Source of the DNA: Treponema sp.
GTDB lineage: Bacteria > Spirochaetota > Spirochaetia > Treponematales > Treponemataceae
Length of the DNA: 64,000 nt
Direction of reading: 5' to 3'
Assembly: GCA_016286535.1 (NCBI GenBank)
Contig: JAEESZ010000002.1
Coordinates: 1-64,000 of the forward strand
The first letter of the stretch is position 1. The number at the start of each line of letters is the position of its first letter. Shown here in pieces: positions 1 through 64,000 of this stretch. The translations under genes and the position numbers were made by a program. The notes beneath the pieces are model-generated. The model was not told the origin of the DNA. It did no database searches and saw only the letters and a list, made by a program, of their open reading frames with translations.

Positions 1-9
1 TGTTTATAA

Positions 10-121
10 TTGCCAGTGGCCATAGTGGAGAGGTAATACCCGTTCCCATTCCGAACACGGAAGTCAAGCTCTCTTACGCCGATGATACTGCTCTTTAGCG
101 GGAAAGTAGGAAGCTGCTGGC
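10..121 (+). rRNA. rrf: 5S ribosomal RNA
   Basis: Sequence gccagtggccatagtggagaggtaatacccgttcccattccgaacacggaagtcaagct...gggaaagtaggaagctgctggc; the internal CCGAACACGGAAGT.AAGC core and the complementary ends are diagnostic of 5S rRNA. Confidence 0.93.
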
Positions 122-128
122 ATTTTTC

Positions 129-202
129 GGGCAGTTAGCTCAGCTGGTACGAGCGTCTGGTTTACACCCAGAATGTCGGGAGTTCGATCCTCTCACTGCC
201 CA
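129..202 (+). tRNA. tRNA-Val(TAC), copy 1
   Basis: Cloverleaf: acceptor GGGCAGT/ACTGCCC, anticodon stem TCTGG-TTTACAC-CCAGA (anticodon TAC), T-arm GGGAG-TTCGATC-CTCTC; CCA not encoded. Confidence 0.95.
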
Positions 203-206
203 CTCA

Positions 207-239
207 AAAGACTTGATGATAAATCAAGTCTTTTTTTTT
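207..239 (+). terminator. Rho-independent terminator after tRNA-Val copy 1
   Basis: AAAAGACTTGAT..ATCAAGTC followed by T9. Confidence 0.85.
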
Positions 240-262
240 GTTTAAAGCAAAATGTATGTTGT

Positions 263-376
263 GGATCGAACCGGCTCGATAAATCTCGCCTCAGCCGATT
301 ATGAGGAAAATCCTAAAATGGCCCGCCAGGGCAGCCCATTTTTTAACGGATTTCCGATTATCGGCAAGTTCGATCC
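263..376. repeat. Imperfect inverted-repeat element with T-arm-like ends, copy 1
   Basis: GGATCGAAC at the left end and GTTCGATCC at the right end; internal matches CGATAA, GGAAAATCC/GGATTTCC, AAAATGG/CCATTTT in order. Confidence 0.75.
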
Positions 377-391
377 TCTCACTGCCCACTC

Positions 392-424
392 AAAGACACC
401 TCAATATGGGGTGTCTTTTTTTTT
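392..424 (+). terminator. Rho-independent terminator after the tRNA-like tail, copy 1
   Basis: AAAGACACCTC-aatat-GGGGTGTCTTTTTTTTT. Confidence 0.8.
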
Positions 425-445
425 AATAAAATGTATAATCACTTC

Positions 446-1096
446 ATGTTTGATTATTTTTTTTTCGATCTGGATGGCACGCTAACTGATCCTGCAGAAG
501 GCATTACAAATTCCTTTATCTATGCATTAAAGTATTTTGGGCTGCCTCTTCCGGATTATCAAACTTTATGTACTTTTATTGGTCCGCCCTTACCAGATAC
601 TTTCAAAAATGAATTTCATTTTAATGACGAAGAAACTAATCTCGCAGTACAAAAATACAGGGAATATTTTTCGCAAAAAGGTTTATTCGAAAATAAAATT
701 TACCCGGGAATAAAAAGCCTTCTTGAAAAATTAAAGGAAGAAGGAAAAACTTTAATTGTTGCAACTTCCAAGCCGGAAGAATACTCTAAAAAAATCCTTG
801 AACATTTTGACCTTGCATCATATTTTGATTTAATCTGCGGAAGCCTTATGGATGAAAGCCGCTCAAAAAAAGAAGAAGTTATTTCTTATGCAATTTCCTC
901 TTCCTCCATTACAGATTTAAGAAAGGTCTTAATGATTGGAGACAGAAAATATGATATTCTTGGAGCTCATGCAAACAATATAAAAGCCTGCGGAGTTTTA
1001 TACGGATACGGAAAAAGGTCTGAGTTTATAGAAAGTAAGGCTGATTATATTTGTGAAAATATTTCCCATCTTGAAGAACTTTGTCTGAAAAATTAA
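446..1096 (+). CDS. HAD family hydrolase (phosphoglycolate phosphatase-like)
   Basis: ORF 431..1096; FFFDLDGTLTDPAEGITNS motif I and MIGDRKYDILGAHANNI motif IV of the HAD superfamily. ATG at 446 (MFDYFFFDLDG) is preferred to 431. Confidence 0.85.
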   Translation: MFDYFFFDLDGTLTDPAEGITNSFIYALKYFGLPLPDYQTLCTFIGPPLPDTFKNEFHFNDEETNLAVQKYREYFSQKGLFENKIYPGIKSLLEKLKEEGKTLIVATSKPEEYSKKILEHFDLASYFDLICGSLMDESRSKKEEVISYAISSSSITDLRKVLMIGDRKYDILGAHANNIKACGVLYGYGKRSEFIESKADYICENISHLEELCLKN

Positions 1097-1108
1097 ACAG
1101 GAGTTAAT

Positions 1109-1708
1109 ATGTTATTTATTTTTGATATGGGAGGTGTTGTAACCTCTACTTTTAAAATGGACTTGATTTATAAGGAATTAGGAATTGATAAGGAAACCTT
1201 CTTTAAAATCTGTAATCATAAGTGTAAGGCTGCAAAAAAAGATTTATGGGATGCTTTAGAAAAAGAAAATATTGATGCTGCAACTTTCTGGAAGCTTTTT
1301 AATAAAAGAGGAAAAAAATATAATATCATTCCTGCCCGGTATAATCTCTTCCGGCTTTTCTTTCATCCTGTCTTAAATGAAAATACTGTTGCTTTAATAA
1401 AAGAGCTTAGAAAGAAACACAGAGTAGTATGCGGAACAAATACAAATCAAAGCCATTGGGAAAATCATCTGGAAAGGGGAGATTATTCTTATTTTGATCA
1501 GACCTATGCTTCTAATAAAATTGGTATTTCAAAACCTGATCCTGATTTTTATAAGGCTATTATGAAAGCCGAAGGATATGAAGCTTCTGATACTTTTTTT
1601 ACAGATGATAAAATAGAAAATATTGAAAGTGCCAGGGCTCTGGGAATTAATGCTGTTCAATTTACAAGTGCAGAAGATTTGTATACCCTCTGGCATAAAT
1701 ATTGTTAA
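1109..1708 (+). CDS. HAD-IA family hydrolase (YihX-like)
   Basis: MLFIFDMGGVV start, ISKPDPDFY, FFTDDKIENIESARALGI motifs. Confidence 0.82.
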   Translation: MLFIFDMGGVVTSTFKMDLIYKELGIDKETFFKICNHKCKAAKKDLWDALEKENIDAATFWKLFNKRGKKYNIIPARYNLFRLFFHPVLNENTVALIKELRKKHRVVCGTNTNQSHWENHLERGDYSYFDQTYASNKIGISKPDPDFYKAIMKAEGYEASDTFFTDDKIENIESARALGINAVQFTSAEDLYTLWHKYC

Positions 1709-1742
1709 TGATTAAATTTTAAAATTTTGATAAGATTTACAT

Positions 1743-3038
1743 ATGAGTTCAAATAATTTTCCAAGAGTATTTTTAAATAAAAATGAAGAAAAAGAAGTAC
1801 TGCAGGGATTTCCCTGGGTATTTGATAACGAAATTTCACATTTAAAGTATAGAAACGAAGAAGGCGGTGAATGGAAAACTGATTCCTTAAAAGATGCCGC
1901 TGTTGAAAACGGTTCACTTGTTGAAGTTTATACAAAAGCCGGCGGTTATTTAGGTTGTGGAATTTTAAATAAAAATTCAAAAATCACAGTTCGAATTATT
2001 GAAAGAATGCATGCTGACCAGTTTGAACAGAATAAAAATCAGATTATTGAAGAAAAAATTCAAAATGCCTGTGATTTAAGGGCGCTTTATTATTCTGCAG
2101 ATGATTCTTACAGACTGATTTTTGGTGAAGCAGATTTGATTCCAGGTCTTATTTGTGAACGTTTTTGTGACCAGGAAAAACATGTCTATCTGATTATCCA
2201 GTTCCTTTCTATGAGCTGTAATGTATTTAGAAAAGAAATCCTCGAGTCTCTTATAAAAATATGCAAACCTTATCAGATTTATGAACGATCAGATTCTTCT
2301 GCAAGAGAAAAGGAAGGACTTCCTGCAGTTGACGGCTGGCTTGATTTATACAGTCAGGATTTTTCTATAAACGAAAATTCTAAGGACTCAGGTCTTATAA
2401 CAATTGTAGAAAATGGAATTAAATTAAATGTCGATTTAATTAACGGTCAGAAAACCGGTTACTTCCTTGATCAGAAGTTTAACAGACTTGCGGCAGCAGC
2501 TTTCTGTAAGGGAAAGAAGGTTCTGGATACCTTTACTCATACAGGAGCCTTTGGTCTTAATGCTTTTAAAGCAGGAGCTAAAGAAGTAACTTCAGTTGAT
2601 ATTTCTTCTGAAGCTGTAGAAATGGTAAATAAAAACATTAAATCAAACAAAGCCGAAAAAGTAATGAAGGCTGTTTGTGCCGATGTTTTTGACCTGCTAA
2701 AGGAATATGAGCAGAAAGAAGAAAAATTTGATGTCATCATCCTTGATCCTCCAGCCTTTACAAAATCTGCCAAAATGATTCAAAAAGCCTATGGCGGTTA
2801 TAAAGAAATCAACCTTAGGGCAATGCGATTGTTAAATAAAGGTGGAATTTTGATTACCTGTTCCTGTTCATATTTTATGGAAACAAATATGTTCTGTGAT
2901 ATGATTATGCATGCAGCAATGGACAGTCATAAACAGGTTCAGATTCTTGAAAAAAGAGGGGCAGGACCAGATCATCCGGTATTACTCGGATACCCTAAAT
3001 CTGAATACTTAAAATGTATTATTTGTAAAGTAAATTAG
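1743..3038 (+). CDS. rlmI: Class I SAM-dependent rRNA methyltransferase (RlmI-like)
   Basis: N-terminal PUA-like region; GQKTGYFLDQKFNR, VLDTFTHTGAFGLNAFKAGA, DVIILDPPAFTKS motifs. Confidence 0.85.
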   Translation: MSSNNFPRVFLNKNEEKEVLQGFPWVFDNEISHLKYRNEEGGEWKTDSLKDAAVENGSLVEVYTKAGGYLGCGILNKNSKITVRIIERMHADQFEQNKNQIIEEKIQNACDLRALYYSADDSYRLIFGEADLIPGLICERFCDQEKHVYLIIQFLSMSCNVFRKEILESLIKICKPYQIYERSDSSAREKEGLPAVDGWLDLYSQDFSINENSKDSGLITIVENGIKLNVDLINGQKTGYFLDQKFNRLAAAAFCKGKKVLDTFTHTGAFGLNAFKAGAKEVTSVDISSEAVEMVNKNIKSNKAEKVMKAVCADVFDLLKEYEQKEEKFDVIILDPPAFTKSAKMIQKAYGGYKEINLRAMRLLNKGGILITCSCSYFMETNMFCDMIMHAAMDSHKQVQILEKRGAGPDHPVLLGYPKSEYLKCIICKVN

Positions 3039-3041
3039 TAT

Positions 3042-3980
3042 ATGGAAGAAAAAAAATACAATTGTCTGGTAGTTTTGGGACCTACTGCGGTGGGAAAAAC
3101 TGCAATTGGAGTAGCTCTTGCTGCTCATTATGATGGTGAAATTATCTCTGCAGATTCAAGACAAACCTACAGGCATCTTGATATTGGAACTGGTAAAGAT
3201 TTAAAGGATTATATTATAGATGGAAGGCAAATCCCATATCATCTGATTGATGTGGTAGATTTACCTGAAGAGTATAATGTTTACCAGTATCAGCTGGATT
3301 TTTATAAAGCTTTTGAAGACATAAGCGGGCGAAAAAAACTTCCTCTTGTGGTAGGTGGAACCGGAATGTATCTGGATTCTATTGTCCGTAATTATGATTT
3401 TGTAATGCTTGAAGAAAACCGGGAACTTCACGAGGAACTGGAAGCTTCTTCTTTAGAAGAACTTGTTGAAAGATTATTAAAGCTCCAGCCCGAAATCCAT
3501 CAGAAATCAGATTTACTTGAAAAGGATAGGGTAATTAAGGCAATTGAAATTATAGAAGCAAAAAAACGCGGCTTAAACTGTACGAATCTAAAAAGACCTG
3601 ATATAAGACCTTTTATCATTGGAACTACCCTTGACCGGCATGTTTTGTGGGATAATATTTCAAGAAGATTAAAAGAAAGGCTTGATGAAGGTATGCTTGA
3701 TGAAGTTCAGCAGGTTCATGAAAGCGGAATCTCCTGGGAAAGACTCGAAAAATTAGGTCTTGAATACCGCTTCTGCTCTCTGTATTTGCAGAATAAAATA
3801 GAAAGTAAAGATGTACTTTTTGAAAAACTTTTTATTGCAATAAGGCAGTTTGCAAAACGTCAGGAAACCTGGTTTCGTTTTATGGAAAAGAATGGCGTAG
3901 AAATTCACTGGCTTAAAAAAACAACAGATAAAAAAGAACGAATAGAAGAAGCAATTTCTTTAATTGATTCCTGCAAATAA
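3042..3980 (+). CDS. miaA: tRNA dimethylallyltransferase
   Basis: VVLGPTAVGKTAIGVALA P-loop, ISADSRQTYRHLDIGTGK, GGTGMYLDSIV motifs. Confidence 0.95.
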   Translation: MEEKKYNCLVVLGPTAVGKTAIGVALAAHYDGEIISADSRQTYRHLDIGTGKDLKDYIIDGRQIPYHLIDVVDLPEEYNVYQYQLDFYKAFEDISGRKKLPLVVGGTGMYLDSIVRNYDFVMLEENRELHEELEASSLEELVERLLKLQPEIHQKSDLLEKDRVIKAIEIIEAKKRGLNCTNLKRPDIRPFIIGTTLDRHVLWDNISRRLKERLDEGMLDEVQQVHESGISWERLEKLGLEYRFCSLYLQNKIESKDVLFEKLFIAIRQFAKRQETWFRFMEKNGVEIHWLKKTTDKKERIEEAISLIDSCK

Positions 3981-4012
3981 AAAAAAAAGTGCTCCTCCCA
4001 CGAAGCACTTTT
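3981..4012. terminator. Bidirectional hairpin terminator
   Basis: AAAAGTGCT...AGCACTTTT between convergent genes. Confidence 0.8.
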
Positions 4013-4038
4013 ATGATATTTTATAAATAAAAATTTAA

Positions 4039-4251
4039 TTATGCACCAATAGCAACTTTTTCTTTAATTTCGGTCAAATAGCCGGTTCTTAAACAGCTGT
4101 CGAAAAGTTCTTTGCTGATATAATCTGTTTTAATATCGTTATAACCATCCATGTCGCGAACAATTTTTACTACAAAACCGTCCTCAAGTTCGCGAAGTAT
4201 AGTCATATAATCAGTATTCTTTCCTATGCTTTTAAGTGTGTAACTTTTCAT
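4039..4251 (-). CDS. Small hypothetical protein (~70 aa)
   Basis: ORF 4039..4266; MKSYTLKSIGKNTDYMTILRELEDGFVVKI; flanked by a terminator downstream; internal ATG preferred. Confidence 0.6.
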   Translation of the reverse strand: MKSYTLKSIGKNTDYMTILRELEDGFVVKIVRDMDGYNDIKTDYISKELFDSCLRTGYLTEIKEKVAIGA

Positions 4252-4312
4252 AATTTTTACCCCCATTAAAATTAATGTTACTCTAATTTAATTTTCGGAT
4301 ATAATTAAAAAT

Positions 4313-5116
4313 ATGTTAGAAAAAAAATCTAAAATTTTTTGCGATGCACATTTTCATCTCTACGATTTTTTTCAAAAAGGAATTGAAGATCCATTTTTAT
4401 CTTCAGCTGATATTTCTTATTATTCACTTTCTACAGCAATCGGGCATAGTCAATGGGAAAGTCAAAAGGCAATAATTTCGAATTTAAAAATTGATAAGAA
4501 AATCAAAACTTCCTTTGGTATTCATCCTTTATATATAAGCAGACTAAATTATAAAGAAGAACTATTGTATTTAGAAAAGCTTTGCTCCAATAATGAAATA
4601 GCAGCAATTGGTGAGGCAGGCTTTGATTTTTTTAATAAAGAAGAAAGAGTAAATGAAGGGCTGCAAAAAGAAGTCTTTGAAAGTCAGCTGGAACTTGCTG
4701 TAAAGTATCACTTACCCCTGATAATACACTGCCGTAAAGCAAATGATTATTTATTTAATTATATGAATCAGTTTAAGCTTCTTCCTGAACTTTTATTTCA
4801 TTCTTTTATGGGAAATTCGATTGAGGCTGGGAAATTCTTAAAAAAGCTGCCCCAGGCTTTCTTTTCTTTTGGAAAACAAATAGCAAATAATAATAAAAAG
4901 GTTATAGACTGTGTAAAAAATCTGCCCCTTGAAAATCTCTTATGCGAAACGGATGCTCCCTTTCAATACCTTAAAAACGAAAGCCTTACTTTTCCTTCCA
5001 GTATAGAAGATGTATATAAAATGTTTATACAAGAGAGGAAAGAGGATGAATATAAAATATACAGGCAGCTTTTTATGAATTATTGCAAATTACTTAATAT
5101 TTCAAATATTTTATAG
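4313..5116 (+). CDS. TatD family hydrolase
   Basis: DAHFHLYD, SFGIHPLYISR, AIGEAGFDF, LIIHCRKA, LLCETDAPF metal-site motifs. Confidence 0.88.
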   Translation: MLEKKSKIFCDAHFHLYDFFQKGIEDPFLSSADISYYSLSTAIGHSQWESQKAIISNLKIDKKIKTSFGIHPLYISRLNYKEELLYLEKLCSNNEIAAIGEAGFDFFNKEERVNEGLQKEVFESQLELAVKYHLPLIIHCRKANDYLFNYMNQFKLLPELLFHSFMGNSIEAGKFLKKLPQAFFSFGKQIANNNKKVIDCVKNLPLENLLCETDAPFQYLKNESLTFPSSIEDVYKMFIQERKEDEYKIYRQLFMNYCKLLNISNIL

Positions 5117-5148
5117 GCACTTTCTCTTTTTTTTAGTATATTAAAATT

Positions 5149-6888
5149 ATGAATACAAAAACTAATAATTTATTTAAGACATTTAAAATTACTGCCTATA
5201 TTCAGGTTTGCGCAGCAATACTTTTTACCTTATTTTCTGTAAGTTTTCATGCAGATATTTCACTTCTTGCTTTTCCTCTTTGCCTTGTCTACACAGGAAT
5301 ATATGTATATTTTACAATTATAAAGCTAGTAAAAGAAACAAACGGTAAATATTTTATAACTGTTGAAAAATTAAATTCCTATTTACCATATTTGTTTTTA
5401 GTTGCCTTTATTATCAGAAGAGCAGGGGATAATGGTACAATCTTTGCCTACGATTTAATAACCGTATTCTTATGGATTATTGTCTTTGTTACCACCATCA
5501 TTCTTACAAGAACCCAGAACGAAAAAAAGGCTGATGCACTGACAGAAAACTGGGCTGTAAAACCTTCTTTCAAAAAACCAAAAGGAAAATTCCGTGTTAT
5601 ATGGGAAATTTTTGACTGGCTTGATGCTATTGTCTGGGCTTTGTTTACAGTAATGCTGGTTCAGATTTTTATTTTCCAGCTTTATACAATTCCTTCTGAA
5701 TCTATGGTTCCAACCTTCCTTATTAAAGACAAGGTTGCCGTTTCTAAGTTTGACTGCGGTCCAAAATTCCCTCTTACAGATATTGGACTTCCAGACTTCA
5801 GAAAGTATAAAAGGGGAGATACCATTGTTTTAAGAAATCCCCACTACACAATAGACAGAAAATCGGAAGTAAAAAGCGTTACTTCCCAGTTAATTTATAT
5901 GCTTACCCTTATGCAGGTAAACATTAATCGCGATGAAGATGGCCAGCCTAAGGCAGATCCTCTTGTAAAACGCATCTGCGGCCTTCCGGGTGAGCAGCTT
6001 GTAATGCAGGACGGCGTTTTATATACACGTACAGCTTCTTCTGATGAATGGACCCCTTCTCAAATGGATGAGAAGTATGCAAGCTGGAATCTTAATACCT
6101 TAAATCAGAATATTAAGTCAAAGGTTCAGCGTATTCCATTAAGTCAGGATGATTATCAGACTTTACTTTCATTTGAAGAGGAAAGAAGAAACTATGATTT
6201 ACCTGCTGCTAAAGTTCAGGCAAAATTATTAACAGATAAAATGAAAACTTTTGTCTCTGCAAACGATAAGAGCAGCCTTTTTACTCCTCCATCTTTGTTA
6301 ATGTACGAATTCTTTGATTTAAATAATATTCAGGATCTTACTAGAAGAATTATGACACAGAAGGGTGGAATTGAATGGTTTGAAGAATTTGTAAACTCTG
6401 CCTTCGATAACTTAAACAGCAGCAAAGATATTTATACTGAATCAAATTATAAATTAAACGCAATGGCTAAAATCTGCTTTGCTAATTTAAGCTGCCGTTA
6501 TGCACAGTTAATTCGTGATAATGTTTCTGCTGCAAACTGGGCAAGCGATTCAATCCTTTCAGAAAATATTAAACTTGCTCAAAAACTTGTATGGTATGTT
6601 CAGATGATTCTTGACAGCAGAAATATGCCGGTTTTCCCAGCCTGTGACAGCAATGGAAATCCACAATATATACCATCTGATTCATATTTTATGATGGGAG
6701 ATAATCGTTTTAATTCTCTTGATTTAAGACACAGTAATGATTATTTTCTTAAGACTTTGACAGGACAGGATTCAAACAGCTTTACTTATATGTCTATTAT
6801 GAATCCTCAGTATATAAACAAGAAATATATAATAGGCAAGCCAGTTTTCAGATTCTGGCCTGCCTCTAGAATGGCTCGAATAAGATAA
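5149..6888 (+). CDS. lepB: Signal peptidase I, enlarged (579 aa)
   Basis: Box motifs IPSESMVPTFLIKD (Ser), GDTIVLRNP, DPLVKRICGLPGE (Lys), DSYFMMGDNRFNSLDLR (box E); extra N-terminal TM region and long insert between boxes D and E. Confidence 0.9.
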   Translation: MNTKTNNLFKTFKITAYIQVCAAILFTLFSVSFHADISLLAFPLCLVYTGIYVYFTIIKLVKETNGKYFITVEKLNSYLPYLFLVAFIIRRAGDNGTIFAYDLITVFLWIIVFVTTIILTRTQNEKKADALTENWAVKPSFKKPKGKFRVIWEIFDWLDAIVWALFTVMLVQIFIFQLYTIPSESMVPTFLIKDKVAVSKFDCGPKFPLTDIGLPDFRKYKRGDTIVLRNPHYTIDRKSEVKSVTSQLIYMLTLMQVNINRDEDGQPKADPLVKRICGLPGEQLVMQDGVLYTRTASSDEWTPSQMDEKYASWNLNTLNQNIKSKVQRIPLSQDDYQTLLSFEEERRNYDLPAAKVQAKLLTDKMKTFVSANDKSSLFTPPSLLMYEFFDLNNIQDLTRRIMTQKGGIEWFEEFVNSAFDNLNSSKDIYTESNYKLNAMAKICFANLSCRYAQLIRDNVSAANWASDSILSENIKLAQKLVWYVQMILDSRNMPVFPACDSNGNPQYIPSDSYFMMGDNRFNSLDLRHSNDYFLKTLTGQDSNSFTYMSIMNPQYINKKYIIGKPVFRFWPASRMARIR

Positions 6889-6896
6889 CTTAAATC

Positions 6897-9716
6897 TTAT
6901 CTTCCACAACAGTTTTTATACTTTTTACCACTTCCGCAAGGGCATGGATCATTTCTTCCAACCTTAGGAAGTGTTCTTCTTACTGTAATGTTGTCACCCT
7001 GTGAGCGCTGATTTGTTGCACTGTTCATTGCAGTTCTTCTTGCAGCGTTTGCATTGAAAGAAGACTGAGCTGATCTTTGAGCTTCGTTCTGTGCAACCTG
7101 AGAAGAAATTGACTGTGCCTCGTTGTGCTGTGCATTCATATTCTGCTGCTGGGCTTCAAGCATTTTTCTTCTCTGTTCTGCTGCTTCCGGAGAAAGCTGG
7201 ATTCTTACCTTAAATACTCTGCTCATTACAGTATTTCTGATTGTTCCAAGCATTTCATCAAAGATATTAAAGCCTTCAATCTTGTATTCTGTAAGAGGAT
7301 TCTTTGAACCATAAGAACGGAGGGCAACTGCTTCTCTTAAACCTTCAAGAGTTTCAAGCTGGTCAAGCCATTTTCTATCAATAATCTGAATGTACTGATA
7401 GCGGATGAACATATTTAACTGTTCTTTTCCTGCAAGAGCTTCTTTCTGAGTAATATCATTCTGCAGGGCTGCGATAACGCCGTCTTTTGTAAGCTGTTCT
7501 TTTGGAAGCATAAAACCAAAATTGTTTTTAATTTCTTCTTCCAGCTGAATAAGGGCAGAATTATCTTTTCTATGTTTTGCATTCTGTTCATATTCTGCAA
7601 AAATATCTTCTACAGTTTCAATTGCATTATTAAGAACACGTGTGCTTAAGTTTTCATCAGCAAGAATCTGGTCTCGCTGTTCGTAAATTACAGTTCTCTG
7701 TTCGTTTAATACATCATCATAATCAAGCAGATGTTTACGAATCTCAAAGTTTCTGTCTTCAACTTTCTGCTGAGCTTTTTCTATACCCTTGTTAAGCCAT
7801 GGGTGATCAATTGGTTCGCCTGGCTGCATACCAATGCGCTGCATCATCTGCTTCATTCTGTCGCCACCGAATAAGCGCATTAAGTCATCATCCATAGAGA
7901 TGTAGAATTTAGATCTTCCAGGGTCTCCCTGACGACCGGAACGTCCTCTTAACTGATTGTCAATTCGTCTTGATTCGTGTCGTTCTGTACCAATTACATA
8001 AAGACCACCGGCATTTTTAACTTCTTCGTAATCTTTCTTCCAGTTTTCCTTTTCAATTGCAAGGGCTTCTTTATACTGTTCCGGACTTGCATTTGTTCCG
8101 CAGCGTTTTAATGCCCTGAATTCTGGAGAACCGCCAAGTTTAATATCGGTACCACGACCAGCCATGTTTGTAGCAATTGTTACAGCGCCTTTACTACCGG
8201 CTTCTGCAATAATTAAAGCTTCTCTTGCATGGTTTTTGGCATTTAATACTTCGTGTCTGATTCCTTTTCTTGTCAAAAGGTTTGAAAGTAATTCTGATTT
8301 TTCAACCGAAATTGTACCAACAAGAACAGGCTGTCCTTTTTCGTGTGCAGCCTGAATTTCTTTTGCAATGGCTTCCCATTTGTCTTTTTCGTTCAGATAA
8401 ACTTCATCATTTTCATCTTTTCGGGCAACAGGAAGATTTGTTGGAATAGCAACAACGTCGAGGCCGTAAATCTTATTGAATTCGACAGCTTCGGTTGCGG
8501 CTGTACCAGTCATACCTGAAAGTTTATTATACATTCTGAAGAAGTTCTGGAAGGTGATTGTTGCCATTGTACGGTTTCTTTGGGCAATTCTGATGTGCTC
8601 TTTTGCTTCAATAGCCTGATGTAAACCATCTGAATAACGGCGGCCTTCAAGTACACGACCTGTAAACTCATCAATAATTTCTACTTTTCCGTCTCTTACA
8701 AGGTAATCAACATCATTGTGGAAAAGGAGGTGAGCTCTTAAAGCCTGTGTAAAATAATGTGCATATTCAAAGTTTTCTTCATCAACAAGATTTCCTCGGA
8801 TAAGATTATGCTTTTTAAGGATTGCATCAATATGATTCATACCCTTATCTGTAAAGGAAATTCTCTTTGATTTTTCATCAACAGTATAATCTCCTTCGAT
8901 TGCGGCTCTTTCTTCCGGAGTCATAAAAGATTCATCTGGATATTCGCCGGTTTTAGGATCTTTTTCAACTTCCTTTAATTCATCAACATATTTGTCAACT
9001 TCATGATATTTATAAGTATCATCTTCTCCGGCACCGGAAATAATAAGAGGAGTTCTTGCTTCATCAATTAAGATAGAGTCAATTTCGTCGACAATACAAT
9101 AATTGAAACCTCTCTGAACCTTGTCTTTAAGGTCAATTTTCATGTTATCGCGAAGATAGTCAAAACCAAATTCGTTATTTGTACCGTAAGTAATATCACA
9201 GTTATAGGCAGCCTTTCTGGCTTCGTTATCCATGCTGGAAAGAATTGCGCCAACTGTACAGCCCAGATATTCAAAAACAGGGCGCATTGTGTTTGCGTCA
9301 CGTTCTGCCAGGTAGTCGTTTACAGTTACAACATGAACACCTTTACCTGTAAGGGAGTTCAAATATGAAGGGGCTACAGCAACCAGAGTTTTACCTTCAC
9401 CGGTTTTCATTTCTGTAATTTTACCCTGATGCAGGTTTATAGAACCCATAACCTGAACATCATAAGCTCTTTCGCCTCTTACACGGAAAGCTGCTTCTCT
9501 ACAAAGCGCAAAGGCCTCCGGGAGAATATCATCTAAGCTTTCGCCTTTTGAAAGTCTCTCTTTAAATATTTTTGTCTGTTCCGGGAATTCTTCTGCTTTT
9601 AAGGATTTTGCCCAGGCTTCTTTTTCGTTTACTTTAGCTAAAATGGGTTTTAATGCTTTTACATCGCGGTCATTTTGTGTGCCAAAAATTGCAGTTAAAA
9701 TTTTGTCAATAATCAT
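6897..9716 (-). CDS. secA: Preprotein translocase subunit SecA
   Basis: [53 protein letters not shown]-terminal [20 protein letters not shown] zinc motif. Confidence 0.97.
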
Positions 9717-9811
9717 CTTTTTTTCCTTATAAATATATAATAATATAAAATCTATAAAATTTCCATATTAATTGACAAGGGAAAATTGAACATTTAAACT
9801 GTAGGTTAATT

Positions 9812-11023
9812 ATGAGCAGAAAAATAAAACTATCTTTAATAATTTTCATTTCTATATTCCTTTCAGCCTGTTCTAAAAATGGTACAGTAAAATCCATAAG
9901 CGAAAACGAACTTTTTACAATTCCATATGGAAACTTTGAAGAGCAGATAAGCGTAACAGATTTAAATACCGTAGGAAGTGTAAGATATGGTATTTTTATG
10001 CGGGATGGTTTTTTTTATGTAGTAAACGGGGAATCTCAGAAAATTATGGAGTTTAATTCCTATGGAGATTTGCTTACACTTTTTTATAATGAAGATTCTC
10101 CAATCCAGCGTTTAATTTCAAAATCAAACCGTCCGGACAAAAGCGTTCATCACGAAATTTCTTATCCTTTTGATTATCCTGGAATTATTGCAGTAGATTC
10201 AAACAAAACAATTTATACAGTATGTACCATTCCTAAAGACAGTCAGGAACATAGTAAGGATGGTTCTACTCTTTACAGTCAGACAGTACTTCGTTTTAAC
10301 CGGGATGCATCTCTTGTAGAATTTATTGGCCAGGAAGGTCCCGGCGGAACTCCGTTTCCATATATAAATAATATCTACACTACAAATAATAATGAGCTTG
10401 TTGTAGTAAGTACTTCCTCTTCAGGCTTTATTGTTTACTGGTTTGGAACAGACGGATACTTAAAATATGAAATTCCAATCTTAAATAAAAATGTTCCAAA
10501 ACTTAAGGAACTGGAAGATAACTGCTATTATTCCATAAAGAATGTTGTTCCTGATTTATATGACTACAAACTTTACGTAAATATTGATTATTACACCCCT
10601 TACATAGATGAAGGTTCAAAAGTTCAGTCCGGAATAAATTATGTTGCAAGTCATCTTTATCCGCTTGATATAGAAAGCGAAGTTTATGAAGATTCTGTTT
10701 CTATTCCGCCTTACGAAGAATCTGTAGTAGTTGATTACAGCCGCCTTGTTTACAAAATTCCTTACGACTTTTTAGGCATCACAAAAAACGGCTGGAAGTT
10801 CTTTATCTTAAAGACAGAAAGCGGTTTTGATATAGAAATGATACAGAATGAATCTCAGCGTATTATCAGAAGACACTTGAATGCAGATCATTCAAATATT
10901 TTGTTTGATAAAATCTCCCTTTCTGATAATGGAATTATAACTGTCTTATATATAGAAAAAGATAAGGCAAGGGTTGTCTGGTATAGAACAGATAATCTTA
11001 TTGATGCTTTCCTGGAAAAATAA
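9812..11023 (+). CDS. Hypothetical lipoprotein, beta-propeller/NHL-like
   Basis: Lipobox FISIFLSACS; repeated beta-rich segments; long ORF. Confidence 0.65.
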   Translation: MSRKIKLSLIIFISIFLSACSKNGTVKSISENELFTIPYGNFEEQISVTDLNTVGSVRYGIFMRDGFFYVVNGESQKIMEFNSYGDLLTLFYNEDSPIQRLISKSNRPDKSVHHEISYPFDYPGIIAVDSNKTIYTVCTIPKDSQEHSKDGSTLYSQTVLRFNRDASLVEFIGQEGPGGTPFPYINNIYTTNNNELVVVSTSSSGFIVYWFGTDGYLKYEIPILNKNVPKLKELEDNCYYSIKNVVPDLYDYKLYVNIDYYTPYIDEGSKVQSGINYVASHLYPLDIESEVYEDSVSIPPYEESVVVDYSRLVYKIPYDFLGITKNGWKFFILKTESGFDIEMIQNESQRIIRRHLNADHSNILFDKISLSDNGIITVLYIEKDKARVVWYRTDNLIDAFLEK

Positions 11024-11584
11024 ATGTTTGAAAATGTTGAAGAAGGCTACCCCGACAAGGAAAAACCGGTAAAGTTTTATTATAATCGGGAAGAAAGAAT
11101 TGCTAAAGCTCCGGAAATTGTTAAAAAATACTACCGGGGCGAAATGAAGCCTGTAAGGGGAATAAGGGTTCTCTTTACCGGGTCAAACAAGTATATTCTT
11201 TTTGCCTTAATCTTCTTTGTAGGTTTTGTCTGGATTTATAACGGTTTTAATAAAAGCAGAAATTATGCAAAAATCCAGAATGTAGACTGTGAACTTACCT
11301 GCTACAGTTTTGAAGACGTCATTTATACAAGTGTAAGTTTTAAATGGAATCCTAAGGCTGCTGCAAAAGATAAGGCAGACAGAAATATTAAGGTGAATTT
11401 TAAGCTTATTGATGCTGATTTACAGATTGTAAATGTAGACAGCGGAGAAATTACAATTCTTGCAGAAGACAGCGAAAGTAAATATATAAGATTTAAGAAT
11501 TCTGATTTTGATATTATCCGCTGTGATATTATAGTTAATATAGATGGCAGCGAAAAAGAATTAAGTACAAGAGTAAAACGATAG
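11024..11584 (+). CDS. Hypothetical single-pass membrane protein
   Basis: TM segment YILFALIFFVGFVWIYNGF; start abuts the stop of the upstream gene. Confidence 0.7.
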   Translation: MFENVEEGYPDKEKPVKFYYNREERIAKAPEIVKKYYRGEMKPVRGIRVLFTGSNKYILFALIFFVGFVWIYNGFNKSRNYAKIQNVDCELTCYSFEDVIYTSVSFKWNPKAAAKDKADRNIKVNFKLIDADLQIVNVDSGEITILAEDSESKYIRFKNSDFDIIRCDIIVNIDGSEKELSTRVKR

Positions 11585-11597
11585 AAGATGGTGAATT

Positions 11598-12008
11598 ATG
11601 AGCAGATCAATTGCCTGTATAGATTATAGAGATGGAAAAGTTTTTATAGCTAAAAGACAGAATAAGGGAGATATGGCCAACCGCTGGGAATTTCCCGGGG
11701 GAAAGCTGGACCAAGGCGAAAATGACCAGGAAGCTATAAAAAGAGAAATGAAGGAAGAGTTTGGTGTAAATGTAAGTGTTGGAGAAAAAATCTGCGAAAG
11801 CACTTTTATGCATAAGGATAAACTTTGTTACCTGGATGCATATTTTGTTCATTTTGAAGAAGACGGTATAAAAAGAAGATTTTCCCTGACTGAACATACT
11901 GACTACCGCTGGGAATTACTTGAAAATATTCCTTCTCTTGATTTTGTAGATTCTGATTTAAGTATTTATGAAAAAATAGTAAATAAAATAAAAGGTTTAG
12001 GTTTATGA
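11598..12008 (+). CDS. NUDIX hydrolase / (deoxy)nucleoside triphosphate pyrophosphohydrolase (MutT-like)
   Basis: Nudix box GGKLDQGENDQEAIKREMKEEFGV. Confidence 0.9.
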   Translation: MSRSIACIDYRDGKVFIAKRQNKGDMANRWEFPGGKLDQGENDQEAIKREMKEEFGVNVSVGEKICESTFMHKDKLCYLDAYFVHFEEDGIKRRFSLTEHTDYRWELLENIPSLDFVDSDLSIYEKIVNKIKGLGL

Positions 12009-12373
12009 AGTTAAAGTTCTTTTTTATTCTTTTTTTGTCTTTATGTGTAATATCCTTAGCTGCCTGTAAAAAAAATAAGGTTGAAATAATTGAGTTTGAT
12101 AACACCTATCCTCTGGCCCTGGCCCCTGATGTTCAGTGGGCAGTAATTACAGAACCCTATGCAACTTATAAACAGAATATAGGCTGGGATTCTCCAATTG
12201 AAGGACACTGCAGAAAAGGTGATGTTCTACAGATTCTTGGAAATGCAAGTGATGATAATGGAGAAATCTGGTACAGGTTTTTAGACGGCTGGCTGCATTC
12301 GTCTTGTCTGACAGTCTATTCAAACCGCTATAAAGCTCAGTCTGTATCAGATTCGTTAAAAGATAACAATTAA
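12005..12373 (+). CDS. SH3-like domain lipoprotein
   Basis: Lipobox SLAACK; GDVLQILGNASDDNGEIWYRFLDGWLHSSCL SH3b-like segment. Confidence 0.65.
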   Translation: MKLKFFFILFLSLCVISLAACKKNKVEIIEFDNTYPLALAPDVQWAVITEPYATYKQNIGWDSPIEGHCRKGDVLQILGNASDDNGEIWYRFLDGWLHSSCLTVYSNRYKAQSVSDSLKDNN

Positions 12374-12382
12374 GGAAAACAA

Positions 12383-13504
12383 ATGAGTTTAATAATAGCA
12401 GAAATAGGAACCAGTCATGAAGGTTCTATTGAAAAAGCCCTGGAAATGTGTAAAAAAGCAAAGGAAAGTGGTGCCGATGCCATTAAGTTTCAATGGGTTT
12501 ATGCTGATGAGATTTTGCATCCCGATACAGGTTATGTAAAGCTTCCTACAGGGAATATAAGACTCTATGACCGTTTTAAGCAGCTTGAATGCAGTAAAGA
12601 CTTTTATAAAAAATGTCTGGATTATGTACATAGTCTTGGCTGTAAGTTCTGCTGTTCTCCTTTTGGAATAAGAAGTCTGCATGAGCTTTTGGAATTGAAT
12701 CCTGATATTGTAAAAATTGCCTCTCCGGAAGTAAATCACTATCCTTTACTTAAGGAGCTTGCCGCTTACCGCCGCAGACAGTCAGAAAAAGGGGAGAAGC
12801 CCGTTTCAGTTATTATTTCTTCAGGAGTTTCAAAATTAAGTGATATTGAAAAGGCACTGGAAATTCTTGGTCATGAGAATGTTTCTCTTTTACACTGTAT
12901 TACAAGTTATCCCGCTCCGGAAAGTGAATACAACCTTAATGTAATAAAAAATCTTTCAGGAATATTTGGAATTGAATGCGGCGTCTCTGATCATTCTTTA
13001 AGTCCGGTTCTTGTTCCTGTATTAAATACCATTCTTGGCGGAAAAATCATAGAAAAGCATTTTACCCTGAGTAAGGAAACTTCCGGCCTGGACGATCCTG
13101 TTGCCCTTGAGCCGGAAGAGTTTGCCCTTATGGTTCATTGTATACACCAGAGCGAAGCAAGCCTGCGACATTATGGAGAAAGCCTTGCCTTTGAAAGAGC
13201 CATAGAACAGCTTTCGGAACAGTTTGGAAAAGATAAGGTTATGCAGGTGCTTGGAAGCGGGGTAAAAAAACTTGCAGCTTCAGAGCAAGCAAATTATGGA
13301 AGGACAAACCGCAGTTTGCATTACATGAAGTCCTTTAAAAAAGGCCATGTAATTAAGGAAGAAGACATAGCCGTTCTTAGAACTGAAAAAGAATTAAGTC
13401 CGGGGCTTAGTCCTGCTTTTCTTGAAGAAGTTACCGGTGCCGTATTACAAAAAGATGTAAGTAACGGGCAGGGGCTTTCTTTATCAGATTTTATTGAAAA
13501 ATAA
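12383..13504 (+). CDS. N-acetylneuraminate synthase family protein (NeuB/SpsE-like) with C-terminal SAF domain
   Basis: LIIAEIGTSHEGS, DAIKFQWV, SPFGIRSLHELLE, GVSDHSL, IIEKHFTLSKETSGLDDPVALEPEEF, then SAF-like SFKKGHVIKEEDIAVLRTEKELSPG. Confidence 0.85.
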   Translation: MSLIIAEIGTSHEGSIEKALEMCKKAKESGADAIKFQWVYADEILHPDTGYVKLPTGNIRLYDRFKQLECSKDFYKKCLDYVHSLGCKFCCSPFGIRSLHELLELNPDIVKIASPEVNHYPLLKELAAYRRRQSEKGEKPVSVIISSGVSKLSDIEKALEILGHENVSLLHCITSYPAPESEYNLNVIKNLSGIFGIECGVSDHSLSPVLVPVLNTILGGKIIEKHFTLSKETSGLDDPVALEPEEFALMVHCIHQSEASLRHYGESLAFERAIEQLSEQFGKDKVMQVLGSGVKKLAASEQANYGRTNRSLHYMKSFKKGHVIKEEDIAVLRTEKELSPGLSPAFLEEVTGAVLQKDVSNGQGLSLSDFIEK

Positions 13505-13549
13505 ATTAATAATATATAAACTAGAGCAAAAATAAGGAAAAACAGATAT

Positions 13550-14791
13550 ATGAAGACAAATGCATTAAAGGGAATGAAAGATATTTTACCTGCAGAACAA
13601 AGAATGAGAGATTATGTTCAGCAGAAAATACTTATGACATATAGACAGAATGGATTTGAAAGAATCTCCACACCAATTGTAGAGGATTCTGAAAATCTTG
13701 ATAAATCGGACGGCGGAGACAACCTCAATCTTATTTTTAAAATCCTTAAAAGAGGCGAAAAACTTACCGCAGCCCTTGCAGGCCAGGAAGTCAGCGAAAA
13801 AACTCTTACAGATATGGGCCTTCGTTATGATTTGACCCTTCCATTAACCCGCTTTTATTCAGAAAACAGAAACAACCTGCAGTTTCCTTTTAAAGTAATT
13901 CAGACAGACAGAGTTTACAGGGCCGAAAGACCACAAAAAGGAAGATTAAGAGAATTTGTTCAGTGTGATATTGATATTTTAGGGGATGCTTCCAGCAATG
14001 CCGAGGTAGAACTTATTGAAGTTACCGCCCAGGCCATGATTAATATCGGTTTTAAAGATTTTACAATCAATGTAAACGACAGAAGAATCCTTAGAAATAT
14101 GCTGGAGACAATGGGCTTTGCAAAAGAAAGTCTGGATTCAGTTTGCATCAGTTTTGACAAAATGGACAAAATTGGCTCAGAAGGTGTTAAAAAAGAACTC
14201 GAAGAAAAGGGCTTTCCTCAGTCAGCAATTTCTGCTCTGGTAGATTTTATTAATTCTTCTGACGAAATTACCCTTGAAAGTGTTGCAAATAAATGTTCAG
14301 ATCCTTCAATTGCAGACAGCTTAAAATATATCATTAAAACAGCCGGTCAGATTTCTGAAGGAAGATATAAAATTAAATACTGTCCAAGTCTTGTTCGCGG
14401 TCAGGGCTATTATACTGGTGCTGTATTCGAAATTGCCTGCGAAGGCTTTAGCGGAGCTGTTGGTGGTGGCGGCCGCTATGACAATCTTATTGGAAAATTT
14501 ATCGGCCAGGATATTCCTGCCGTAGGCTTCAGTATTGGTTTTGAAAGAATCTGTAACATACTCTTAGACCAGAACTTTCAGATTCCGGGCGAAAAAGAAC
14601 GCTGTGCCTTACTTTATGATGACTCAATTGATTTTGTAAAGGTTTTAAAAGATGCAAAAGACCTGCAGAAAGATTATATAGTTTCTGTAATTAAAAAGGC
14701 AAAGAAGGCAGGTCCTCAGTTTGATATGCTTGAAAAACAGGGCTATACAAAATTCGCCGGTTATAAAGACGGTGAATTATTTGTAAAATAA
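13550..14791 (+). CDS. hisS: Histidine--tRNA ligase
   Basis: GMKDILPAEQRMRDYVQ, LRYDLTLPLTRFYSEN, YRAERPQKGRLREFVQCDIDILG, GGGGRYDNLIGKF, VGFSIGFERI. Confidence 0.93.
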   Translation: MKTNALKGMKDILPAEQRMRDYVQQKILMTYRQNGFERISTPIVEDSENLDKSDGGDNLNLIFKILKRGEKLTAALAGQEVSEKTLTDMGLRYDLTLPLTRFYSENRNNLQFPFKVIQTDRVYRAERPQKGRLREFVQCDIDILGDASSNAEVELIEVTAQAMINIGFKDFTINVNDRRILRNMLETMGFAKESLDSVCISFDKMDKIGSEGVKKELEEKGFPQSAISALVDFINSSDEITLESVANKCSDPSIADSLKYIIKTAGQISEGRYKIKYCPSLVRGQGYYTGAVFEIACEGFSGAVGGGGRYDNLIGKFIGQDIPAVGFSIGFERICNILLDQNFQIPGEKERCALLYDDSIDFVKVLKDAKDLQKDYIVSVIKKAKKAGPQFDMLEKQGYTKFAGYKDGELFVK

Positions 14792-14820
14792 TTGACACAT
14801 ATTTAAATAAACTATATATT
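14792..14820 (+). promoter_or_regulatory. Putative sigma-70 promoter of rimP-nusA-infB operon
   Basis: TTGACA (14792-14797), 17-bp spacer, TATATT (14815-14820). Confidence 0.6.
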
Positions 14821-14845
14821 ATTATAGTCAGTTTAATTTAGAATT

Positions 14846-14877
14846 AAAAAGACTCGAGTTCCCGCTCGGGTCTTTTT
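14846..14877 (+). terminator. Terminator/attenuator hairpin in rimP leader
   Basis: AAAAAGACTCGAG-TTCCCG-CTCGGGTCTTTTT, 13 pairs with one T-G wobble, just upstream of rimP. Confidence 0.75.
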
Positions 14878-14884
14878 ATTTTAC

Positions 14885-15376
14885 ATGGGAATTATGGAAT
14901 ATACATCATATAAAGACATTAAATATTACGATGAGTGTGCGCCACTCGTAGAAGGTCTGGGTTACAGGCTTGTAGACTTAAAGATTGTTCCTTCAAAAAC
15001 AATCACAAAAATTTCTGCAATTGTAACACCACTTGATCCTGCTGCAAACATGGGAGTTAATGACTGTGCAAAAGTTCACAGAGTTTTACTTCCCCGTCTT
15101 GAAGCACTTCTGGGAACAGAAGAAACTTCAATGGAATTAACCAGCCCTGGAATTGAGCATAATATTAAAAATGCTGCAGAGTTCACTGTTTTTACAGGAA
15201 GAAATGTAAGGGTTTGGGACAAAATTAAAACAGACTGGGTAGGCGGTAAAATCACAGCTGCCGATACAAAATCTGTAACACTGGAACAAGAGAATGGAGA
15301 ATCAGTAAACATTCTTTATGAAAATATAGCAAAAGCAAAATTTATTTATAACCCTAATGAAGGAAAGGAGTCATAA
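14885..15376 (+). CDS. rimP: Ribosome maturation factor RimP
   Basis: YDECAPLVEGLGYRLVDLKI; GMNDCAKVHR-like region; LTSPGIEHNIKNAAEFTVFTGRNVRV; position before nusA. Confidence 0.9.
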   Translation: MGIMEYTSYKDIKYYDECAPLVEGLGYRLVDLKIVPSKTITKISAIVTPLDPAANMGVNDCAKVHRVLLPRLEALLGTEETSMELTSPGIEHNIKNAAEFTVFTGRNVRVWDKIKTDWVGGKITAADTKSVTLEQENGESVNILYENIAKAKFIYNPNEGKES

Positions 15377-15377
15377 T

Positions 15378-16850
15378 ATGTCAGAAATGGCAGATGCAAT
15401 CCGTCAGTTGATTCAGGATAAAGGATATTCTGAAGATTCTGTACGACAGACAATTGAAAAAGCTTTAAAAGCAGCTTACAAACGTACTTATGGAACAGAT
15501 GAAAACGCTATCGTTAAATTCAATGACGATATGTCAGATGTAAGCATTTATTCTCGTAAAACAGTTATTGACGGAGTCTGGGACCCTGTAAAAGAAATCG
15601 AACTTGAAGAAGCAAAACAGCTGGCAGGTGATGATGTTGAAGAAGGTGATGAGATTGATATTCTTGAAGATCCTAAATCTTTCAAACGTACTGCTGTTGC
15701 CACTGGAAAACAGACAGCTCACCAGGGCTTAAACGAAACTTATAAAGATTCTCTTTACAATGATTATAAAGACAAGATTGGTGAATTAATCATCGGATAT
15801 TATCAGAGAGAACGCAACGGAAACATTTATGTTGATTTAGGAAATGCCGGAAGACTTGAAGGTGTTTTACCTGTTAAATATCAGTCTAAACTTGAATTCT
15901 ACGAAAAGAACGACAGAATTAAGGCTCTTATCGTAGATATCAAAAAGACAAACTCAGGAATCCAGCTGGTTCTTTCAAGAAGCGATGCAAAACTTGTTTG
16001 CCAGATTCTTGAAAAAGAAGTTCCAGAACTTTCTGACGGAACTGTAGAAATCGTAAGAAGTGTCCGCGATGCAGGTTACAGAACAAAAATTGCCGTTACA
16101 ACAAAACGCGAAGAAGTTGATCCTGTAGGTGCCTGTGTAGGATTAAAAGGTGTTCGTATTCAGAACGTAATTCGTGAACTTTCTAACGAAAAAATTGATG
16201 TTCTTCGTTATGATGATGATCCTGTTGAATTCATTAAGAATGCACTTTCTCCTGCCCAGGTAGAAAAAGTTGTAATTCTTGATGCAGATAAGAGACAGGC
16301 TCTTGCAATCGTAGAAGAAAGTCAGTTCTCTTTAGCAATCGGTAGAACAGGTCAGAACGTAAGACTTGCAAATCGTCTTTGTGACTGGAATATTGATGTT
16401 AAGACTGTTGAACAGGCTCAGGATATGGACCTTTCAAATGTTACAACTGTTGTTAATGCACGTAACCTCTTCAATGCAGAACAGTCATACGACGAAATCA
16501 CAACTGTTGCTGAGCTTCCTGGTGTAAATGAAGCTGTTGCAGCATTACTTAAAGAAAATGGAATTGAACAGATTCAGGACTTTGTAGATGCTTATGAATC
16601 TGATTCAATCAATATTGAAAATATTTCAAAAGAAGATCTTGATCAGATTAATAAATTGATTAATGAAAATGTAGAGTTTGTTGAAGAAGATGCCCAGGAA
16701 GAACCTGAAAAACAAACTGAAGTTCAGCAGGAAGCAGCAGAACAGGAAGAAGAATATTTCTGTCCTGAATGTGGAGCAAAAATCACTCTTGATATGACAT
16801 GTTGTCCACAGTGCGGTGTTGAATTCGAATTTACAGAGGATGAGGAATAG
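15378..16850 (+). CDS. nusA: Transcription termination/antitermination protein NusA with C-terminal zinc ribbon
   Basis: S1/KH motifs (VEIVRSVRDAGYRTKIAV, DPVGACVGLKGVRIQNVIRELSNEKID, QFSLAIGRTGQNVRLANRL); C-terminal FCPECGAKITLDMTCCPQCGVEF. Start at MSEMADA inside ORF 15357..16850. Confidence 0.93.
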   Translation: MSEMADAIRQLIQDKGYSEDSVRQTIEKALKAAYKRTYGTDENAIVKFNDDMSDVSIYSRKTVIDGVWDPVKEIELEEAKQLAGDDVEEGDEIDILEDPKSFKRTAVATGKQTAHQGLNETYKDSLYNDYKDKIGELIIGYYQRERNGNIYVDLGNAGRLEGVLPVKYQSKLEFYEKNDRIKALIVDIKKTNSGIQLVLSRSDAKLVCQILEKEVPELSDGTVEIVRSVRDAGYRTKIAVTTKREEVDPVGACVGLKGVRIQNVIRELSNEKIDVLRYDDDPVEFIKNALSPAQVEKVVILDADKRQALAIVEESQFSLAIGRTGQNVRLANRLCDWNIDVKTVEQAQDMDLSNVTTVVNARNLFNAEQSYDEITTVAELPGVNEAVAALLKENGIEQIQDFVDAYESDSINIENISKEDLDQINKLINENVEFVEEDAQEEPEKQTEVQQEAAEQEEEYFCPECGAKITLDMTCCPQCGVEFEFTEDEE

Positions 16851-16857
16851 GAATTAA

Positions 16858-19512
16858 ATGGCAGAAGAATTAGAAAAAAAGCCCGAATTTGTTGTTCACA
16901 AGAAACAGTCTGATAATTCACCTTCTACAACAGAAAAGAAACGTGTTGTTGTAGTAAAAAAGAAGGTTGTAGTAAATCAGCAGGGAAATGGAACTGCAAA
17001 CACAGCTAATGTAAAAAATTCTACAGATTCTCAGAAACATGTTGTTGTTAAAAAAGCAGAACCTTCTGCAGAAGTAAAAGAAGAAGCTGCTGCTGAAAAA
17101 TCACAGCCAAAAGAGAATGCTAATACACAGTCTAAACCTGCTGCTCCGGTAAGAACTGAGCAGAACAGACCTAAGACTTTTGAAGTTAATCCTTCAAGAC
17201 CAAATGTAAAGGCTGGAAATCTTTCTGATAAGGCAAGAGTAAATCCTAACCGCCAGAATGGTTATTATAGAAATAACCAGAACGGAGGTCAGAGAAATTA
17301 CAACCGCGAAGGTTCAGGCTTTAATGGTGCTCAGGCAAGACAGAGTTATCAGCAGAACAGAGACCGTGATAATCAGAATAATGGTTACAGACAGAATGGT
17401 AATCAGAACCGTCCAAACTTTAATAAAAACGGACAGGGCGGATTCAATAGAAACGGAAATCCTGGACAGAACGGAAACCGTTTTGGTTCACAGGGTGGTT
17501 TCAGACCAAGAGGAGGAATGTCTTCTGCACCAGCTCCTTTACCAGTAGACCAGTCACGCCAGCAGTCTTCTAAGAAAGCTGCTTTCAAGGGTAAGAAACA
17601 GGTTTACAACCGTAAGGACGAAGAACAGTACGCAGACAATCTTTTTGAAACTAAAAAGAAGACAGAAACACCTGCAACAGTTGTTCCAAAATCAATTGAT
17701 ATTATGGAATCAATTTCTGTTTCAGACTTAGCAAAGAAAATGAACTTAAAGGCAAGTGAAGTAATTGCTAAGTTAATGGGAATGGGAATGATGATTACCA
17801 TTACACAGCCAATCGATTCAGATACAGCAACTTTACTTGCAGCAGAATATGGTTGTGAAGTACATCTTGTTTCTCTTTATGATGAAACTGTTATTGAAAG
17901 TGATAAAGATGACGGAGTTGAATTAAAACCTCGTCCACCAATTGTTACAGTAATGGGACACGTAGACCATGGTAAAACCAAGACTCTTGATGCAATCAGA
18001 TCTTCTCACGTTGCGGAAGGAGAAGCCGGTGGAATTACCCAGGCTATTGGTGCTTACTCAGTTACAACTCCAAAAGGAAAAATCACCTTCCTTGATACAC
18101 CTGGTCACGAAGCCTTTACAATGATGCGTGCCCGCGGTGCTCAGGTAACAGACGTTGTTGTTCTCGTAGTTGCCGCTGATGATGGTGTAATGCCTCAGAC
18201 TCTTGAAGCTATTGCCCATGCAAAAGATGCAAAGGTTCCAATTATTGTTGCTGTAAACAAGATTGATAAACCTGAAGCAAATCCAGACAGAGTAAAAACT
18301 CAGTTGTCTGAACAGGGCCTTACTCCTGAAGAATGGGGTGGAGATACCCAGTATGTAAATATTTCTGCAAAGCAGAAACTTGGTATTGATGAACTTCTTG
18401 ATGCAATTTTGTTACAGGCAGAAATGCTTGAATTAAAGGCAAACGATCAGTGTCGTGCAGAAGGAAAGATTCTTGAAAGCCGTGTTGATCAGGGTAGAGG
18501 TGTTGTTTCTACTGTTATTATTCAGCGTGGTACATTGCATCAGGGAGATCCTTTTGTTGCAGGTATTTATTCAGGCCGTGTTCGTGCCATGTTTGATGAC
18601 AGAGGCCGCAGAATTACAGAAGCAGGTCCTTCAACTCCAGTTGAAGTTCTTGGTATGGAAGAAATGCCAAATGCAGGTGATCCATTCCAGGTAACAGAAA
18701 GCGAAAAAGATGCACGTGCAATTTCTGCAAAACGTCAGGAACTCAAACGCTTTGAAGCTGCAAAGGCTGTTAAGAAAACAACTCTTGATACTCTCTTCAG
18801 CGATATTAAAGACAGTGAAGTTAAAGAACTTAAGGTTATCATTAAAGCAGACCTTCAGGGATCTGCCGAAGCCCTTAAATCTTCTCTTGAAAAACTGTCT
18901 ACAAGAGAAATCCGCCTGAACGTAATTCATTCAAGTGCCGGTGCAATCAATGAATCTGATGTTACACTTGCCGCTGCAGACTCAAATGCAATCATTGTTG
19001 GCTTTAATGTTCGTCCAACTCCAAAAGCAAAGATTCTTGCAGAACAGGAACAGGTAGAAATCCGTAAATATAATATCATCTACAAGTGTGTTGAAGAAAT
19101 TCAACAGGCTATGGAAGGTATGTTACAGCCTGATACAAAAGAAGAAGTTATCGGTATGGTTGAAGTTAGAAATACCTTCAAGGTACCAAAAGTTGGTATT
19201 ATTGCTGGATGTTCTGTATCAGAAGGTATCGTAAGAAGATCTTCAAATGTAAACCTTGTACGCGATGGTATTGTTATCTTTACAGGAAAGATTTCTTCTT
19301 TGAAGCGCTTTAAGGATGATGCAAAAGAAGTTTCTGTAGGTTATGAATGTGGTATAGGCTTAGAAAACTGGCAGGATATTCAGGTTGGCGATAAACTTGA
19401 AATATTCGAAATTGTTGAAGTTGCAAAAAAACTTGGTAAGACAATTGCCGAAGAAGAAGCCGAAGCTGCAAAAAGAAATGTAACCGCAGCAGGTTCTGAA
19501 GGAGCTCAATAA
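16858..19512 (+). CDS. infB: Translation initiation factor IF-2
   Basis: PPIVTVMGHVDHGKTKTLDAIR G1, GGITQAIGAY, FLDTPGHEAFT, VNKIDK; Asn/Gly/Arg-rich N-terminus. Confidence 0.96.
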   Translation: MAEELEKKPEFVVHKKQSDNSPSTTEKKRVVVVKKKVVVNQQGNGTANTANVKNSTDSQKHVVVKKAEPSAEVKEEAAAEKSQPKENANTQSKPAAPVRTEQNRPKTFEVNPSRPNVKAGNLSDKARVNPNRQNGYYRNNQNGGQRNYNREGSGFNGAQARQSYQQNRDRDNQNNGYRQNGNQNRPNFNKNGQGGFNRNGNPGQNGNRFGSQGGFRPRGGMSSAPAPLPVDQSRQQSSKKAAFKGKKQVYNRKDEEQYADNLFETKKKTETPATVVPKSIDIMESISVSDLAKKMNLKASEVIAKLMGMGMMITITQPIDSDTATLLAAEYGCEVHLVSLYDETVIESDKDDGVELKPRPPIVTVMGHVDHGKTKTLDAIRSSHVAEGEAGGITQAIGAYSVTTPKGKITFLDTPGHEAFTMMRARGAQVTDVVVLVVAADDGVMPQTLEAIAHAKDAKVPIIVAVNKIDKPEANPDRVKTQLSEQGLTPEEWGGDTQYVNISAKQKLGIDELLDAILLQAEMLELKANDQCRAEGKILESRVDQGRGVVSTVIIQRGTLHQGDPFVAGIYSGRVRAMFDDRGRRITEAGPSTPVEVLGMEEMPNAGDPFQVTESEKDARAISAKRQELKRFEAAKAVKKTTLDTLFSDIKDSEVKELKVIIKADLQGSAEALKSSLEKLSTREIRLNVIHSSAGAINESDVTLAAADSNAIIVGFNVRPTPKAKILAEQEQVEIRKYNIIYKCVEEIQQAMEGMLQPDTKEEVIGMVEVRNTFKVPKVGIIAGCSVSEGIVRRSSNVNLVRDGIVIFTGKISSLKRFKDDAKEVSVGYECGIGLENWQDIQVGDKLEIFEIVEVAKKLGKTIAEEEAEAAKRNVTAAGSEGAQ

Positions 19513-19907
19513 TGGGACAATACAGATTACAGAGATTGAATGATCAGCTCCGTGATGAAATTTCCCAGTTAATTTTACGCGGGGAAGTAAAAGATCCTCG
19601 TGTAAATACTTTTTTAAGTATTAACAGAGTTGAAGTAACATCTGATTTAAGCTATGCAAAAGTATATGTTTCAACTTTCTTACCTGATGGTCAGTTAAAG
19701 ATTGGAGTTGACGGTCTTAATGCAGCAGCCGGCTTTATTCAGCGGGAAATTGCTAAAAAATTAAGAATCCGTCAGTTTCCAAAACTTCTTTTCCATGTTG
19801 ATTCAGGTATGAAAGAAGGTTTTATGATGGTTCAGAAATTAAATGAACTTGAAAAAGAATCTAAGAAGCTTGAAGAAAGCAAACTTGAACAGAGTAAAAC
19901 AGAATAA
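19512..19907 (+). CDS. rbfA: Ribosome-binding factor A
   Basis: RLNDQLRDEISQLILRGEVKDPRV...SINRVEVTSDLSYAKVYVS; position between infB and truB. Confidence 0.93.
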   Translation: MGQYRLQRLNDQLRDEISQLILRGEVKDPRVNTFLSINRVEVTSDLSYAKVYVSTFLPDGQLKIGVDGLNAAAGFIQREIAKKLRIRQFPKLLFHVDSGMKEGFMMVQKLNELEKESKKLEESKLEQSKTE

Positions 19908-19910
19908 TCC

Positions 19911-20882
19911 ATGGACGGCATTGTATTATTAGCAAAAGAACCTGGATTAACCTCCTTTTCTTCACTTAATGTTGTAAAAAAAGCCCTGCAAACATCTAAA
20001 GTCGGTCATACCGGAACTTTAGATTCCTTTGCCCAGGGCCTTTTAGTTGTCTGTACAGGACGTCTTACACGTTTAAGTGGTAAAATCACAGAGTTTAATA
20101 AAACTTACAAGGCTGTTCTTGAGTTTGGAAGGGAAACAGATACCCTTGAATGTACGGGTAAGGTAATAAAAGAAGCCCCCCTTCCAAAAAAAGATCAAGT
20201 ATTAAAAATCATTCCACAATTTATTGGTAAACAGCTGCAGCTTCCGCCTCTTTTTAGTGCCCTGCATGTAAGCGGCCAGAGGGCAAGTGATCTTGCAAGA
20301 CAGGGAAAAGAAGTAAAGCTTGAAGCAAGACCTGTTGAAGTATTTGATGCAAAAATCCTTGAAATGGATACTGATTCTAATGACTGTGTAAAAGCCTGCC
20401 TTATAGAATTTTCTGTTTCAAAGGGAACCTATATAAGGTCTCTTGCAAGGGATATTGGACAGAAATTAAATTCTGCTGCCCATTTAAAGGCTTTGTTTCG
20501 AAGCAAGGTTGGAAACTTTAATATAGAAGATGCCTGTGGATTTGAAAATCTTTGTGATTTTAATATAAAAAATGCCTGTAATCCCGTAGATAAAAAAAAT
20601 AAACTTTCTGATGAAGAATTAAAAAACAAAATAAGACAGAATATAAAACCCCTTACAAAAAGTCTTGCAGAGGAGTGCGGTTTTATAAACATTGATTTAA
20701 CAGACGACGAAGCCCTTGCTGCATTTAAAAATGGGCAGGCAATAAAAAATAAAATGTTTATTCAGGACCTTTTTAAGCTGCCCTGCCAGTCACAGATTTC
20801 TGTTTTTTATAAAGATGATTTTTACGGCCTTTTAAATAAAGACGAAAATGGAAAAATCCGCTACGGTTTTGTAATTAATTAA
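19911..20882 (+). CDS. truB: tRNA pseudouridine(55) synthase TruB
   Basis: GIVLLAKEPGLTSF, KVGHTGTLDSFAQGLLVVCTG, GTYIRSLARDIGQKL motifs. Confidence 0.93.
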   Translation: MDGIVLLAKEPGLTSFSSLNVVKKALQTSKVGHTGTLDSFAQGLLVVCTGRLTRLSGKITEFNKTYKAVLEFGRETDTLECTGKVIKEAPLPKKDQVLKIIPQFIGKQLQLPPLFSALHVSGQRASDLARQGKEVKLEARPVEVFDAKILEMDTDSNDCVKACLIEFSVSKGTYIRSLARDIGQKLNSAAHLKALFRSKVGNFNIEDACGFENLCDFNIKNACNPVDKKNKLSDEELKNKIRQNIKPLTKSLAEECGFINIDLTDDEALAAFKNGQAIKNKMFIQDLFKLPCQSQISVFYKDDFYGLLNKDENGKIRYGFVIN

Positions 20883-20937
20883 TTATTTTGGGATTTTAAA
20901 TCCTTACTAAATAACAATCATATGCTATAATTAATTT

Positions 20938-21420
20938 ATGAAGTTTATCAATAAAAAGATTATATTATTAATGTCAGTTTTTCTTTTGTCCCTTTCCCTT
21001 TATGCAAAAGCAAAAAATATTATGTATGTTGCAGTAAACTCTGCATCTTTAAAAGTAAAAGCCTCTAAATTTGCAAAAGAAAGTGCTATTCTTGAATATG
21101 GAACAGCCGCAATTGTAATTGATGAAAAAGGGGACTGGTACTTTATTTGTGATTCAAATGATGAAACAAAAAAAGGCTGGATTCCTTCATCGGCCCTTTC
21201 TAAAAAGAAAGTATTAGCTTCAAGTTCAACAACAGCAGATGCCAATGAAATTGCTCTTGCCGGAAAAGGCTTTTCTTCTTCAATTGAATCAACCTATGCA
21301 AAAGAATTTAATGTAGATTACAGTGATGTTGACTATGTTGAAAGTCAGAGCGTTTCAGATAAGGAATTGCAGAGCTTTATTGTGGAAGGCCAGCTCAATT
21401 CAGGAGAAGACAATGAATAA
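20938..21420 (+). CDS. Secreted SH3-like domain protein
   Basis: Signal peptide; YVAVNSASLKVKASKFAKESAILEYGTAAIVIDEKGDWYFI...KKGWIPSSAL. Confidence 0.7.
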   Translation: MKFINKKIILLMSVFLLSLSLYAKAKNIMYVAVNSASLKVKASKFAKESAILEYGTAAIVIDEKGDWYFICDSNDETKKGWIPSSALSKKKVLASSSTTADANEIALAGKGFSSSIESTYAKEFNVDYSDVDYVESQSVSDKELQSFIVEGQLNSGEDNE

Positions 21421-22360
21421 AAGTATTATGAAGAAGTTTTTAATTTCCTTTTTTTCTGTAATTTTACTGACTTTTACTTCCTGCGAAACTCTTTCTTTAA
21501 TCGGCGATTTATTAGGGCAGGAATCAGATCCTACCGTTGCAGCAGTAGGTAACAGCCTGAAATCTATAAGTAAGGCTTCTGAATCCATAACACCAGAAAA
21601 TGAATATTATATTGGACGTTCTGTTGCTGCTTCAATTACAGCAGCCTATCCGCTTTATAAAAATGCAAAATTGACCCAGAAATATCTGAATGACATTTGC
21701 AGTGCCCTGGTCCTTAATTCTGATGTTCCTTATATATACAAGGGCTACTATGTAGCAATTATGGACAGCGATGAAATAAATGCCATGTCTACACCTGGTG
21801 GTCACATTTTTATAAGCCGTGGTCTGATTCAGTCAACAGAATCAGAAGATGCTCTTGCAGCCGTAATTGCCCATGAAATTGCCCATATACAGCTTAAGCA
21901 CAGTGTTTCTGCAATTAAGAACAGCAGGGTTACAAGTGCCATAACAAGTACAACAAAAGCTTCTGTTTTAATTGCTGCAGACAAACATTTTTCTGAAAAT
22001 TCCAGTTTAGATAATGATCTTTATGAAGACTTAAAGAAGTCTGCAAATGAATTGCTTTCTTCCCAGGAAGAAATTGTAAATGCACTGGTATCTTCGGGTT
22101 TTTCTAAAGAACAGGAATATCAGGCAGATGCTTATGCTATAAGATTAATGTCCAGAGCAGGTTATGATCCTTCCCAGATGCTGGAAATGCTTCACAAAAT
22201 TGAAGACAATCATACTAAGGGAGGATGGAATCAGACACATCCTAAAGCAGAAAAAAGAATTAAGGAAGCTCAAAAAGTTCTCAAAACAATAAACAGAAAA
22301 GCTTCTGATAAAAATGTAAGGCAGTCTCGTTTTGAGAAAATGACTTCAGATATAATGTAG
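21413..22360 (+). CDS. M48 family metalloprotease lipoprotein
   Basis: HEIAHIQLKHSVS (HExxH), EQEYQADAYAIRLMSRAGYDP; lipobox LLTFTSC. Start at 21413 overlaps the upstream stop; track start 21323 rejected. Confidence 0.88.
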   Translation: MNKSIMKKFLISFFSVILLTFTSCETLSLIGDLLGQESDPTVAAVGNSLKSISKASESITPENEYYIGRSVAASITAAYPLYKNAKLTQKYLNDICSALVLNSDVPYIYKGYYVAIMDSDEINAMSTPGGHIFISRGLIQSTESEDALAAVIAHEIAHIQLKHSVSAIKNSRVTSAITSTTKASVLIAADKHFSENSSLDNDLYEDLKKSANELLSSQEEIVNALVSSGFSKEQEYQADAYAIRLMSRAGYDPSQMLEMLHKIEDNHTKGGWNQTHPKAEKRIKEAQKVLKTINRKASDKNVRQSRFEKMTSDIM

Positions 22361-22365
22361 AGCCT

Positions 22366-24513
22366 ATGAAAAACAAAAATATCAAAATCTGGAAAAGAGC
22401 TGTAATTTCTGCTTTAATTTGTGCCCTGCTGACTCTTTTTATCTACCTTACAGGTCTTTTTACAGCTTTTGAAAATAAAACTTATGACCAGAGAATGCTC
22501 TTTTCTTCAAGATTCATTTCTCCCAATGACAATATTGTTTTAATAACGGTAGACCAGCAGTCCATAGACTGGGCTGGTGAAACATACGGTTATTCCTGGC
22601 CCTGGCCAAGAGAAGCCTATGCTCATGTAATAGATTTTTTAAGTCAGGGAAATCCCTCTTCCATAATGTTTGATATACTTTTTACAGAGCCTTCTGTTTA
22701 TGGTGAAGAAGATGATCAGGCATTATGCAGGGCAGAAAAAGAGAGTGGAAAAGTTGTTCAAACTCTTTTTGTTTCTGAAGACGGAGACAGTAAAAAAGGA
22801 CTTTTTCCTCTGTCATCTATAATGAACAATGCTGCAATTCTTGGAAATATTACCTCCTGCATGGATAAGGATGATATTATAAGAAGGGGAAGGTTATCCT
22901 ACGAGTTTGAAGGAAAAACTTATCCTACACTTGGAACAGCTCCTTTATTTTTACAGGGAAAAGAGAATTTTCTTGATCTTCCATTATTAAAGGATGATAC
23001 AGTTTTATTACGATATCAGAAAAATCTTAATTCCTATATTCCATATTCAATTAAGGATATTTTAAGCAGTTATGACAGCTGGAAAAAAGGGGAGGAAGGA
23101 ATCTTTCTTCCGGAAGATTTTGAAGATGCCTATGTTTTTATAGCATATTATGCACCTGGCCTTTTTGATATCTGTTCTGTTCCGGTTTCGCAGGTTTACC
23201 CCGGAGTTGGTGTTCATATAACAACACTGGATAATTATCTTTCAGATTCCTTTATTAAAAAAACTCCAGCTCTTCTTGAAGTTTTATTTTTTATACTTCT
23301 TTCATTTATTGCCTCACTTGGCGTTTCTTTTGCATCCTTAAGACCATCACAAAGACAAAGCATTATTGTGATGATTCTTACCTTCTTTACAGGGATAATA
23401 TTATCTCTTGCTCTTCCTTATTTATTGTTTATTTATGGAATCTGGTTACAGCTTGCTATAAGTTTATTTGCCTTCCTGCTTTCTTTTATAGTTTCTACAT
23501 CTTTAAGCTTTGCAATGGAAGGAAAACAAAAAAGATTTATAAAATCTGCCTTCAGTCAGTGTCTTTCAAAAGAAGTTGTAAATCAAATAATGAATGATCC
23601 TTCTTCTTTTACCCTTGGCGGAAAAACATACAATATGACAGCCATCTTTACTGATATAGAAAAATTTTCTTCTTTCAGTGAATTATTAACTGCAAGACAA
23701 TTAGGTGCTCTTCTTAATTATTATCTTACCTTCATGTCTGACATAATTATTTCTCATAAAGGAACTGTTGATAAATATGAAGGCGATGCAATTGTTGCCT
23801 TTTGCGGAGCTCCTGTAGAAATGCCTGATCATGCAAAAAGAGCCTGTGCTGCCGCTATAGAAATGAAAAAAGCCGAAATAATAATGAATCAGGAAATTCT
23901 GGAGATTGTAAAAAATAATAAAAATGAAAAAACAGATGAGGATTTATATGAAGCTTTTAAGATTATGGCAGCAAATAAGAAAAAACTCTTTACACGCATT
24001 GGTATAAACAGTGGAGAAATGATTGCCGGTTATTTTGGTTCCAAAATGAAAAAGAATTATACAATGATGGGAAATAATGTAAATCTTGCTTCTCGTCTTG
24101 AAGGGGTGAACAAACAGTATTCAACCGGCGGAATTTTAATAAGTGAGCAGACAAGAAAGCTGCTGGATGAGGATTTTCTGCTTAGAAAACTGGACCGGGT
24201 TCAGGTTGTAAATGTAAATACTCCTGTAAGATTATATGAGCTTATCGATATTGCACAAAATAAAGATGAAAAATTAGTTTTTTATTTAGAAAAATGGGAC
24301 CAGGCCTTGGATTTATTCGAAAAGAAAGATTTTACTTCTGCCCTGAATATTTTTACAGAGCTTAATAAAGAAAGAGAAGATGACAGGGTATGCAGGTATT
24401 ATATAAGATTGATAGAAAAATATTTTATTAAGGGAAAGTATCCTCTTGATTCTGATAACGAAGGTGTTATTTATAATCCGGAAAACGGGGTATTTACTTT
24501 AATGCAAAAATAA
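22366..24513 (+). CDS. CHASE2 domain-containing adenylate/guanylate cyclase
   Basis: N-terminal extracytoplasmic CHASE2-like region, TM helices, class III cyclase region (AIFTDIEKFSSFSELL, KYEGDAIVAFCGAP, IGINSGEMIAGYFGS, NYTMMGNNVNLASRLE). Confidence 0.88.
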   Translation: MKNKNIKIWKRAVISALICALLTLFIYLTGLFTAFENKTYDQRMLFSSRFISPNDNIVLITVDQQSIDWAGETYGYSWPWPREAYAHVIDFLSQGNPSSIMFDILFTEPSVYGEEDDQALCRAEKESGKVVQTLFVSEDGDSKKGLFPLSSIMNNAAILGNITSCMDKDDIIRRGRLSYEFEGKTYPTLGTAPLFLQGKENFLDLPLLKDDTVLLRYQKNLNSYIPYSIKDILSSYDSWKKGEEGIFLPEDFEDAYVFIAYYAPGLFDICSVPVSQVYPGVGVHITTLDNYLSDSFIKKTPALLEVLFFILLSFIASLGVSFASLRPSQRQSIIVMILTFFTGIILSLALPYLLFIYGIWLQLAISLFAFLLSFIVSTSLSFAMEGKQKRFIKSAFSQCLSKEVVNQIMNDPSSFTLGGKTYNMTAIFTDIEKFSSFSELLTARQLGALLNYYLTFMSDIIISHKGTVDKYEGDAIVAFCGAPVEMPDHAKRACAAAIEMKKAEIIMNQEILEIVKNNKNEKTDEDLYEAFKIMAANKKKLFTRIGINSGEMIAGYFGSKMKKNYTMMGNNVNLASRLEGVNKQYSTGGILISEQTRKLLDEDFLLRKLDRVQVVNVNTPVRLYELIDIAQNKDEKLVFYLEKWDQALDLFEKKDFTSALNIFTELNKEREDDRVCRYYIRLIEKYFIKGKYPLDSDNEGVIYNPENGVFTLMQK

Positions 24514-24535
24514 GGAAAAAGATAAGCTTCATATA

Positions 24536-24564
24536 TTGACACAAATTGGTATTTTTGGTATAAA
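24536..24564 (+). promoter_or_regulatory. Putative sigma-70 promoter of tRNA-Val copy 2
   Basis: TTGACA (24536-24541), 17-bp spacer, TATAAA (24559-24564), 13 nt before the tRNA. Confidence 0.75.
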
Positions 24565-24577
24565 TTAATCATTGATT

Positions 24578-24651
24578 GGGCAGTTAGCTCAGCTGGTACG
24601 AGCGTCTGGTTTACACCCAGAATGTCGGGAGTTCGATCCTCTCACTGCCCA
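24578..24651 (+). tRNA. tRNA-Val(TAC), copy 2
   Basis: Identical 74 nt to 129..202. Confidence 0.95.
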
Positions 24652-24655
24652 CTTA

Positions 24656-24687
24656 AAAGACTTGATGATAAATCAAGTCTTTTTTTT
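24656..24687 (+). terminator. Rho-independent terminator after tRNA-Val copy 2
   Basis: AAAGACTTGAT..ATCAAGTC followed by T8; same hairpin as copy 1. Confidence 0.85.
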
Positions 24688-24710
24688 GTTTAAAGCAAAA
24701 TGTATGTTGT

Positions 24711-24824
24711 GGATCGAACCGGCTCGATAAATCTCGCCTCAGCCGATTATGAGGAAAATCCTAAAATGGCCCGCCTGGGCAGCCCATTTTTTAACGGATT
24801 TCCGATTATCGGCAAGTTCGATCC
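24711..24824. repeat. Imperfect inverted-repeat element with T-arm-like ends, copy 2
   Basis: 114-nt block matching 263..376 with one difference seen (CGCCAGGGC vs CGCCTGGGC). Confidence 0.78.
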
Positions 24825-24840
24825 TCTCACTGCCCACTTT

Positions 24841-24872
24841 AAGACACCTTAAATACGAGGTGTCTTTTTTTT
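24841..24872 (+). terminator. Rho-independent terminator after the tRNA-like tail, copy 2
   Basis: AAGACACCTT-AAATAC-GAGGTGTCTTTTTTTT. Confidence 0.8.
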
Positions 24873-24894
24873 GCTTTAAAACTTTTTCAATTCT

Positions 24895-25026
24895 CGAACT
24901 CCCGACATTCTCTTTAAGTTCAGTCGCTTCGCTCCTTTATTCTGGAAAATTAAATAAAGGTCGGCGATACTCGCATAGACTCGTACCGAGCCATTTTTGT
25001 TGGAAAATCCTAAAATGGCCCGCCAA
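24895..25026 (-). repeat. Rearranged inverted tRNA-Val/repeat fragment
   Basis: TCGAACTCCCGACATTCT is the reverse complement of tRNA-Val AGAATGTCGGGAGTTCGA; GACTCGTACCGAGC resembles the reverse complement of its D-arm; GGAAAATCCTAAAATGGCCCGCC (25002-25024) also occurs at 305-327 and 24753-24775. Confidence 0.65.
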
Positions 25027-25040
25027 GGTTTTTAAATAAA

Positions 25041-26921
25041 CTACAGTTCAAATGAATCGATGATATCACCGAGTTCATTTGTATCTTCAAAGTTCTTATC
25101 AGTATTCTGAACGACTTCTTCCATTGCATGAGAGATGGAATTAATATTCTCTGTAATTCCTCTCATCTTATCTTTAATCTTTGTGGTTGACTCGTTCAGA
25201 ATCTGCATTTCTCTTACAATCTGTTCACCACCCGCAAGCATTTCACTTGAACCATCTTTAACAGTTCTAGTAGTTTCGTTAATCTGATTCATTGCATCAA
25301 GTACCTGCTGATTTCCTTCTGACTGCTCTTTCATTGCGTTCATAATAACATTTTCCTGGTCACGCACCGTCTGAGCCATATTGTAAATTACATCAAATTT
25401 TTTCTGTACATCTTTTGTATTTTCAGATACCTGCTGAATAGAAGAAGACAATGCTTTAAGGTTGGTAGCAATTACTTTTCCCTGATTGCTAGACTGTTCG
25501 GCAAGTTTTCTGATTTCATCTGCTACGACAGCAAAACCTTTTCCGGCTTCTCCCGCATGAGCAGACTCGATTGCGGCATTCATGGCTAAAAGGTTAGTCT
25601 GGCTTGCAATTGTCTGAATAATAGAACTGGCTTCCATTAAAGCAACTGACTGATTTAAAATTTCGTCTGCCATTGTAACTGCACTCTGAACACTGTTTCT
25701 ACCTTCATCAGATGCAGAACTAAGAGAATTTACTGCCATTGTATTTTTTTCAAGAATTGTTGTCATACTGCTGATATTTGCAACCATCTCGTCTACCGCT
25801 GCAGAAGAAGAATTAACGCTTTCTGACTGATTTTCAACGCTCTTATTTAGCTGTCTGATAGTTTCCATAATATGATTTGCAGAAGCATGAGCCTCCTCTA
25901 CACCTGCAGCTTGAGTTGTAATTTCCTGATCTATTACATCTATTCCACTTGTAATGTCGTTTACACTTTTAGCAGCTGATTCAAGATTCTTTGTAAGAAC
26001 ATTTGCCGTTTCTTTTGTTGTTCCGATAACATCCTTAAAACTTACCAGAACCTCATTAGTTGTACTTGAAAAAGAGTTTAATTCGTTTACAAGTTCTCCT
26101 AATTCACATCTCATTGTAACAGGAATATGAGCAACCTGATAATCTCTGTCAGAAAGAGCTTTAGTAAGCTTTCTTACATGATCAATATTATCTTTTATAT
26201 TTTTAACAGTTAAATAAAAGTCTATAGTATCCATTACAACTGCCATTAAAGCAAAAGGCAAAATTCTTAGCATAAGTTCAAGATTAGAATGATCTCTATT
26301 TGCAGGAATAAACAACATGCTTTCTACAATACATGCAAGTCCAATCAATCCGAAAATTGCTGTAACAATAATTCTTTGATTTAACCCCATTGTCTGATGT
26401 TCTTTTCCATATGGTAGATTATCAAGGCTTCCTTCTATGCTTATTAGGAAATTTATATAAGTAAATAATGAAAAGCAGAAACATATACCCATCATCAAAG
26501 TTACTTCGTATAACAGAGGATTTTGTCCCTGAAAAGCTACATATTCCAGACCGCGCTGAAAATATCTTATACCATACATAAATGGAGCAATGATAGAAAA
26601 TAAAACAGGGAAAACGATTGAAATTTTTTCAAAAACATTTACCATTTTGTTTGCAGCTTTTATTGATTCAGGAGAATTATCAAAAGAATACATTCTCTTT
26701 GTAAAAACTTTATATGTAATAATTGGAGTTGCTGCCTGAAACAGAAGTAAAATATAAATTACAGGATCTGCTAATGTTATATTAAACTCATTCTGAGTTA
26801 TTGCCCCCATACCTCTTGCAATAAAACCATATAACAAAGAAGGAATTAAGTAAGTAAGTATTAACATTACAAATGTTCTTTTTGGAAATTTAATTTTTGC
26901 ATTATTCATAATTATAAGCAC
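25041..26921 (-). CDS. Methyl-accepting chemotaxis protein with multi-TM N-terminal domain
   Basis: C-terminal signalling hairpin [44 protein letters not shown]; several N-terminal hydrophobic segments. Confidence 0.94.
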
Positions 26922-27061
26922 CTCTCTATATTATTGTACATTATATTTTTCAAATTACAAAATACAAAATATAAATCATAATTTCTTCAGTTCAGTCACT
27001 TCGTTTTTTTTATTATTTATCATACTTTATTTTATCCTTTTTCTATGTTATATTTTTAATA

Positions 27062-27748
27062 ATGAAGTTAAAAAGTTTTGCATTTACAACACTTCTTATT
27101 ACTCTGCTTATTTCCTGTTCCAATAATCAGACCGTACAGGAAAATGCAAGTCTTCCTCAAACAATAAAATCTACAATACAGAACAAGGCCCAGGAACAAA
27201 ACTGGATTGATGAGCTTGAAAAAGACCGCCTTACAAAAAAAATTGCAGCAGATAATGAGTTTATGGCCAGAAATGTAAATTCCGGAACAGAGGTTTACAA
27301 CTTTTTAATAAATTATAAAAGCCCCCTTTACCCGGGTATTGAAAATCTTGGAAGCCTTGATACCTCTTCTTTAGATTCTGATACCCTTACAAGACTTAAT
27401 AATTTTTGCAAAAATTTTTCTACAGATTATTCAAAAAATATAAGTAAATACTTTAATTATACATATATCTATAACTGTGTATTTTTTATGAACGATCTGG
27501 AAAAGGGCTGGGCAGAAAATTATAAAGAGGATTTTCCTCAGGCTGAAGAAGGCCAGGGTGTAAAACTATTTGATTCCTGGTATATAGGAAGTCCTTATTT
27601 TTTCCAGGAAGATGCCTTTGCACAAATCCCGGTATTATTTACAAGTGATTCAAAAAAGCTTTATGTAAAACTTCTTATAAATTTAAAAGAAAGTAATCCT
27701 ATTTACGAAGCCTATATTTATATGTGGGAGGGAGGAGCGAATGAATAG
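27062..27748 (+). CDS. Hypothetical lipoprotein
   Basis: Signal peptide with lipobox LLISCS; overlaps the next gene start. Confidence 0.65.
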   Translation: MKLKSFAFTTLLITLLISCSNNQTVQENASLPQTIKSTIQNKAQEQNWIDELEKDRLTKKIAADNEFMARNVNSGTEVYNFLINYKSPLYPGIENLGSLDTSSLDSDTLTRLNNFCKNFSTDYSKNISKYFNYTYIYNCVFFMNDLEKGWAENYKEDFPQAEEGQGVKLFDSWYIGSPYFFQEDAFAQIPVLFTSDSKKLYVKLLINLKESNPIYEAYIYMWEGGANE

Positions 27749-28673
27749 GGAATTATCAGGTATTGAAAGAGAACTCGTACTCCAGTATTTAATCGACGGT
27801 AATATTCCGGTTACCCTGACTGTAGTCGACAATAACAAAAATACATATGCAGAAGAAAGAATTCATTCACTTTCATCTCAGGTTTTTCCTGTTGCCTTAA
27901 AACCAGAAATGGTAAATGTTAAAAAGAACGGCGATATTGTTCTGGAAAATCCCCCTTCCTCGGTAAAAGATTTTGCCGGAAAAAATGTTAAAGTAGAATT
28001 TTATTATAACAGGGTTGGGCTTTCTTTTACCTCTAAAGTTAAAGAAAAAAAAGGTACACTGCTTTTAAAAATTCCTGAAAAAATCGAAAGAATCCAGGAT
28101 ATTGTTGAAGATCAGAATTATGATTTTTCCGGAATTATTTATTTTGAATGTAAAACTGTTAAAGATATATCCTTAAAATGTATTCCCGATGAAAATATCC
28201 CTCTTTTTGAACGTCCTGTCTGGAGAATTATCCCGCTTGAAAATCAAAAGAGGGCTAAGGATTTACTTGAACAGTATGTTAATGAAGCAAAAATTGAAAA
28301 AAATATTGGAAACGGACTGCAGCTTATTCCTGTCTGTAAATTTCTTACGGAAGCATATATAAACAAAACAGAAGCAATGCAAAACCGTCAGCGCCCCCTT
28401 TATGTTCTTTTTGTAGACCATGAAAGAATTGTCCTTGGTTATGATTATACAACCTGGAATTTCGTTTTGAATGATGAATACGGTATAAAGCTTGAATTCC
28501 TTCTTAAAAAAGGCCCAATTGCTTCAAGAAATATTTTTGTAACTGCCAGAGTAAATAAAATCTATAAATCTGCTGATGAGAAAAAATTATGTGTTGATTT
28601 TGTATATACTTCACTTCAGGAAGAAGATTTAAGATTCCTCTACGAAAAGGCTACAAAGAATCTCTTTGTATAA
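27741..28673 (+). CDS. Hypothetical protein, possibly PilZ/YcgR-like
   Basis: Long ORF; two beta-rich halves joined by EQYVNEAKIEKNIGNG; the PilZ assignment is tentative because motifs are degenerate. Confidence 0.5.
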   Translation: MNRELSGIERELVLQYLIDGNIPVTLTVVDNNKNTYAEERIHSLSSQVFPVALKPEMVNVKKNGDIVLENPPSSVKDFAGKNVKVEFYYNRVGLSFTSKVKEKKGTLLLKIPEKIERIQDIVEDQNYDFSGIIYFECKTVKDISLKCIPDENIPLFERPVWRIIPLENQKRAKDLLEQYVNEAKIEKNIGNGLQLIPVCKFLTEAYINKTEAMQNRQRPLYVLFVDHERIVLGYDYTTWNFVLNDEYGIKLEFLLKKGPIASRNIFVTARVNKIYKSADEKKLCVDFVYTSLQEEDLRFLYEKATKNLFV

Positions 28674-28674
28674 T

Positions 28675-29739
28675 TTAATCTTCTTTTTGTTTTGTATTTC
28701 CCAGTATAACGGCAAAAGGCTTTAAATAATCTATGTTTTCACAGATAATCTTAATGATTACCATTATAGGAACTGCCATAACCATGCCTGCGAAGCCCCA
28801 GATATAACCCCATATAGAAAGACTGAAAAGAATGATAAAAGGAGAAAGTCCCAGATGATTTCCTTCAATCCTTGGTTCTATGATGTTTCCGATTGAAAAA
28901 TTAATCAAAACTACCAGTAAGAAAATGGCGATGATTTTTCCATAACTGTATGGGTAAAACTGAAGGATTGCAAATAAAGTTGTAAGGCCGCAGGAAATGA
29001 TTGAGCCGAAAATCGGTATAAAATTCATTACAAAGGCAATAAAGGCCCAGACAATAGGAAAGTCCATTCCAAATATCAAAGAAACAAAATAAACAAGAAG
29101 GGCTGTGGCAAAGGAAACTATAAATTTAATGGACATAAAGCGGATTACATCTTCAATTATTCTGTTAATTACCTTTTTAGCCTTAATATTTGCTTCACCG
29201 CTCAGCATTAAATTAAGTTTTGAACTTGCAAATTTCATTTCAAGGAGCAGGAATACCATTAAAAGTAAAACCGTTACTATTGTTTTTCCAAAGGAAATTA
29301 CTCCGTTTGATAAGGAAATGGCAGCACTTTGAACATATTCCCTTACTTTAAAATATTGCCATACATTATTTATAAAAGATTCGCCTTCATTTACCTCCAG
29401 GTGAAGGGCAGGGGCAATTGCCTTGTATACTGACATAAATTTACTTTCATATTTAGGGTATTCAACTGCGATTGTAGATAAACTGCTTACAAGAAGGGAG
29501 GTGATAATAAAAAGTATAAAAAAGGTTACGATTACAAGAAAAATGCTGGAAACTGTCCAGGGAATCTTACATTTGTTTTTTAGAAATTTTATTACCGGTA
29601 AAAGTACAAAAGAAAAAACAATTGCAAAAATTACCGGTAATAATACAGAAGATAACATTTTACAAATAAAACCAAATATTAATATTGCAACAAAAAGTAA
29701 TACTAAATAAATTTTATGTAAATAATTGTTATCTTCCAT
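28675..29739 (-). CDS. AI-2E family transporter (permease)
   Basis: Multiple TM segments; AFIAFVMNFIPIFGSIIS and GNIIEPRIEGNHLGLSPFIILFSLSIWGYIWGFAGMVMAVPI. Confidence 0.9.
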   Translation of the reverse strand: MEDNNYLHKIYLVLLFVAILIFGFICKMLSSVLLPVIFAIVFSFVLLPVIKFLKNKCKIPWTVSSIFLVIVTFFILFIITSLLVSSLSTIAVEYPKYESKFMSVYKAIAPALHLEVNEGESFINNVWQYFKVREYVQSAAISLSNGVISFGKTIVTVLLLMVFLLLEMKFASSKLNLMLSGEANIKAKKVINRIIEDVIRFMSIKFIVSFATALLVYFVSLIFGMDFPIVWAFIAFVMNFIPIFGSIISCGLTTLFAILQFYPYSYGKIIAIFLLVVLINFSIGNIIEPRIEGNHLGLSPFIILFSLSIWGYIWGFAGMVMAVPIMVIIKIICENIDYLKPFAVILGNTKQKED

Positions 29740-29747
29740 TTTGGCTC

Positions 29748-31028
29748 CTAGTGTTTTTTAGGTTTGATAACGTCAAAACCACAGTATGGAACAAGTACTT
29801 CAGGAATTGTTACAGAGCCGTCTGCATTCTGATAGTTTTCAAGAATTGCAAGCATAGCACGTCCTACAGCAATAGCAGTTCCGTTTAATGTATGAACATA
29901 CTTGTTTTTTCCGTCGTCATCCTTGTATTTGATGTTAAGGCGGCGGGCCTGGTAATCTGTACAGTTTGAAGTAGAAGTTACTTCTCCGTATTCTCCGCCA
30001 TTACGGCCAGGCATCCATGCTTCAAGGTCCCACTTGCGGTAGGCAGGGGCACCAAGGTCACCTGTACAGGTATCAACTACATGGAAAGGAAGTCCAAGAC
30101 CTGTAAAGATTTCTTCCTCAATCTGACGAAGTTTTTCATGAATTTCATCTGACTGTTCTGGTGTTGCATAAGCAAACATTTCAACTTTATCAAACTGATG
30201 AACGCGGTAAAGTCCTTTTGAGAACTGACCTGCGGCTCCTGCTTCGCGGCGGAAACAGTGTGAAAGTCCGCCATAGAAACGAGGAAGGCTTGCTTTATCA
30301 AGGATTTCATCCTGGTGGTAACCGCCGAGTGTGATTTCTGCAGTAGCTACAAGGCAGGTACCTTCTTCTTCAATTGAGTAAACGTTAGATTCATTTCCGC
30401 GTGGATTAAATCCAATTCCCTTAAGAACTTCTTCTTTTGCAACATCCGGTGTAATAAACATCTCGAAATTGTGCTTACGGAGAGTATTGAGGGCATACAT
30501 GATCAGGGCCTGTTCAAGGAATACAGCTTCGTTTTTAAGATAATAAAATTTTGGACCAGAAACTTTTGTTCCACGGTCAAAATCGATGATGTCTAATTCT
30601 TCGCCAAGCTGAACGTGATCTTTTGGTTCAAAGTCGAACTGTCTTGGAGTTCCAACCTTTTTAACCTCAAGATTTTCTGTATCAAGTTTTCCAACAGGAG
30701 CATCAGGATGTACCATGTTTGGAATCTGTCTTGCTGCTTCTTCGAGGGCAGCTTCTGTTTCTTTTGTTTCAGCTTCTACAGAAGTAATTTCGTCTTTAAT
30801 TGCCTTACCGGCAGCAATAAGTTCCTGACGCTTGTCATTTTCAAGTTTCTGCTTCATAGCCTGGGCATTTTCATTACGCTTCTGCTGTAAAGCCTGAAGT
30901 TTTGTAACTAATGCAGTACGTTTGTCGTAAAGTTCTACAACCTTGTCTGCATCTGCTGTCATATTTCTGTTAATGATGTTTTGTTTTACTGCATCAAGAT
31001 TATCTTTAATAAATTTATAATCTAACAT
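29748..31028 (-). CDS. serS: Serine--tRNA ligase
   Basis: MLDYKFIKDNLDAVKQNI; class II motifs FRREAGAAGQFSKGLYRVHQFDKVEMF, GRNGGEYGEVTSTSNCTDYQARRLNIKY. Confidence 0.96.
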   Translation of the reverse strand: MLDYKFIKDNLDAVKQNIINRNMTADADKVVELYDKRTALVTKLQALQQKRNENAQAMKQKLENDKRQELIAAGKAIKDEITSVEAETKETEAALEEAARQIPNMVHPDAPVGKLDTENLEVKKVGTPRQFDFEPKDHVQLGEELDIIDFDRGTKVSGPKFYYLKNEAVFLEQALIMYALNTLRKHNFEMFITPDVAKEEVLKGIGFNPRGNESNVYSIEEEGTCLVATAEITLGGYHQDEILDKASLPRFYGGLSHCFRREAGAAGQFSKGLYRVHQFDKVEMFAYATPEQSDEIHEKLRQIEEEIFTGLGLPFHVVDTCTGDLGAPAYRKWDLEAWMPGRNGGEYGEVTSTSNCTDYQARRLNIKYKDDDGKNKYVHTLNGTAIAVGRAMLAILENYQNADGSVTIPEVLVPYCGFDVIKPKKH

Positions 31029-31046
31029 ATTTTTCCCCTTTATATT

Positions 31047-31733
31047 CTATTCTAATGAATATTTTACTGTAACATGAGATTCAACTTCAACATAGCCTTC
31101 CTGGATTGGAGTTGAATTAGATTTCAGCATTAAAGCTGATGATGGAGCTGCATTTGCATTTGAAGCGTAAGTTTCTGTAATTTCCATAACATTTCCAACT
31201 TTGGCTCCGCTTGCACCTGCAAGAAGATTTGCTGCATCCTGAGCATTCTGAATAGCCTGAGTTCTTGCCTGACGTAAAGCTGTGCTCTTATCTTCTGCAA
31301 GATAAGTAAAAGATGTAAGGCCGTTTGCTCCGGAAACTACAGCTGAATCAATAACCTTTCCGGTTAATTCTGTGTTTCTTATAAGAACTTTAATTGAATT
31401 CTGAACTGTATACTGACCAGGATAAGATTTAGATAAATCCTGATAAATGCTGTAATCTGCAGTTGTTATATCCTGTGGATCTACACCGGCATTTTTAATT
31501 GCTTCTAAAACTTTATTTGTAATTTCTGCATTTTTGTCTGATGCCTTGTTTACATTCCAGTCCTGGGTTCTTACCATAAATCTTAAGGAAACTAAATCTG
31601 CCTTAATACTAACCGAGGCATTTGCAGAAACTGTAATGCTTCTTTCTGGTGCTGCTGGTCTTTCTACAGTACAGGAAAGAAAAGCTGCAGAAATAGATAC
31701 TAATAATATACATTTAGTAATTTTGTTTAACAT
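31047..31733 (-). CDS. SIMPL domain-containing lipoprotein
   Basis: SAAFLSCT lipobox; ITVSANASVSIKADLVSLRFMV...VTKVLEAIKNAGVDPQDITTADYSI-like SIMPL pattern. Confidence 0.8.
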   Translation of the reverse strand: MLNKITKCILLVSISAAFLSCTVERPAAPERSITVSANASVSIKADLVSLRFMVRTQDWNVNKASDKNAEITNKVLEAIKNAGVDPQDITTADYSIYQDLSKSYPGQYTVQNSIKVLIRNTELTGKVIDSAVVSGANGLTSFTYLAEDKSTALRQARTQAIQNAQDAANLLAGASGAKVGNVMEITETYASNANAAPSSALMLKSNSTPIQEGYVEVESHVTVKYSLE

Positions 31734-31747
31734 ATTTTTTCCTCCAT

Positions 31748-33238
31748 TTATCTTCCTTCAAGATAAAACTTAGTTAAATAAATTATTCTTTTATTTGAAT
31801 CATCCCAGTAAATACTTGCCGGATAATTATTGATTAATGTTTTATAGGAATCAATTGCCTTTTTTATATTCTTTAATTCACTGTCTGCTTCGTAAATCTT
31901 GCCCTGCAAAAATAAAGCCTGGTCTCTTTTATTTGAAGCATATTCAAAAAAGTTTGAAAGCTTATTCAGGGCTTCTTTATATGATTTATTATTGTATAAT
32001 TCCTCTGCTTCAGAAAGAAGTTTTTCTGTATCAAGGTTTTCTTCTGCTGTGCTCAAAGCTTGCTGTGAACTTGTTTTAGCATCGTCATTTTTTGCAGGGG
32101 CAGGGGAGCTTTTTGCTGCAGGTATTGATGTATTAGTGTTAGAGGCAACTGGAACCTGAGCCGGAGTAGATACTGGAGTAGATACTGGAGCTGATGTCTG
32201 AGCCTGTGTTGAGGTCGCAGCCGGTGTTTTGACCTGAGCCGGAGCCGAAGACTGTGCTGATGCCATCTCAGCTTCTACTGCCTTTTCTTTTTTTATTACA
32301 GGCTGTTTATATTCTGGTGCCTTAACTGTAGCTTTTTCAGAATCTTTTTGAGCAGAAATTTCAACTTCTATATAATCATCAATATATTTATCTGTAAGTT
32401 TGTCAAACTTATAAAAGTGAAGAATCTTGTTTCCTTCTTCTTTTGCCCTGAAGGTAAATTTTGTGTTCTGGGTTCCAAGTTTTTTTCCAAGGAAGGTAAA
32501 ATCATTAAGATTATCTGTGCTTCCCATATAAATCCAGCCGGAACCGGGGTACATAATTTCAAGTGTCTGATTAATTTTAATGGAAACCTTTCTTGAAGGA
32601 ACAATAATTATTGCCTGGGCTTCTTCTGTATCTTCATCAATGATTTCAAGAATATCATCAGAAGACTGATTTTCTGTTAAATCAATAATTTCGTCGTCTT
32701 CGAAGTTGTTTTTCTTTTCTGTTTTTTCTTTCTTACTGATTGTTTGTACTGCAGAAGAGGAATTTTCGTTTTCCTTTACACTTGTATTAATTTCAGTGTT
32801 TGCACCTATAGATACATCTGTATTTTCTGCTGTATCACTTTCTTCTTTGTTTGTAACTTCCTCAATTATATTTTTATCTTCAAGAACTTCTTCTTCTGGT
32901 ACAGGTTCAAAAGCTTTTTCTTCTTTTTCTGTTACTTCTTCTTCAATCCATTCTAAATCTGTAATTTCAGGCTCTTCTATATTTTCAAGCTCAGGGAAGG
33001 TTTCAGAAATAAGAGGATTTTCTTCTATAAAAGTGTTGTTTGTGTCGGAGTCAGGTTCTGAAGCCTCTGTTAAATCTTCAGAACCTTCATCAGAAGTTTC
33101 CGAAGCTTCAGGGATAGTCTCATTTTCTGCCTTTTCTATATTCTGTGAACTTTGCGTATATTCAACTTCCGTACTTGCACAAGAGAAAATTATGAATGTA
33201 GAAAAGATTAATACAATTAAATAAAAAAACTTTTTCAA
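31748..33238 (-). CDS. Acidic low-complexity lipoprotein with C-terminal TPR-like region
   Basis: FIIFSCAS lipobox; long Glu/Ser/Asp-rich region; P/A/T/S linker; C-terminal LLSEAEELYNNKSYKEALNKLSNFFEYASNKRDQALFLQGKIYE. Confidence 0.7.
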   Translation of the reverse strand: MKKFFYLIVLIFSTFIIFSCASTEVEYTQSSQNIEKAENETIPEASETSDEGSEDLTEASEPDSDTNNTFIEENPLISETFPELENIEEPEITDLEWIEEEVTEKEEKAFEPVPEEEVLEDKNIIEEVTNKEESDTAENTDVSIGANTEINTSVKENENSSSAVQTISKKEKTEKKNNFEDDEIIDLTENQSSDDILEIIDEDTEEAQAIIIVPSRKVSIKINQTLEIMYPGSGWIYMGSTDNLNDFTFLGKKLGTQNTKFTFRAKEEGNKILHFYKFDKLTDKYIDDYIEVEISAQKDSEKATVKAPEYKQPVIKKEKAVEAEMASAQSSAPAQVKTPAATSTQAQTSAPVSTPVSTPAQVPVASNTNTSIPAAKSSPAPAKNDDAKTSSQQALSTAEENLDTEKLLSEAEELYNNKSYKEALNKLSNFFEYASNKRDQALFLQGKIYEADSELKNIKKAIDSYKTLINNYPASIYWDDSNKRIIYLTKFYLEGR

Positions 33239-33630
33239 GGAGCTGCTCCTGTTATTTCATTTATTATATTTTCATTTGTCCTGGAAAGGGAATCAATTTC
33301 TTTTTGAGAAGGGATTGTAAACCATTCTTCAATCTCTTCTTCTGACCATTCTCTCTCTGTTTTTCTTGCAATATTGTAATCTTTTGAAAGGGAAGGATTT
33401 TGAGGAATTACAGGTGTTTGTGTAAGTACAATTTCTTCCTTTATTTCTGCTTCCTTATTTTTATCTTTTTTTACACTGCAGGTTAAAAGAATAATGCAGA
33501 TAAATATTACAAAAATTAAAGAGACAATTACCAGAGATATTACTTTATTCAGCTCATAATATTCCTTGATTTTTTGAGCTAAAAGAGAGGTCTTTTCTTT
33601 TATTGAATCCAGTAATTCTCTTATCTGCAT
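33235..33630 (-). CDS. Hypothetical single-pass membrane protein
   Basis: TM VISLVIVSLIFVIFICIILLTCS; overlaps the stop/start of neighbouring genes. Confidence 0.65.
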   Translation of the reverse strand: MQIRELLDSIKEKTSLLAQKIKEYYELNKVISLVIVSLIFVIFICIILLTCSVKKDKNKEAEIKEEIVLTQTPVIPQNPSLSKDYNIARKTEREWSEEEIEEWFTIPSQKEIDSLSRTNENIINEITGAAP

Positions 33631-33633
33631 ATT

Positions 33634-36525
33634 TTATTCTTTATGATCTCTTTTTGGAGGACGAGGTGGTAAAACAACCCCTTCTTCATCCGGTACATCT
33701 TCATCTTCAAATGTTTCGTTTGGAGTTTCTGGTCTTCCCCTTTGAATTTCTTCATCAAGGCGCAGGGCAATAATTTTACTTACGCCAGATTCCTCCATGG
33801 TAATTCCAAGCATTGTGCCGGCACCCATTACGGTTTTTTTGTTATGAGTAATTACAATGTACTGACTGACACTTGCAAAACTTTCAAGCGCAGTTACAAA
33901 TGAAGAAACGTTCTTGTCGTCAAGGGCGGCATCAATTTCGTCCAGAAGACAGAATGGACTTGGGCGAACCTGATAGGTAGCAAAGAGCAGGGCAACTGCA
34001 GTCATTGTTTTTTCACCACCCGAAAGAAGGGCAATGTTTTCCAGTTTTTTTCCAGGTGGCTGGGCATAAATATCAATACCGGAAGTAAGGATATTCTGAG
34101 GATCTGCAAGTTTTAATTCTGCACGTCCGCCGTTGAAAAGCCTTCTGAACATATTGTGGAAATTTTTCTTAATCTGATTGTAGGTTTCAAGGAACATTTC
34201 TGCAGATTTAGATTTAATTTCTTCACTTACGCGAACCAGGTTCTCAAGAGATTTTTGTGTATCTTCGTAGTTTGTTCTCTGTCTTTCGTAGCGGTCCTTT
34301 ACTTCGGTAAATTCTTCCGGAGCCATAAGGTTTACAGAGCCTAATGCCTGGAAATCTTTCTTTGCAGTTGAAAGTTTATCCCTTAATTCTGCAGCAGGAG
34401 TTGTAATTTTATACATTCTCTCTTCAAATTCCATAAGGTCCCGTGAATACTGGTCCTGGAAATTTTGCTTAACATTTTTAATGTCGTTATCTGCAGAGTT
34501 TACGCTTAAGGTCAATCTTTCATATTGTTCCTGATAACGGTTCTGTTCTTCTGTTTTTCGTTTAAGCGTGTCACTTTTACCGCTCACAGATTTATTACAT
34601 TTTGCAATTTCTTCATCAAGCTTCTTTAATTCGTCTGCAAGTTTTGTTCCGCGGTATTCAATTTCGGCAAGTTCATCCTGGACTTCATTAATCTGTTCGT
34701 TAATTTCGTCCTGACGATTATTTTCTGAATAAAGCTCGTCTTCAATATTTTTTAAGGTGTTCTGTTCAGTTGTAAGGTTTCTTTCGAGAACTACAGTCTG
34801 ATTTTTTGAGGCTGTAATCTGTTCCTGCATCTGAGTTTCATTAATCTTAAGCTTGTTGAGGGTTTCTTTATATTCAGTAATCTTAACTGTAAGGTTTGAG
34901 TTTTCTGTTCTGATTTTTGAAATATCCTCATTAAGTTTTGAAACCTTATTGTTGTTTTCGAGAATCTTTGAATCAATTGCTCTTTTTTTAGTCATAATTC
35001 CTTCCGGAGACAGGAATTCTGTAATAAAGGCAGGTGACGCATTAAGATATTTTTGTAAAGAGGCTTCAACAGTTTCTATAGATTTTAAACTTTCTTCAAA
35101 GGCTTCTTTTGCTTCGGTGATGATTTTTGAGCAGTCTTCACCTTTAAGATTCTGCTTAGAATAATCTTCCAGAATATTTTTTCTTCCTGATACAAAAATC
35201 TTAAGTTTTGCAAAATTAGTATCAAGTTCTTCCTTTGCAATTCTCATTGCAGATTCAGAAAAGCCTGCATCCTTTAATTTTTCATCTAACTTTGCAACAA
35301 TATCTTCTGTAATTTCTGCAAGCTGTTTTTGCAGCTGACCTCTTTCTTCTTCCTCTTTTCCAATCTGAACTCTAAGAGAATCAACTTTTCTTTCGTTGTC
35401 AGTAATTAAGTTACTGCTGTTTTCAATATTATTGTTAAAAGAAACAATGTTCTTTTTAATGTCATTTAATTGTTTTTCTTTTTCGTGAAGCTGGGCATTC
35501 TGTTCATCAATTTCTTCCTGAATAGATTCAATGCGCTCTTCAATAGCATCTTTTCTGACATTAAGATTTTTGATTTTTTCTTTAATTTCACTTGCGCGTG
35601 AATTAAACTGCTTTATAAGTTCAAGCTTTCCGTTTTTTTCTTTTCCAATACCAATGATTTCTGCCTGCTTTTTATAAAGCTCTTCGTTCATTTCGTTAAT
35701 TTTATCTGTGTTTTCAGAAATGGTATTGTTAATTTCTTCAATATCTTTACGAATCTTGTCACGTTTAAGCTGAATGTTTTTTAATTCTTCTTCGTGGCGG
35801 GCCTTATCCTGAACAAAGTTCTTTAAGCGAAGGAGGGTAAGGTCTAATTCATAATTATAAATTTCTTCCTTAAATTTTCTGTATTTGATTGTTTTTTCAG
35901 ACTGAACCTTTAAAGTATCATACTGCTTTTTAATTTCTGAAAGAGAAATTTCAATCTGAGTCATGTTCTGGCGGGTACGTTCAAGTTCGCGTTCTGCTTC
36001 TGCACATTCTGCCTTACTTCGCGAAATTCCGGCAGCTTCTTCAAAAAGATAGCGGCGGTCTTCCGGTTTGCTCGAAAGAATCTGGTCGATTTTTCCCTGT
36101 TCCATTACAGAATAGGCAGCTTTTCCAACTCCAGTGTCCATAAAGAGACGGCGAATCTCTGTTGGACCAGCCGGTCTTTTATTAATAAAAAATTCCTGGT
36201 CGCCTGAACGGTAAAGACGACGGGTAATTGCAATTTCTTCATCGTCTAAGGGAAGAAGTCCCTTGTCGTTACAAAGAGTCAGTGTTACTTCTGCGGTATT
36301 TAAAGCAGGTCTGTTTTCTGTACCGTTAAAAATTACGTCTTCCATTTTTTCGGCACGTAAATTTTTAGAACGGTTTTCTGCCAGTACCCATTTGATTGCA
36401 TCTACAACGTTACTTTTTCCACAACCATTTGGTCCTAAGAGGGCAGTAATACCATCTGCGAATTGAATATGAGTTTTATCTGCAAAAGATTTGAATCCGT
36501 GAATGTCCAGACTTTTTAAGAACAC
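33634..36525 (-). CDS. smc: Chromosome segregation protein SMC
   Basis: FKSFADKTHIQFADGITALLGPNGCGKSNVVDAIKWVLAE Walker A, long coiled coil, LLSGGEKTMTAVALLFATYQVRPSPFCLLDEIDAALDD. Confidence 0.95.
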   Translation of the reverse strand: MFLKSLDIHGFKSFADKTHIQFADGITALLGPNGCGKSNVVDAIKWVLAENRSKNLRAEKMEDVIFNGTENRPALNTAEVTLTLCNDKGLLPLDDEEIAITRRLYRSGDQEFFINKRPAGPTEIRRLFMDTGVGKAAYSVMEQGKIDQILSSKPEDRRYLFEEAAGISRSKAECAEAERELERTRQNMTQIEISLSEIKKQYDTLKVQSEKTIKYRKFKEEIYNYELDLTLLRLKNFVQDKARHEEELKNIQLKRDKIRKDIEEINNTISENTDKINEMNEELYKKQAEIIGIGKEKNGKLELIKQFNSRASEIKEKIKNLNVRKDAIEERIESIQEEIDEQNAQLHEKEKQLNDIKKNIVSFNNNIENSSNLITDNERKVDSLRVQIGKEEEERGQLQKQLAEITEDIVAKLDEKLKDAGFSESAMRIAKEELDTNFAKLKIFVSGRKNILEDYSKQNLKGEDCSKIITEAKEAFEESLKSIETVEASLQKYLNASPAFITEFLSPEGIMTKKRAIDSKILENNNKVSKLNEDISKIRTENSNLTVKITEYKETLNKLKINETQMQEQITASKNQTVVLERNLTTEQNTLKNIEDELYSENNRQDEINEQINEVQDELAEIEYRGTKLADELKKLDEEIAKCNKSVSGKSDTLKRKTEEQNRYQEQYERLTLSVNSADNDIKNVKQNFQDQYSRDLMEFEERMYKITTPAAELRDKLSTAKKDFQALGSVNLMAPEEFTEVKDRYERQRTNYEDTQKSLENLVRVSEEIKSKSAEMFLETYNQIKKNFHNMFRRLFNGGRAELKLADPQNILTSGIDIYAQPPGKKLENIALLSGGEKTMTAVALLFATYQVRPSPFCLLDEIDAALDDKNVSSFVTALESFASVSQYIVITHNKKTVMGAGTMLGITMEESGVSKIIALRLDEEIQRGRPETPNETFEDEDVPDEEGVVLPPRPPKRDHKE

Positions 36526-36594
36526 TTTTTACCTCATTTTATATAGTCTTATCATTATATAAAAAAAAACGCCTTTCTACAATGGGATAAAAAT

Positions 36595-37731
36595 TTACTC
36601 TTCTTCCTCAATCACCGGCTTCTGAACTTTTCCGTTAATTATCTGTTTAGGATAGACTATTATGCCAAGTTTTTTTTCAAGTGCGGCAAAGTGTCTCATT
36701 TCAAATGCATCGCCAATTACTACATTTATTCCTTTTTTACCGGCTCTTGCAGTTCTTCCGCATCTGTGAATAAAAAAGTCATCGTCGGAAGGAAGATCCA
36801 TCTGTATAATATGGCTTACATCGGGAATATCAAGTCCTCTTGCCGCAAGATCGCTGGTAATTAAGATTTTGATTTTTCCAGATCTGAATCTGTCAAAGGC
36901 AGCTTTTCTTGCAACTTTGTCGGCTTTTGCGTGCAGGCAGGCGCATTCAATTTTTTTATAGGTGAGTTTATTATAAATATTTTCTACCTGGTCTGAACGG
37001 GAAGTAAAAATCAAGGCTTTTTCAGGTTTTTCTGCATTGATGAACTTTCTTAGTAAGTCAATTTTATCCCTTGTTTCTGCATAAAAGGCCCAGTGACTTA
37101 TTTTTTCTTTCAGGATGTTTTCTTTTGGAATAATTATATTATCCATTCCTGCAAAAAAGATGCGGGATGCCTTGTTTACTGTTGCACTGCAGGCGATTGT
37201 CTGAACTTCTTTTGGAAGACATTCCTGAAGGGCCTGGGTATCTTCAAAACTTTCTTTTTTTACCAGGCGGTCACATTCATCAAAAACTACCGCCTGTAAA
37301 TCAGAGATTTTTAATTTCTTAAGGTGGATTAATTCAACAAGTCTTGCACAGGTTCCAATTACAATCTGTGGCTTTTCCTTAAGCATTTCAATCTGTCTTT
37401 TAATTGGAGCTCCTCCAATAAAGAGGGCGGTTTTTCTGTCGGTTATAAGTTTTGCCTGGCTGTTTATCTGGGAAGCAAGTTCGAAAGTTGGGGCCAGAAC
37501 AAGAATTTTTACTTTGTCTTTGTTTTCATCTTCTTCAAGGCGGTTTATAAGGGGCAGAAGGTAGGCATAGGTTTTTCCGGTTCCCGTTTCTGATTCAAAA
37601 AGAATATTTTTTCCCTGATTGATTACAGGAATAATCTGATTTTGAACCTCTGTTGCCTCTCTTATATTTATTGCAGCTAATCTGTCTTTAATTGTATCTG
37701 AAAGTAAATTGAATGAGTTCTTTGTATCCAT
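36595..37731 (-). CDS. DEAD/DEAH box RNA helicase
   Basis: FESETGTGKTYAYLLPL, VVFDECDRL, SATVNK, TSDLAARGLDIPDVSHIIQMDLP, HRCGRTARAG. Confidence 0.94.
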   Translation of the reverse strand: MDTKNSFNLLSDTIKDRLAAINIREATEVQNQIIPVINQGKNILFESETGTGKTYAYLLPLINRLEEDENKDKVKILVLAPTFELASQINSQAKLITDRKTALFIGGAPIKRQIEMLKEKPQIVIGTCARLVELIHLKKLKISDLQAVVFDECDRLVKKESFEDTQALQECLPKEVQTIACSATVNKASRIFFAGMDNIIIPKENILKEKISHWAFYAETRDKIDLLRKFINAEKPEKALIFTSRSDQVENIYNKLTYKKIECACLHAKADKVARKAAFDRFRSGKIKILITSDLAARGLDIPDVSHIIQMDLPSDDDFFIHRCGRTARAGKKGINVVIGDAFEMRHFAALEKKLGIIVYPKQIINGKVQKPVIEEEE

Positions 37732-37779
37732 AACACTATATTTATAGCATACTGTTCATAAAAATGATATAATTTTACT

Positions 37780-38919
37780 ATGAAAATCGGTATTGATACT
37801 TTTGGATGTAATCATTCCCAGTCAGGAAATGGTTCCTATTTGTTGAATTTTATTTCTAACTATTCTGAACAGAAAGATATTGAGCTTGAATTATTTGGTT
37901 TTGAAATTGACCGTTTTACTTATATAAAAAATGCCCAGGCTTCTTATGCCTCTGTTAATATTAAGGATAATCTTCCTTCAATCAGAAAATGGCACAAAAT
38001 AAATTTAAACTCCTTTATTACAAAAAATAAATATGATTTAGTTATTTATCCCGGCTTTGAACATGTTTTACCTCTGCATGTAAATAAAAAAATTAAGGCT
38101 GTTGCCATAATGAATTCTTATCTTACAAAAATACTGCAGACTCATAAAAAATCCTATAACAGAAGAATAATTAAAGCCTTAAAAAAAGCATCTCTGATTA
38201 TAGCGGGTACACATTTTATAAAAAATGATTTACTTAAATACGGAATTCAGGAAAAGAAAATAAATATAATTCCAAATGGTATAGATCACAAACTCTTTTC
38301 TCCTTTTGTAAATACAAATGAAGAATATATAAATATAAATCCTTTTGCCATTAAAAAGCCTTATTTTGTTTATGGCTCTTCAATAAGAGATAAGAGTAAA
38401 AAACATCTTGAATTAATTAAGGCCTTTGAAATTTTTAAGAAAAATACTCTTTCTCCTCACAGACTTGTTCTTGCCGGTGCAAACGAAAATCTTGATTCAA
38501 CTGATGATTATGTTTCGCAGGTATTAAATGCGGTAAGAAACAGTGATTTTTCTTCTGATATTTTTATTACCGGCTACTTTCCTCACGAAAGTTTTGCAAC
38601 CCTTTATGCAGGTGCAGAAGCCTGTCTCTTTCCTTCTGTAAGTGAAGGGGTAGGGCTTCCAGTTTTAGAAGCAATGGCCTGTGGAATTCCTGTTTTATGT
38701 TCAAAAGAAGGGGCTCTGGAAGAGGTTGCAGGAGATGTTGCCATGTATTTTAATTCTGATGATGTCTCTGAAATTGCCTATTGCATGCAAAAAATTATTG
38801 AAGATAATGATTTGCGTTTAAAAATGATAGAGAGCGGACTAAAAAAATCCGCTCCCTACAACTGGAGTAATACAGTTTTGCAGACCTTTGAAATTATCAA
38901 AAGTCTGTATTTATATTAG
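37780..38919 (+). CDS. Glycosyltransferase (GT4-like)
   Basis: IPNGIDHKLFSP, GYFPHESFATLYAGAEACLFPSVSEGVGLPVLEAMACGIPVLCS. Confidence 0.9.
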   Translation: MKIGIDTFGCNHSQSGNGSYLLNFISNYSEQKDIELELFGFEIDRFTYIKNAQASYASVNIKDNLPSIRKWHKINLNSFITKNKYDLVIYPGFEHVLPLHVNKKIKAVAIMNSYLTKILQTHKKSYNRRIIKALKKASLIIAGTHFIKNDLLKYGIQEKKINIIPNGIDHKLFSPFVNTNEEYININPFAIKKPYFVYGSSIRDKSKKHLELIKAFEIFKKNTLSPHRLVLAGANENLDSTDDYVSQVLNAVRNSDFSSDIFITGYFPHESFATLYAGAEACLFPSVSEGVGLPVLEAMACGIPVLCSKEGALEEVAGDVAMYFNSDDVSEIAYCMQKIIEDNDLRLKMIESGLKKSAPYNWSNTVLQTFEIIKSLYLY

Positions 38920-38926
38920 AAGTCTT

Positions 38927-40204
38927 TTATACGGCTTCTATTCTGTTCTGGTTTTCCTGAAGTTTAATAATTTTTGTTACATCTTTAATCTTCTGTTTTA
39001 CAACATCTTTTGTAACAGTAACCTTCTTTGAACCCTTGATATCTGGAGCTTCGTACATAATATCCATAAGCATTTTTTCAACTATGGTTCTTAAACCGCG
39101 GGCTCCTGTTTTCTGTCTGATTGCTTCATCAGCAATTTCTTCAATTGCAGGTTTTTCAAATTCAAGTTCAACATCATCAATGCTGAAAGATGACTGGAAC
39201 TGTTTTGTAATTGCATTTTTAGGTTCAGTTAGGATTCTTACTAAATCATCTCTTGTTAATTCTTTAAGGGCGCATGTAATTGGCATACGTCCAATTAATT
39301 CAGGAATAAGACCGAATTTTACAAGATCATCAGGACTTGTCTGATTTAAGAGATTCTGTTTTTCTTCAGCAGCCATATTACCAATGTTTGAACCAAAGCC
39401 CATTGCATGAGAAGAAATTCTCTGCTCAACAATTTTATCAAGTCCAACAAAGGCTCCACCCAAAATAAAGAGGATGTTTGAAGTATCAATCTGAAGCATT
39501 TCCTGATTTGGATGTTTTCTTCCACCCTGTGGAGGAACAGAAGCAACTGTACCTTCGATAATCTTTAACAAAGCCTGCTGAACACCTTCACCACTTACAT
39601 CACGGGTGATTGAGGTGTTTTCAGATTTTCTTGCAATCTTATCAATTTCATCAATAAAGATAATTCCGCGCTGTGCTGCTTCAATGTTTCCGTCTGCAGC
39701 ATTGATAAGCTTTAAAAGTACGTTTTCAACGTCTTCACCTACATATCCTGCTTCTGTTAAAGTTGTAGCATCTGCAATTGCAAATGGTACCTTTAATCTC
39801 TGAGCAAGAGTTCTTGCAAGTAAAGTTTTTCCGGAACCTGTTGGTCCAATTAAAAGAACGTTAGATTTTTCAATTTTTACTGAGTTTTCATCATACTGCT
39901 TTAATGGATCAATAGACATTCTCTTGTAGTGGTTGTATACAGCTACAGAAAGAACTTTTTTTGCATCTTCCTGTCCAACAATATATTCGTCAAGATATGC
40001 TTTAAATTCTTTTGGAGTAGGTACATCTTTTAATTCAATTGGAAGAACTTCTGCAGCTTCCTGCTCTAAAAGATGCATACAGTTATTTACACATTTATCG
40101 CAGATAAAAACATTTCCGCCTGGACCTGTAATTAATCTGCGGTCTCTTCCTGCAGTGTTACCGCAGAAAAAACAATAATAATCTGTTTGATTAAAGCGTT
40201 TCAT
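38927..40204 (-). CDS. clpX: ATP-dependent Clp protease ATP-binding subunit ClpX
   Basis: CFFCG...CDKCV zinc finger; [59 protein letters not shown]. Confidence 0.97.
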
Positions 40205-40213
40205 ATCAAATCC

Positions 40214-40816
40214 TTATTTTGCTTTTTTAGAAGGCATTACGTGATCAACAATGCCATAGTTTAATGCGTCCTGCGCAGTCATAAAGAAGTCTCTTTCAAT
40301 ATCAGCAGCAACTTCTTCAACTTTTTTGTTTGTGTCACTTGCCAAATATTCAATGGATAATTTCTTTAATCTGATAATTTCTTTTGCAAGAATAGAAATA
40401 TCACTTTCCTGGCCTTCAACTCCGCCTCTTGGCTGGTGAATCATTACTCGTGAAGAAGGGAGGGCATAACGTTTACCCTTTGTTCCGCCAGCAAGTAAAA
40501 TTGCGGCCATACTTGCAGCCTGTCCCATACAGATAGTCTGAATATCGCATTTTACATATTTCATTGTATCGTAAATTGCAAGACCTGCAGTTACAGAACC
40601 ACCAGGTGAATTAATGTAGATACTAATATCTTTGTCTGGATTTTCAGATTCCAAAAAGAGAATTTCTGCAACTACAATATCAGCAGAAGCATCGTTTATT
40701 TCTCCGTCTATAAAAATAATTCTATCTTTTAAAAGTCTAGAAAAAAGATCGTAACCTTTTTCTCCGTTTCCTGTTCTTTCCCAGACATTAGGGATATTGT
40801 AAGACATATTTTCCAT
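40214..40816 (-). CDS. clpP: ATP-dependent Clp protease proteolytic subunit
   Basis: [45 protein letters not shown] catalytic motifs. Confidence 0.97.
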
Positions 40817-40880
40817 AGTTTTAAAATTCCTTATAGATTAAATATAGTAAAAAAAAAGAAAAAAGGATATTCTTTTTTAG

Positions 40881-40910
40881 AAAAAAAATGGCTGTCTAAG
40901 AGGACAGCCA
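40881..40910 (-). terminator. Rho-independent terminator between tig and clpP
   Basis: TGGCTGTC-TAAGAG-GACAGCCA with A8 on + (T8 on -). Confidence 0.8.
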
Positions 40911-40934
40911 CTTATGAAGTTTACGAACTTTTTA

Positions 40935-42287
40935 TTAGCGTTGTGCAAAAAGCTCGGTAAATGTCATTTTATCACCTTTAGAAACTTTAACTTCTTTGTA
41001 AAGTTCATCGTAAAGCTTGTTAGATTTTGTTTCATCAATAAGATATTCTTTTGAACGTGGATCTTTGTAGTGTTCTTTTACTTCTTCTACAGTCATTCCG
41101 CCTTCTTCAGCAATTTTTGCATATTCAGCTTCAACTTCTTCTGGAGTTACTGAAATGTTTCTTTCGCGAATTAAAGTATCAACGATAATGCGTGATTTTA
41201 ACATTTTTTCTGTATCGCCTGTCCATTCTTTTAACATTGTTTCTTTTGTCTGGCCAGAAGCTGTAATCATTTTTTCAAGCTGTTCTGTGCTTGTCTGGAA
41301 CTGATTAGCCATCATTTCCCAGCGGTAATTTAATTCAGCATTGATTAATGATTCTGGTAATTCGAAATCGTTCTTTTCAACTAACTGCTCGAGTAAAGAG
41401 TTGTTTTTCATTTCTGAAACTCTTCTATTTTTTGCAGTTTCCATATTGCGGCGAATATCATCTTTCATGTCTGCCATTGTCTTGTATTTTTCGTTACAAT
41501 CCTGGGCAAAATCGTCGTTTAATTCTGGAAGGTCACGAATCTTAATTGCAGTTACAGTTACGTTTAATTTAACTGTTTTTCCTGCTAAATCAGAATCTTC
41601 GTAATCTTTCTTATATTTCTTTGTGATTTCTTTAGTTTCATCTTTCTTCATGCCAAGAATGTCATCGTCAATCTTGTAGAGGTTTTCGCCTGTTCCTACT
41701 GTAAATACGTAGTCCTGGCGTTTTGTTGATTCAATTTCTTTTCCGTCTTCGCCAACTTCGCAGTAGTTGATTGTTACAATGTTATCTTTTTCTACTGTTC
41801 CGTCTTTTTTATCTGTTACAGTAGCATTTCTTTCCTGCATTGCTTTTACTTCTGCATCGATATCAGAATCTGCAATAGTTACCTGTGCTTCTTTTACTGT
41901 AATTCCAGAGAAGTTTTTTACTTCTACTTTTGGATAAACATCATAAGTAATAGTAAAAACTAAATCTTTGCTTGTATCAAATTCAGGCATTTTTTCAAGT
42001 ACTGGCTGTGAGTATGGGAGTGGTCTATTATCAGTTTCCTTTTCAAAAATTTCACCAAGAGATTTATCAATAAGTTCGCTGATTGTGTCTGCTTTTAATG
42101 AATCGCCGTATTTTCTTTCAAGAACAGAAGCAGGAACGTGACCTTTTCTAAAGCCTGGGATTTGTGCATTTTTTACATATTTTGAAATAGTTGAATTATA
42201 TGACTGTTCAACATCGGCTTTTGCAACTGTTACAGTTAATTTTACAGCTGATTTTTCTAATTTTGTGAATTCCTTTTTAAGTTCCAC
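40935..42287 (-). CDS. tig: Trigger factor
   Basis: VTVAKADVEQSYNSTISKYVKNAQIPGFRKGHVPASVLERKYG; GTG start at 42285-42287 with upstream AGAGG; track ORF to 42404 runs into a tRNA. Confidence 0.93.
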   Translation of the reverse strand: MELKKEFTKLEKSAVKLTVTVAKADVEQSYNSTISKYVKNAQIPGFRKGHVPASVLERKYGDSLKADTISELIDKSLGEIFEKETDNRPLPYSQPVLEKMPEFDTSKDLVFTITYDVYPKVEVKNFSGITVKEAQVTIADSDIDAEVKAMQERNATVTDKKDGTVEKDNIVTINYCEVGEDGKEIESTKRQDYVFTVGTGENLYKIDDDILGMKKDETKEITKKYKKDYEDSDLAGKTVKLNVTVTAIKIRDLPELNDDFAQDCNEKYKTMADMKDDIRRNMETAKNRRVSEMKNNSLLEQLVEKNDFELPESLINAELNYRWEMMANQFQTSTEQLEKMITASGQTKETMLKEWTGDTEKMLKSRIIVDTLIRERNISVTPEEVEAEYAKIAEEGGMTVEEVKEHYKDPRSKEYLIDETKSNKLYDELYKEVKVSKGDKMTFTELFAQR

Positions 42288-42318
42288 GATAAGACCTCTG
42301 AATAAGATAAAATTAAAA

Positions 42319-42354
42319 AAAAAGCGGTTCAGAATTTTTCTGAATCGCTTTTTT
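42319..42354 (-). terminator. Rho-independent terminator downstream of tRNA cluster
   Basis: AAAAAAAGCGGTTCAGAATTTTTCTGAATCGCTTTTTT. Confidence 0.75.
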
Positions 42355-42362
42355 ATATTTAG

Positions 42363-42434
42363 AGCGGAAAACGGGAGTCGGACCCGCGACATCCACCTTG
42401 GCAAGGTGGCGCTCTACCACTGAGCTATTTCCGC
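42363..42434 (-). tRNA. tRNA-Gly(GCC), copy 1
   Basis: Reverse complement GCGGAAATAGCTCAGTGGTAGAGCGCCACCTTGCCAAGGTGG...TTTTCCGC; loop TTGCCAA. Confidence 0.95.
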
Positions 42435-42464
42435 AAATCTGCGTTTTCAGTTTTAATAAACTAG

Positions 42465-42536
42465 AGCGGAAAACGGGAGTCGGACCCGCGACATCCACCT
42501 TGGCAAGGTGGCGCTCTACCACTGAGCTATTTCCGC
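42465..42536 (-). tRNA. tRNA-Gly(GCC), copy 2
   Basis: Identical 72 nt to 42363..42434. Confidence 0.95.
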
Positions 42537-42555
42537 AAAATATCTTATGGTGGAT

Positions 42556-42635
42556 TGCGAGGGGAGGGACTTGAACCCTCACGCCGAAGCACTAGATCCT
42601 AAGTCTAGCGTGTCTGCCAATTCCACCACTCTCGC
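42556..42635 (-). tRNA. tRNA-Leu(TAG)
   Basis: Reverse complement GCGAGAGTGGTGGAATTGGCAGACACGCTAGACTTAGGATCTAGTGCTTCGGCGTGAGGGTTCAAGTCCCTCCCCTCGCA. Confidence 0.94.
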
Positions 42636-42647
42636 GTTATTAAAATA

Positions 42648-42720
42648 TGAGCGACCGGGGGATCGAACCCCGGACCCACAGATTAAGAGTCTGTTGCTCT
42701 ACCAGCTGAGCTAGTCGCCC
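42648..42720 (-). tRNA. tRNA-Lys(CTT)
   Basis: Reverse complement GGGCGACTAGCTCAGCTGGTAGAGCAACAGACTCTTAATCTGTGGGTCCGGGGTTCGATCCCCCGGTCGCTCA. Confidence 0.94.
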
Positions 42721-42810
42721 AATTAAATAACTACGTGCCAATTAATATACATGATTTCGTATTTTGTATCAAGATGTTTATACAGAAATTTTTATATTTT
42801 TTTTGGCAAC

Positions 42811-42884
42811 TGCGTCTGACACGATTCGAACGTGCTACCTACGGATTCGAAGTCCGTTGCTCTATCCAGATGAGCTACAAACGC
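42811..42884 (-). tRNA. tRNA-Arg(TCG)
   Basis: Reverse complement GCGTTTGTAGCTCATCTGGATAGAGCAACGGACTTCGAATCCGTAGGTAGCACGTTCGAATCGTGTCAGACGCA. Confidence 0.94.
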
Positions 42885-42918
42885 ACAAAAAAAAGGTGCA
42901 AGAAAATCTTGCACCTTT
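42885..42918 (-). terminator. Rho-independent terminator after tRNA-His
   Basis: AAAGGTGCAAGA-AAA-TCTTGCACCTTT with A-tract on + strand. Confidence 0.8.
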
Positions 42919-42919
42919 G

Positions 42920-42992
42920 GGTGCCTAGTGGGGATCGAACCCACGACAACCAGATCCACAATCTGGCGCTCTACCGCTGAACTATAGGCACC
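42920..42992 (-). tRNA. tRNA-His(GTG)
   Basis: Reverse complement (G)GTGCCTATAGTTCAGCGGTAGAGCGCCAGATTGTGGATCTGG...TAGGCAC + C; encoded G-1 opposite C73. Confidence 0.94.
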
Positions 42993-43064
42993 GTAAGTAG
43001 AGATAATATATCTGAAAAGGGACTTTTTAGTCAAGAGCCTTTATTTTTTATTAAAAAAATATCC

Positions 43065-43091
43065 TAAAGTTAATTTTTACAAATCCGATAA
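43065..43091 (+). promoter_or_regulatory. Putative sigma-28 (FliA/WhiG-type) promoter for flgN operon
   Basis: TAAA (43065) - 15 nt - TCCGATAA (43084-43091). Confidence 0.75.
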
Positions 43092-43129
43092 GTAAGTGAA
43101 AGACCGTAATAAAAAGGATGTAAATACTT

Positions 43130-43567
43130 ATGGAGATATCTAAATCAGATTTTGAAGCAATTTTACAAGATGAAGATAAAGTTCTTTCTGAACTTTATGA
43201 AAAGCAGGAAGCTGTAAAGCAGTCTGTTATAGATAGAAACTGGGATCTTCTAGTTCCTTTACTGGCAGATGTAAATAGTCTTACAGAAAAGTTCAGAACT
43301 TTAGATTCTAAAAGAGATGATGTACAGAAAGCGTTTTCTGAAGATGAAGTTAAGGTTTTTTACACTAAATTAGCAGCCTTAAGATCACTTTTATTAAAAT
43401 GCAAGGTACAGAACCGGGTATTAACAGATTACGTAAATATCGCAAGAGATTTTATAAAGGATGTAGTCGATAAGGCTCTTCCTCAGACAAGAAATAAGAG
43501 TTATTCCAGAACAGGAAAAATTGTTCAGCCACAGCCGGTTAGTGTTGTAGTAAATCAGTTATTCTAA
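43130..43567 (+). CDS. flgN: Flagellar protein FlgN-like chaperone
   Basis: Helical ORF directly upstream of flgK: LSELYEKQEAVKQSVIDRNWDLLVPLLADVNSLTEKFRTLD. Confidence 0.75.
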   Translation: MEISKSDFEAILQDEDKVLSELYEKQEAVKQSVIDRNWDLLVPLLADVNSLTEKFRTLDSKRDDVQKAFSEDEVKVFYTKLAALRSLLLKCKVQNRVLTDYVNIARDFIKDVVDKALPQTRNKSYSRTGKIVQPQPVSVVVNQLF

Positions 43568-43583
43568 TTAAAGAAGGTAAAAT

Positions 43584-45458
43584 ATGGGATCAACATTTTC
43601 AGGAATTGAACTTGGTAAAAGAAGTATAATCGCTCATACAGATGCTATCACTACTGCAGGTCATAATATTTCAAATGCAAATACAGAAGGATATTCAAGA
43701 CAGCGTGTACAATTAAAGGAATTTGATCCTCTATATAAACCCGACTTGGAAAGAGCTGAACGCCCTGGAATGATTGGACAGGGTATAGATGTTCAGGCAA
43801 TTAATAGAATAAGAGATGAACTTTTAGATAAAAGAATTGTCGGACAGCAGAATCTTGAATCTTACTGGAAGACAAGATCTGATTATTACACAATGCTGGA
43901 ACAAATCTATAATGAACCTTATGATGTTTCAATCCGTTCGAATATGGATAAATTCTGGGAAGGCTGGCAGGAACTTTCTGTAAATCCTGAAAGCCAGGCT
44001 GCAAGACAGTCTGTCGTAACAAGAGGTCAGACTTTAACTGATTCTATCCAGCAGAGATGGGACAGTTTAAGTGGAGTTGCAGATTTATTAAATGGTGATA
44101 TTGAAGCAACTGTAAAACAGGTAAACTCTCTTGCAAAACAGATTGCAGATGTAAACGGAGAAATTGTCCGTTCAAAAGCTATGGGCGATAATCCAAATGA
44201 TCTTCTTGACAGAAGAGATTTACTTGTAGATAAGCTTTCAGAATTAATCAATATAAATACAGATTTCCGAGATTCAGATGAATTTATGGTACATGTTGGT
44301 GGTCAGGTAATTGTTCAGGGCTCTCTTTCCAGAGAAATTGGCCTTGCACCACGTTATGATCAGACCAGTTACAATAAATTAATCTGGAGTGATACAGGAA
44401 ATGATGCCTTTTTTAAGGGCGGTAAACTTGGTGCCCTTGTTGAATTAAGGGATGTTGATGTAAGAAATGAAATGCAGAATTTAAATACAATGACAATGAA
44501 TTTTGCAGATTTAGTAAATGATGTTCATAGAAATGCTGTTGGTGCAAACAGAACTACAGGTCTTAACTTTTTTGTTCAGCATTCTTTTGTAGAAAATGCC
44601 AACGGAAACTACGACCGTAACGGAGACGGACAGCTTGATACATCATATATTTTCAGATTTACAGGAAATAATGAATTAGACTTACAGCAGCAGGTTGGTA
44701 TTGAAGGTACAATTAAATTAAGCGGTAAATCTGGAGATGTAGAAATTACTTATCATCATACAGATACTGTTGAAACAGTAATTCAAAGAATCAATGATTC
44801 TACCAGTGAAGTAAAGGCTTATCTTGATAAAAATAATCATCTGGTATTAAAGGGAACTGCTGCCCATGAATATGAAAATCCTGATTTCGTAATTCGTCAT
44901 GTTGAAGATTCAGGATATTTCCTTTCGGGATATTCTGGAATTTTACGTGGAAACGGCAGCGAAAATGCCTACGATTTCGCCCAGGCAGATGCAGTTAATG
45001 CTTTAAGTGCCCAGGCTCAGTTTGCCGTATCTCCGGTTTATAATCCTTCTGCTTACATTGAAGTAAACCCGGTAATTATGAATGATGTAATGAGCGTTGC
45101 TGCAGGTTATATTGAATCAAGTGGAAGTGTGAATATTGGAGACGGAAGGGCTGCTGTAGAAATTGCCTCTATCCGCAATACAAATGTAATGGTTGGACAG
45201 ATGAAAACCTTTGATGATTATTTTGCCGAATCAGTTACAAATGTTGGTTTAAAAGGTGAACAGGCAGAAACAAATCTTCTTAGTCAGAATTCCATTATGG
45301 ATGATTTGAAAAATCTCAGAGACTCTATAAGTGGTGTAAATATTGATGAAGAACTGGCAGATATTATGAAATTCCAGCACGGATATAATGCTGCTGCAAA
45401 ATTTATTACAGTTTGGGACAGCCTGCTTGATACTGTAATTAACAGACTTGGTGTATAA
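43584..45458 (+). CDS. flgK: Flagellar hook-associated protein 1
   Basis: GIELGKRSIIAHTDAITTAGHNISNANTEGYSRQRV; C-terminal EELADIMKFQHGYNAAAKFITVWDSLLDTVINRLGV. Confidence 0.95.
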   Translation: MGSTFSGIELGKRSIIAHTDAITTAGHNISNANTEGYSRQRVQLKEFDPLYKPDLERAERPGMIGQGIDVQAINRIRDELLDKRIVGQQNLESYWKTRSDYYTMLEQIYNEPYDVSIRSNMDKFWEGWQELSVNPESQAARQSVVTRGQTLTDSIQQRWDSLSGVADLLNGDIEATVKQVNSLAKQIADVNGEIVRSKAMGDNPNDLLDRRDLLVDKLSELININTDFRDSDEFMVHVGGQVIVQGSLSREIGLAPRYDQTSYNKLIWSDTGNDAFFKGGKLGALVELRDVDVRNEMQNLNTMTMNFADLVNDVHRNAVGANRTTGLNFFVQHSFVENANGNYDRNGDGQLDTSYIFRFTGNNELDLQQQVGIEGTIKLSGKSGDVEITYHHTDTVETVIQRINDSTSEVKAYLDKNNHLVLKGTAAHEYENPDFVIRHVEDSGYFLSGYSGILRGNGSENAYDFAQADAVNALSAQAQFAVSPVYNPSAYIEVNPVIMNDVMSVAAGYIESSGSVNIGDGRAAVEIASIRNTNVMVGQMKTFDDYFAESVTNVGLKGEQAETNLLSQNSIMDDLKNLRDSISGVNIDEELADIMKFQHGYNAAAKFITVWDSLLDTVINRLGV

Positions 45459-45485
45459 AAAAGAAGGAACGGAGGATAAAGCAAT

Positions 45486-46730
45486 ATGCAGAGAATCAGT
45501 TCACAGATGAATAATAACAATACTCAGAGTAATTTAAGACTTCAGGAGTCAAAATTAAATAAAGCTAATAATCAGATTGGAAGCCAGCAGAAAATCCAGC
45601 AGTTACGTGATGATCCTATTGCTGCAGGGCATCTGGTTAGATATCAGTCTTATTTAAAAAGGGTAAATGCTTTTGAAAAAAATGCCCTTACTTTAACTGA
45701 TGAATTTTCCCTCCGCGAAGGCTACATGACCGATTCTCTGGATATTATGCAGCGCGTTCGCGAATTAGCTGTAACCGGAGCTAACGGCATTTACAATAAA
45801 GATGACCTTAAAAATATGGCAGTTGAAGTAGACGAGCTTTTAAAAGCCCTTGTTCAGAATGCCAATGCAATTTCTTCTGACGGAAATTCAATTTTTGCCG
45901 GAACAAATACAAAAACAACCGCCTTTGATGTTGAAATGGGAAATGTTGAAGGTTCCGGCATTCCATTAATTCAGACAGTCCGCTACAACGGAAATATTGA
46001 TGCCAACAAAGTAGAAATTGATGAAAATAAATATTTAATTAACGATAATGCCGGAAATAAAACTTTCTGGGCAGAAAATCAGCAGCTTTTTGGTGCAAGA
46101 GATGCCACAAGCTGGCAGGCAAGCAGTGATTCTGTTATTGCCATTGATGGTGTAAAAATTAAACTTACAGAAGGTGACAATATTTACTCAGTCATTTCTA
46201 AAATAAATGATTCTGGCGCAGCCGTAAAAGCAAGTATTGACCCTGTAAGAAATGCTTTAAATATTTCAACAACAGATGCCCGTCAGTTATGGATAGAAGA
46301 CGTAGAGGGCTCTGCATTAAATGAACTTGGTATAATTAAAGATTCAACTCAACAACCTCCTTATAATATTGGCGACGGAGTTAGAGTTTCCGGTGGTTCT
46401 ATGTTCGATACAGTAATTGCCTTCAGAAATGCTTTACTTGCCGGAGACCAGGAATCAATTGGAGGCAGAGTTCTTGGAAGTCTGGATCAGGGTATTAATA
46501 ATCTTGTTACCCGTATTGCAAAAAGTGGTGCAGAATATGAAAGAGCATCTCTTAATGCTACCCGTTCTTCAAAACTTGCCCTTGATGTTACAAATCAGAT
46601 AAGCAGGGAAGGGGATCTGGATTTTACTAAAGCCATTACAGATTTAAAAATGTTAGATTATACAAATCAGGCAACATTGAGTCAGGCTGGAAAAATGTAC
46701 AGTTCTACTTTATTAAATTACATGCGTTAA
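45486..46730 (+). CDS. flgL: Flagellar hook-associated protein 3
   Basis: MQRISSQMNNNNTQSNLRLQESKLNKANNQIGSQQKIQQLRDDPIAAGHLVRYQSYL; flagellin-like ends; follows flgK. Confidence 0.93.
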   Translation: MQRISSQMNNNNTQSNLRLQESKLNKANNQIGSQQKIQQLRDDPIAAGHLVRYQSYLKRVNAFEKNALTLTDEFSLREGYMTDSLDIMQRVRELAVTGANGIYNKDDLKNMAVEVDELLKALVQNANAISSDGNSIFAGTNTKTTAFDVEMGNVEGSGIPLIQTVRYNGNIDANKVEIDENKYLINDNAGNKTFWAENQQLFGARDATSWQASSDSVIAIDGVKIKLTEGDNIYSVISKINDSGAAVKASIDPVRNALNISTTDARQLWIEDVEGSALNELGIIKDSTQQPPYNIGDGVRVSGGSMFDTVIAFRNALLAGDQESIGGRVLGSLDQGINNLVTRIAKSGAEYERASLNATRSSKLALDVTNQISREGDLDFTKAITDLKMLDYTNQATLSQAGKMYSSTLLNYMR

Positions 46731-46748
46731 TTATAGGAGTTTATAACA

Positions 46749-47192
46749 ATGGAAATAATGACTAAAGCTAAAGGAAAAATTGAAATCTCTGAAGAAAATC
46801 TGCTTACAATTCCTGAAGGTCTTTTTGGATTTGAAGACTTTACAAAATTTGCACTTGTTAACTCTGATTACGAGCCTTTTATCTGGCTGCAGTCAACAGA
46901 AAATCCAAACCTTGCTTTTTTAATTGTTGATCCATTTTTAATCAGCTCTAATTACGAAACAGATATTGATGATGATACTCTTGCAAAAATCGGAATTGAA
47001 AAGCCGGAAGATATCATCATCATGACAATTGTAACAGTTCCTTCTGACGGTTCTCCAATTACTGCAAATTTTCAGGGACCAATTGTTATTAATAAAAAGA
47101 ACCATAAATGTTTACAGGTTGTTCTTGCAGATAACCGCTGGACAACCAAGGTAAATATTATTGAAGCTTTAAAAGCTAAAGGAGAAAAGTAA
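46749..47192 (+). CDS. fliW: Flagellar assembly factor FliW
   Basis: [62 protein letters not shown]; followed by csrA. Confidence 0.94.
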
Positions 47193-47434
47193 TGTTAATC
47201 CTTTCCAGAAAAATTGATCAGAAAATAAAAATCGGAGATGACATTACTATTACCCTGATTGAAGTTCATGGAGATCAGGTTAAAATTGGTGTTGAAGCTC
47301 CAAAAAATGTAAAAGTTTTCCGCCAGGAAGTTTTTGAAGCAATTCAAAACGAGAATAAAGCAGCTGTTCTTGAAGAAAGCAAGAATAATCAGACCTTCGA
47401 ATCGGTTAGTGCTCTTGCAAAACTCTTTAAATAG
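47192..47434 (+). CDS. csrA: Carbon storage regulator CsrA
   Basis: [51 protein letters not shown]. Confidence 0.97.
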
Positions 47435-47445
47435 CAGAAAGTTTT

Positions 47446-48126
47446 TTATTCTGCTTTCTGATTGTGAAGAATTTCTGCCTCGCTGGCTCTTAAATAAACT
47501 GGGCCATCATAATCTTCTAAAGGTTTTTCTCCCTTATTGATTTTTTCTTCTGCCAGAATAAAAAGACTTTCTGTGCTCAAAGGCTGTAGTTCCGGGCAGA
47601 TAAATTTCTGCTGGGGAATTTTTTCCTTAATTATATTTGAAAACTTAAGGGCGTCAGGACCTGAAATAATAAGGTTTTCGTATTTTGCTACCTGTTTTAA
47701 AAGCTCTTCTGTAGTATAATCCCCGTCTGCAAGTAAAACTTCATCAGCCTTGTAGATTCCACAGTAAAATCTTTCTTTGTTAGCATCTATGCAGCTTAAA
47801 ACTGGTAAATCAAATTTTATATATGCATTACTGTAGCATTTTAGAGCCGAAAGTCCGTAAATAGGAGTTCCAAAAGCAAGGGAAATTGCTTTTAAGGCAG
47901 AGTATGAAAGTCTGAGTCCTGTAAATGAGCCTGGACCTGAGGTTAGGGCAAGGTAGTCTAAATCTGCAGCTGTAAGCTCTAGTTTTTCAAGAACATAATC
48001 TATGGCTCCAAGCAGAGTCTGAGACTGCTTCATTCCAATATCAAGAACAAGAGAAGCAGATTTATCATCATTTTTTGCAGAAATAATAAGTTTTGTAACG
48101 GCACTGTCAACAACTAAAGCTTTCAT
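47446..48126 (-). CDS. tsaB: tRNA threonylcarbamoyladenosine biosynthesis protein TsaB
   Basis: LALTSGPGSFTGLRLSYSALKAISLAFGTPIYGLSALKC; C-terminal PVYLRASEAE. Confidence 0.9.
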   Translation of the reverse strand: MKALVVDSAVTKLIISAKNDDKSASLVLDIGMKQSQTLLGAIDYVLEKLELTAADLDYLALTSGPGSFTGLRLSYSALKAISLAFGTPIYGLSALKCYSNAYIKFDLPVLSCIDANKERFYCGIYKADEVLLADGDYTTEELLKQVAKYENLIISGPDALKFSNIIKEKIPQQKFICPELQPLSTESLFILAEEKINKGEKPLEDYDGPVYLRASEAEILHNQKAE

Positions 48127-48557
48127 TTTATTTCCCCATTATGCCAGTTTTCTATTTCAATTTTTCTGGTTGAATCTTCCTGTGGAGTAATTTTTAATAC
48201 GATCGTGTTTTTTGGAAGCAGATCCATTATTTTTTCACTCCATTCTATAATTGAAACTCCGTCTCCATATAACATATCATCGGTGCCAAGATTTTCAAAA
48301 TCTTCATTTCCATCAAGACGGTAAACATCCATATGGTAAAGAGGCATTTTTCCGTAATATTCACTGATTAAACAAAAGGTTGGACTTGTAATCGTGTCAC
48401 TTATGTCTAAGGCCTGGGCAATTCCCTTTGTAATTGTAGTTTTGCCTGCCGCTAAAGTGCCCTGCATGGCAATAATATCGCCTTTCTTTAATAATTTTCC
48501 AATTTTGAAGCCAAGTTCAATGGTTTCTTCCGGGGATTTTGTAATAAAAGTTAACAA
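48123..48557 (-). CDS. tsaE: tRNA threonylcarbamoyladenosine biosynthesis ATPase TsaE
   Basis: GDIIAMQGTLAAGKTTITKGIAQALDI, ITSPTFCLISEY, YHMDVYRL, IIEWSEKI. Confidence 0.93.
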   Translation of the reverse strand: MLTFITKSPEETIELGFKIGKLLKKGDIIAMQGTLAAGKTTITKGIAQALDISDTITSPTFCLISEYYGKMPLYHMDVYRLDGNEDFENLGTDDMLYGDGVSIIEWSEKIMDLLPKNTIVLKITPQEDSTRKIEIENWHNGEIK

Positions 48558-48814
48558 GGTAATTTTCCTTCGTAATCTTCTGAAAGAATAAAATCAAGAA
48601 TTGCCTTTTTTATTGGTAAAAGCGGGTAATTTATCTGTTTTAAAAAGGAGAGTTCAATGTTTTTTCTTCCAAAAGGGTCTGTTTCTATTGAGAAATATAT
48701 AGGTACTTCTGCTGTTTCAATCGGAAGTTCTAAAACTGCATTGCAGTTATATTTTCTAAGATAAAAAATCTGTCCTTCTTCTCGCTGCAAGTTTTTTAGT
48801 TCGATTACTCTCAT
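48551..48814 (-). CDS. Hypothetical protein (87 aa)
   Basis: ORF overlapping the tsaE start; MRVIELKNLQREEGQIFYLRKYNCNAVLELPIETAEVPIYF. Confidence 0.6.
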   Translation of the reverse strand: MRVIELKNLQREEGQIFYLRKYNCNAVLELPIETAEVPIYFSIETDPFGRKNIELSFLKQINYPLLPIKKAILDFILSEDYEGKLPC

Positions 48815-48855
48815 ATCTATATAGAATATAATAATTTTTCTTACTTAGCAATACT

Positions 48856-49947
48856 TTAAAGTTCATATTTATAAACTAAAGCATAGAGTTTGTTTTTTGA
48901 TTCAAGGGAGATTTTTACAAACTGAATATGAAGGGCAAAACCCTGGTTTGGAAGTTTTCTTGTTCTTTTTATAACTCCAATAACCTTTTCTGTAATACCG
49001 ATGTTTTCTAAATGTACACAGATGTGCTGGTTTTCTTTTATAGGAAGAGCCGCTTCTATACAGCAGCCGCCGGCAGAAATATTATTGAGCTGTCCTTCGT
49101 AGCGTTTTGGTGAATAGATAAAGAGGTCATCATTTTTTTTGTTATTTGGATTAAATTTGACTGCAGAAAAACCGACTTTTTCTGAATAATATTCTCGTCT
49201 GTAATGTCTTTGAATTGTAGATTCAAGTTTGTCTGTATGGGCAATTGCCATCAGACACTGTTTTTGTGGAGTCTGTTCGTATCTGATAATGCGGGAAATA
49301 AAATTAAAGGAAATTCCTGAATCTGTTTTAATTGAAAATCTCTGTTTTTCAAGAATCTTTGGTCTTCTGTCTGTGTTGTATAAAAACTCTGGTATTTCAA
49401 CCATAAAAAAGTCATTAGTGTTCCAGGTAATGTAAAGAGGAAACTGTTCATTTTTATAATTGTGATAAAAAACTATGGAACCGATTTTTAAGAATTTTGT
49501 AGATAAAATTCCTTTTCCCTGGGCTCCAATTGTTTCAACCTTGTACAAAAGATTAAAAAAGTTATTGAGTTTCTGATCCGAAATATTTGTGCCCTTCATA
49601 AGCTCGTATGCCTGTCTGAATAAAAGCTGGCATTCGGCAGAATCCTTAAGGGTGAAGGCTATATTTTTACAGGCAGTAAGAGAACAGATTTCCCATAAAA
49701 TTGCTTCCTGTTCTTTTGGAATGTGGTAATATTTTGCAATGTTTGCAACGTCTTTTCTTGAAGTAATTCGGTTCTTTTCTTTTTCTATGTATTTTTCTGA
49801 TTTGTGATAAAGTTCAATTTTTTTGTGGGTAAACCAGATCATGATTATGATTAAGGCAATTGAAAAAATAAGCAGTAAAAAAGGGAAGACAGGAAAAGAA
49901 CTTCTTGCACTAAGCGGCGAACCTGAGGTCAAAAATAAAATATCCAT
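48856..49947 (-). CDS. Membrane-anchored PilZ domain protein
   Basis: N-terminal TM (FPFLLLIFSIALIIIMIWF); RHYRREYY ... LNNISAGGCCIEA matches the PilZ RxxxR and (D/N)xSxxG motifs. Confidence 0.8.
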   Translation of the reverse strand: MDILFLTSGSPLSARSSFPVFPFLLLIFSIALIIIMIWFTHKKIELYHKSEKYIEKEKNRITSRKDVANIAKYYHIPKEQEAILWEICSLTACKNIAFTLKDSAECQLLFRQAYELMKGTNISDQKLNNFFNLLYKVETIGAQGKGILSTKFLKIGSIVFYHNYKNEQFPLYITWNTNDFFMVEIPEFLYNTDRRPKILEKQRFSIKTDSGISFNFISRIIRYEQTPQKQCLMAIAHTDKLESTIQRHYRREYYSEKVGFSAVKFNPNNKKNDDLFIYSPKRYEGQLNNISAGGCCIEAALPIKENQHICVHLENIGITEKVIGVIKRTRKLPNQGFALHIQFVKISLESKNKLYALVYKYEL

Positions 49948-49970
49948 AAAACTCTCTCCTTACTTTTTTA

Positions 49971-50570
49971 CTATTTATTAATACTTAAAAGGGCTTTCGA
50001 AATTGTCTGAAGTCTTGGACAGATTTCGTATTCAGATAAATCTCCCACCATGACTGTATCATTATTTTTTAAGGCTTCTTCAAAATCTTTTAAGATAGGA
50101 GAGAAGTCTTCAAGGAAATCTTTGATATTAAGATTTCCAAGTTTTTCCTGAGTGAAAGTTTCAGGAAATAAAGAGGCAAGGGCAGCAATGTGACAGAACT
50201 GATCTACACTGTCTGCAAGTTTTTTAATCGAAGCACTGGCTTCTTTATTGTTGCCTTTTTGCAACTCCAGTGGAATTTCCTGCATTTTTAAAGAAAGTTC
50301 ATTAAATAAAGAGGCAAGTTCTACAAAGGAATTTGCAATTGCGTCTTTTGTAATTATGCTAAAGTCAAAGCGTTTTACCTGGTCCAGGCTTTTTTCTGAT
50401 TCTTCATCAAATGTTTCTGAAGTAATCTGTCTGCCGTTTACAAAAATACCGATTACGGCAGCTTCGTTTTCTTCGCAGGTCTGTTCAAAAGAGGTAAGTA
50501 CATCGCCGATTGTTTTTTCACTTTCTAACTGAACATCTATTTTTTCGTTGTTTATAAAAAAATCTATCAT
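49971..50570 (-). CDS. Hypothetical flagellar-cluster protein, possible beta-grasp N-terminus plus helical C-terminus
   Basis: Start next to fliD; IDFFINNEKIDVQLESEKTIGDVLTSFEQ...IGIFVNGRQITSE. Confidence 0.6.
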   Translation of the reverse strand: MIDFFINNEKIDVQLESEKTIGDVLTSFEQTCEENEAAVIGIFVNGRQITSETFDEESEKSLDQVKRFDFSIITKDAIANSFVELASLFNELSLKMQEIPLELQKGNNKEASASIKKLADSVDQFCHIAALASLFPETFTQEKLGNLNIKDFLEDFSPILKDFEEALKNNDTVMVGDLSEYEICPRLQTISKALLSINK

Positions 50571-50579
50571 TTATTCCAC

Positions 50580-52646
50580 CTAATTTTGTTTTTGATTTTG
50601 TTTTGTAAAGTTCGAAATTGTATTCGACTGACTTTCAAGACTGTTTAAGGTTCCTGTCATTGTACTGAACTGATTTCTGTATTCAGCTTCCTTCTGTTCC
50701 AACTGGTCTTCCAGCTTTGAAATTTTACTTTCAGAACTTTTGATTTTTGAATCGAGGGTAGAAGTTTTTAATGCAAGAATTCCACCTGTCTGAGTATAGG
50801 CTCCAATCTGCTTGTCTAATTTATAGGCAATGCCTGAGTCTATAATTAAGTCGCCGTCTGTGTCATAGCCAAAAATTGCTTTAATATCGTCCAGATTCTG
50901 TTTAAGGGCTTCGTCCAGTTTCTTTTCGTCAATTTCAAGATAGCCTCTGAGTTTGGAAGACTGGTATCCCCCTCCAAAACCGCTTGCATTTGTTGCAATT
51001 CCCAGCTGGCTTAGCATGGTTACCTGAGCTTCTTCATCAAAATCATATCTTCCGGAAATGATTGTAGACATGTTTGATTTCATATTTGTAAGAGAAAAAT
51101 CTGTCTGGAACATACCAAGCTGTTCCCGGGCAGCTGCTTTTTCATCATCTGTATAATAGGAAAGTTCATCTATGATTTCATTTTTTGTTTGAGAAAGAAT
51201 GTTGATTTTTGCAATTGTCTGATTATATTTTCCTACAAACTCTATAAGGGCATCTTTTGCAGCTTCGCTGTCCGGTTTTACGCTTATAGTTGCTGTTTTT
51301 TCTGTCTTTTCATAAAGATTTAAGGTAACTTCAGGAATTACATCATCAATTTTATTTGAAGGTCTTGTAATTTTTATTCCTTCATATTTTATGATTGCAT
51401 CATCAGCCTGAGTAATTGCGTGATTTGCTTCGTATCCGGTTGCGGCTGAAGAATCGTAGGTAGAAAAACTTGAAACTTCAAAAGAGTAGCCTGTGTTATA
51501 GTTTCTTATGGCAATTGCCTTAAGGTCAGGATATTCGGAAAGCGGAAGGTCAATTTTACTTTCTTCATTTGTAAGAATTGATGGGGTTTCTATTAATTTT
51601 TCGCTGCCATCTGACATTATTGCAAAAACAATATTTTTACTTTCGACAGGAAGCAGGGGAGTAAAGTCATTTCTGCTTTCTTTAATGGTTGTGTCAGACT
51701 GGGCGTTTTTAATAACAATTCCACCGAATTCTGCGTAACCTGAGTCTGGTAAAACAGGGGCTGAACCTCTTTCGTTTAAAGCATATGTGATATCTTCTGC
51801 CTCACGGCTAGTTTTAATAGTAAAAGAAATGTGATTGGAAAGATTTGACTTTACCTGGGAAGGAAGTGCTACCTGGTAGGCTCCCCTTGGAGAAACATAA
51901 ACTTTCTGGTCGTTGAATTTTGTGTTTGTAAGGGAAAGTTTTGGCATGTTTTTCTGTTCGTTGTCTGAAGAGGTAATTCTGCTTGCCGAAATTTCCGAAG
52001 AATTGTTACCAAAAGAAAAAGTTTCAGCACTTTTTGGAGTTATCATTCCGCTGTTCTGGGCAAAGGTTTTTGCATCGCCTTCAAATATAAGGCGGTTTTC
52101 TTTTCCTGTTGTAAGGGATTCTATTAATAAAGTTTTTTTACCCTGGCTTGCACCAATTATCATTGTATTGATTATTCCGTTTCCGCGTTTATTGATTGCG
52201 GCAGAAAAATCTTTAAGGCTTCCGCCTTTCCAGTTTAGGGTAAGCTGTTTATCTCCAACTTTAAAGGTGTATACCCCCTGTGGAACCTTATAGTCGTTAT
52301 CTAATTCGTCTGTTAAAAAGCGGTCTGCAGTTGCCGGCTGTATTACATCAATTTTAAATGATTGCAGGGGAGCGCTTCTTGTTGCTTCTGCAGTAATGGC
52401 ATCTTCCTGAGTGGAATTGACTATTTTATTGTTAAAAGGATTGTCGTAAGAATAAAGTGTTTTTACACTGTCTCTTAGAGAAGAAAGTTTTGTATTGATT
52501 TCACGCCAGGCGTCACGTTCAGCTTTATACGTTTCAAGTTGATTTTGTTCCCTTGTAAGGGGGATTCTTTCAACTTTCATCAGTTTTTCTATAGTATCAT
52601 TTGTATTATACTGATCTGTAACGCCGGGTATATTAATTCCAGCCAT
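50580..52646 (-). CDS. fliD: Flagellar filament capping protein FliD
   Basis: INIPGVTDQYNTNDTIEKLMKVERIPLTREQNQLETYKAERDAWREINTKLSSLRDSVKTLYSYDNPF; C-terminal heptad region. Confidence 0.93.
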   Translation of the reverse strand: MAGINIPGVTDQYNTNDTIEKLMKVERIPLTREQNQLETYKAERDAWREINTKLSSLRDSVKTLYSYDNPFNNKIVNSTQEDAITAEATRSAPLQSFKIDVIQPATADRFLTDELDNDYKVPQGVYTFKVGDKQLTLNWKGGSLKDFSAAINKRGNGIINTMIIGASQGKKTLLIESLTTGKENRLIFEGDAKTFAQNSGMITPKSAETFSFGNNSSEISASRITSSDNEQKNMPKLSLTNTKFNDQKVYVSPRGAYQVALPSQVKSNLSNHISFTIKTSREAEDITYALNERGSAPVLPDSGYAEFGGIVIKNAQSDTTIKESRNDFTPLLPVESKNIVFAIMSDGSEKLIETPSILTNEESKIDLPLSEYPDLKAIAIRNYNTGYSFEVSSFSTYDSSAATGYEANHAITQADDAIIKYEGIKITRPSNKIDDVIPEVTLNLYEKTEKTATISVKPDSEAAKDALIEFVGKYNQTIAKINILSQTKNEIIDELSYYTDDEKAAAREQLGMFQTDFSLTNMKSNMSTIISGRYDFDEEAQVTMLSQLGIATNASGFGGGYQSSKLRGYLEIDEKKLDEALKQNLDDIKAIFGYDTDGDLIIDSGIAYKLDKQIGAYTQTGGILALKTSTLDSKIKSSESKISKLEDQLEQKEAEYRNQFSTMTGTLNSLESQSNTISNFTKQNQKQN

Positions 52647-52664
52647 ATTTATTTATCAAAGATA

Positions 52665-53054
52665 TTAAACAACTTCATCAAATAAATTGCCGATAGCTTT
52701 TCGTATTCGAAGTTTTAACTGCTGTATATCTTTTGATGGAATCTCCTTTAAAACCTGATTTGTCTGTGGATCAACTATAGTTACAATTACACTGTTTAAC
52801 TCCTTGTTTACAGAGAATTGTAATTTTCTGCCGGTAATCATTTCAGACATTTTTTCAAGCTCTTGTGTATCAGCTTTTATTTCTGCTATATTCTGCTCTA
52901 TATTCTGAGCTACCTGGGCTCCTGTTGGCGTAATGGATTGTGAAACATTCTGTGCCTTTGTTTCAAGTCCTGTATTTCTTACATTATTTGATGAGTAAAG
53001 AGACTGGCCATCCATTGCCACATGAACCATGGAACTTGTATTTATAGTGTTCAT
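52665..53054 (-). CDS. flaG: FlaG family flagellar protein
   Basis: LQFSVNKELNSVIVTIVDPQTNQVLKEIPSKDIQQLKLRIRKAIGNLFDEVV. Confidence 0.88.
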   Translation of the reverse strand: MNTINTSSMVHVAMDGQSLYSSNNVRNTGLETKAQNVSQSITPTGAQVAQNIEQNIAEIKADTQELEKMSEMITGRKLQFSVNKELNSVIVTIVDPQTNQVLKEIPSKDIQQLKLRIRKAIGNLFDEVV

Positions 53055-53112
53055 AGTTCACCTCCTTATATAAATAATTTATATAAATTAAATTATTTCC
53101 TCTTGAAAAAAC

Positions 53113-53141
53113 AAAAAGGAAGGGGGGCGCACCCCTCCCTG
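53113..53141 (-). terminator. GC-rich terminator downstream of flaB copy A
   Basis: Minus strand AGGGAGGGG-TGCG-CCCCCCTTCCTTTTTG. Confidence 0.75.
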
Positions 53142-53215
53142 TAATGTAAAAATCAAAAAGATAACATCCAGAAATCTCTTTAATTTTTTAAAGTTTGTTT
53201 TGCAAACCTGAAAGT

Positions 53216-54064
53216 TTACTGCAATAAACCAAGTACAGTCTGAGACTGTGAGTTTGCCTGAGCGAGCATTGCTGTACCAGCTTGTGTGAGAATCTGGTTC
53301 TTAGTAAACTCAACCATTTCAGAAGCCATATCAGTGTCACGGATACGACTTTCTGCAGCCTGAGTATTTTCAGCAGCAACATCTACACCTCTTGCAGCCA
53401 TTTCAAATCTGTTCTGGTATGCACCAAGATCAGCTCTCTGTTTTGATACTGTTGTAAGAGCAGCATCTACAGAACCTAATACTGCATTTGCCAATTCTGG
53501 AGAAGAAATAGAAATCTGATCTTCTCCTCCCTGGGCTCCTTTAAGACCGAGAGCTGTTGCAGACATAGTTCCAATATAAACGCGAGCATTCTGGTCCATA
53601 TTAGCACCAATCTGGAACTGCATTACATTGTCAGTTCCGGCAGCAAAGCGGCCTGTTAACATATTCATACCGTTAAACTGAGCCTGACTTGCAATGCGGT
53701 CAACTTCAGCTACGAGTTGTGAAACTTCAACCTGAATCTGCATACGATCTTCATCGCTGTAGATACCATTTGCAGACTGAACGGCTAATTCACGAACACG
53801 CTGAAGAATATCTGTAGTTTCCTGCAGATAACCTTCTGTAGTCTGAATGAAAGATACTCCATTCTGAATGTTCTTAGAAGCCTGGTTAAGTCCACGAATC
53901 TGGCTGCGCATTTTTTCAGAAACTGCGAGTCCAGAAGCATCGTCGCCTGCGCGATTGATGCGTTCACCAGAAGAGAGTTTCTCCATGCTTTTCTGGATTG
54001 AATCATTAGAAATGTTCAATACGCGGTCAGCATAAAGTGAACTCATATTGTGATTAATAATCAT
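53216..54064 (-). CDS. flaB: Flagellin FlaB, copy A
   Basis: [70 protein letters not shown] before ATG 54064. Confidence 0.96.
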
Positions 54065-54336
54065 ATTTGTGCCCTCCATGTTTACTATACTCATTAGCAT
54101 CTTGCTTATGAGACTGGCAGGTAAAGGCTAATCTGGTTTTGCGCCCCCAGAATTAGTTTCAGACCTGTCCAGCAGGAATAGTTAGATTAAAAGCTTTAAT
54201 CCAACTGTTCTTGCTGTTACCTGCAGCATAAAGAGCACTATTTCAAAGAACATAGTGTATCCGAAAGTACACTGTCTAACTTCATAACTAAGGTGTTGCT
54301 GTAAAAAAAAGAGAGTAGGGATCTTAAACACCGTGC

Positions 54337-54374
54337 TAATTAGTAAAACGCCTGTGAAGACGTTTTACTAATTA
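54337..54374 (-). terminator. 14-bp perfect hairpin in flagellin intergenic region (terminator or regulatory)
   Basis: TAATTAGTAAAACG-CCTGTGAAGA-CGTTTTACTAATTA. Confidence 0.55.
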
Positions 54375-54461
54375 TAATACACTATCCTGCTAAAAACAAG
54401 ATATTGCTTTTCAGTTTATTTTAACAAACTAAGTACAAGCCTGTCTTCAGACTTTATAATT

Positions 54462-55322
54462 CTATCTCAAAAGGCTAAGAACATTCTGAGACTGTGAATT
54501 AGCCTGGGCAAGCATTGCTGTACCAGCCTGCTGTAATACTGAGTTCTTAGTGAATTCAACCATCTGGCTAGCCATGTCTGTATCGCGGATACGAGATTCA
54601 GAAGCCTGTAAGTTTTCAGCTCCAATATCAAGTCCTTTGATAGTCATTTCTAAGCGGTTCTGGTATGCACCAAGATCTGCACGCTGTTTGTTGATCTTTT
54701 TGAGGGCTTCATCAACTACGCCGATTGCACGGTTAGCATCTTCTGGTGTAGCAAGGGAGATTTTGTCTCCAGTACCAAGTTCGCGAACTCCAAGAGCTTC
54801 AGCAGACATTGTTCCAATGAAAACTTGTACTCTCTGATCCATGTTAGAACCAATGTGGAACCACATAGAAGCAGTTACTACGTTTTCACCAGTAGCACGA
54901 GCAAAGCGTCCTGTCAGCATATTCATACCGTTGAACTGAGCTGCACTTGCAACGCGGTCAACTTCTGAAACTAAGGCAGAAATTTCTACCTGAATCTGCA
55001 TACGGTCTTCATCAGAGTAGATACCGTTAGAAGACTGAACTGCTAATTCACGAATACGCTGCATGATATCTGTTGTTTCCTGAAGATAACCTTCGGTTGT
55101 CTGGATAAAACTGATACCGTTAGAAGCGTTTTCTGATGCCTGGTTTAAACCTCTGATCTGGCTGCGCATTTTTTCAGAAACTGCGAGTCCAGAAGCATCA
55201 TCTCCTGCACGATTAATTCTTTCACCTGATGATAACTTTTCCATATCTTTTGTAAGATAATTTCCAGTTACACCGAGTTGACGATTGGCAAACATTGCCG
55301 ACATGTTGTGATTGATAACCAT
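54462..55322 (-). CDS. flaB: Flagellin FlaB, copy B
   Basis: [72 protein letters not shown]. Confidence 0.96.
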
Positions 55323-55484
55323 AGTATTCCTCCTTGGAATATGTGACCGAAAAATCCTTTCTTCGGTAAAAAAGACGCAAAAATGCGCAAATGTTGTTTA
55401 CAAGGCTACATCCACACATTTTTGCTGGAACTGCCTGAATGTTTGCTTCATCGAAGTAGTGACAATCATAACACTTCTAGTAAT

Positions 55485-55512
55485 CTATCGGCATAAGTAA
55501 AAAAAATCTTTA
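55485..55512 (-). promoter_or_regulatory. Putative sigma-28-type promoter of flaB copy B
   Basis: Minus strand TAAA - 16 nt - GCCGATAG. Confidence 0.65.
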
Positions 55513-55541
55513 ATAAAAATTTAAAAAAAATTAATTTTTTT

Positions 55542-56195
55542 TTAAATTAAATCAATCAGTTTTTTGAGGGCACGGACAGCCTTTCCCCGGTGAGAAATTG
55601 CGTTTTTTTCATCGGCTGTAAGCTGGGCAACGGTTTTGTTAAATTCCGGTAAGAAAACAATAGGGTCATAACCAAAGCCGCCATTTCCTGCCTGATCTTC
55701 TATTTTTTCAATCAGAGTGCCTTCAAAAGTTTCCTGGGCCACAAAAAGTCTGTCATTTCCTGCATACAAAACCATAGCACAGGTGTAATGACAGGATCTT
55801 GGGCCATTTAAATAGGCTGCAGAAGGAAGCCTGTTATTTTTTAAAGCCTTATTAAGCTGATCAATAAGGCTGATATTTTGTTCTTCCTGAGAGATTTTTT
55901 TTCCATCCGGTCTTCCCTGTGGAAAAGCTTCTCCGGCATAGCGGGAAGAGTAGATGCCCGGTACACCTGAAAGAGCATCAACGCAGATTCCAGAATCGTC
56001 TGCAATTACGGGATGCTTTACAATATCATAAAGGGCTTTTGCCTTTATAAGACTGTTTTCATAAAAGGTGCTGCCGGTTTCGTCAGGATTAAAATTAATT
56101 CCTTCATCAGATGGAATTAAAATCTCATGTTCTGCAAGAAGGTCCTGCATTTCGCGTTTTTTATTAAGATTTCCAGTTGCTAAATAAATTTTCAT
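55542..56195 (-). CDS. rdgB: XTP/dITP diphosphatase (RdgB/HAM1)
   Basis: MKIYLATGNLNKKREMQDLL, VIADDSGICVDALSGVPGIYSSRYAG, GGFGYDPIVFLPEFNKTVAQLTADEKNAISHRGKAVRAL. Confidence 0.95.
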   Translation of the reverse strand: MKIYLATGNLNKKREMQDLLAEHEILIPSDEGINFNPDETGSTFYENSLIKAKALYDIVKHPVIADDSGICVDALSGVPGIYSSRYAGEAFPQGRPDGKKISQEEQNISLIDQLNKALKNNRLPSAAYLNGPRSCHYTCAMVLYAGNDRLFVAQETFEGTLIEKIEDQAGNGGFGYDPIVFLPEFNKTVAQLTADEKNAISHRGKAVRALKKLIDLI

Positions 56196-56226
56196 GGAAT
56201 TATTTTAATAAAAATCCTGCTTCTGC

Positions 56227-57210
56227 TCAATCTTCTTTATTTGAATCAATATCTCCCGATAAATCTGTAAGATTCAGTTTTCCTTTTCTTGCACAAAAAA
56301 GATAATAACTTATCTGCCTTTCACAAATTCCCGTAATATCAGAAATTATGGCATTTGAAGGTTTTAAGGCTATTATTCCATTTATGTATTTTTCGTTAAG
56401 GGCGGAAAGCTTATCAATCTGCCTGTGATTATCTCTGTCCAGCTTTTCTATTTTTGCCTCGTAGGTATAAAGCTGATTGCTGTTATGTTCCACTTTTATT
56501 TCATCTTTTAGAAGCTGAATCTCTTTTTCAAGCTTAAGGTGAGAGGTGTAGGCATTGTTCCGCGATTTGTCGAACTTTTCTTTTTTAAGTCTTTTATTTT
56601 CCAGGTCTTTTTTAATTAATTCTATGGCTTCAATAAGAATTTCTGCCTTCAGCTCAAGAAAGTCTGAGATTTTATAAACAAGTTCTTCTGTTATATAGAA
56701 ACTTGCTTTTAATGTAAGGGAAAGAATTGCCTTTTTAGTTCTGCAATCATCCGAAAGCTGTAAGCCTTTCCTAAGTTCTTCGAAGGTGATTTTTCTTGCC
56801 CTGTAGGGAACACGGGGGCTTGCAAAAGAATTTACCGGTATTAAGGCAGGACCTTGAGATATCTGACTTTGAGATATCTGGCAAAGTTTTTCAAGTTCTT
56901 TTTCTACTATTGATTTTGTTATGAGTTTTTTCGCATTATTTTTTTTAATTAAGAAAATTGTATTCATTATATAACCGTAGAAATAAGTAAAGAAGTCGCC
57001 AAGAAGGGGATTATAACGGCTTAGAAAGTTTTTGCCCTTTTCCAGAAACATAAGAATTACTTCTGACCTTAAATCTTCGTCAAAAAGGGAAGTGCCAAAT
57101 ACCGGGTAATTCTGACTGATAAATTCTGCAAGTTCCAGGATACATTCTTCCCGGGAATACATTTTTTTCTGAAGTTTTTCGTAGTACGTGTTTACATCAT
57201 TACTTTTCAT
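56227..57210 (-). CDS. Hypothetical sigma-70-like protein
   Basis: MKSNDVNTYYEK start with SD AGGAG; DLRSEVILMFLEKGKNFLSRYNPLLGDFFTYFYGYIMNTIF resembles region 2, and AIISDITGICERQISYYLFCARKGKL resembles a region 4 HTH. Confidence 0.6.
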   Translation of the reverse strand: MKSNDVNTYYEKLQKKMYSREECILELAEFISQNYPVFGTSLFDEDLRSEVILMFLEKGKNFLSRYNPLLGDFFTYFYGYIMNTIFLIKKNNAKKLITKSIVEKELEKLCQISQSQISQGPALIPVNSFASPRVPYRARKITFEELRKGLQLSDDCRTKKAILSLTLKASFYITEELVYKISDFLELKAEILIEAIELIKKDLENKRLKKEKFDKSRNNAYTSHLKLEKEIQLLKDEIKVEHNSNQLYTYEAKIEKLDRDNHRQIDKLSALNEKYINGIIALKPSNAIISDITGICERQISYYLFCARKGKLNLTDLSGDIDSNKED

Positions 57211-57388
57211 TTTTGCTCCTCTTTTACCACATGTGTGGATTTTTTTTCCTTTTCCATGATTTATAAGACTTTGAATGACATTCAAAACCCTATATATTAT
57301 TAACAGCAAATTTCGTGCCAGGTCTTTTGTGAAACTTGCGTGAAACATAAAATAAAAAGAAAAAGTAAAAATAAAATTGCAAAACTTA

Positions 57389-57418
57389 TTGACATTTTAA
57401 GCCATTAAATAGTATTAT
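57389..57418 (+). promoter_or_regulatory. Putative sigma-70 promoter of tRNA-Met
   Basis: TTGACA (57389-57394), 18-bp spacer, TATTAT (57413-57418). Confidence 0.7.
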
Positions 57419-57430
57419 TTGTCTCGTTAC

Positions 57431-57503
57431 GGGGATCTAGCTCAGTTGGTAGAGCACTCGGCTCATATCCGAGCGGTCATAGGTCCGAGTCCTATGGTCC
57501 CTA
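57431..57503 (+). tRNA. tRNA with CAT anticodon (elongator Met or Ile2)
   Basis: GGGGATCTAGCTCAGTTGGTAGAGCACTCGGCTCATATCCGAGCGGTCATAGGTCCGAGTCCTATGGTCCCTA; lacks the initiator GGG/CCC anticodon-stem signature. Confidence 0.9.
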
Positions 57504-57508
57504 AATGA

Positions 57509-57543
57509 AAAAACTTCCAGAATTTTCTGGAAGTTTTTTTTTG
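57509..57543 (+). terminator. Rho-independent terminator after tRNA(CAT)
   Basis: AAAAAACTTCCAGAATTTTCTGGAAGTTTTTTTTT. Confidence 0.85.
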
Positions 57544-57585
57544 CCCTGATGGACTTTTTTGACTATTATAAGCGGTTAAATAAAT

Positions 57586-57631
57586 AAAGCTGCTAAAAAT
57601 TTAGCGGATAACTAAAAAAATTAGCAGCTTT
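57586..57631 (-). terminator. Hairpin terminator downstream of 57666..58493
   Basis: AAAGCTGCTAA ... TTAGCAGCTTT, 11-bp inverted repeat. Confidence 0.6.
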
Positions 57632-57665
57632 AGCAAAATATTCTTTTGTATTTCAAAAAGGGAAG

Positions 57666-58469
57666 TTAATACTGGTCATCATCCTCTGGAAGACCATATT
57701 CAGAAATTACATAATCTGTAATTGACTGATTAATCTTATCATCAGTGATTAAATCAAGCAGGGTAGCAAGCTGTGCTTTTGTGAAATAGTATTGAAGCTG
57801 TTTTGAACCTCTTGTTACAGTCTGTGTTACTTTGTAGTACTGGTTTTCAACTTCTGGAATTGTAATTTTAAAATATGGCGAACCTTCAATAAATTCATAT
57901 CCGTAAAAAGCATCTCCTCTACCGTTATTTGGAGTAGAAGTTCTTAAGGTGCCCCAGAAAATCAAAGCCTTTCCTTTTCCGTAAATCTTGCTTGTTTTCT
58001 TTGTTTTTCTGATAAGTTTTTTATTTTCAAAATCATTAAAATATGACTGCATTGCTTTTTTAAGCTGAGCTCTTGAAGACTGATCCAGAAGGGTGATGTA
58101 ATAAAGTCCCTGATATTTTGAACCAATTCCTGTTTCTGCAGTTTCTGGGAAAATAGTAATCTGAGCAGCTACCTGTTTTAAACCGCTAAAGTTTCCTTTT
58201 ACGAATACGCTTGCAGAATCTGTGGTAATAAATTTACCGCTGTTTCCAAAGGTAAATAAATCTTCAAAAAAGTTCTTTTTCTTTTTTGGAATGGTAACCA
58301 TTTCTTTTTCTGTGTATTCATCAGCTTCTTCGGATTTTACTTCTTCTTCAGTATCTGAATAAGTGTCGGCCTGAATCTGGACTGGAAGTTGAGTTACTGC
58401 ATCTTCTGCAAAAAGACAAAAAACTGCTGCAAAAGTAATAATAGTTTTTGTAATTATTTTTTTAATCAT
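57666..58469 (-). CDS. Hypothetical secreted protein
   Basis: MIKKIITKTIITFAAVFCLFAEDA signal peptide inside ORF 57666..58493; SD AGGAGAT. Confidence 0.7.
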   Translation of the reverse strand: MIKKIITKTIITFAAVFCLFAEDAVTQLPVQIQADTYSDTEEEVKSEEADEYTEKEMVTIPKKKKNFFEDLFTFGNSGKFITTDSASVFVKGNFSGLKQVAAQITIFPETAETGIGSKYQGLYYITLLDQSSRAQLKKAMQSYFNDFENKKLIRKTKKTSKIYGKGKALIFWGTLRTSTPNNGRGDAFYGYEFIEGSPYFKITIPEVENQYYKVTQTVTRGSKQLQYYFTKAQLATLLDLITDDKINQSITDYVISEYGLPEDDDQY

Positions 58470-58544
58470 GGTAATCTCCTGTTGTATTATCATTTATATA
58501 ATAACGGAAAAAGCCTTTTTGTTACACAATAAAGAAAAATAAAT

Positions 58545-58601
58545 TTGACAGTAAAAAATTTGATGTTATGATTAATGTATCAACACGAGTTGATTACACG
58601 A
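58545..58601 (+). promoter_or_regulatory. Putative promoter plus operator upstream of GH53 gene
   Basis: TTGACA (58545) -16- TATGAT (58567); TCAAC-ACGA-GTTGA palindrome (58580-58593); ACACGA direct repeat at 58583 and 58596. Confidence 0.5.
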
Positions 58602-58628
58602 ATATTTATAATTTCAGGAGTATTTTTT

Positions 58629-60551
58629 ATGAGTAGAAAAGTATTATTTTCATTGGCAATTTTTTTACTGCTTGCTTTACCTTCTTTGTCAGCAAAGAGT
58701 CACTCAGCAAAGGAAGGCGTTTTACAGAATATCCTGGTTGAGCCGGTAGAAGGTCTTTCAGAAGATTTTATGAGGGGAGTTGATGTTTCCTCTCTTTATG
58801 AAATTGAAGCAAATGGCGGAAAGTTTTATAACGCACAGGGCCAGGAAGAAGATTTATTTAAAATACTTTGCGATAACGGTGTTAACTGGGTTCGCCTCCG
58901 TGTGTGGAATAATCCTGTAAATGGCGGCGGTTCAAATAATATAGATGTTGATACAAAACTTGCCCTAAGGGCAAAAAAAGCAGGCTTAAAGCTGCTTATA
59001 GATTTTCATTATTCAGATACCTGGGCAGATCCGGGAAAACAGCCTCTTCCTGCAGCCTGGAAAAATCTTAACGAAAAACAGTTAAATGCCGCAGTAGAAA
59101 AATTTACAAAAGAATCTCTTGAAACTTTAATAAAGGCCGGGGCAAGACCGGATGCAGTTCAGATTGGTAATGAACTTAACAATGGTTTTATGTGGCCAAT
59201 AGGAAAAATCTGGCCGGATGCCGGTGAAAAAGTTGGTGGCTTTAAGGCTTTTACAAGCCTTTTAAAATCTGCTTCTAATGGAGTAAGAGCGGCACAGGCA
59301 AACGGTGAAAAAATAAAAATAATCATTCATCTTGCAGACGGCGGAAATAATGACTTATATAAAGCAGTTTTTGATCCTATAAGTCAGGCAAAAATTGATT
59401 ATGACATTATTGGTCTTTCTTTTTATACCTACTGGCATGGTTCATGCACAGACTTAAAAAGAAATCTTACAGATTTATCAAAAAGATATGGAAAAGAACT
59501 TGCCGTAATGGAAACAGCTTATGCCTTTACAAAGGAGGATGGTGATGAACAGGGCAATGTCTTTATGGTTTATTCGGGAGACAATGACGGATATATTCCT
59601 TCTGTTCAGGGACAGGCAACTGCCGTCCGGGATGTAATTGCAACTGTAGCCGGAGTAAAGGGCGGTATTGGAGTATTTTACTGGGAGCCTGCCTGGATAC
59701 CTGTAAAGGGAGCCGGCCTTTCTAAAAGCGAAGGAGACACCTGGGAAAATCAGGCTATGTTCGATTTTGAAGGACGTGCTTTACCATCCCTTGCTGTATG
59801 GAATCTTGTTTATGGAAAAGACCGTGGAGCTGTAAATAATAAATGGGGTGGTTCTGCTAAAAATGGCAGCGGCTTTACTCCATACGATATGGCAGATCCT
59901 TTAAAAATCACAACCATGCCTGGCCAGGATCCTGTCCTTCCAAAAATGGTAAAGGTCGTTTACACAAATGATAAGGAAAATAATGTAATAGTTTCCTGGG
60001 AAAAACACGACTGGGCCAGTGAAAAAACTCCACGCTTTATGAATCTTTCTGCAAGTCTTTCAGGATCAAGCTATAAGGTAAATGCAGAAATTGAAATCAG
60101 TTCAAGGGTAAATCTTGTAGAAGATAATTCCTGGGAAAGCGGCAAACTTGGAAAATGGAAGTTAAACGGTTCCGATACTGCATGTTTTGTAGAAAACAAT
60201 AAGAGTAACTCTCATACCGGAAAGTGGACTTATAAATACTGGCTTGGACAGGGCTTTAAGTCAATTCTCAGTCAGGATTTTACCGGAATAGAAAACGGAA
60301 CCTATGTAATGTCTATCTGGGCAATGGGTGGTGGCGGAGAAAAAGAAATCCGCTTCTTTGCAGCAAATTTTGACGGAAGTAAAAAACAGCTTTCAGCAAA
60401 AATTGTAAATACAGGCTGGCTTAACTGGAAACAGTATAAGGTGGAAGTTCCTGTAACAAACAATCAGATAACAATTGGAATTTATCTTGATACCAATGCA
60501 GGAAACTGGGGTAACTTTGACGATGTAGAACTTTATCTTAAAGATAATTAG
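58629..60551 (+). CDS. GH53 arabinogalactan endo-beta-1,4-galactanase with C-terminal CBM-like domain
   Basis: RGVDVSSLYEIEANGGKFYNAQGQEEDLFKILCDNGVNWVRLRVWNNP, LIDFHYSDTWADPGKQPLPAAW, QIGNELNNGFMWP; C-terminal NLVEDNSWESGKLGKWKLNG. Start at MSRKVLF. Confidence 0.92.
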   Translation: MSRKVLFSLAIFLLLALPSLSAKSHSAKEGVLQNILVEPVEGLSEDFMRGVDVSSLYEIEANGGKFYNAQGQEEDLFKILCDNGVNWVRLRVWNNPVNGGGSNNIDVDTKLALRAKKAGLKLLIDFHYSDTWADPGKQPLPAAWKNLNEKQLNAAVEKFTKESLETLIKAGARPDAVQIGNELNNGFMWPIGKIWPDAGEKVGGFKAFTSLLKSASNGVRAAQANGEKIKIIIHLADGGNNDLYKAVFDPISQAKIDYDIIGLSFYTYWHGSCTDLKRNLTDLSKRYGKELAVMETAYAFTKEDGDEQGNVFMVYSGDNDGYIPSVQGQATAVRDVIATVAGVKGGIGVFYWEPAWIPVKGAGLSKSEGDTWENQAMFDFEGRALPSLAVWNLVYGKDRGAVNNKWGGSAKNGSGFTPYDMADPLKITTMPGQDPVLPKMVKVVYTNDKENNVIVSWEKHDWASEKTPRFMNLSASLSGSSYKVNAEIEISSRVNLVEDNSWESGKLGKWKLNGSDTACFVENNKSNSHTGKWTYKYWLGQGFKSILSQDFTGIENGTYVMSIWAMGGGGEKEIRFFAANFDGSKKQLSAKIVNTGWLNWKQYKVEVPVTNNQITIGIYLDTNAGNWGNFDDVELYLKDN

Positions 60552-60577
60552 TCAAAAAATAATTACGGGGTAAAAGT

Positions 60578-62362
60578 ATGAAAAAAGTAGTGTCCATACT
60601 GGCAGTATTTATGTTTTCTCTGGCTTTGTTTGCCCAGGATGCAGACAGCCAATGGGATGATGGTTTTTCCATTGACCTTGATCTGGATTTGAGCGAGGCA
60701 ATTTCTGAAGAAATCTCTGGTCAGGGCGGAAACGGAAAAATGGCAAATGTTCTGCAGGGACTGTGGATTGAAGCAAGCGGTCATACCAATGCAATTATCA
60801 GGGATATTGCCAGCGGAGAAAAAAAAGGTTACGAAGTAGATAATAATCATTTTGTATCTAATGCAAACTGGTGGTTCTGGGGGGATATAACAAAGGATTT
60901 TCATCTTGATGCAGAAATAGGCCTCTGGAATTTTGATAATACCATGTACCAGGCAGACAGTTTTGGGGCAAATATTCCTCTTGTTACCTGGGGGGATGGT
61001 TTTCAGTCTCTGGCTGCCATGCTCTTTAGTCCTATTTACAATATGAACGATAACAGCATTGGTGCTTTAAATAAACTTGGTTTTACGATTCAGACACCTT
61101 ATGTAAACGTAAAATTCGGCTACGGAAACCTGAAAGAAAACGGAATGGCTTCTTTTACGGGAATTTACAATGTTCTGGACCAGTGGCTGGATGTTGGAAA
61201 AGGCTTTACAGAAATCTCTAACGGAAGAAAGCTTTCAAAAATTGGAAATGTAAAAATAAATGCCCTTGCAGCTTTTTCTCAAATGAGGGGAACTTATGGC
61301 ATGTATGATTTTCTGGATTTAAAATTCGGAGAAAATTACAGGGCAGCCCTTACCTTTGGAAGCAAAACTTCTGCAGAAGAACTCTTTTATTATAATACAG
61401 ATAACATAAATGCAGCTTCCCTTTATTTTATGGCAAATCCTCTGGATGCCTTAAAAATTGAGTCTCATGCACTGGCAAGCTTTGGAACAGATGTTGACGA
61501 AGGCCTTGACAGCCTTGCCGCCGCGTTAAGGTTTTCTTATACAAACGAAAAAATCAATTTTGTTATGAAAGAAAGCTATGCCGGAAGCCAGGTTCATTCG
61601 GTATGGGGGTCTGACGGTCAGCTTTATGATGATATAAATGCGGACACTCTTACAAGTAAGGTGGATTTTTCATGGCAAATCAAGGATTTTATAAATATTG
61701 GTCTTGATGAAACTTTTACAATAAATAATTCAAAAGCCTTATCAGAAGGGCTTATGAACCTTAGAAGTCAGCCGCTTCTGGATTTTGACCTTTCTCCACT
61801 TGCAGGCATCAATCTAACTTTTGGAATGTATGGAGTTATAAACCTTGACCGTCTGGCTCTTTCTACAAGTGCCGGCCGCGAAATAATTCCAAGCTTTACC
61901 GAAGGCGGAATTGAAATTAAGGGAAAGGATATCGCAAGAAACTTTAAGAACTTTACTTTTGACTATGCTTTATCTTTTGAATATAAGGACTGGACTTCAG
62001 GAAACTCTTATGAAAGATCAGTTACCTATAATTCTTTTATGTTCACAGCAGATATTACAGATACGCTTAATATTCATGCAGGAGCCCTTATTAGAAGTAA
62101 AAAAGAAGAGGATGCAAGTTTTGTTCCTTTTGGCTTTGCTTTAGGCCTTAAACGAAATGCAATTTCCTTTATCCCTGGAAATCCTGATTTCTGGATTCAT
62201 TTTGCCTATGCAATGAACCCTTATTCAGAAAATAATTACAGTCTTTACAGAGCTGATAACTGGATGAATAAGGCTCCGCACAGAACATATCTGCTTAATG
62301 ATTTATATGAAGATTATACAACAAGTCAGATTTCTCTTGGTTTAATCTGGAACTTACAGTAA
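60578..62362 (+). CDS. Putative outer-membrane beta-barrel protein
   Basis: Signal peptide MKKVVSILAVFMFSLALFAQ; many alternating amphipathic strands; ends SQISLGLIWNLQ. Confidence 0.6.
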   Translation: MKKVVSILAVFMFSLALFAQDADSQWDDGFSIDLDLDLSEAISEEISGQGGNGKMANVLQGLWIEASGHTNAIIRDIASGEKKGYEVDNNHFVSNANWWFWGDITKDFHLDAEIGLWNFDNTMYQADSFGANIPLVTWGDGFQSLAAMLFSPIYNMNDNSIGALNKLGFTIQTPYVNVKFGYGNLKENGMASFTGIYNVLDQWLDVGKGFTEISNGRKLSKIGNVKINALAAFSQMRGTYGMYDFLDLKFGENYRAALTFGSKTSAEELFYYNTDNINAASLYFMANPLDALKIESHALASFGTDVDEGLDSLAAALRFSYTNEKINFVMKESYAGSQVHSVWGSDGQLYDDINADTLTSKVDFSWQIKDFINIGLDETFTINNSKALSEGLMNLRSQPLLDFDLSPLAGINLTFGMYGVINLDRLALSTSAGREIIPSFTEGGIEIKGKDIARNFKNFTFDYALSFEYKDWTSGNSYERSVTYNSFMFTADITDTLNIHAGALIRSKKEEDASFVPFGFALGLKRNAISFIPGNPDFWIHFAYAMNPYSENNYSLYRADNWMNKAPHRTYLLNDLYEDYTTSQISLGLIWNLQ

Positions 62363-62377
62363 AGGAGGAAGCTTAGT

Positions 62378-62854
62378 ATGACAGGTAAAATACTGAAGAT
62401 AAGAAAAAATAAATTATTTTTTATGTTGTCACTTTTGCTCTCAGGACTTTTTCTTTCCTGTGCAAATGCAAATGGACTTCACAATCAGACAGCCGCAGAC
62501 GTAACCTTTGTATTCAAAAACTTTGCAGATATAAGCGGAGATTATACTATTCCTGGTAATTTTAATGACTGGGATTATTCAAAAAGCCTGATTACCATGA
62601 AAAACGGAAATGGTACATCTTCTCCTATAACTATATCTAAATCAAATATAGAGTTTACCCTTATTTTAACAGGAGATTCATCCTGGTTAAGACTCTGGTA
62701 TAGTGCAGGAAGCCTTGAAGGTAATGGTGTAGACAGGGGAACTGCCGGTAGTCCTTATCAGAACTTTTACATTGACGGACTGGACTTAAATGCCGGTGAA
62801 ATAACTCTGGTAATAGATGGTTCAGATGTTACTGCAGTGCCTCTTGTTCAGTAA
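62378..62854 (+). CDS. Lipoprotein with possible CBM48/E-set-like domain
   Basis: GLFLSCANA lipobox; YTIPGNFNDWDYSKSLITMKNGNG resembles a glycogen-binding GxFNxW strand pair. Confidence 0.6.
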   Translation: MTGKILKIRKNKLFFMLSLLLSGLFLSCANANGLHNQTAADVTFVFKNFADISGDYTIPGNFNDWDYSKSLITMKNGNGTSSPITISKSNIEFTLILTGDSSWLRLWYSAGSLEGNGVDRGTAGSPYQNFYIDGLDLNAGEITLVIDGSDVTAVPLVQ

Positions 62855-62869
62855 GTTAGGGAGATGATT

Positions 62870-64000
62870 ATGAAAAAGACAAAAATATTACAAAAATCAC
62901 TTTTTACATTATTTATTCCTCTTTTATTTTCGGGCTGTCAGTTCTTACAGGGAACTTTAGGTTCAAGCCAGAATAAAGCCCTGAAGGAAGAAACAGGTTA
63001 TCCTTCTTATGCTTATAAAACATGGTATTATAACGGACAGAGCGGAGAAGATATGACTTCAAGCGCAGATTCTTCAAGTGATGAATATTATGCCCAGACA
63101 ATGTGCATAAATTTTGGCCAGAAAGCAGCTCTGCAGTCACTTAATCCTTCGGGAAAGATGACTGTAAATTATACAGACAGCGAAGGTTATTCTATAAGTA
63201 AAAGCATTACAGAGCTCAGGGGAAGATTTTCTTCTGATTTTACTTCTTACTATCTGGATATGAGTCCTGTAGTAAAACTTATAGATGGACAGACAAGTTC
63301 AGCTGCCGTAGACATTAAAATGAGTGGATTTGTTTGTGCCCAGGGAGAGCAGAAAGGACGTGCAATTACAGCTTTTGAATATTCAGGCCTGCAGGTAAGA
63401 CCTTTGTATAATTCTTACAGCTATGATTTTTCCACCGCGAACTTCAGCCCCGCCACCACCTTCAGCATCCCTCTTCGCGCCCCAGTCACAATCAAAAACG
63501 GAAGCTATGAACTTACCGCAAAAGATACTTCTTTAAATGAATACACCTTTACAGTCTCTGCGGGGGAAAGCCAGCTTTACCTTAATCCGCTTTTTACAAC
63601 AGAACCTGCAGACGGAACAAGCCTTATACTTACTCTTAATAATATTCTTGCTCCGGGAAGCCAGGATGCCTATACAAAAGATTTTACAGTTACCTTTAGG
63701 AAAAATCTGCTTGTTATAGACGGTATAGAAGATGCTGCATGGCAGTCATCTTCAGTTGTGGGTGTAGCAGATTCTTCTTCCGATTCTGTGGCCTGCGGTG
63801 ATGACGGAGTTATGTATTCAACTTCTGCCGATATTACAAATCTTTCTGTAGCAAATGATGATCAGTATCTTTACCTTTCAATTAAGGGTTCCCTTACTTC
63901 TACCTGGAGTGATGGTTTTGTAATTATGATTTCAAAAGATCATTCTTCTGACGCTGCATATACAGCAGGTAAGAATTACTTTGATTTATGTGATACTGTT
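62870..64000 (+). CDS. Lipoprotein with CBM9/DOMON-like C-terminal segment (truncated by window end)
   Basis: ATG 62870 open to 64000 (377 codons, no stop): MKKTKILQKSLFTLFIPLLFSGCQ; LLVIDGIEDAAWQ...NDDQYLYLSIKG. Missing from the ORF track because no stop lies in the window. Confidence 0.75.
   Translation, partial: MKKTKILQKSLFTLFIPLLFSGCQFLQGTLGSSQNKALKEETGYPSYAYKTWYYNGQSGEDMTSSADSSSDEYYAQTMCINFGQKAALQSLNPSGKMTVNYTDSEGYSISKSITELRGRFSSDFTSYYLDMSPVVKLIDGQTSSAAVDIKMSGFVCAQGEQKGRAITAFEYSGLQVRPLYNSYSYDFSTANFSPATTFSIPLRAPVTIKNGSYELTAKDTSLNEYTFTVSAGESQLYLNPLFTTEPADGTSLILTLNNILAPGSQDAYTKDFTVTFRKNLLVIDGIEDAAWQSSSVVGVADSSSDSVACGDDGVMYSTSADITNLSVANDDQYLYLSIKGSLTSTWSDGFVIMISKDHSSDAAYTAGKNYFDLCDTV

Follow-up and report, generated by a model that had tools for sequence, protein, structure and literature searches.

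A short hairpin repeat, here termed E, which is carried by two near-identical tRNA-Val cassettes of a Treponema genome, is likely to be a miniature insertion element, non-autonomous and hairpin-forming, that belongs to a group of gut and rumen Treponema, T. bryantii included, and comes with a long and imprecise target duplication. Both cassettes are situated in the window, which is the whole stretch of 64,000 nucleotides analysed (contig JAEESZ010000002.1 of assembly GCA_016286535.1). The contig (C13, 296,847 bp) begins where the window begins; consequently, copy 1 of the cassette lies close to the contig end, at the 5S end of an rRNA operon. E is a hairpin with a core of ~86 bp (plus ~12-15 bp) within the non-coding part of the cassette.

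All features given here are on the forward strand. Copy 1 is located downstream of a 5S rRNA (12-122), as first annotated, and consists of a complete tRNA-Val(TAC) at 129..203 (ARAGORN and Rfam), terminator 1 at 206..239 (fold z -4.9), an arm with the sequence GGATCGAAC at 263..271, the E core at 280..365 (full E about 272-366; covariance model 89.2 bits, E-value 1.9e-20), a duplicated tRNA-Val 3' end at 367..394 and terminator 2 at 392..424. The duplicated 3' end is a second copy of 181-208, identical at 28/28 positions. Copy 2 comprises a complete tRNA-Val(TAC) at 24578..24652 (ARAGORN), terminator 1 at 24655..24687, the antisense arm GGATCGAAC at 24711..24719 (fold), the E core at 24728..24813 (covariance model 89 bits, E-value 2.0e-20), the duplicated tRNA-Val 3' end at 24815..24842 (a 28-nt direct repeat with 96% identity) and terminator 2 at 24841..24872. 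All four terminators, two per copy as had been claimed, were found by the terminator scan. The TTGACA-17-TATAAA promoter described before copy 2 was read directly by eye as a promoter-like site at 24536..24564 (boxes at 24536-24541 and 24559-24564) and is absent from the promoter scan list. A DNA search located a third, decayed E directly 3' of copy 2 (24894..25028), composed of an 18-nt perfect antisense piece of tRNA-Val at 24894-24911 and, at 25002-25028, E's left half, with neither right half nor tail.

The initial annotation had reported a near-identical block of about 295 bp. The block is real at both loci but measures ~261 bp, since the match weakens inside terminator 2: over the segment that starts with the tRNA and closes with the second tail, the copies are identical at 258 of 261 aligned columns, and they diverge thereafter. 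By segment, identity was 75/75 in the tRNA-Val, 35/37 in terminator 1, 38/38 in the spacer, 86/87 in the hairpin core, 24/24 in the tRNA tail and 29/37 in terminator 2. The flanks are unrelated, as stated at the outset, with 21/60 matches in the 60 bp upstream of the tRNA and 17/46 beyond terminator 2. Blocks that are 98-99% identical between unrelated flanks are what a one-off segmental duplication in this genome would leave behind. Orthologous tRNA-Val genes of other species nevertheless bear their own, different cassettes, making such an origin very improbable; a single recent copying of the block is refuted as the full explanation, and the likeness of the two window copies may still be explicable in this way. 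The initial annotation had held that two copies only, lacking from all related genomes, would indicate such a one-off event. The covariance model instead detected E in 27 of 59 congeneric genomes, at up to 58 copies per genome.

Compared tail to tail, tRNA-Val cassette pairs within one genome share 98% identity in this genome, 82% in G015 and 84% in G080, and nearly all between-genome pairs share about 55-78%, with one close species pair at 88%. This within-genome likeness, together with the differing second terminators, suggests that sequence has been copied repeatedly from one tRNA paralogue to another, and we infer from these alignments that the near-identity of the cassettes would best be explained by gene conversion, or by recopying from one tRNA-Val gene to the other. 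Since the cassette is bordered by tRNA-Val sequence, 75 bp of it to the left and 24 bp to the right, homologous recombination could copy it from one tRNA-Val gene to another, which would account for a near-identical pair 24.4 kb apart with identity fading in terminator 2. Terminators 1 and 2 differ within the cassettes of this window, so later recombination must be assumed here; because the GACAC-type terminators of the E-bearing tRNA-Val of G003 resemble terminator 2 of the window, it was probably terminator 1 that arrived with the copied cassette. Among the interpretations originally offered, mobility thus applies to hairpin E with its genus-wide dispersal, and gene conversion to the near-identity of the cassette, each for a different part of the block.

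The covariance model of E was built from an alignment of 29 cores and detects E 29 times in this genome. Searching at the DNA level with 204-424 retrieved more partial relatives in the same genome and many in related genomes. The initial annotation had proposed asking whether the copies always follow a tRNA; most E copies do not lie beside one. Many congeners have no E at all, several few-contig assemblies among them. When an exact pattern of E was scanned against 84,980 species, the matches listed were all Treponema or spirochaete MAG contigs, with T. bryantii and T. porcinum among them. No match to E was obtained in viral contigs or in phage and plasmid collections, no Rfam family matched it, and nothing relevant was found in the literature on Treponema repeats. 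A search for E halves flanking a longer autonomous element yielded 8 right halves, and no obvious mover accompanied any of them.

Region 262-380 folds as a single hairpin (-43.4 kcal/mol, z -3.8), in the outer stem of which GGATCGAAC pairs with GTTCGATCC of the duplicated tail, the arm being complementary to the tail's start. Across 100 distinct copies of E, in an alignment that was fitted to the structure, 99.2% of cells were paired and 175 cells had changes on both sides against 2 with a change on one side; 0 of 500 shuffles reached either the paired percentage or the covariation score of E. An independent MAFFT alignment agrees, showing double changes in 8 of 14 pairs. G-U pairs are almost absent from the arms. 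RNA under selection normally passes through G-U intermediates, and the near-absence of such pairs points to a hairpin that matters, or is repaired, as DNA. This covariation, almost devoid of G-U, suggests that E forms a DNA hairpin.

The duplication at the right edge of E was assessed by comparing the 60 bases 3' of E with its own left flank at 139 non-redundant loci, with the 99th percentile of between-locus scores as cut-off. The right flank matched its own left flank above this value at 35 of 139 loci, against 1.4 expected, and in 32 of these 35 the second copy begins 0-2 bases from the edge of E; 10 of the 35 sit in tandem arrays. Among the stretches so copied are tails of tRNAs (Val, Leu(CAA), Leu(TAA), Pro, Thr and Met, and also part of a Gln-Glu tRNA pair) as well as 3' ends of protein genes, and at L248, L234 and L197 they comprise tail plus terminator. 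Terminators on both sides of E are recognisably alike in G034, G003, G019 and G080. Empty tRNA-Val sites with one terminator and no E occur in G003 (C3), G024, G004, G065, G006 and others, and orthologous protein-gene sites lacking E were found in G003, G006, G010 and G004. The simplest reading of these flanks and empty sites would be insertion with a long, imprecise target duplication. The second tRNA 3' tail noted earlier, present as a 28-nt repeat in both copies, is thus probably not what remains of a separate tRNA gene; in all likelihood it is the distal copy of the long duplication, resembling that of a target site, which comes with E. The expectation of duplications flanking every E was rejected, as about three quarters of the loci have no recognisable duplication, which limits the claim: many copies are old or arrived by another route. 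No closely related genome pair was found with a single E present and absent and the duplication still perfect, so the term target-site duplication is taken from the flanks.

Two observations were made at individual loci. In G025 (contig C1; L070, 830-1632), E and the 3' end of a protein gene form a fivefold tandem array with a period of 152 bp. At L065, L084, L089, L161 and L042 (tRNA-Pro, Leu, Val and gapA), the sequence immediately left of E contains an antisense copy of the beginning of the duplicated tail. Each of these copies matches its own locus, as though the palindrome had grown into host sequence.

The order tail, E, tail could also have arisen if a tRNA-Val gene had first been duplicated in tandem and E had then taken the place of the second gene's 5' half, leaving over the tail and terminator 2. 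Two nearby tRNA-Val matches do occur in G016:C237, G018:C13, G062:C52 and G006:C17, and terminators 1 and 2 are similar in several species. The same order recurs, however, at protein genes and at many tRNAs besides tRNA-Val and would demand a tandem gene every time; moreover, the second copy starts nearly always at the exact edge of E, and many E-free tRNA-Val genes are single, so we hold a tandem origin to be unlikely. The repetition of a tRNA 3' end on either side of an insert is likewise reminiscent of attL and attR, with the tail as attR of a decayed tyrosine-integrase element that targeted the tRNA. This origin is extremely improbable: the insert is about 160 bp in all species and leaves no room for an integrase gene, the junctions vary (within tRNA-Val the repeat starts at AGTTCG or TGTCGGG), the repeat runs on through the terminator, the same E occurs at protein genes, and E has no viral, phage or plasmid copy. 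A tRNA-targeting integrase element was also rejected among known systems, as neither a constant att core nor an integrase gene was found at these variable junctions.

Insertion with target duplication, the preferred reading, has a further aspect at protein genes, where an ORF on the opposite strand has its 3' end towards the right edge of E. With mechanical, uncurated ORFs, the end of the stop codon fell at an offset of -1 to +1 from the edge of E in 24 of 62 loci (ORFs of at least 60 aa) and in 16 of 81 loci of a second, partly overlapping set (ORFs of at least 100 aa); in 12 more loci of the latter set it fell at +6, the stop codon being supplied by E. Such placement would suit an element that is chiefly a functional 3' hairpin, an mRNA stabiliser or terminator selected after stop codons, with its spread being secondary, and the presence in G003 of a different hairpin repeat after the same stop codon fits as well. 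At tRNA loci, however, an intact terminator precedes E and co-transcription with the tRNA is improbable, many copies lie between co-directional genes, and the paired changes without G-U point to DNA rather than RNA; a primarily functional role is therefore possible, though we doubt it. The repeat of G003 (L316 and L319), GTCATGCTGAACTTGTTTCAGCATC...GATCCCGAAACAAGTTCGGGATGACG, occupies exactly the position that E has in T. bryantii XBD1002 and looks like the CGTC-type REPs. The finding of an unrelated hairpin at this post-stop position hints that the site, and not only the element, matters.

For an inserted E, the following course is proposed. In DNA-hairpin form, E would insert where transcription units end, and insertion would bring an imprecise, long target duplication of about 20 to 60 bp or more; the tRNA would stay whole, with a spare tail and terminator ending up beyond E. 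A more specific scheme, in which a DNA hairpin aimed at 3' ends (stop codons, terminators and tRNA T-arms), possibly by a transcription- or replication-coupled process, recopies the gene end and rewrites its own arms to match, as the antisense tail copies beside E at tRNA-Val, Pro, Leu and gapA would suggest, without a recognisable transposase or reverse transcriptase, is put forward as speculation that we think is probably wrong in at least some part.

Among known repeats, E appears closest to the YPAL miniature insertions, a likeness in properties. De Gregorio 2006 reportedly placed YPAL insertions shortly after stop codons and at terminators. Like YPAL, E is multi-copy, non-coding, hairpin-forming and intergenic, all of these traits being found in E, and shares with it variable-length target duplications (the 35 of 139 loci above) and filled and empty sites in relatives. 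In Yersinia, YPAL/RU-2 is a small repeat without TA ends, with variable duplications of 3-26 bp at targets that adjoin or span dyad symmetry, and with empty and filled sites among relatives (PMC2229807). The E core is about 86-100 bp compared to 168 bp for YPAL, and its duplications of about 20 to 60 bp or more exceed the 3-26 bp of the latter (PMC2229807). Unlike YPAL, the targets of E include tRNA genes, element and gene end are amplified in tandem, the sequence context is different, and the hosts are spirochaetes.

The CGTC- and GTAG-tagged REP palindromes associated with RAYT are, like E, dispersed and intergenic, and the CGTC type has been reported in Spirochaetes (PMC3733652). E is 2-4 times longer, no CGTC or GTAG tag was noticed in it, and most E-rich genomes have no Y1 transposase gene. 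Correia/NEMIS, ERIC and RUP have terminal inverted repeats and TA target duplications (PMC2229807); these MITEs resemble E in being non-coding, intergenic, 100-200 bp long and giving hairpin transcripts. Tested as a classical MITE, E showed no recognisable terminal repeats (its ends are TCGGC... and ...GGC) and no fixed short duplication. Integron attC sites are also imperfect DNA hairpins just 3' of stop codons, and were rejected because the RYYYAAC / GTTRRRY box pair was found in 0 of 62 E loci.

Searches for a mover gave no match to the Y1 transposase (RAYT-type) family in this genome (G000), G003, G004, G015, G024 or G071. There was likewise no match to RVT_1 in G000, G003, G004, G015 or G071, a test of target-primed reverse transcription that bears on a resident reverse transcriptase and not on a past or unrelated one. 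Integron integrase (TIGR02249) scored above its threshold in 20 of 59 congeneric genomes, several more having fragments of it, and did not do so in G000 or in the E-rich G003, G004 and G015. Y1 transposase, reverse transcriptase and integron integrase were all rejected as mover, as their presence did not track E.

Lineage-wide hairpin repeats without a known mover are an old puzzle of bacterial genomics, for which the E family offers a precisely placed right edge, duplications that can still be seen, a preference for gene ends and E-rich and E-free species in one genus, so that the search for a mover becomes a comparison of gene content. Additionally, a repeat with a tRNA-tail duplication could pass between copies of a tRNA gene and leave the tRNA unharmed. 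As a minor observation on the surroundings of E, GTCATTGCGAG...-type repeats adjoin it in the left flank of one T. bryantii XBD1002 locus (L125), and the fetched loci together contain 35 motifs of this kind.
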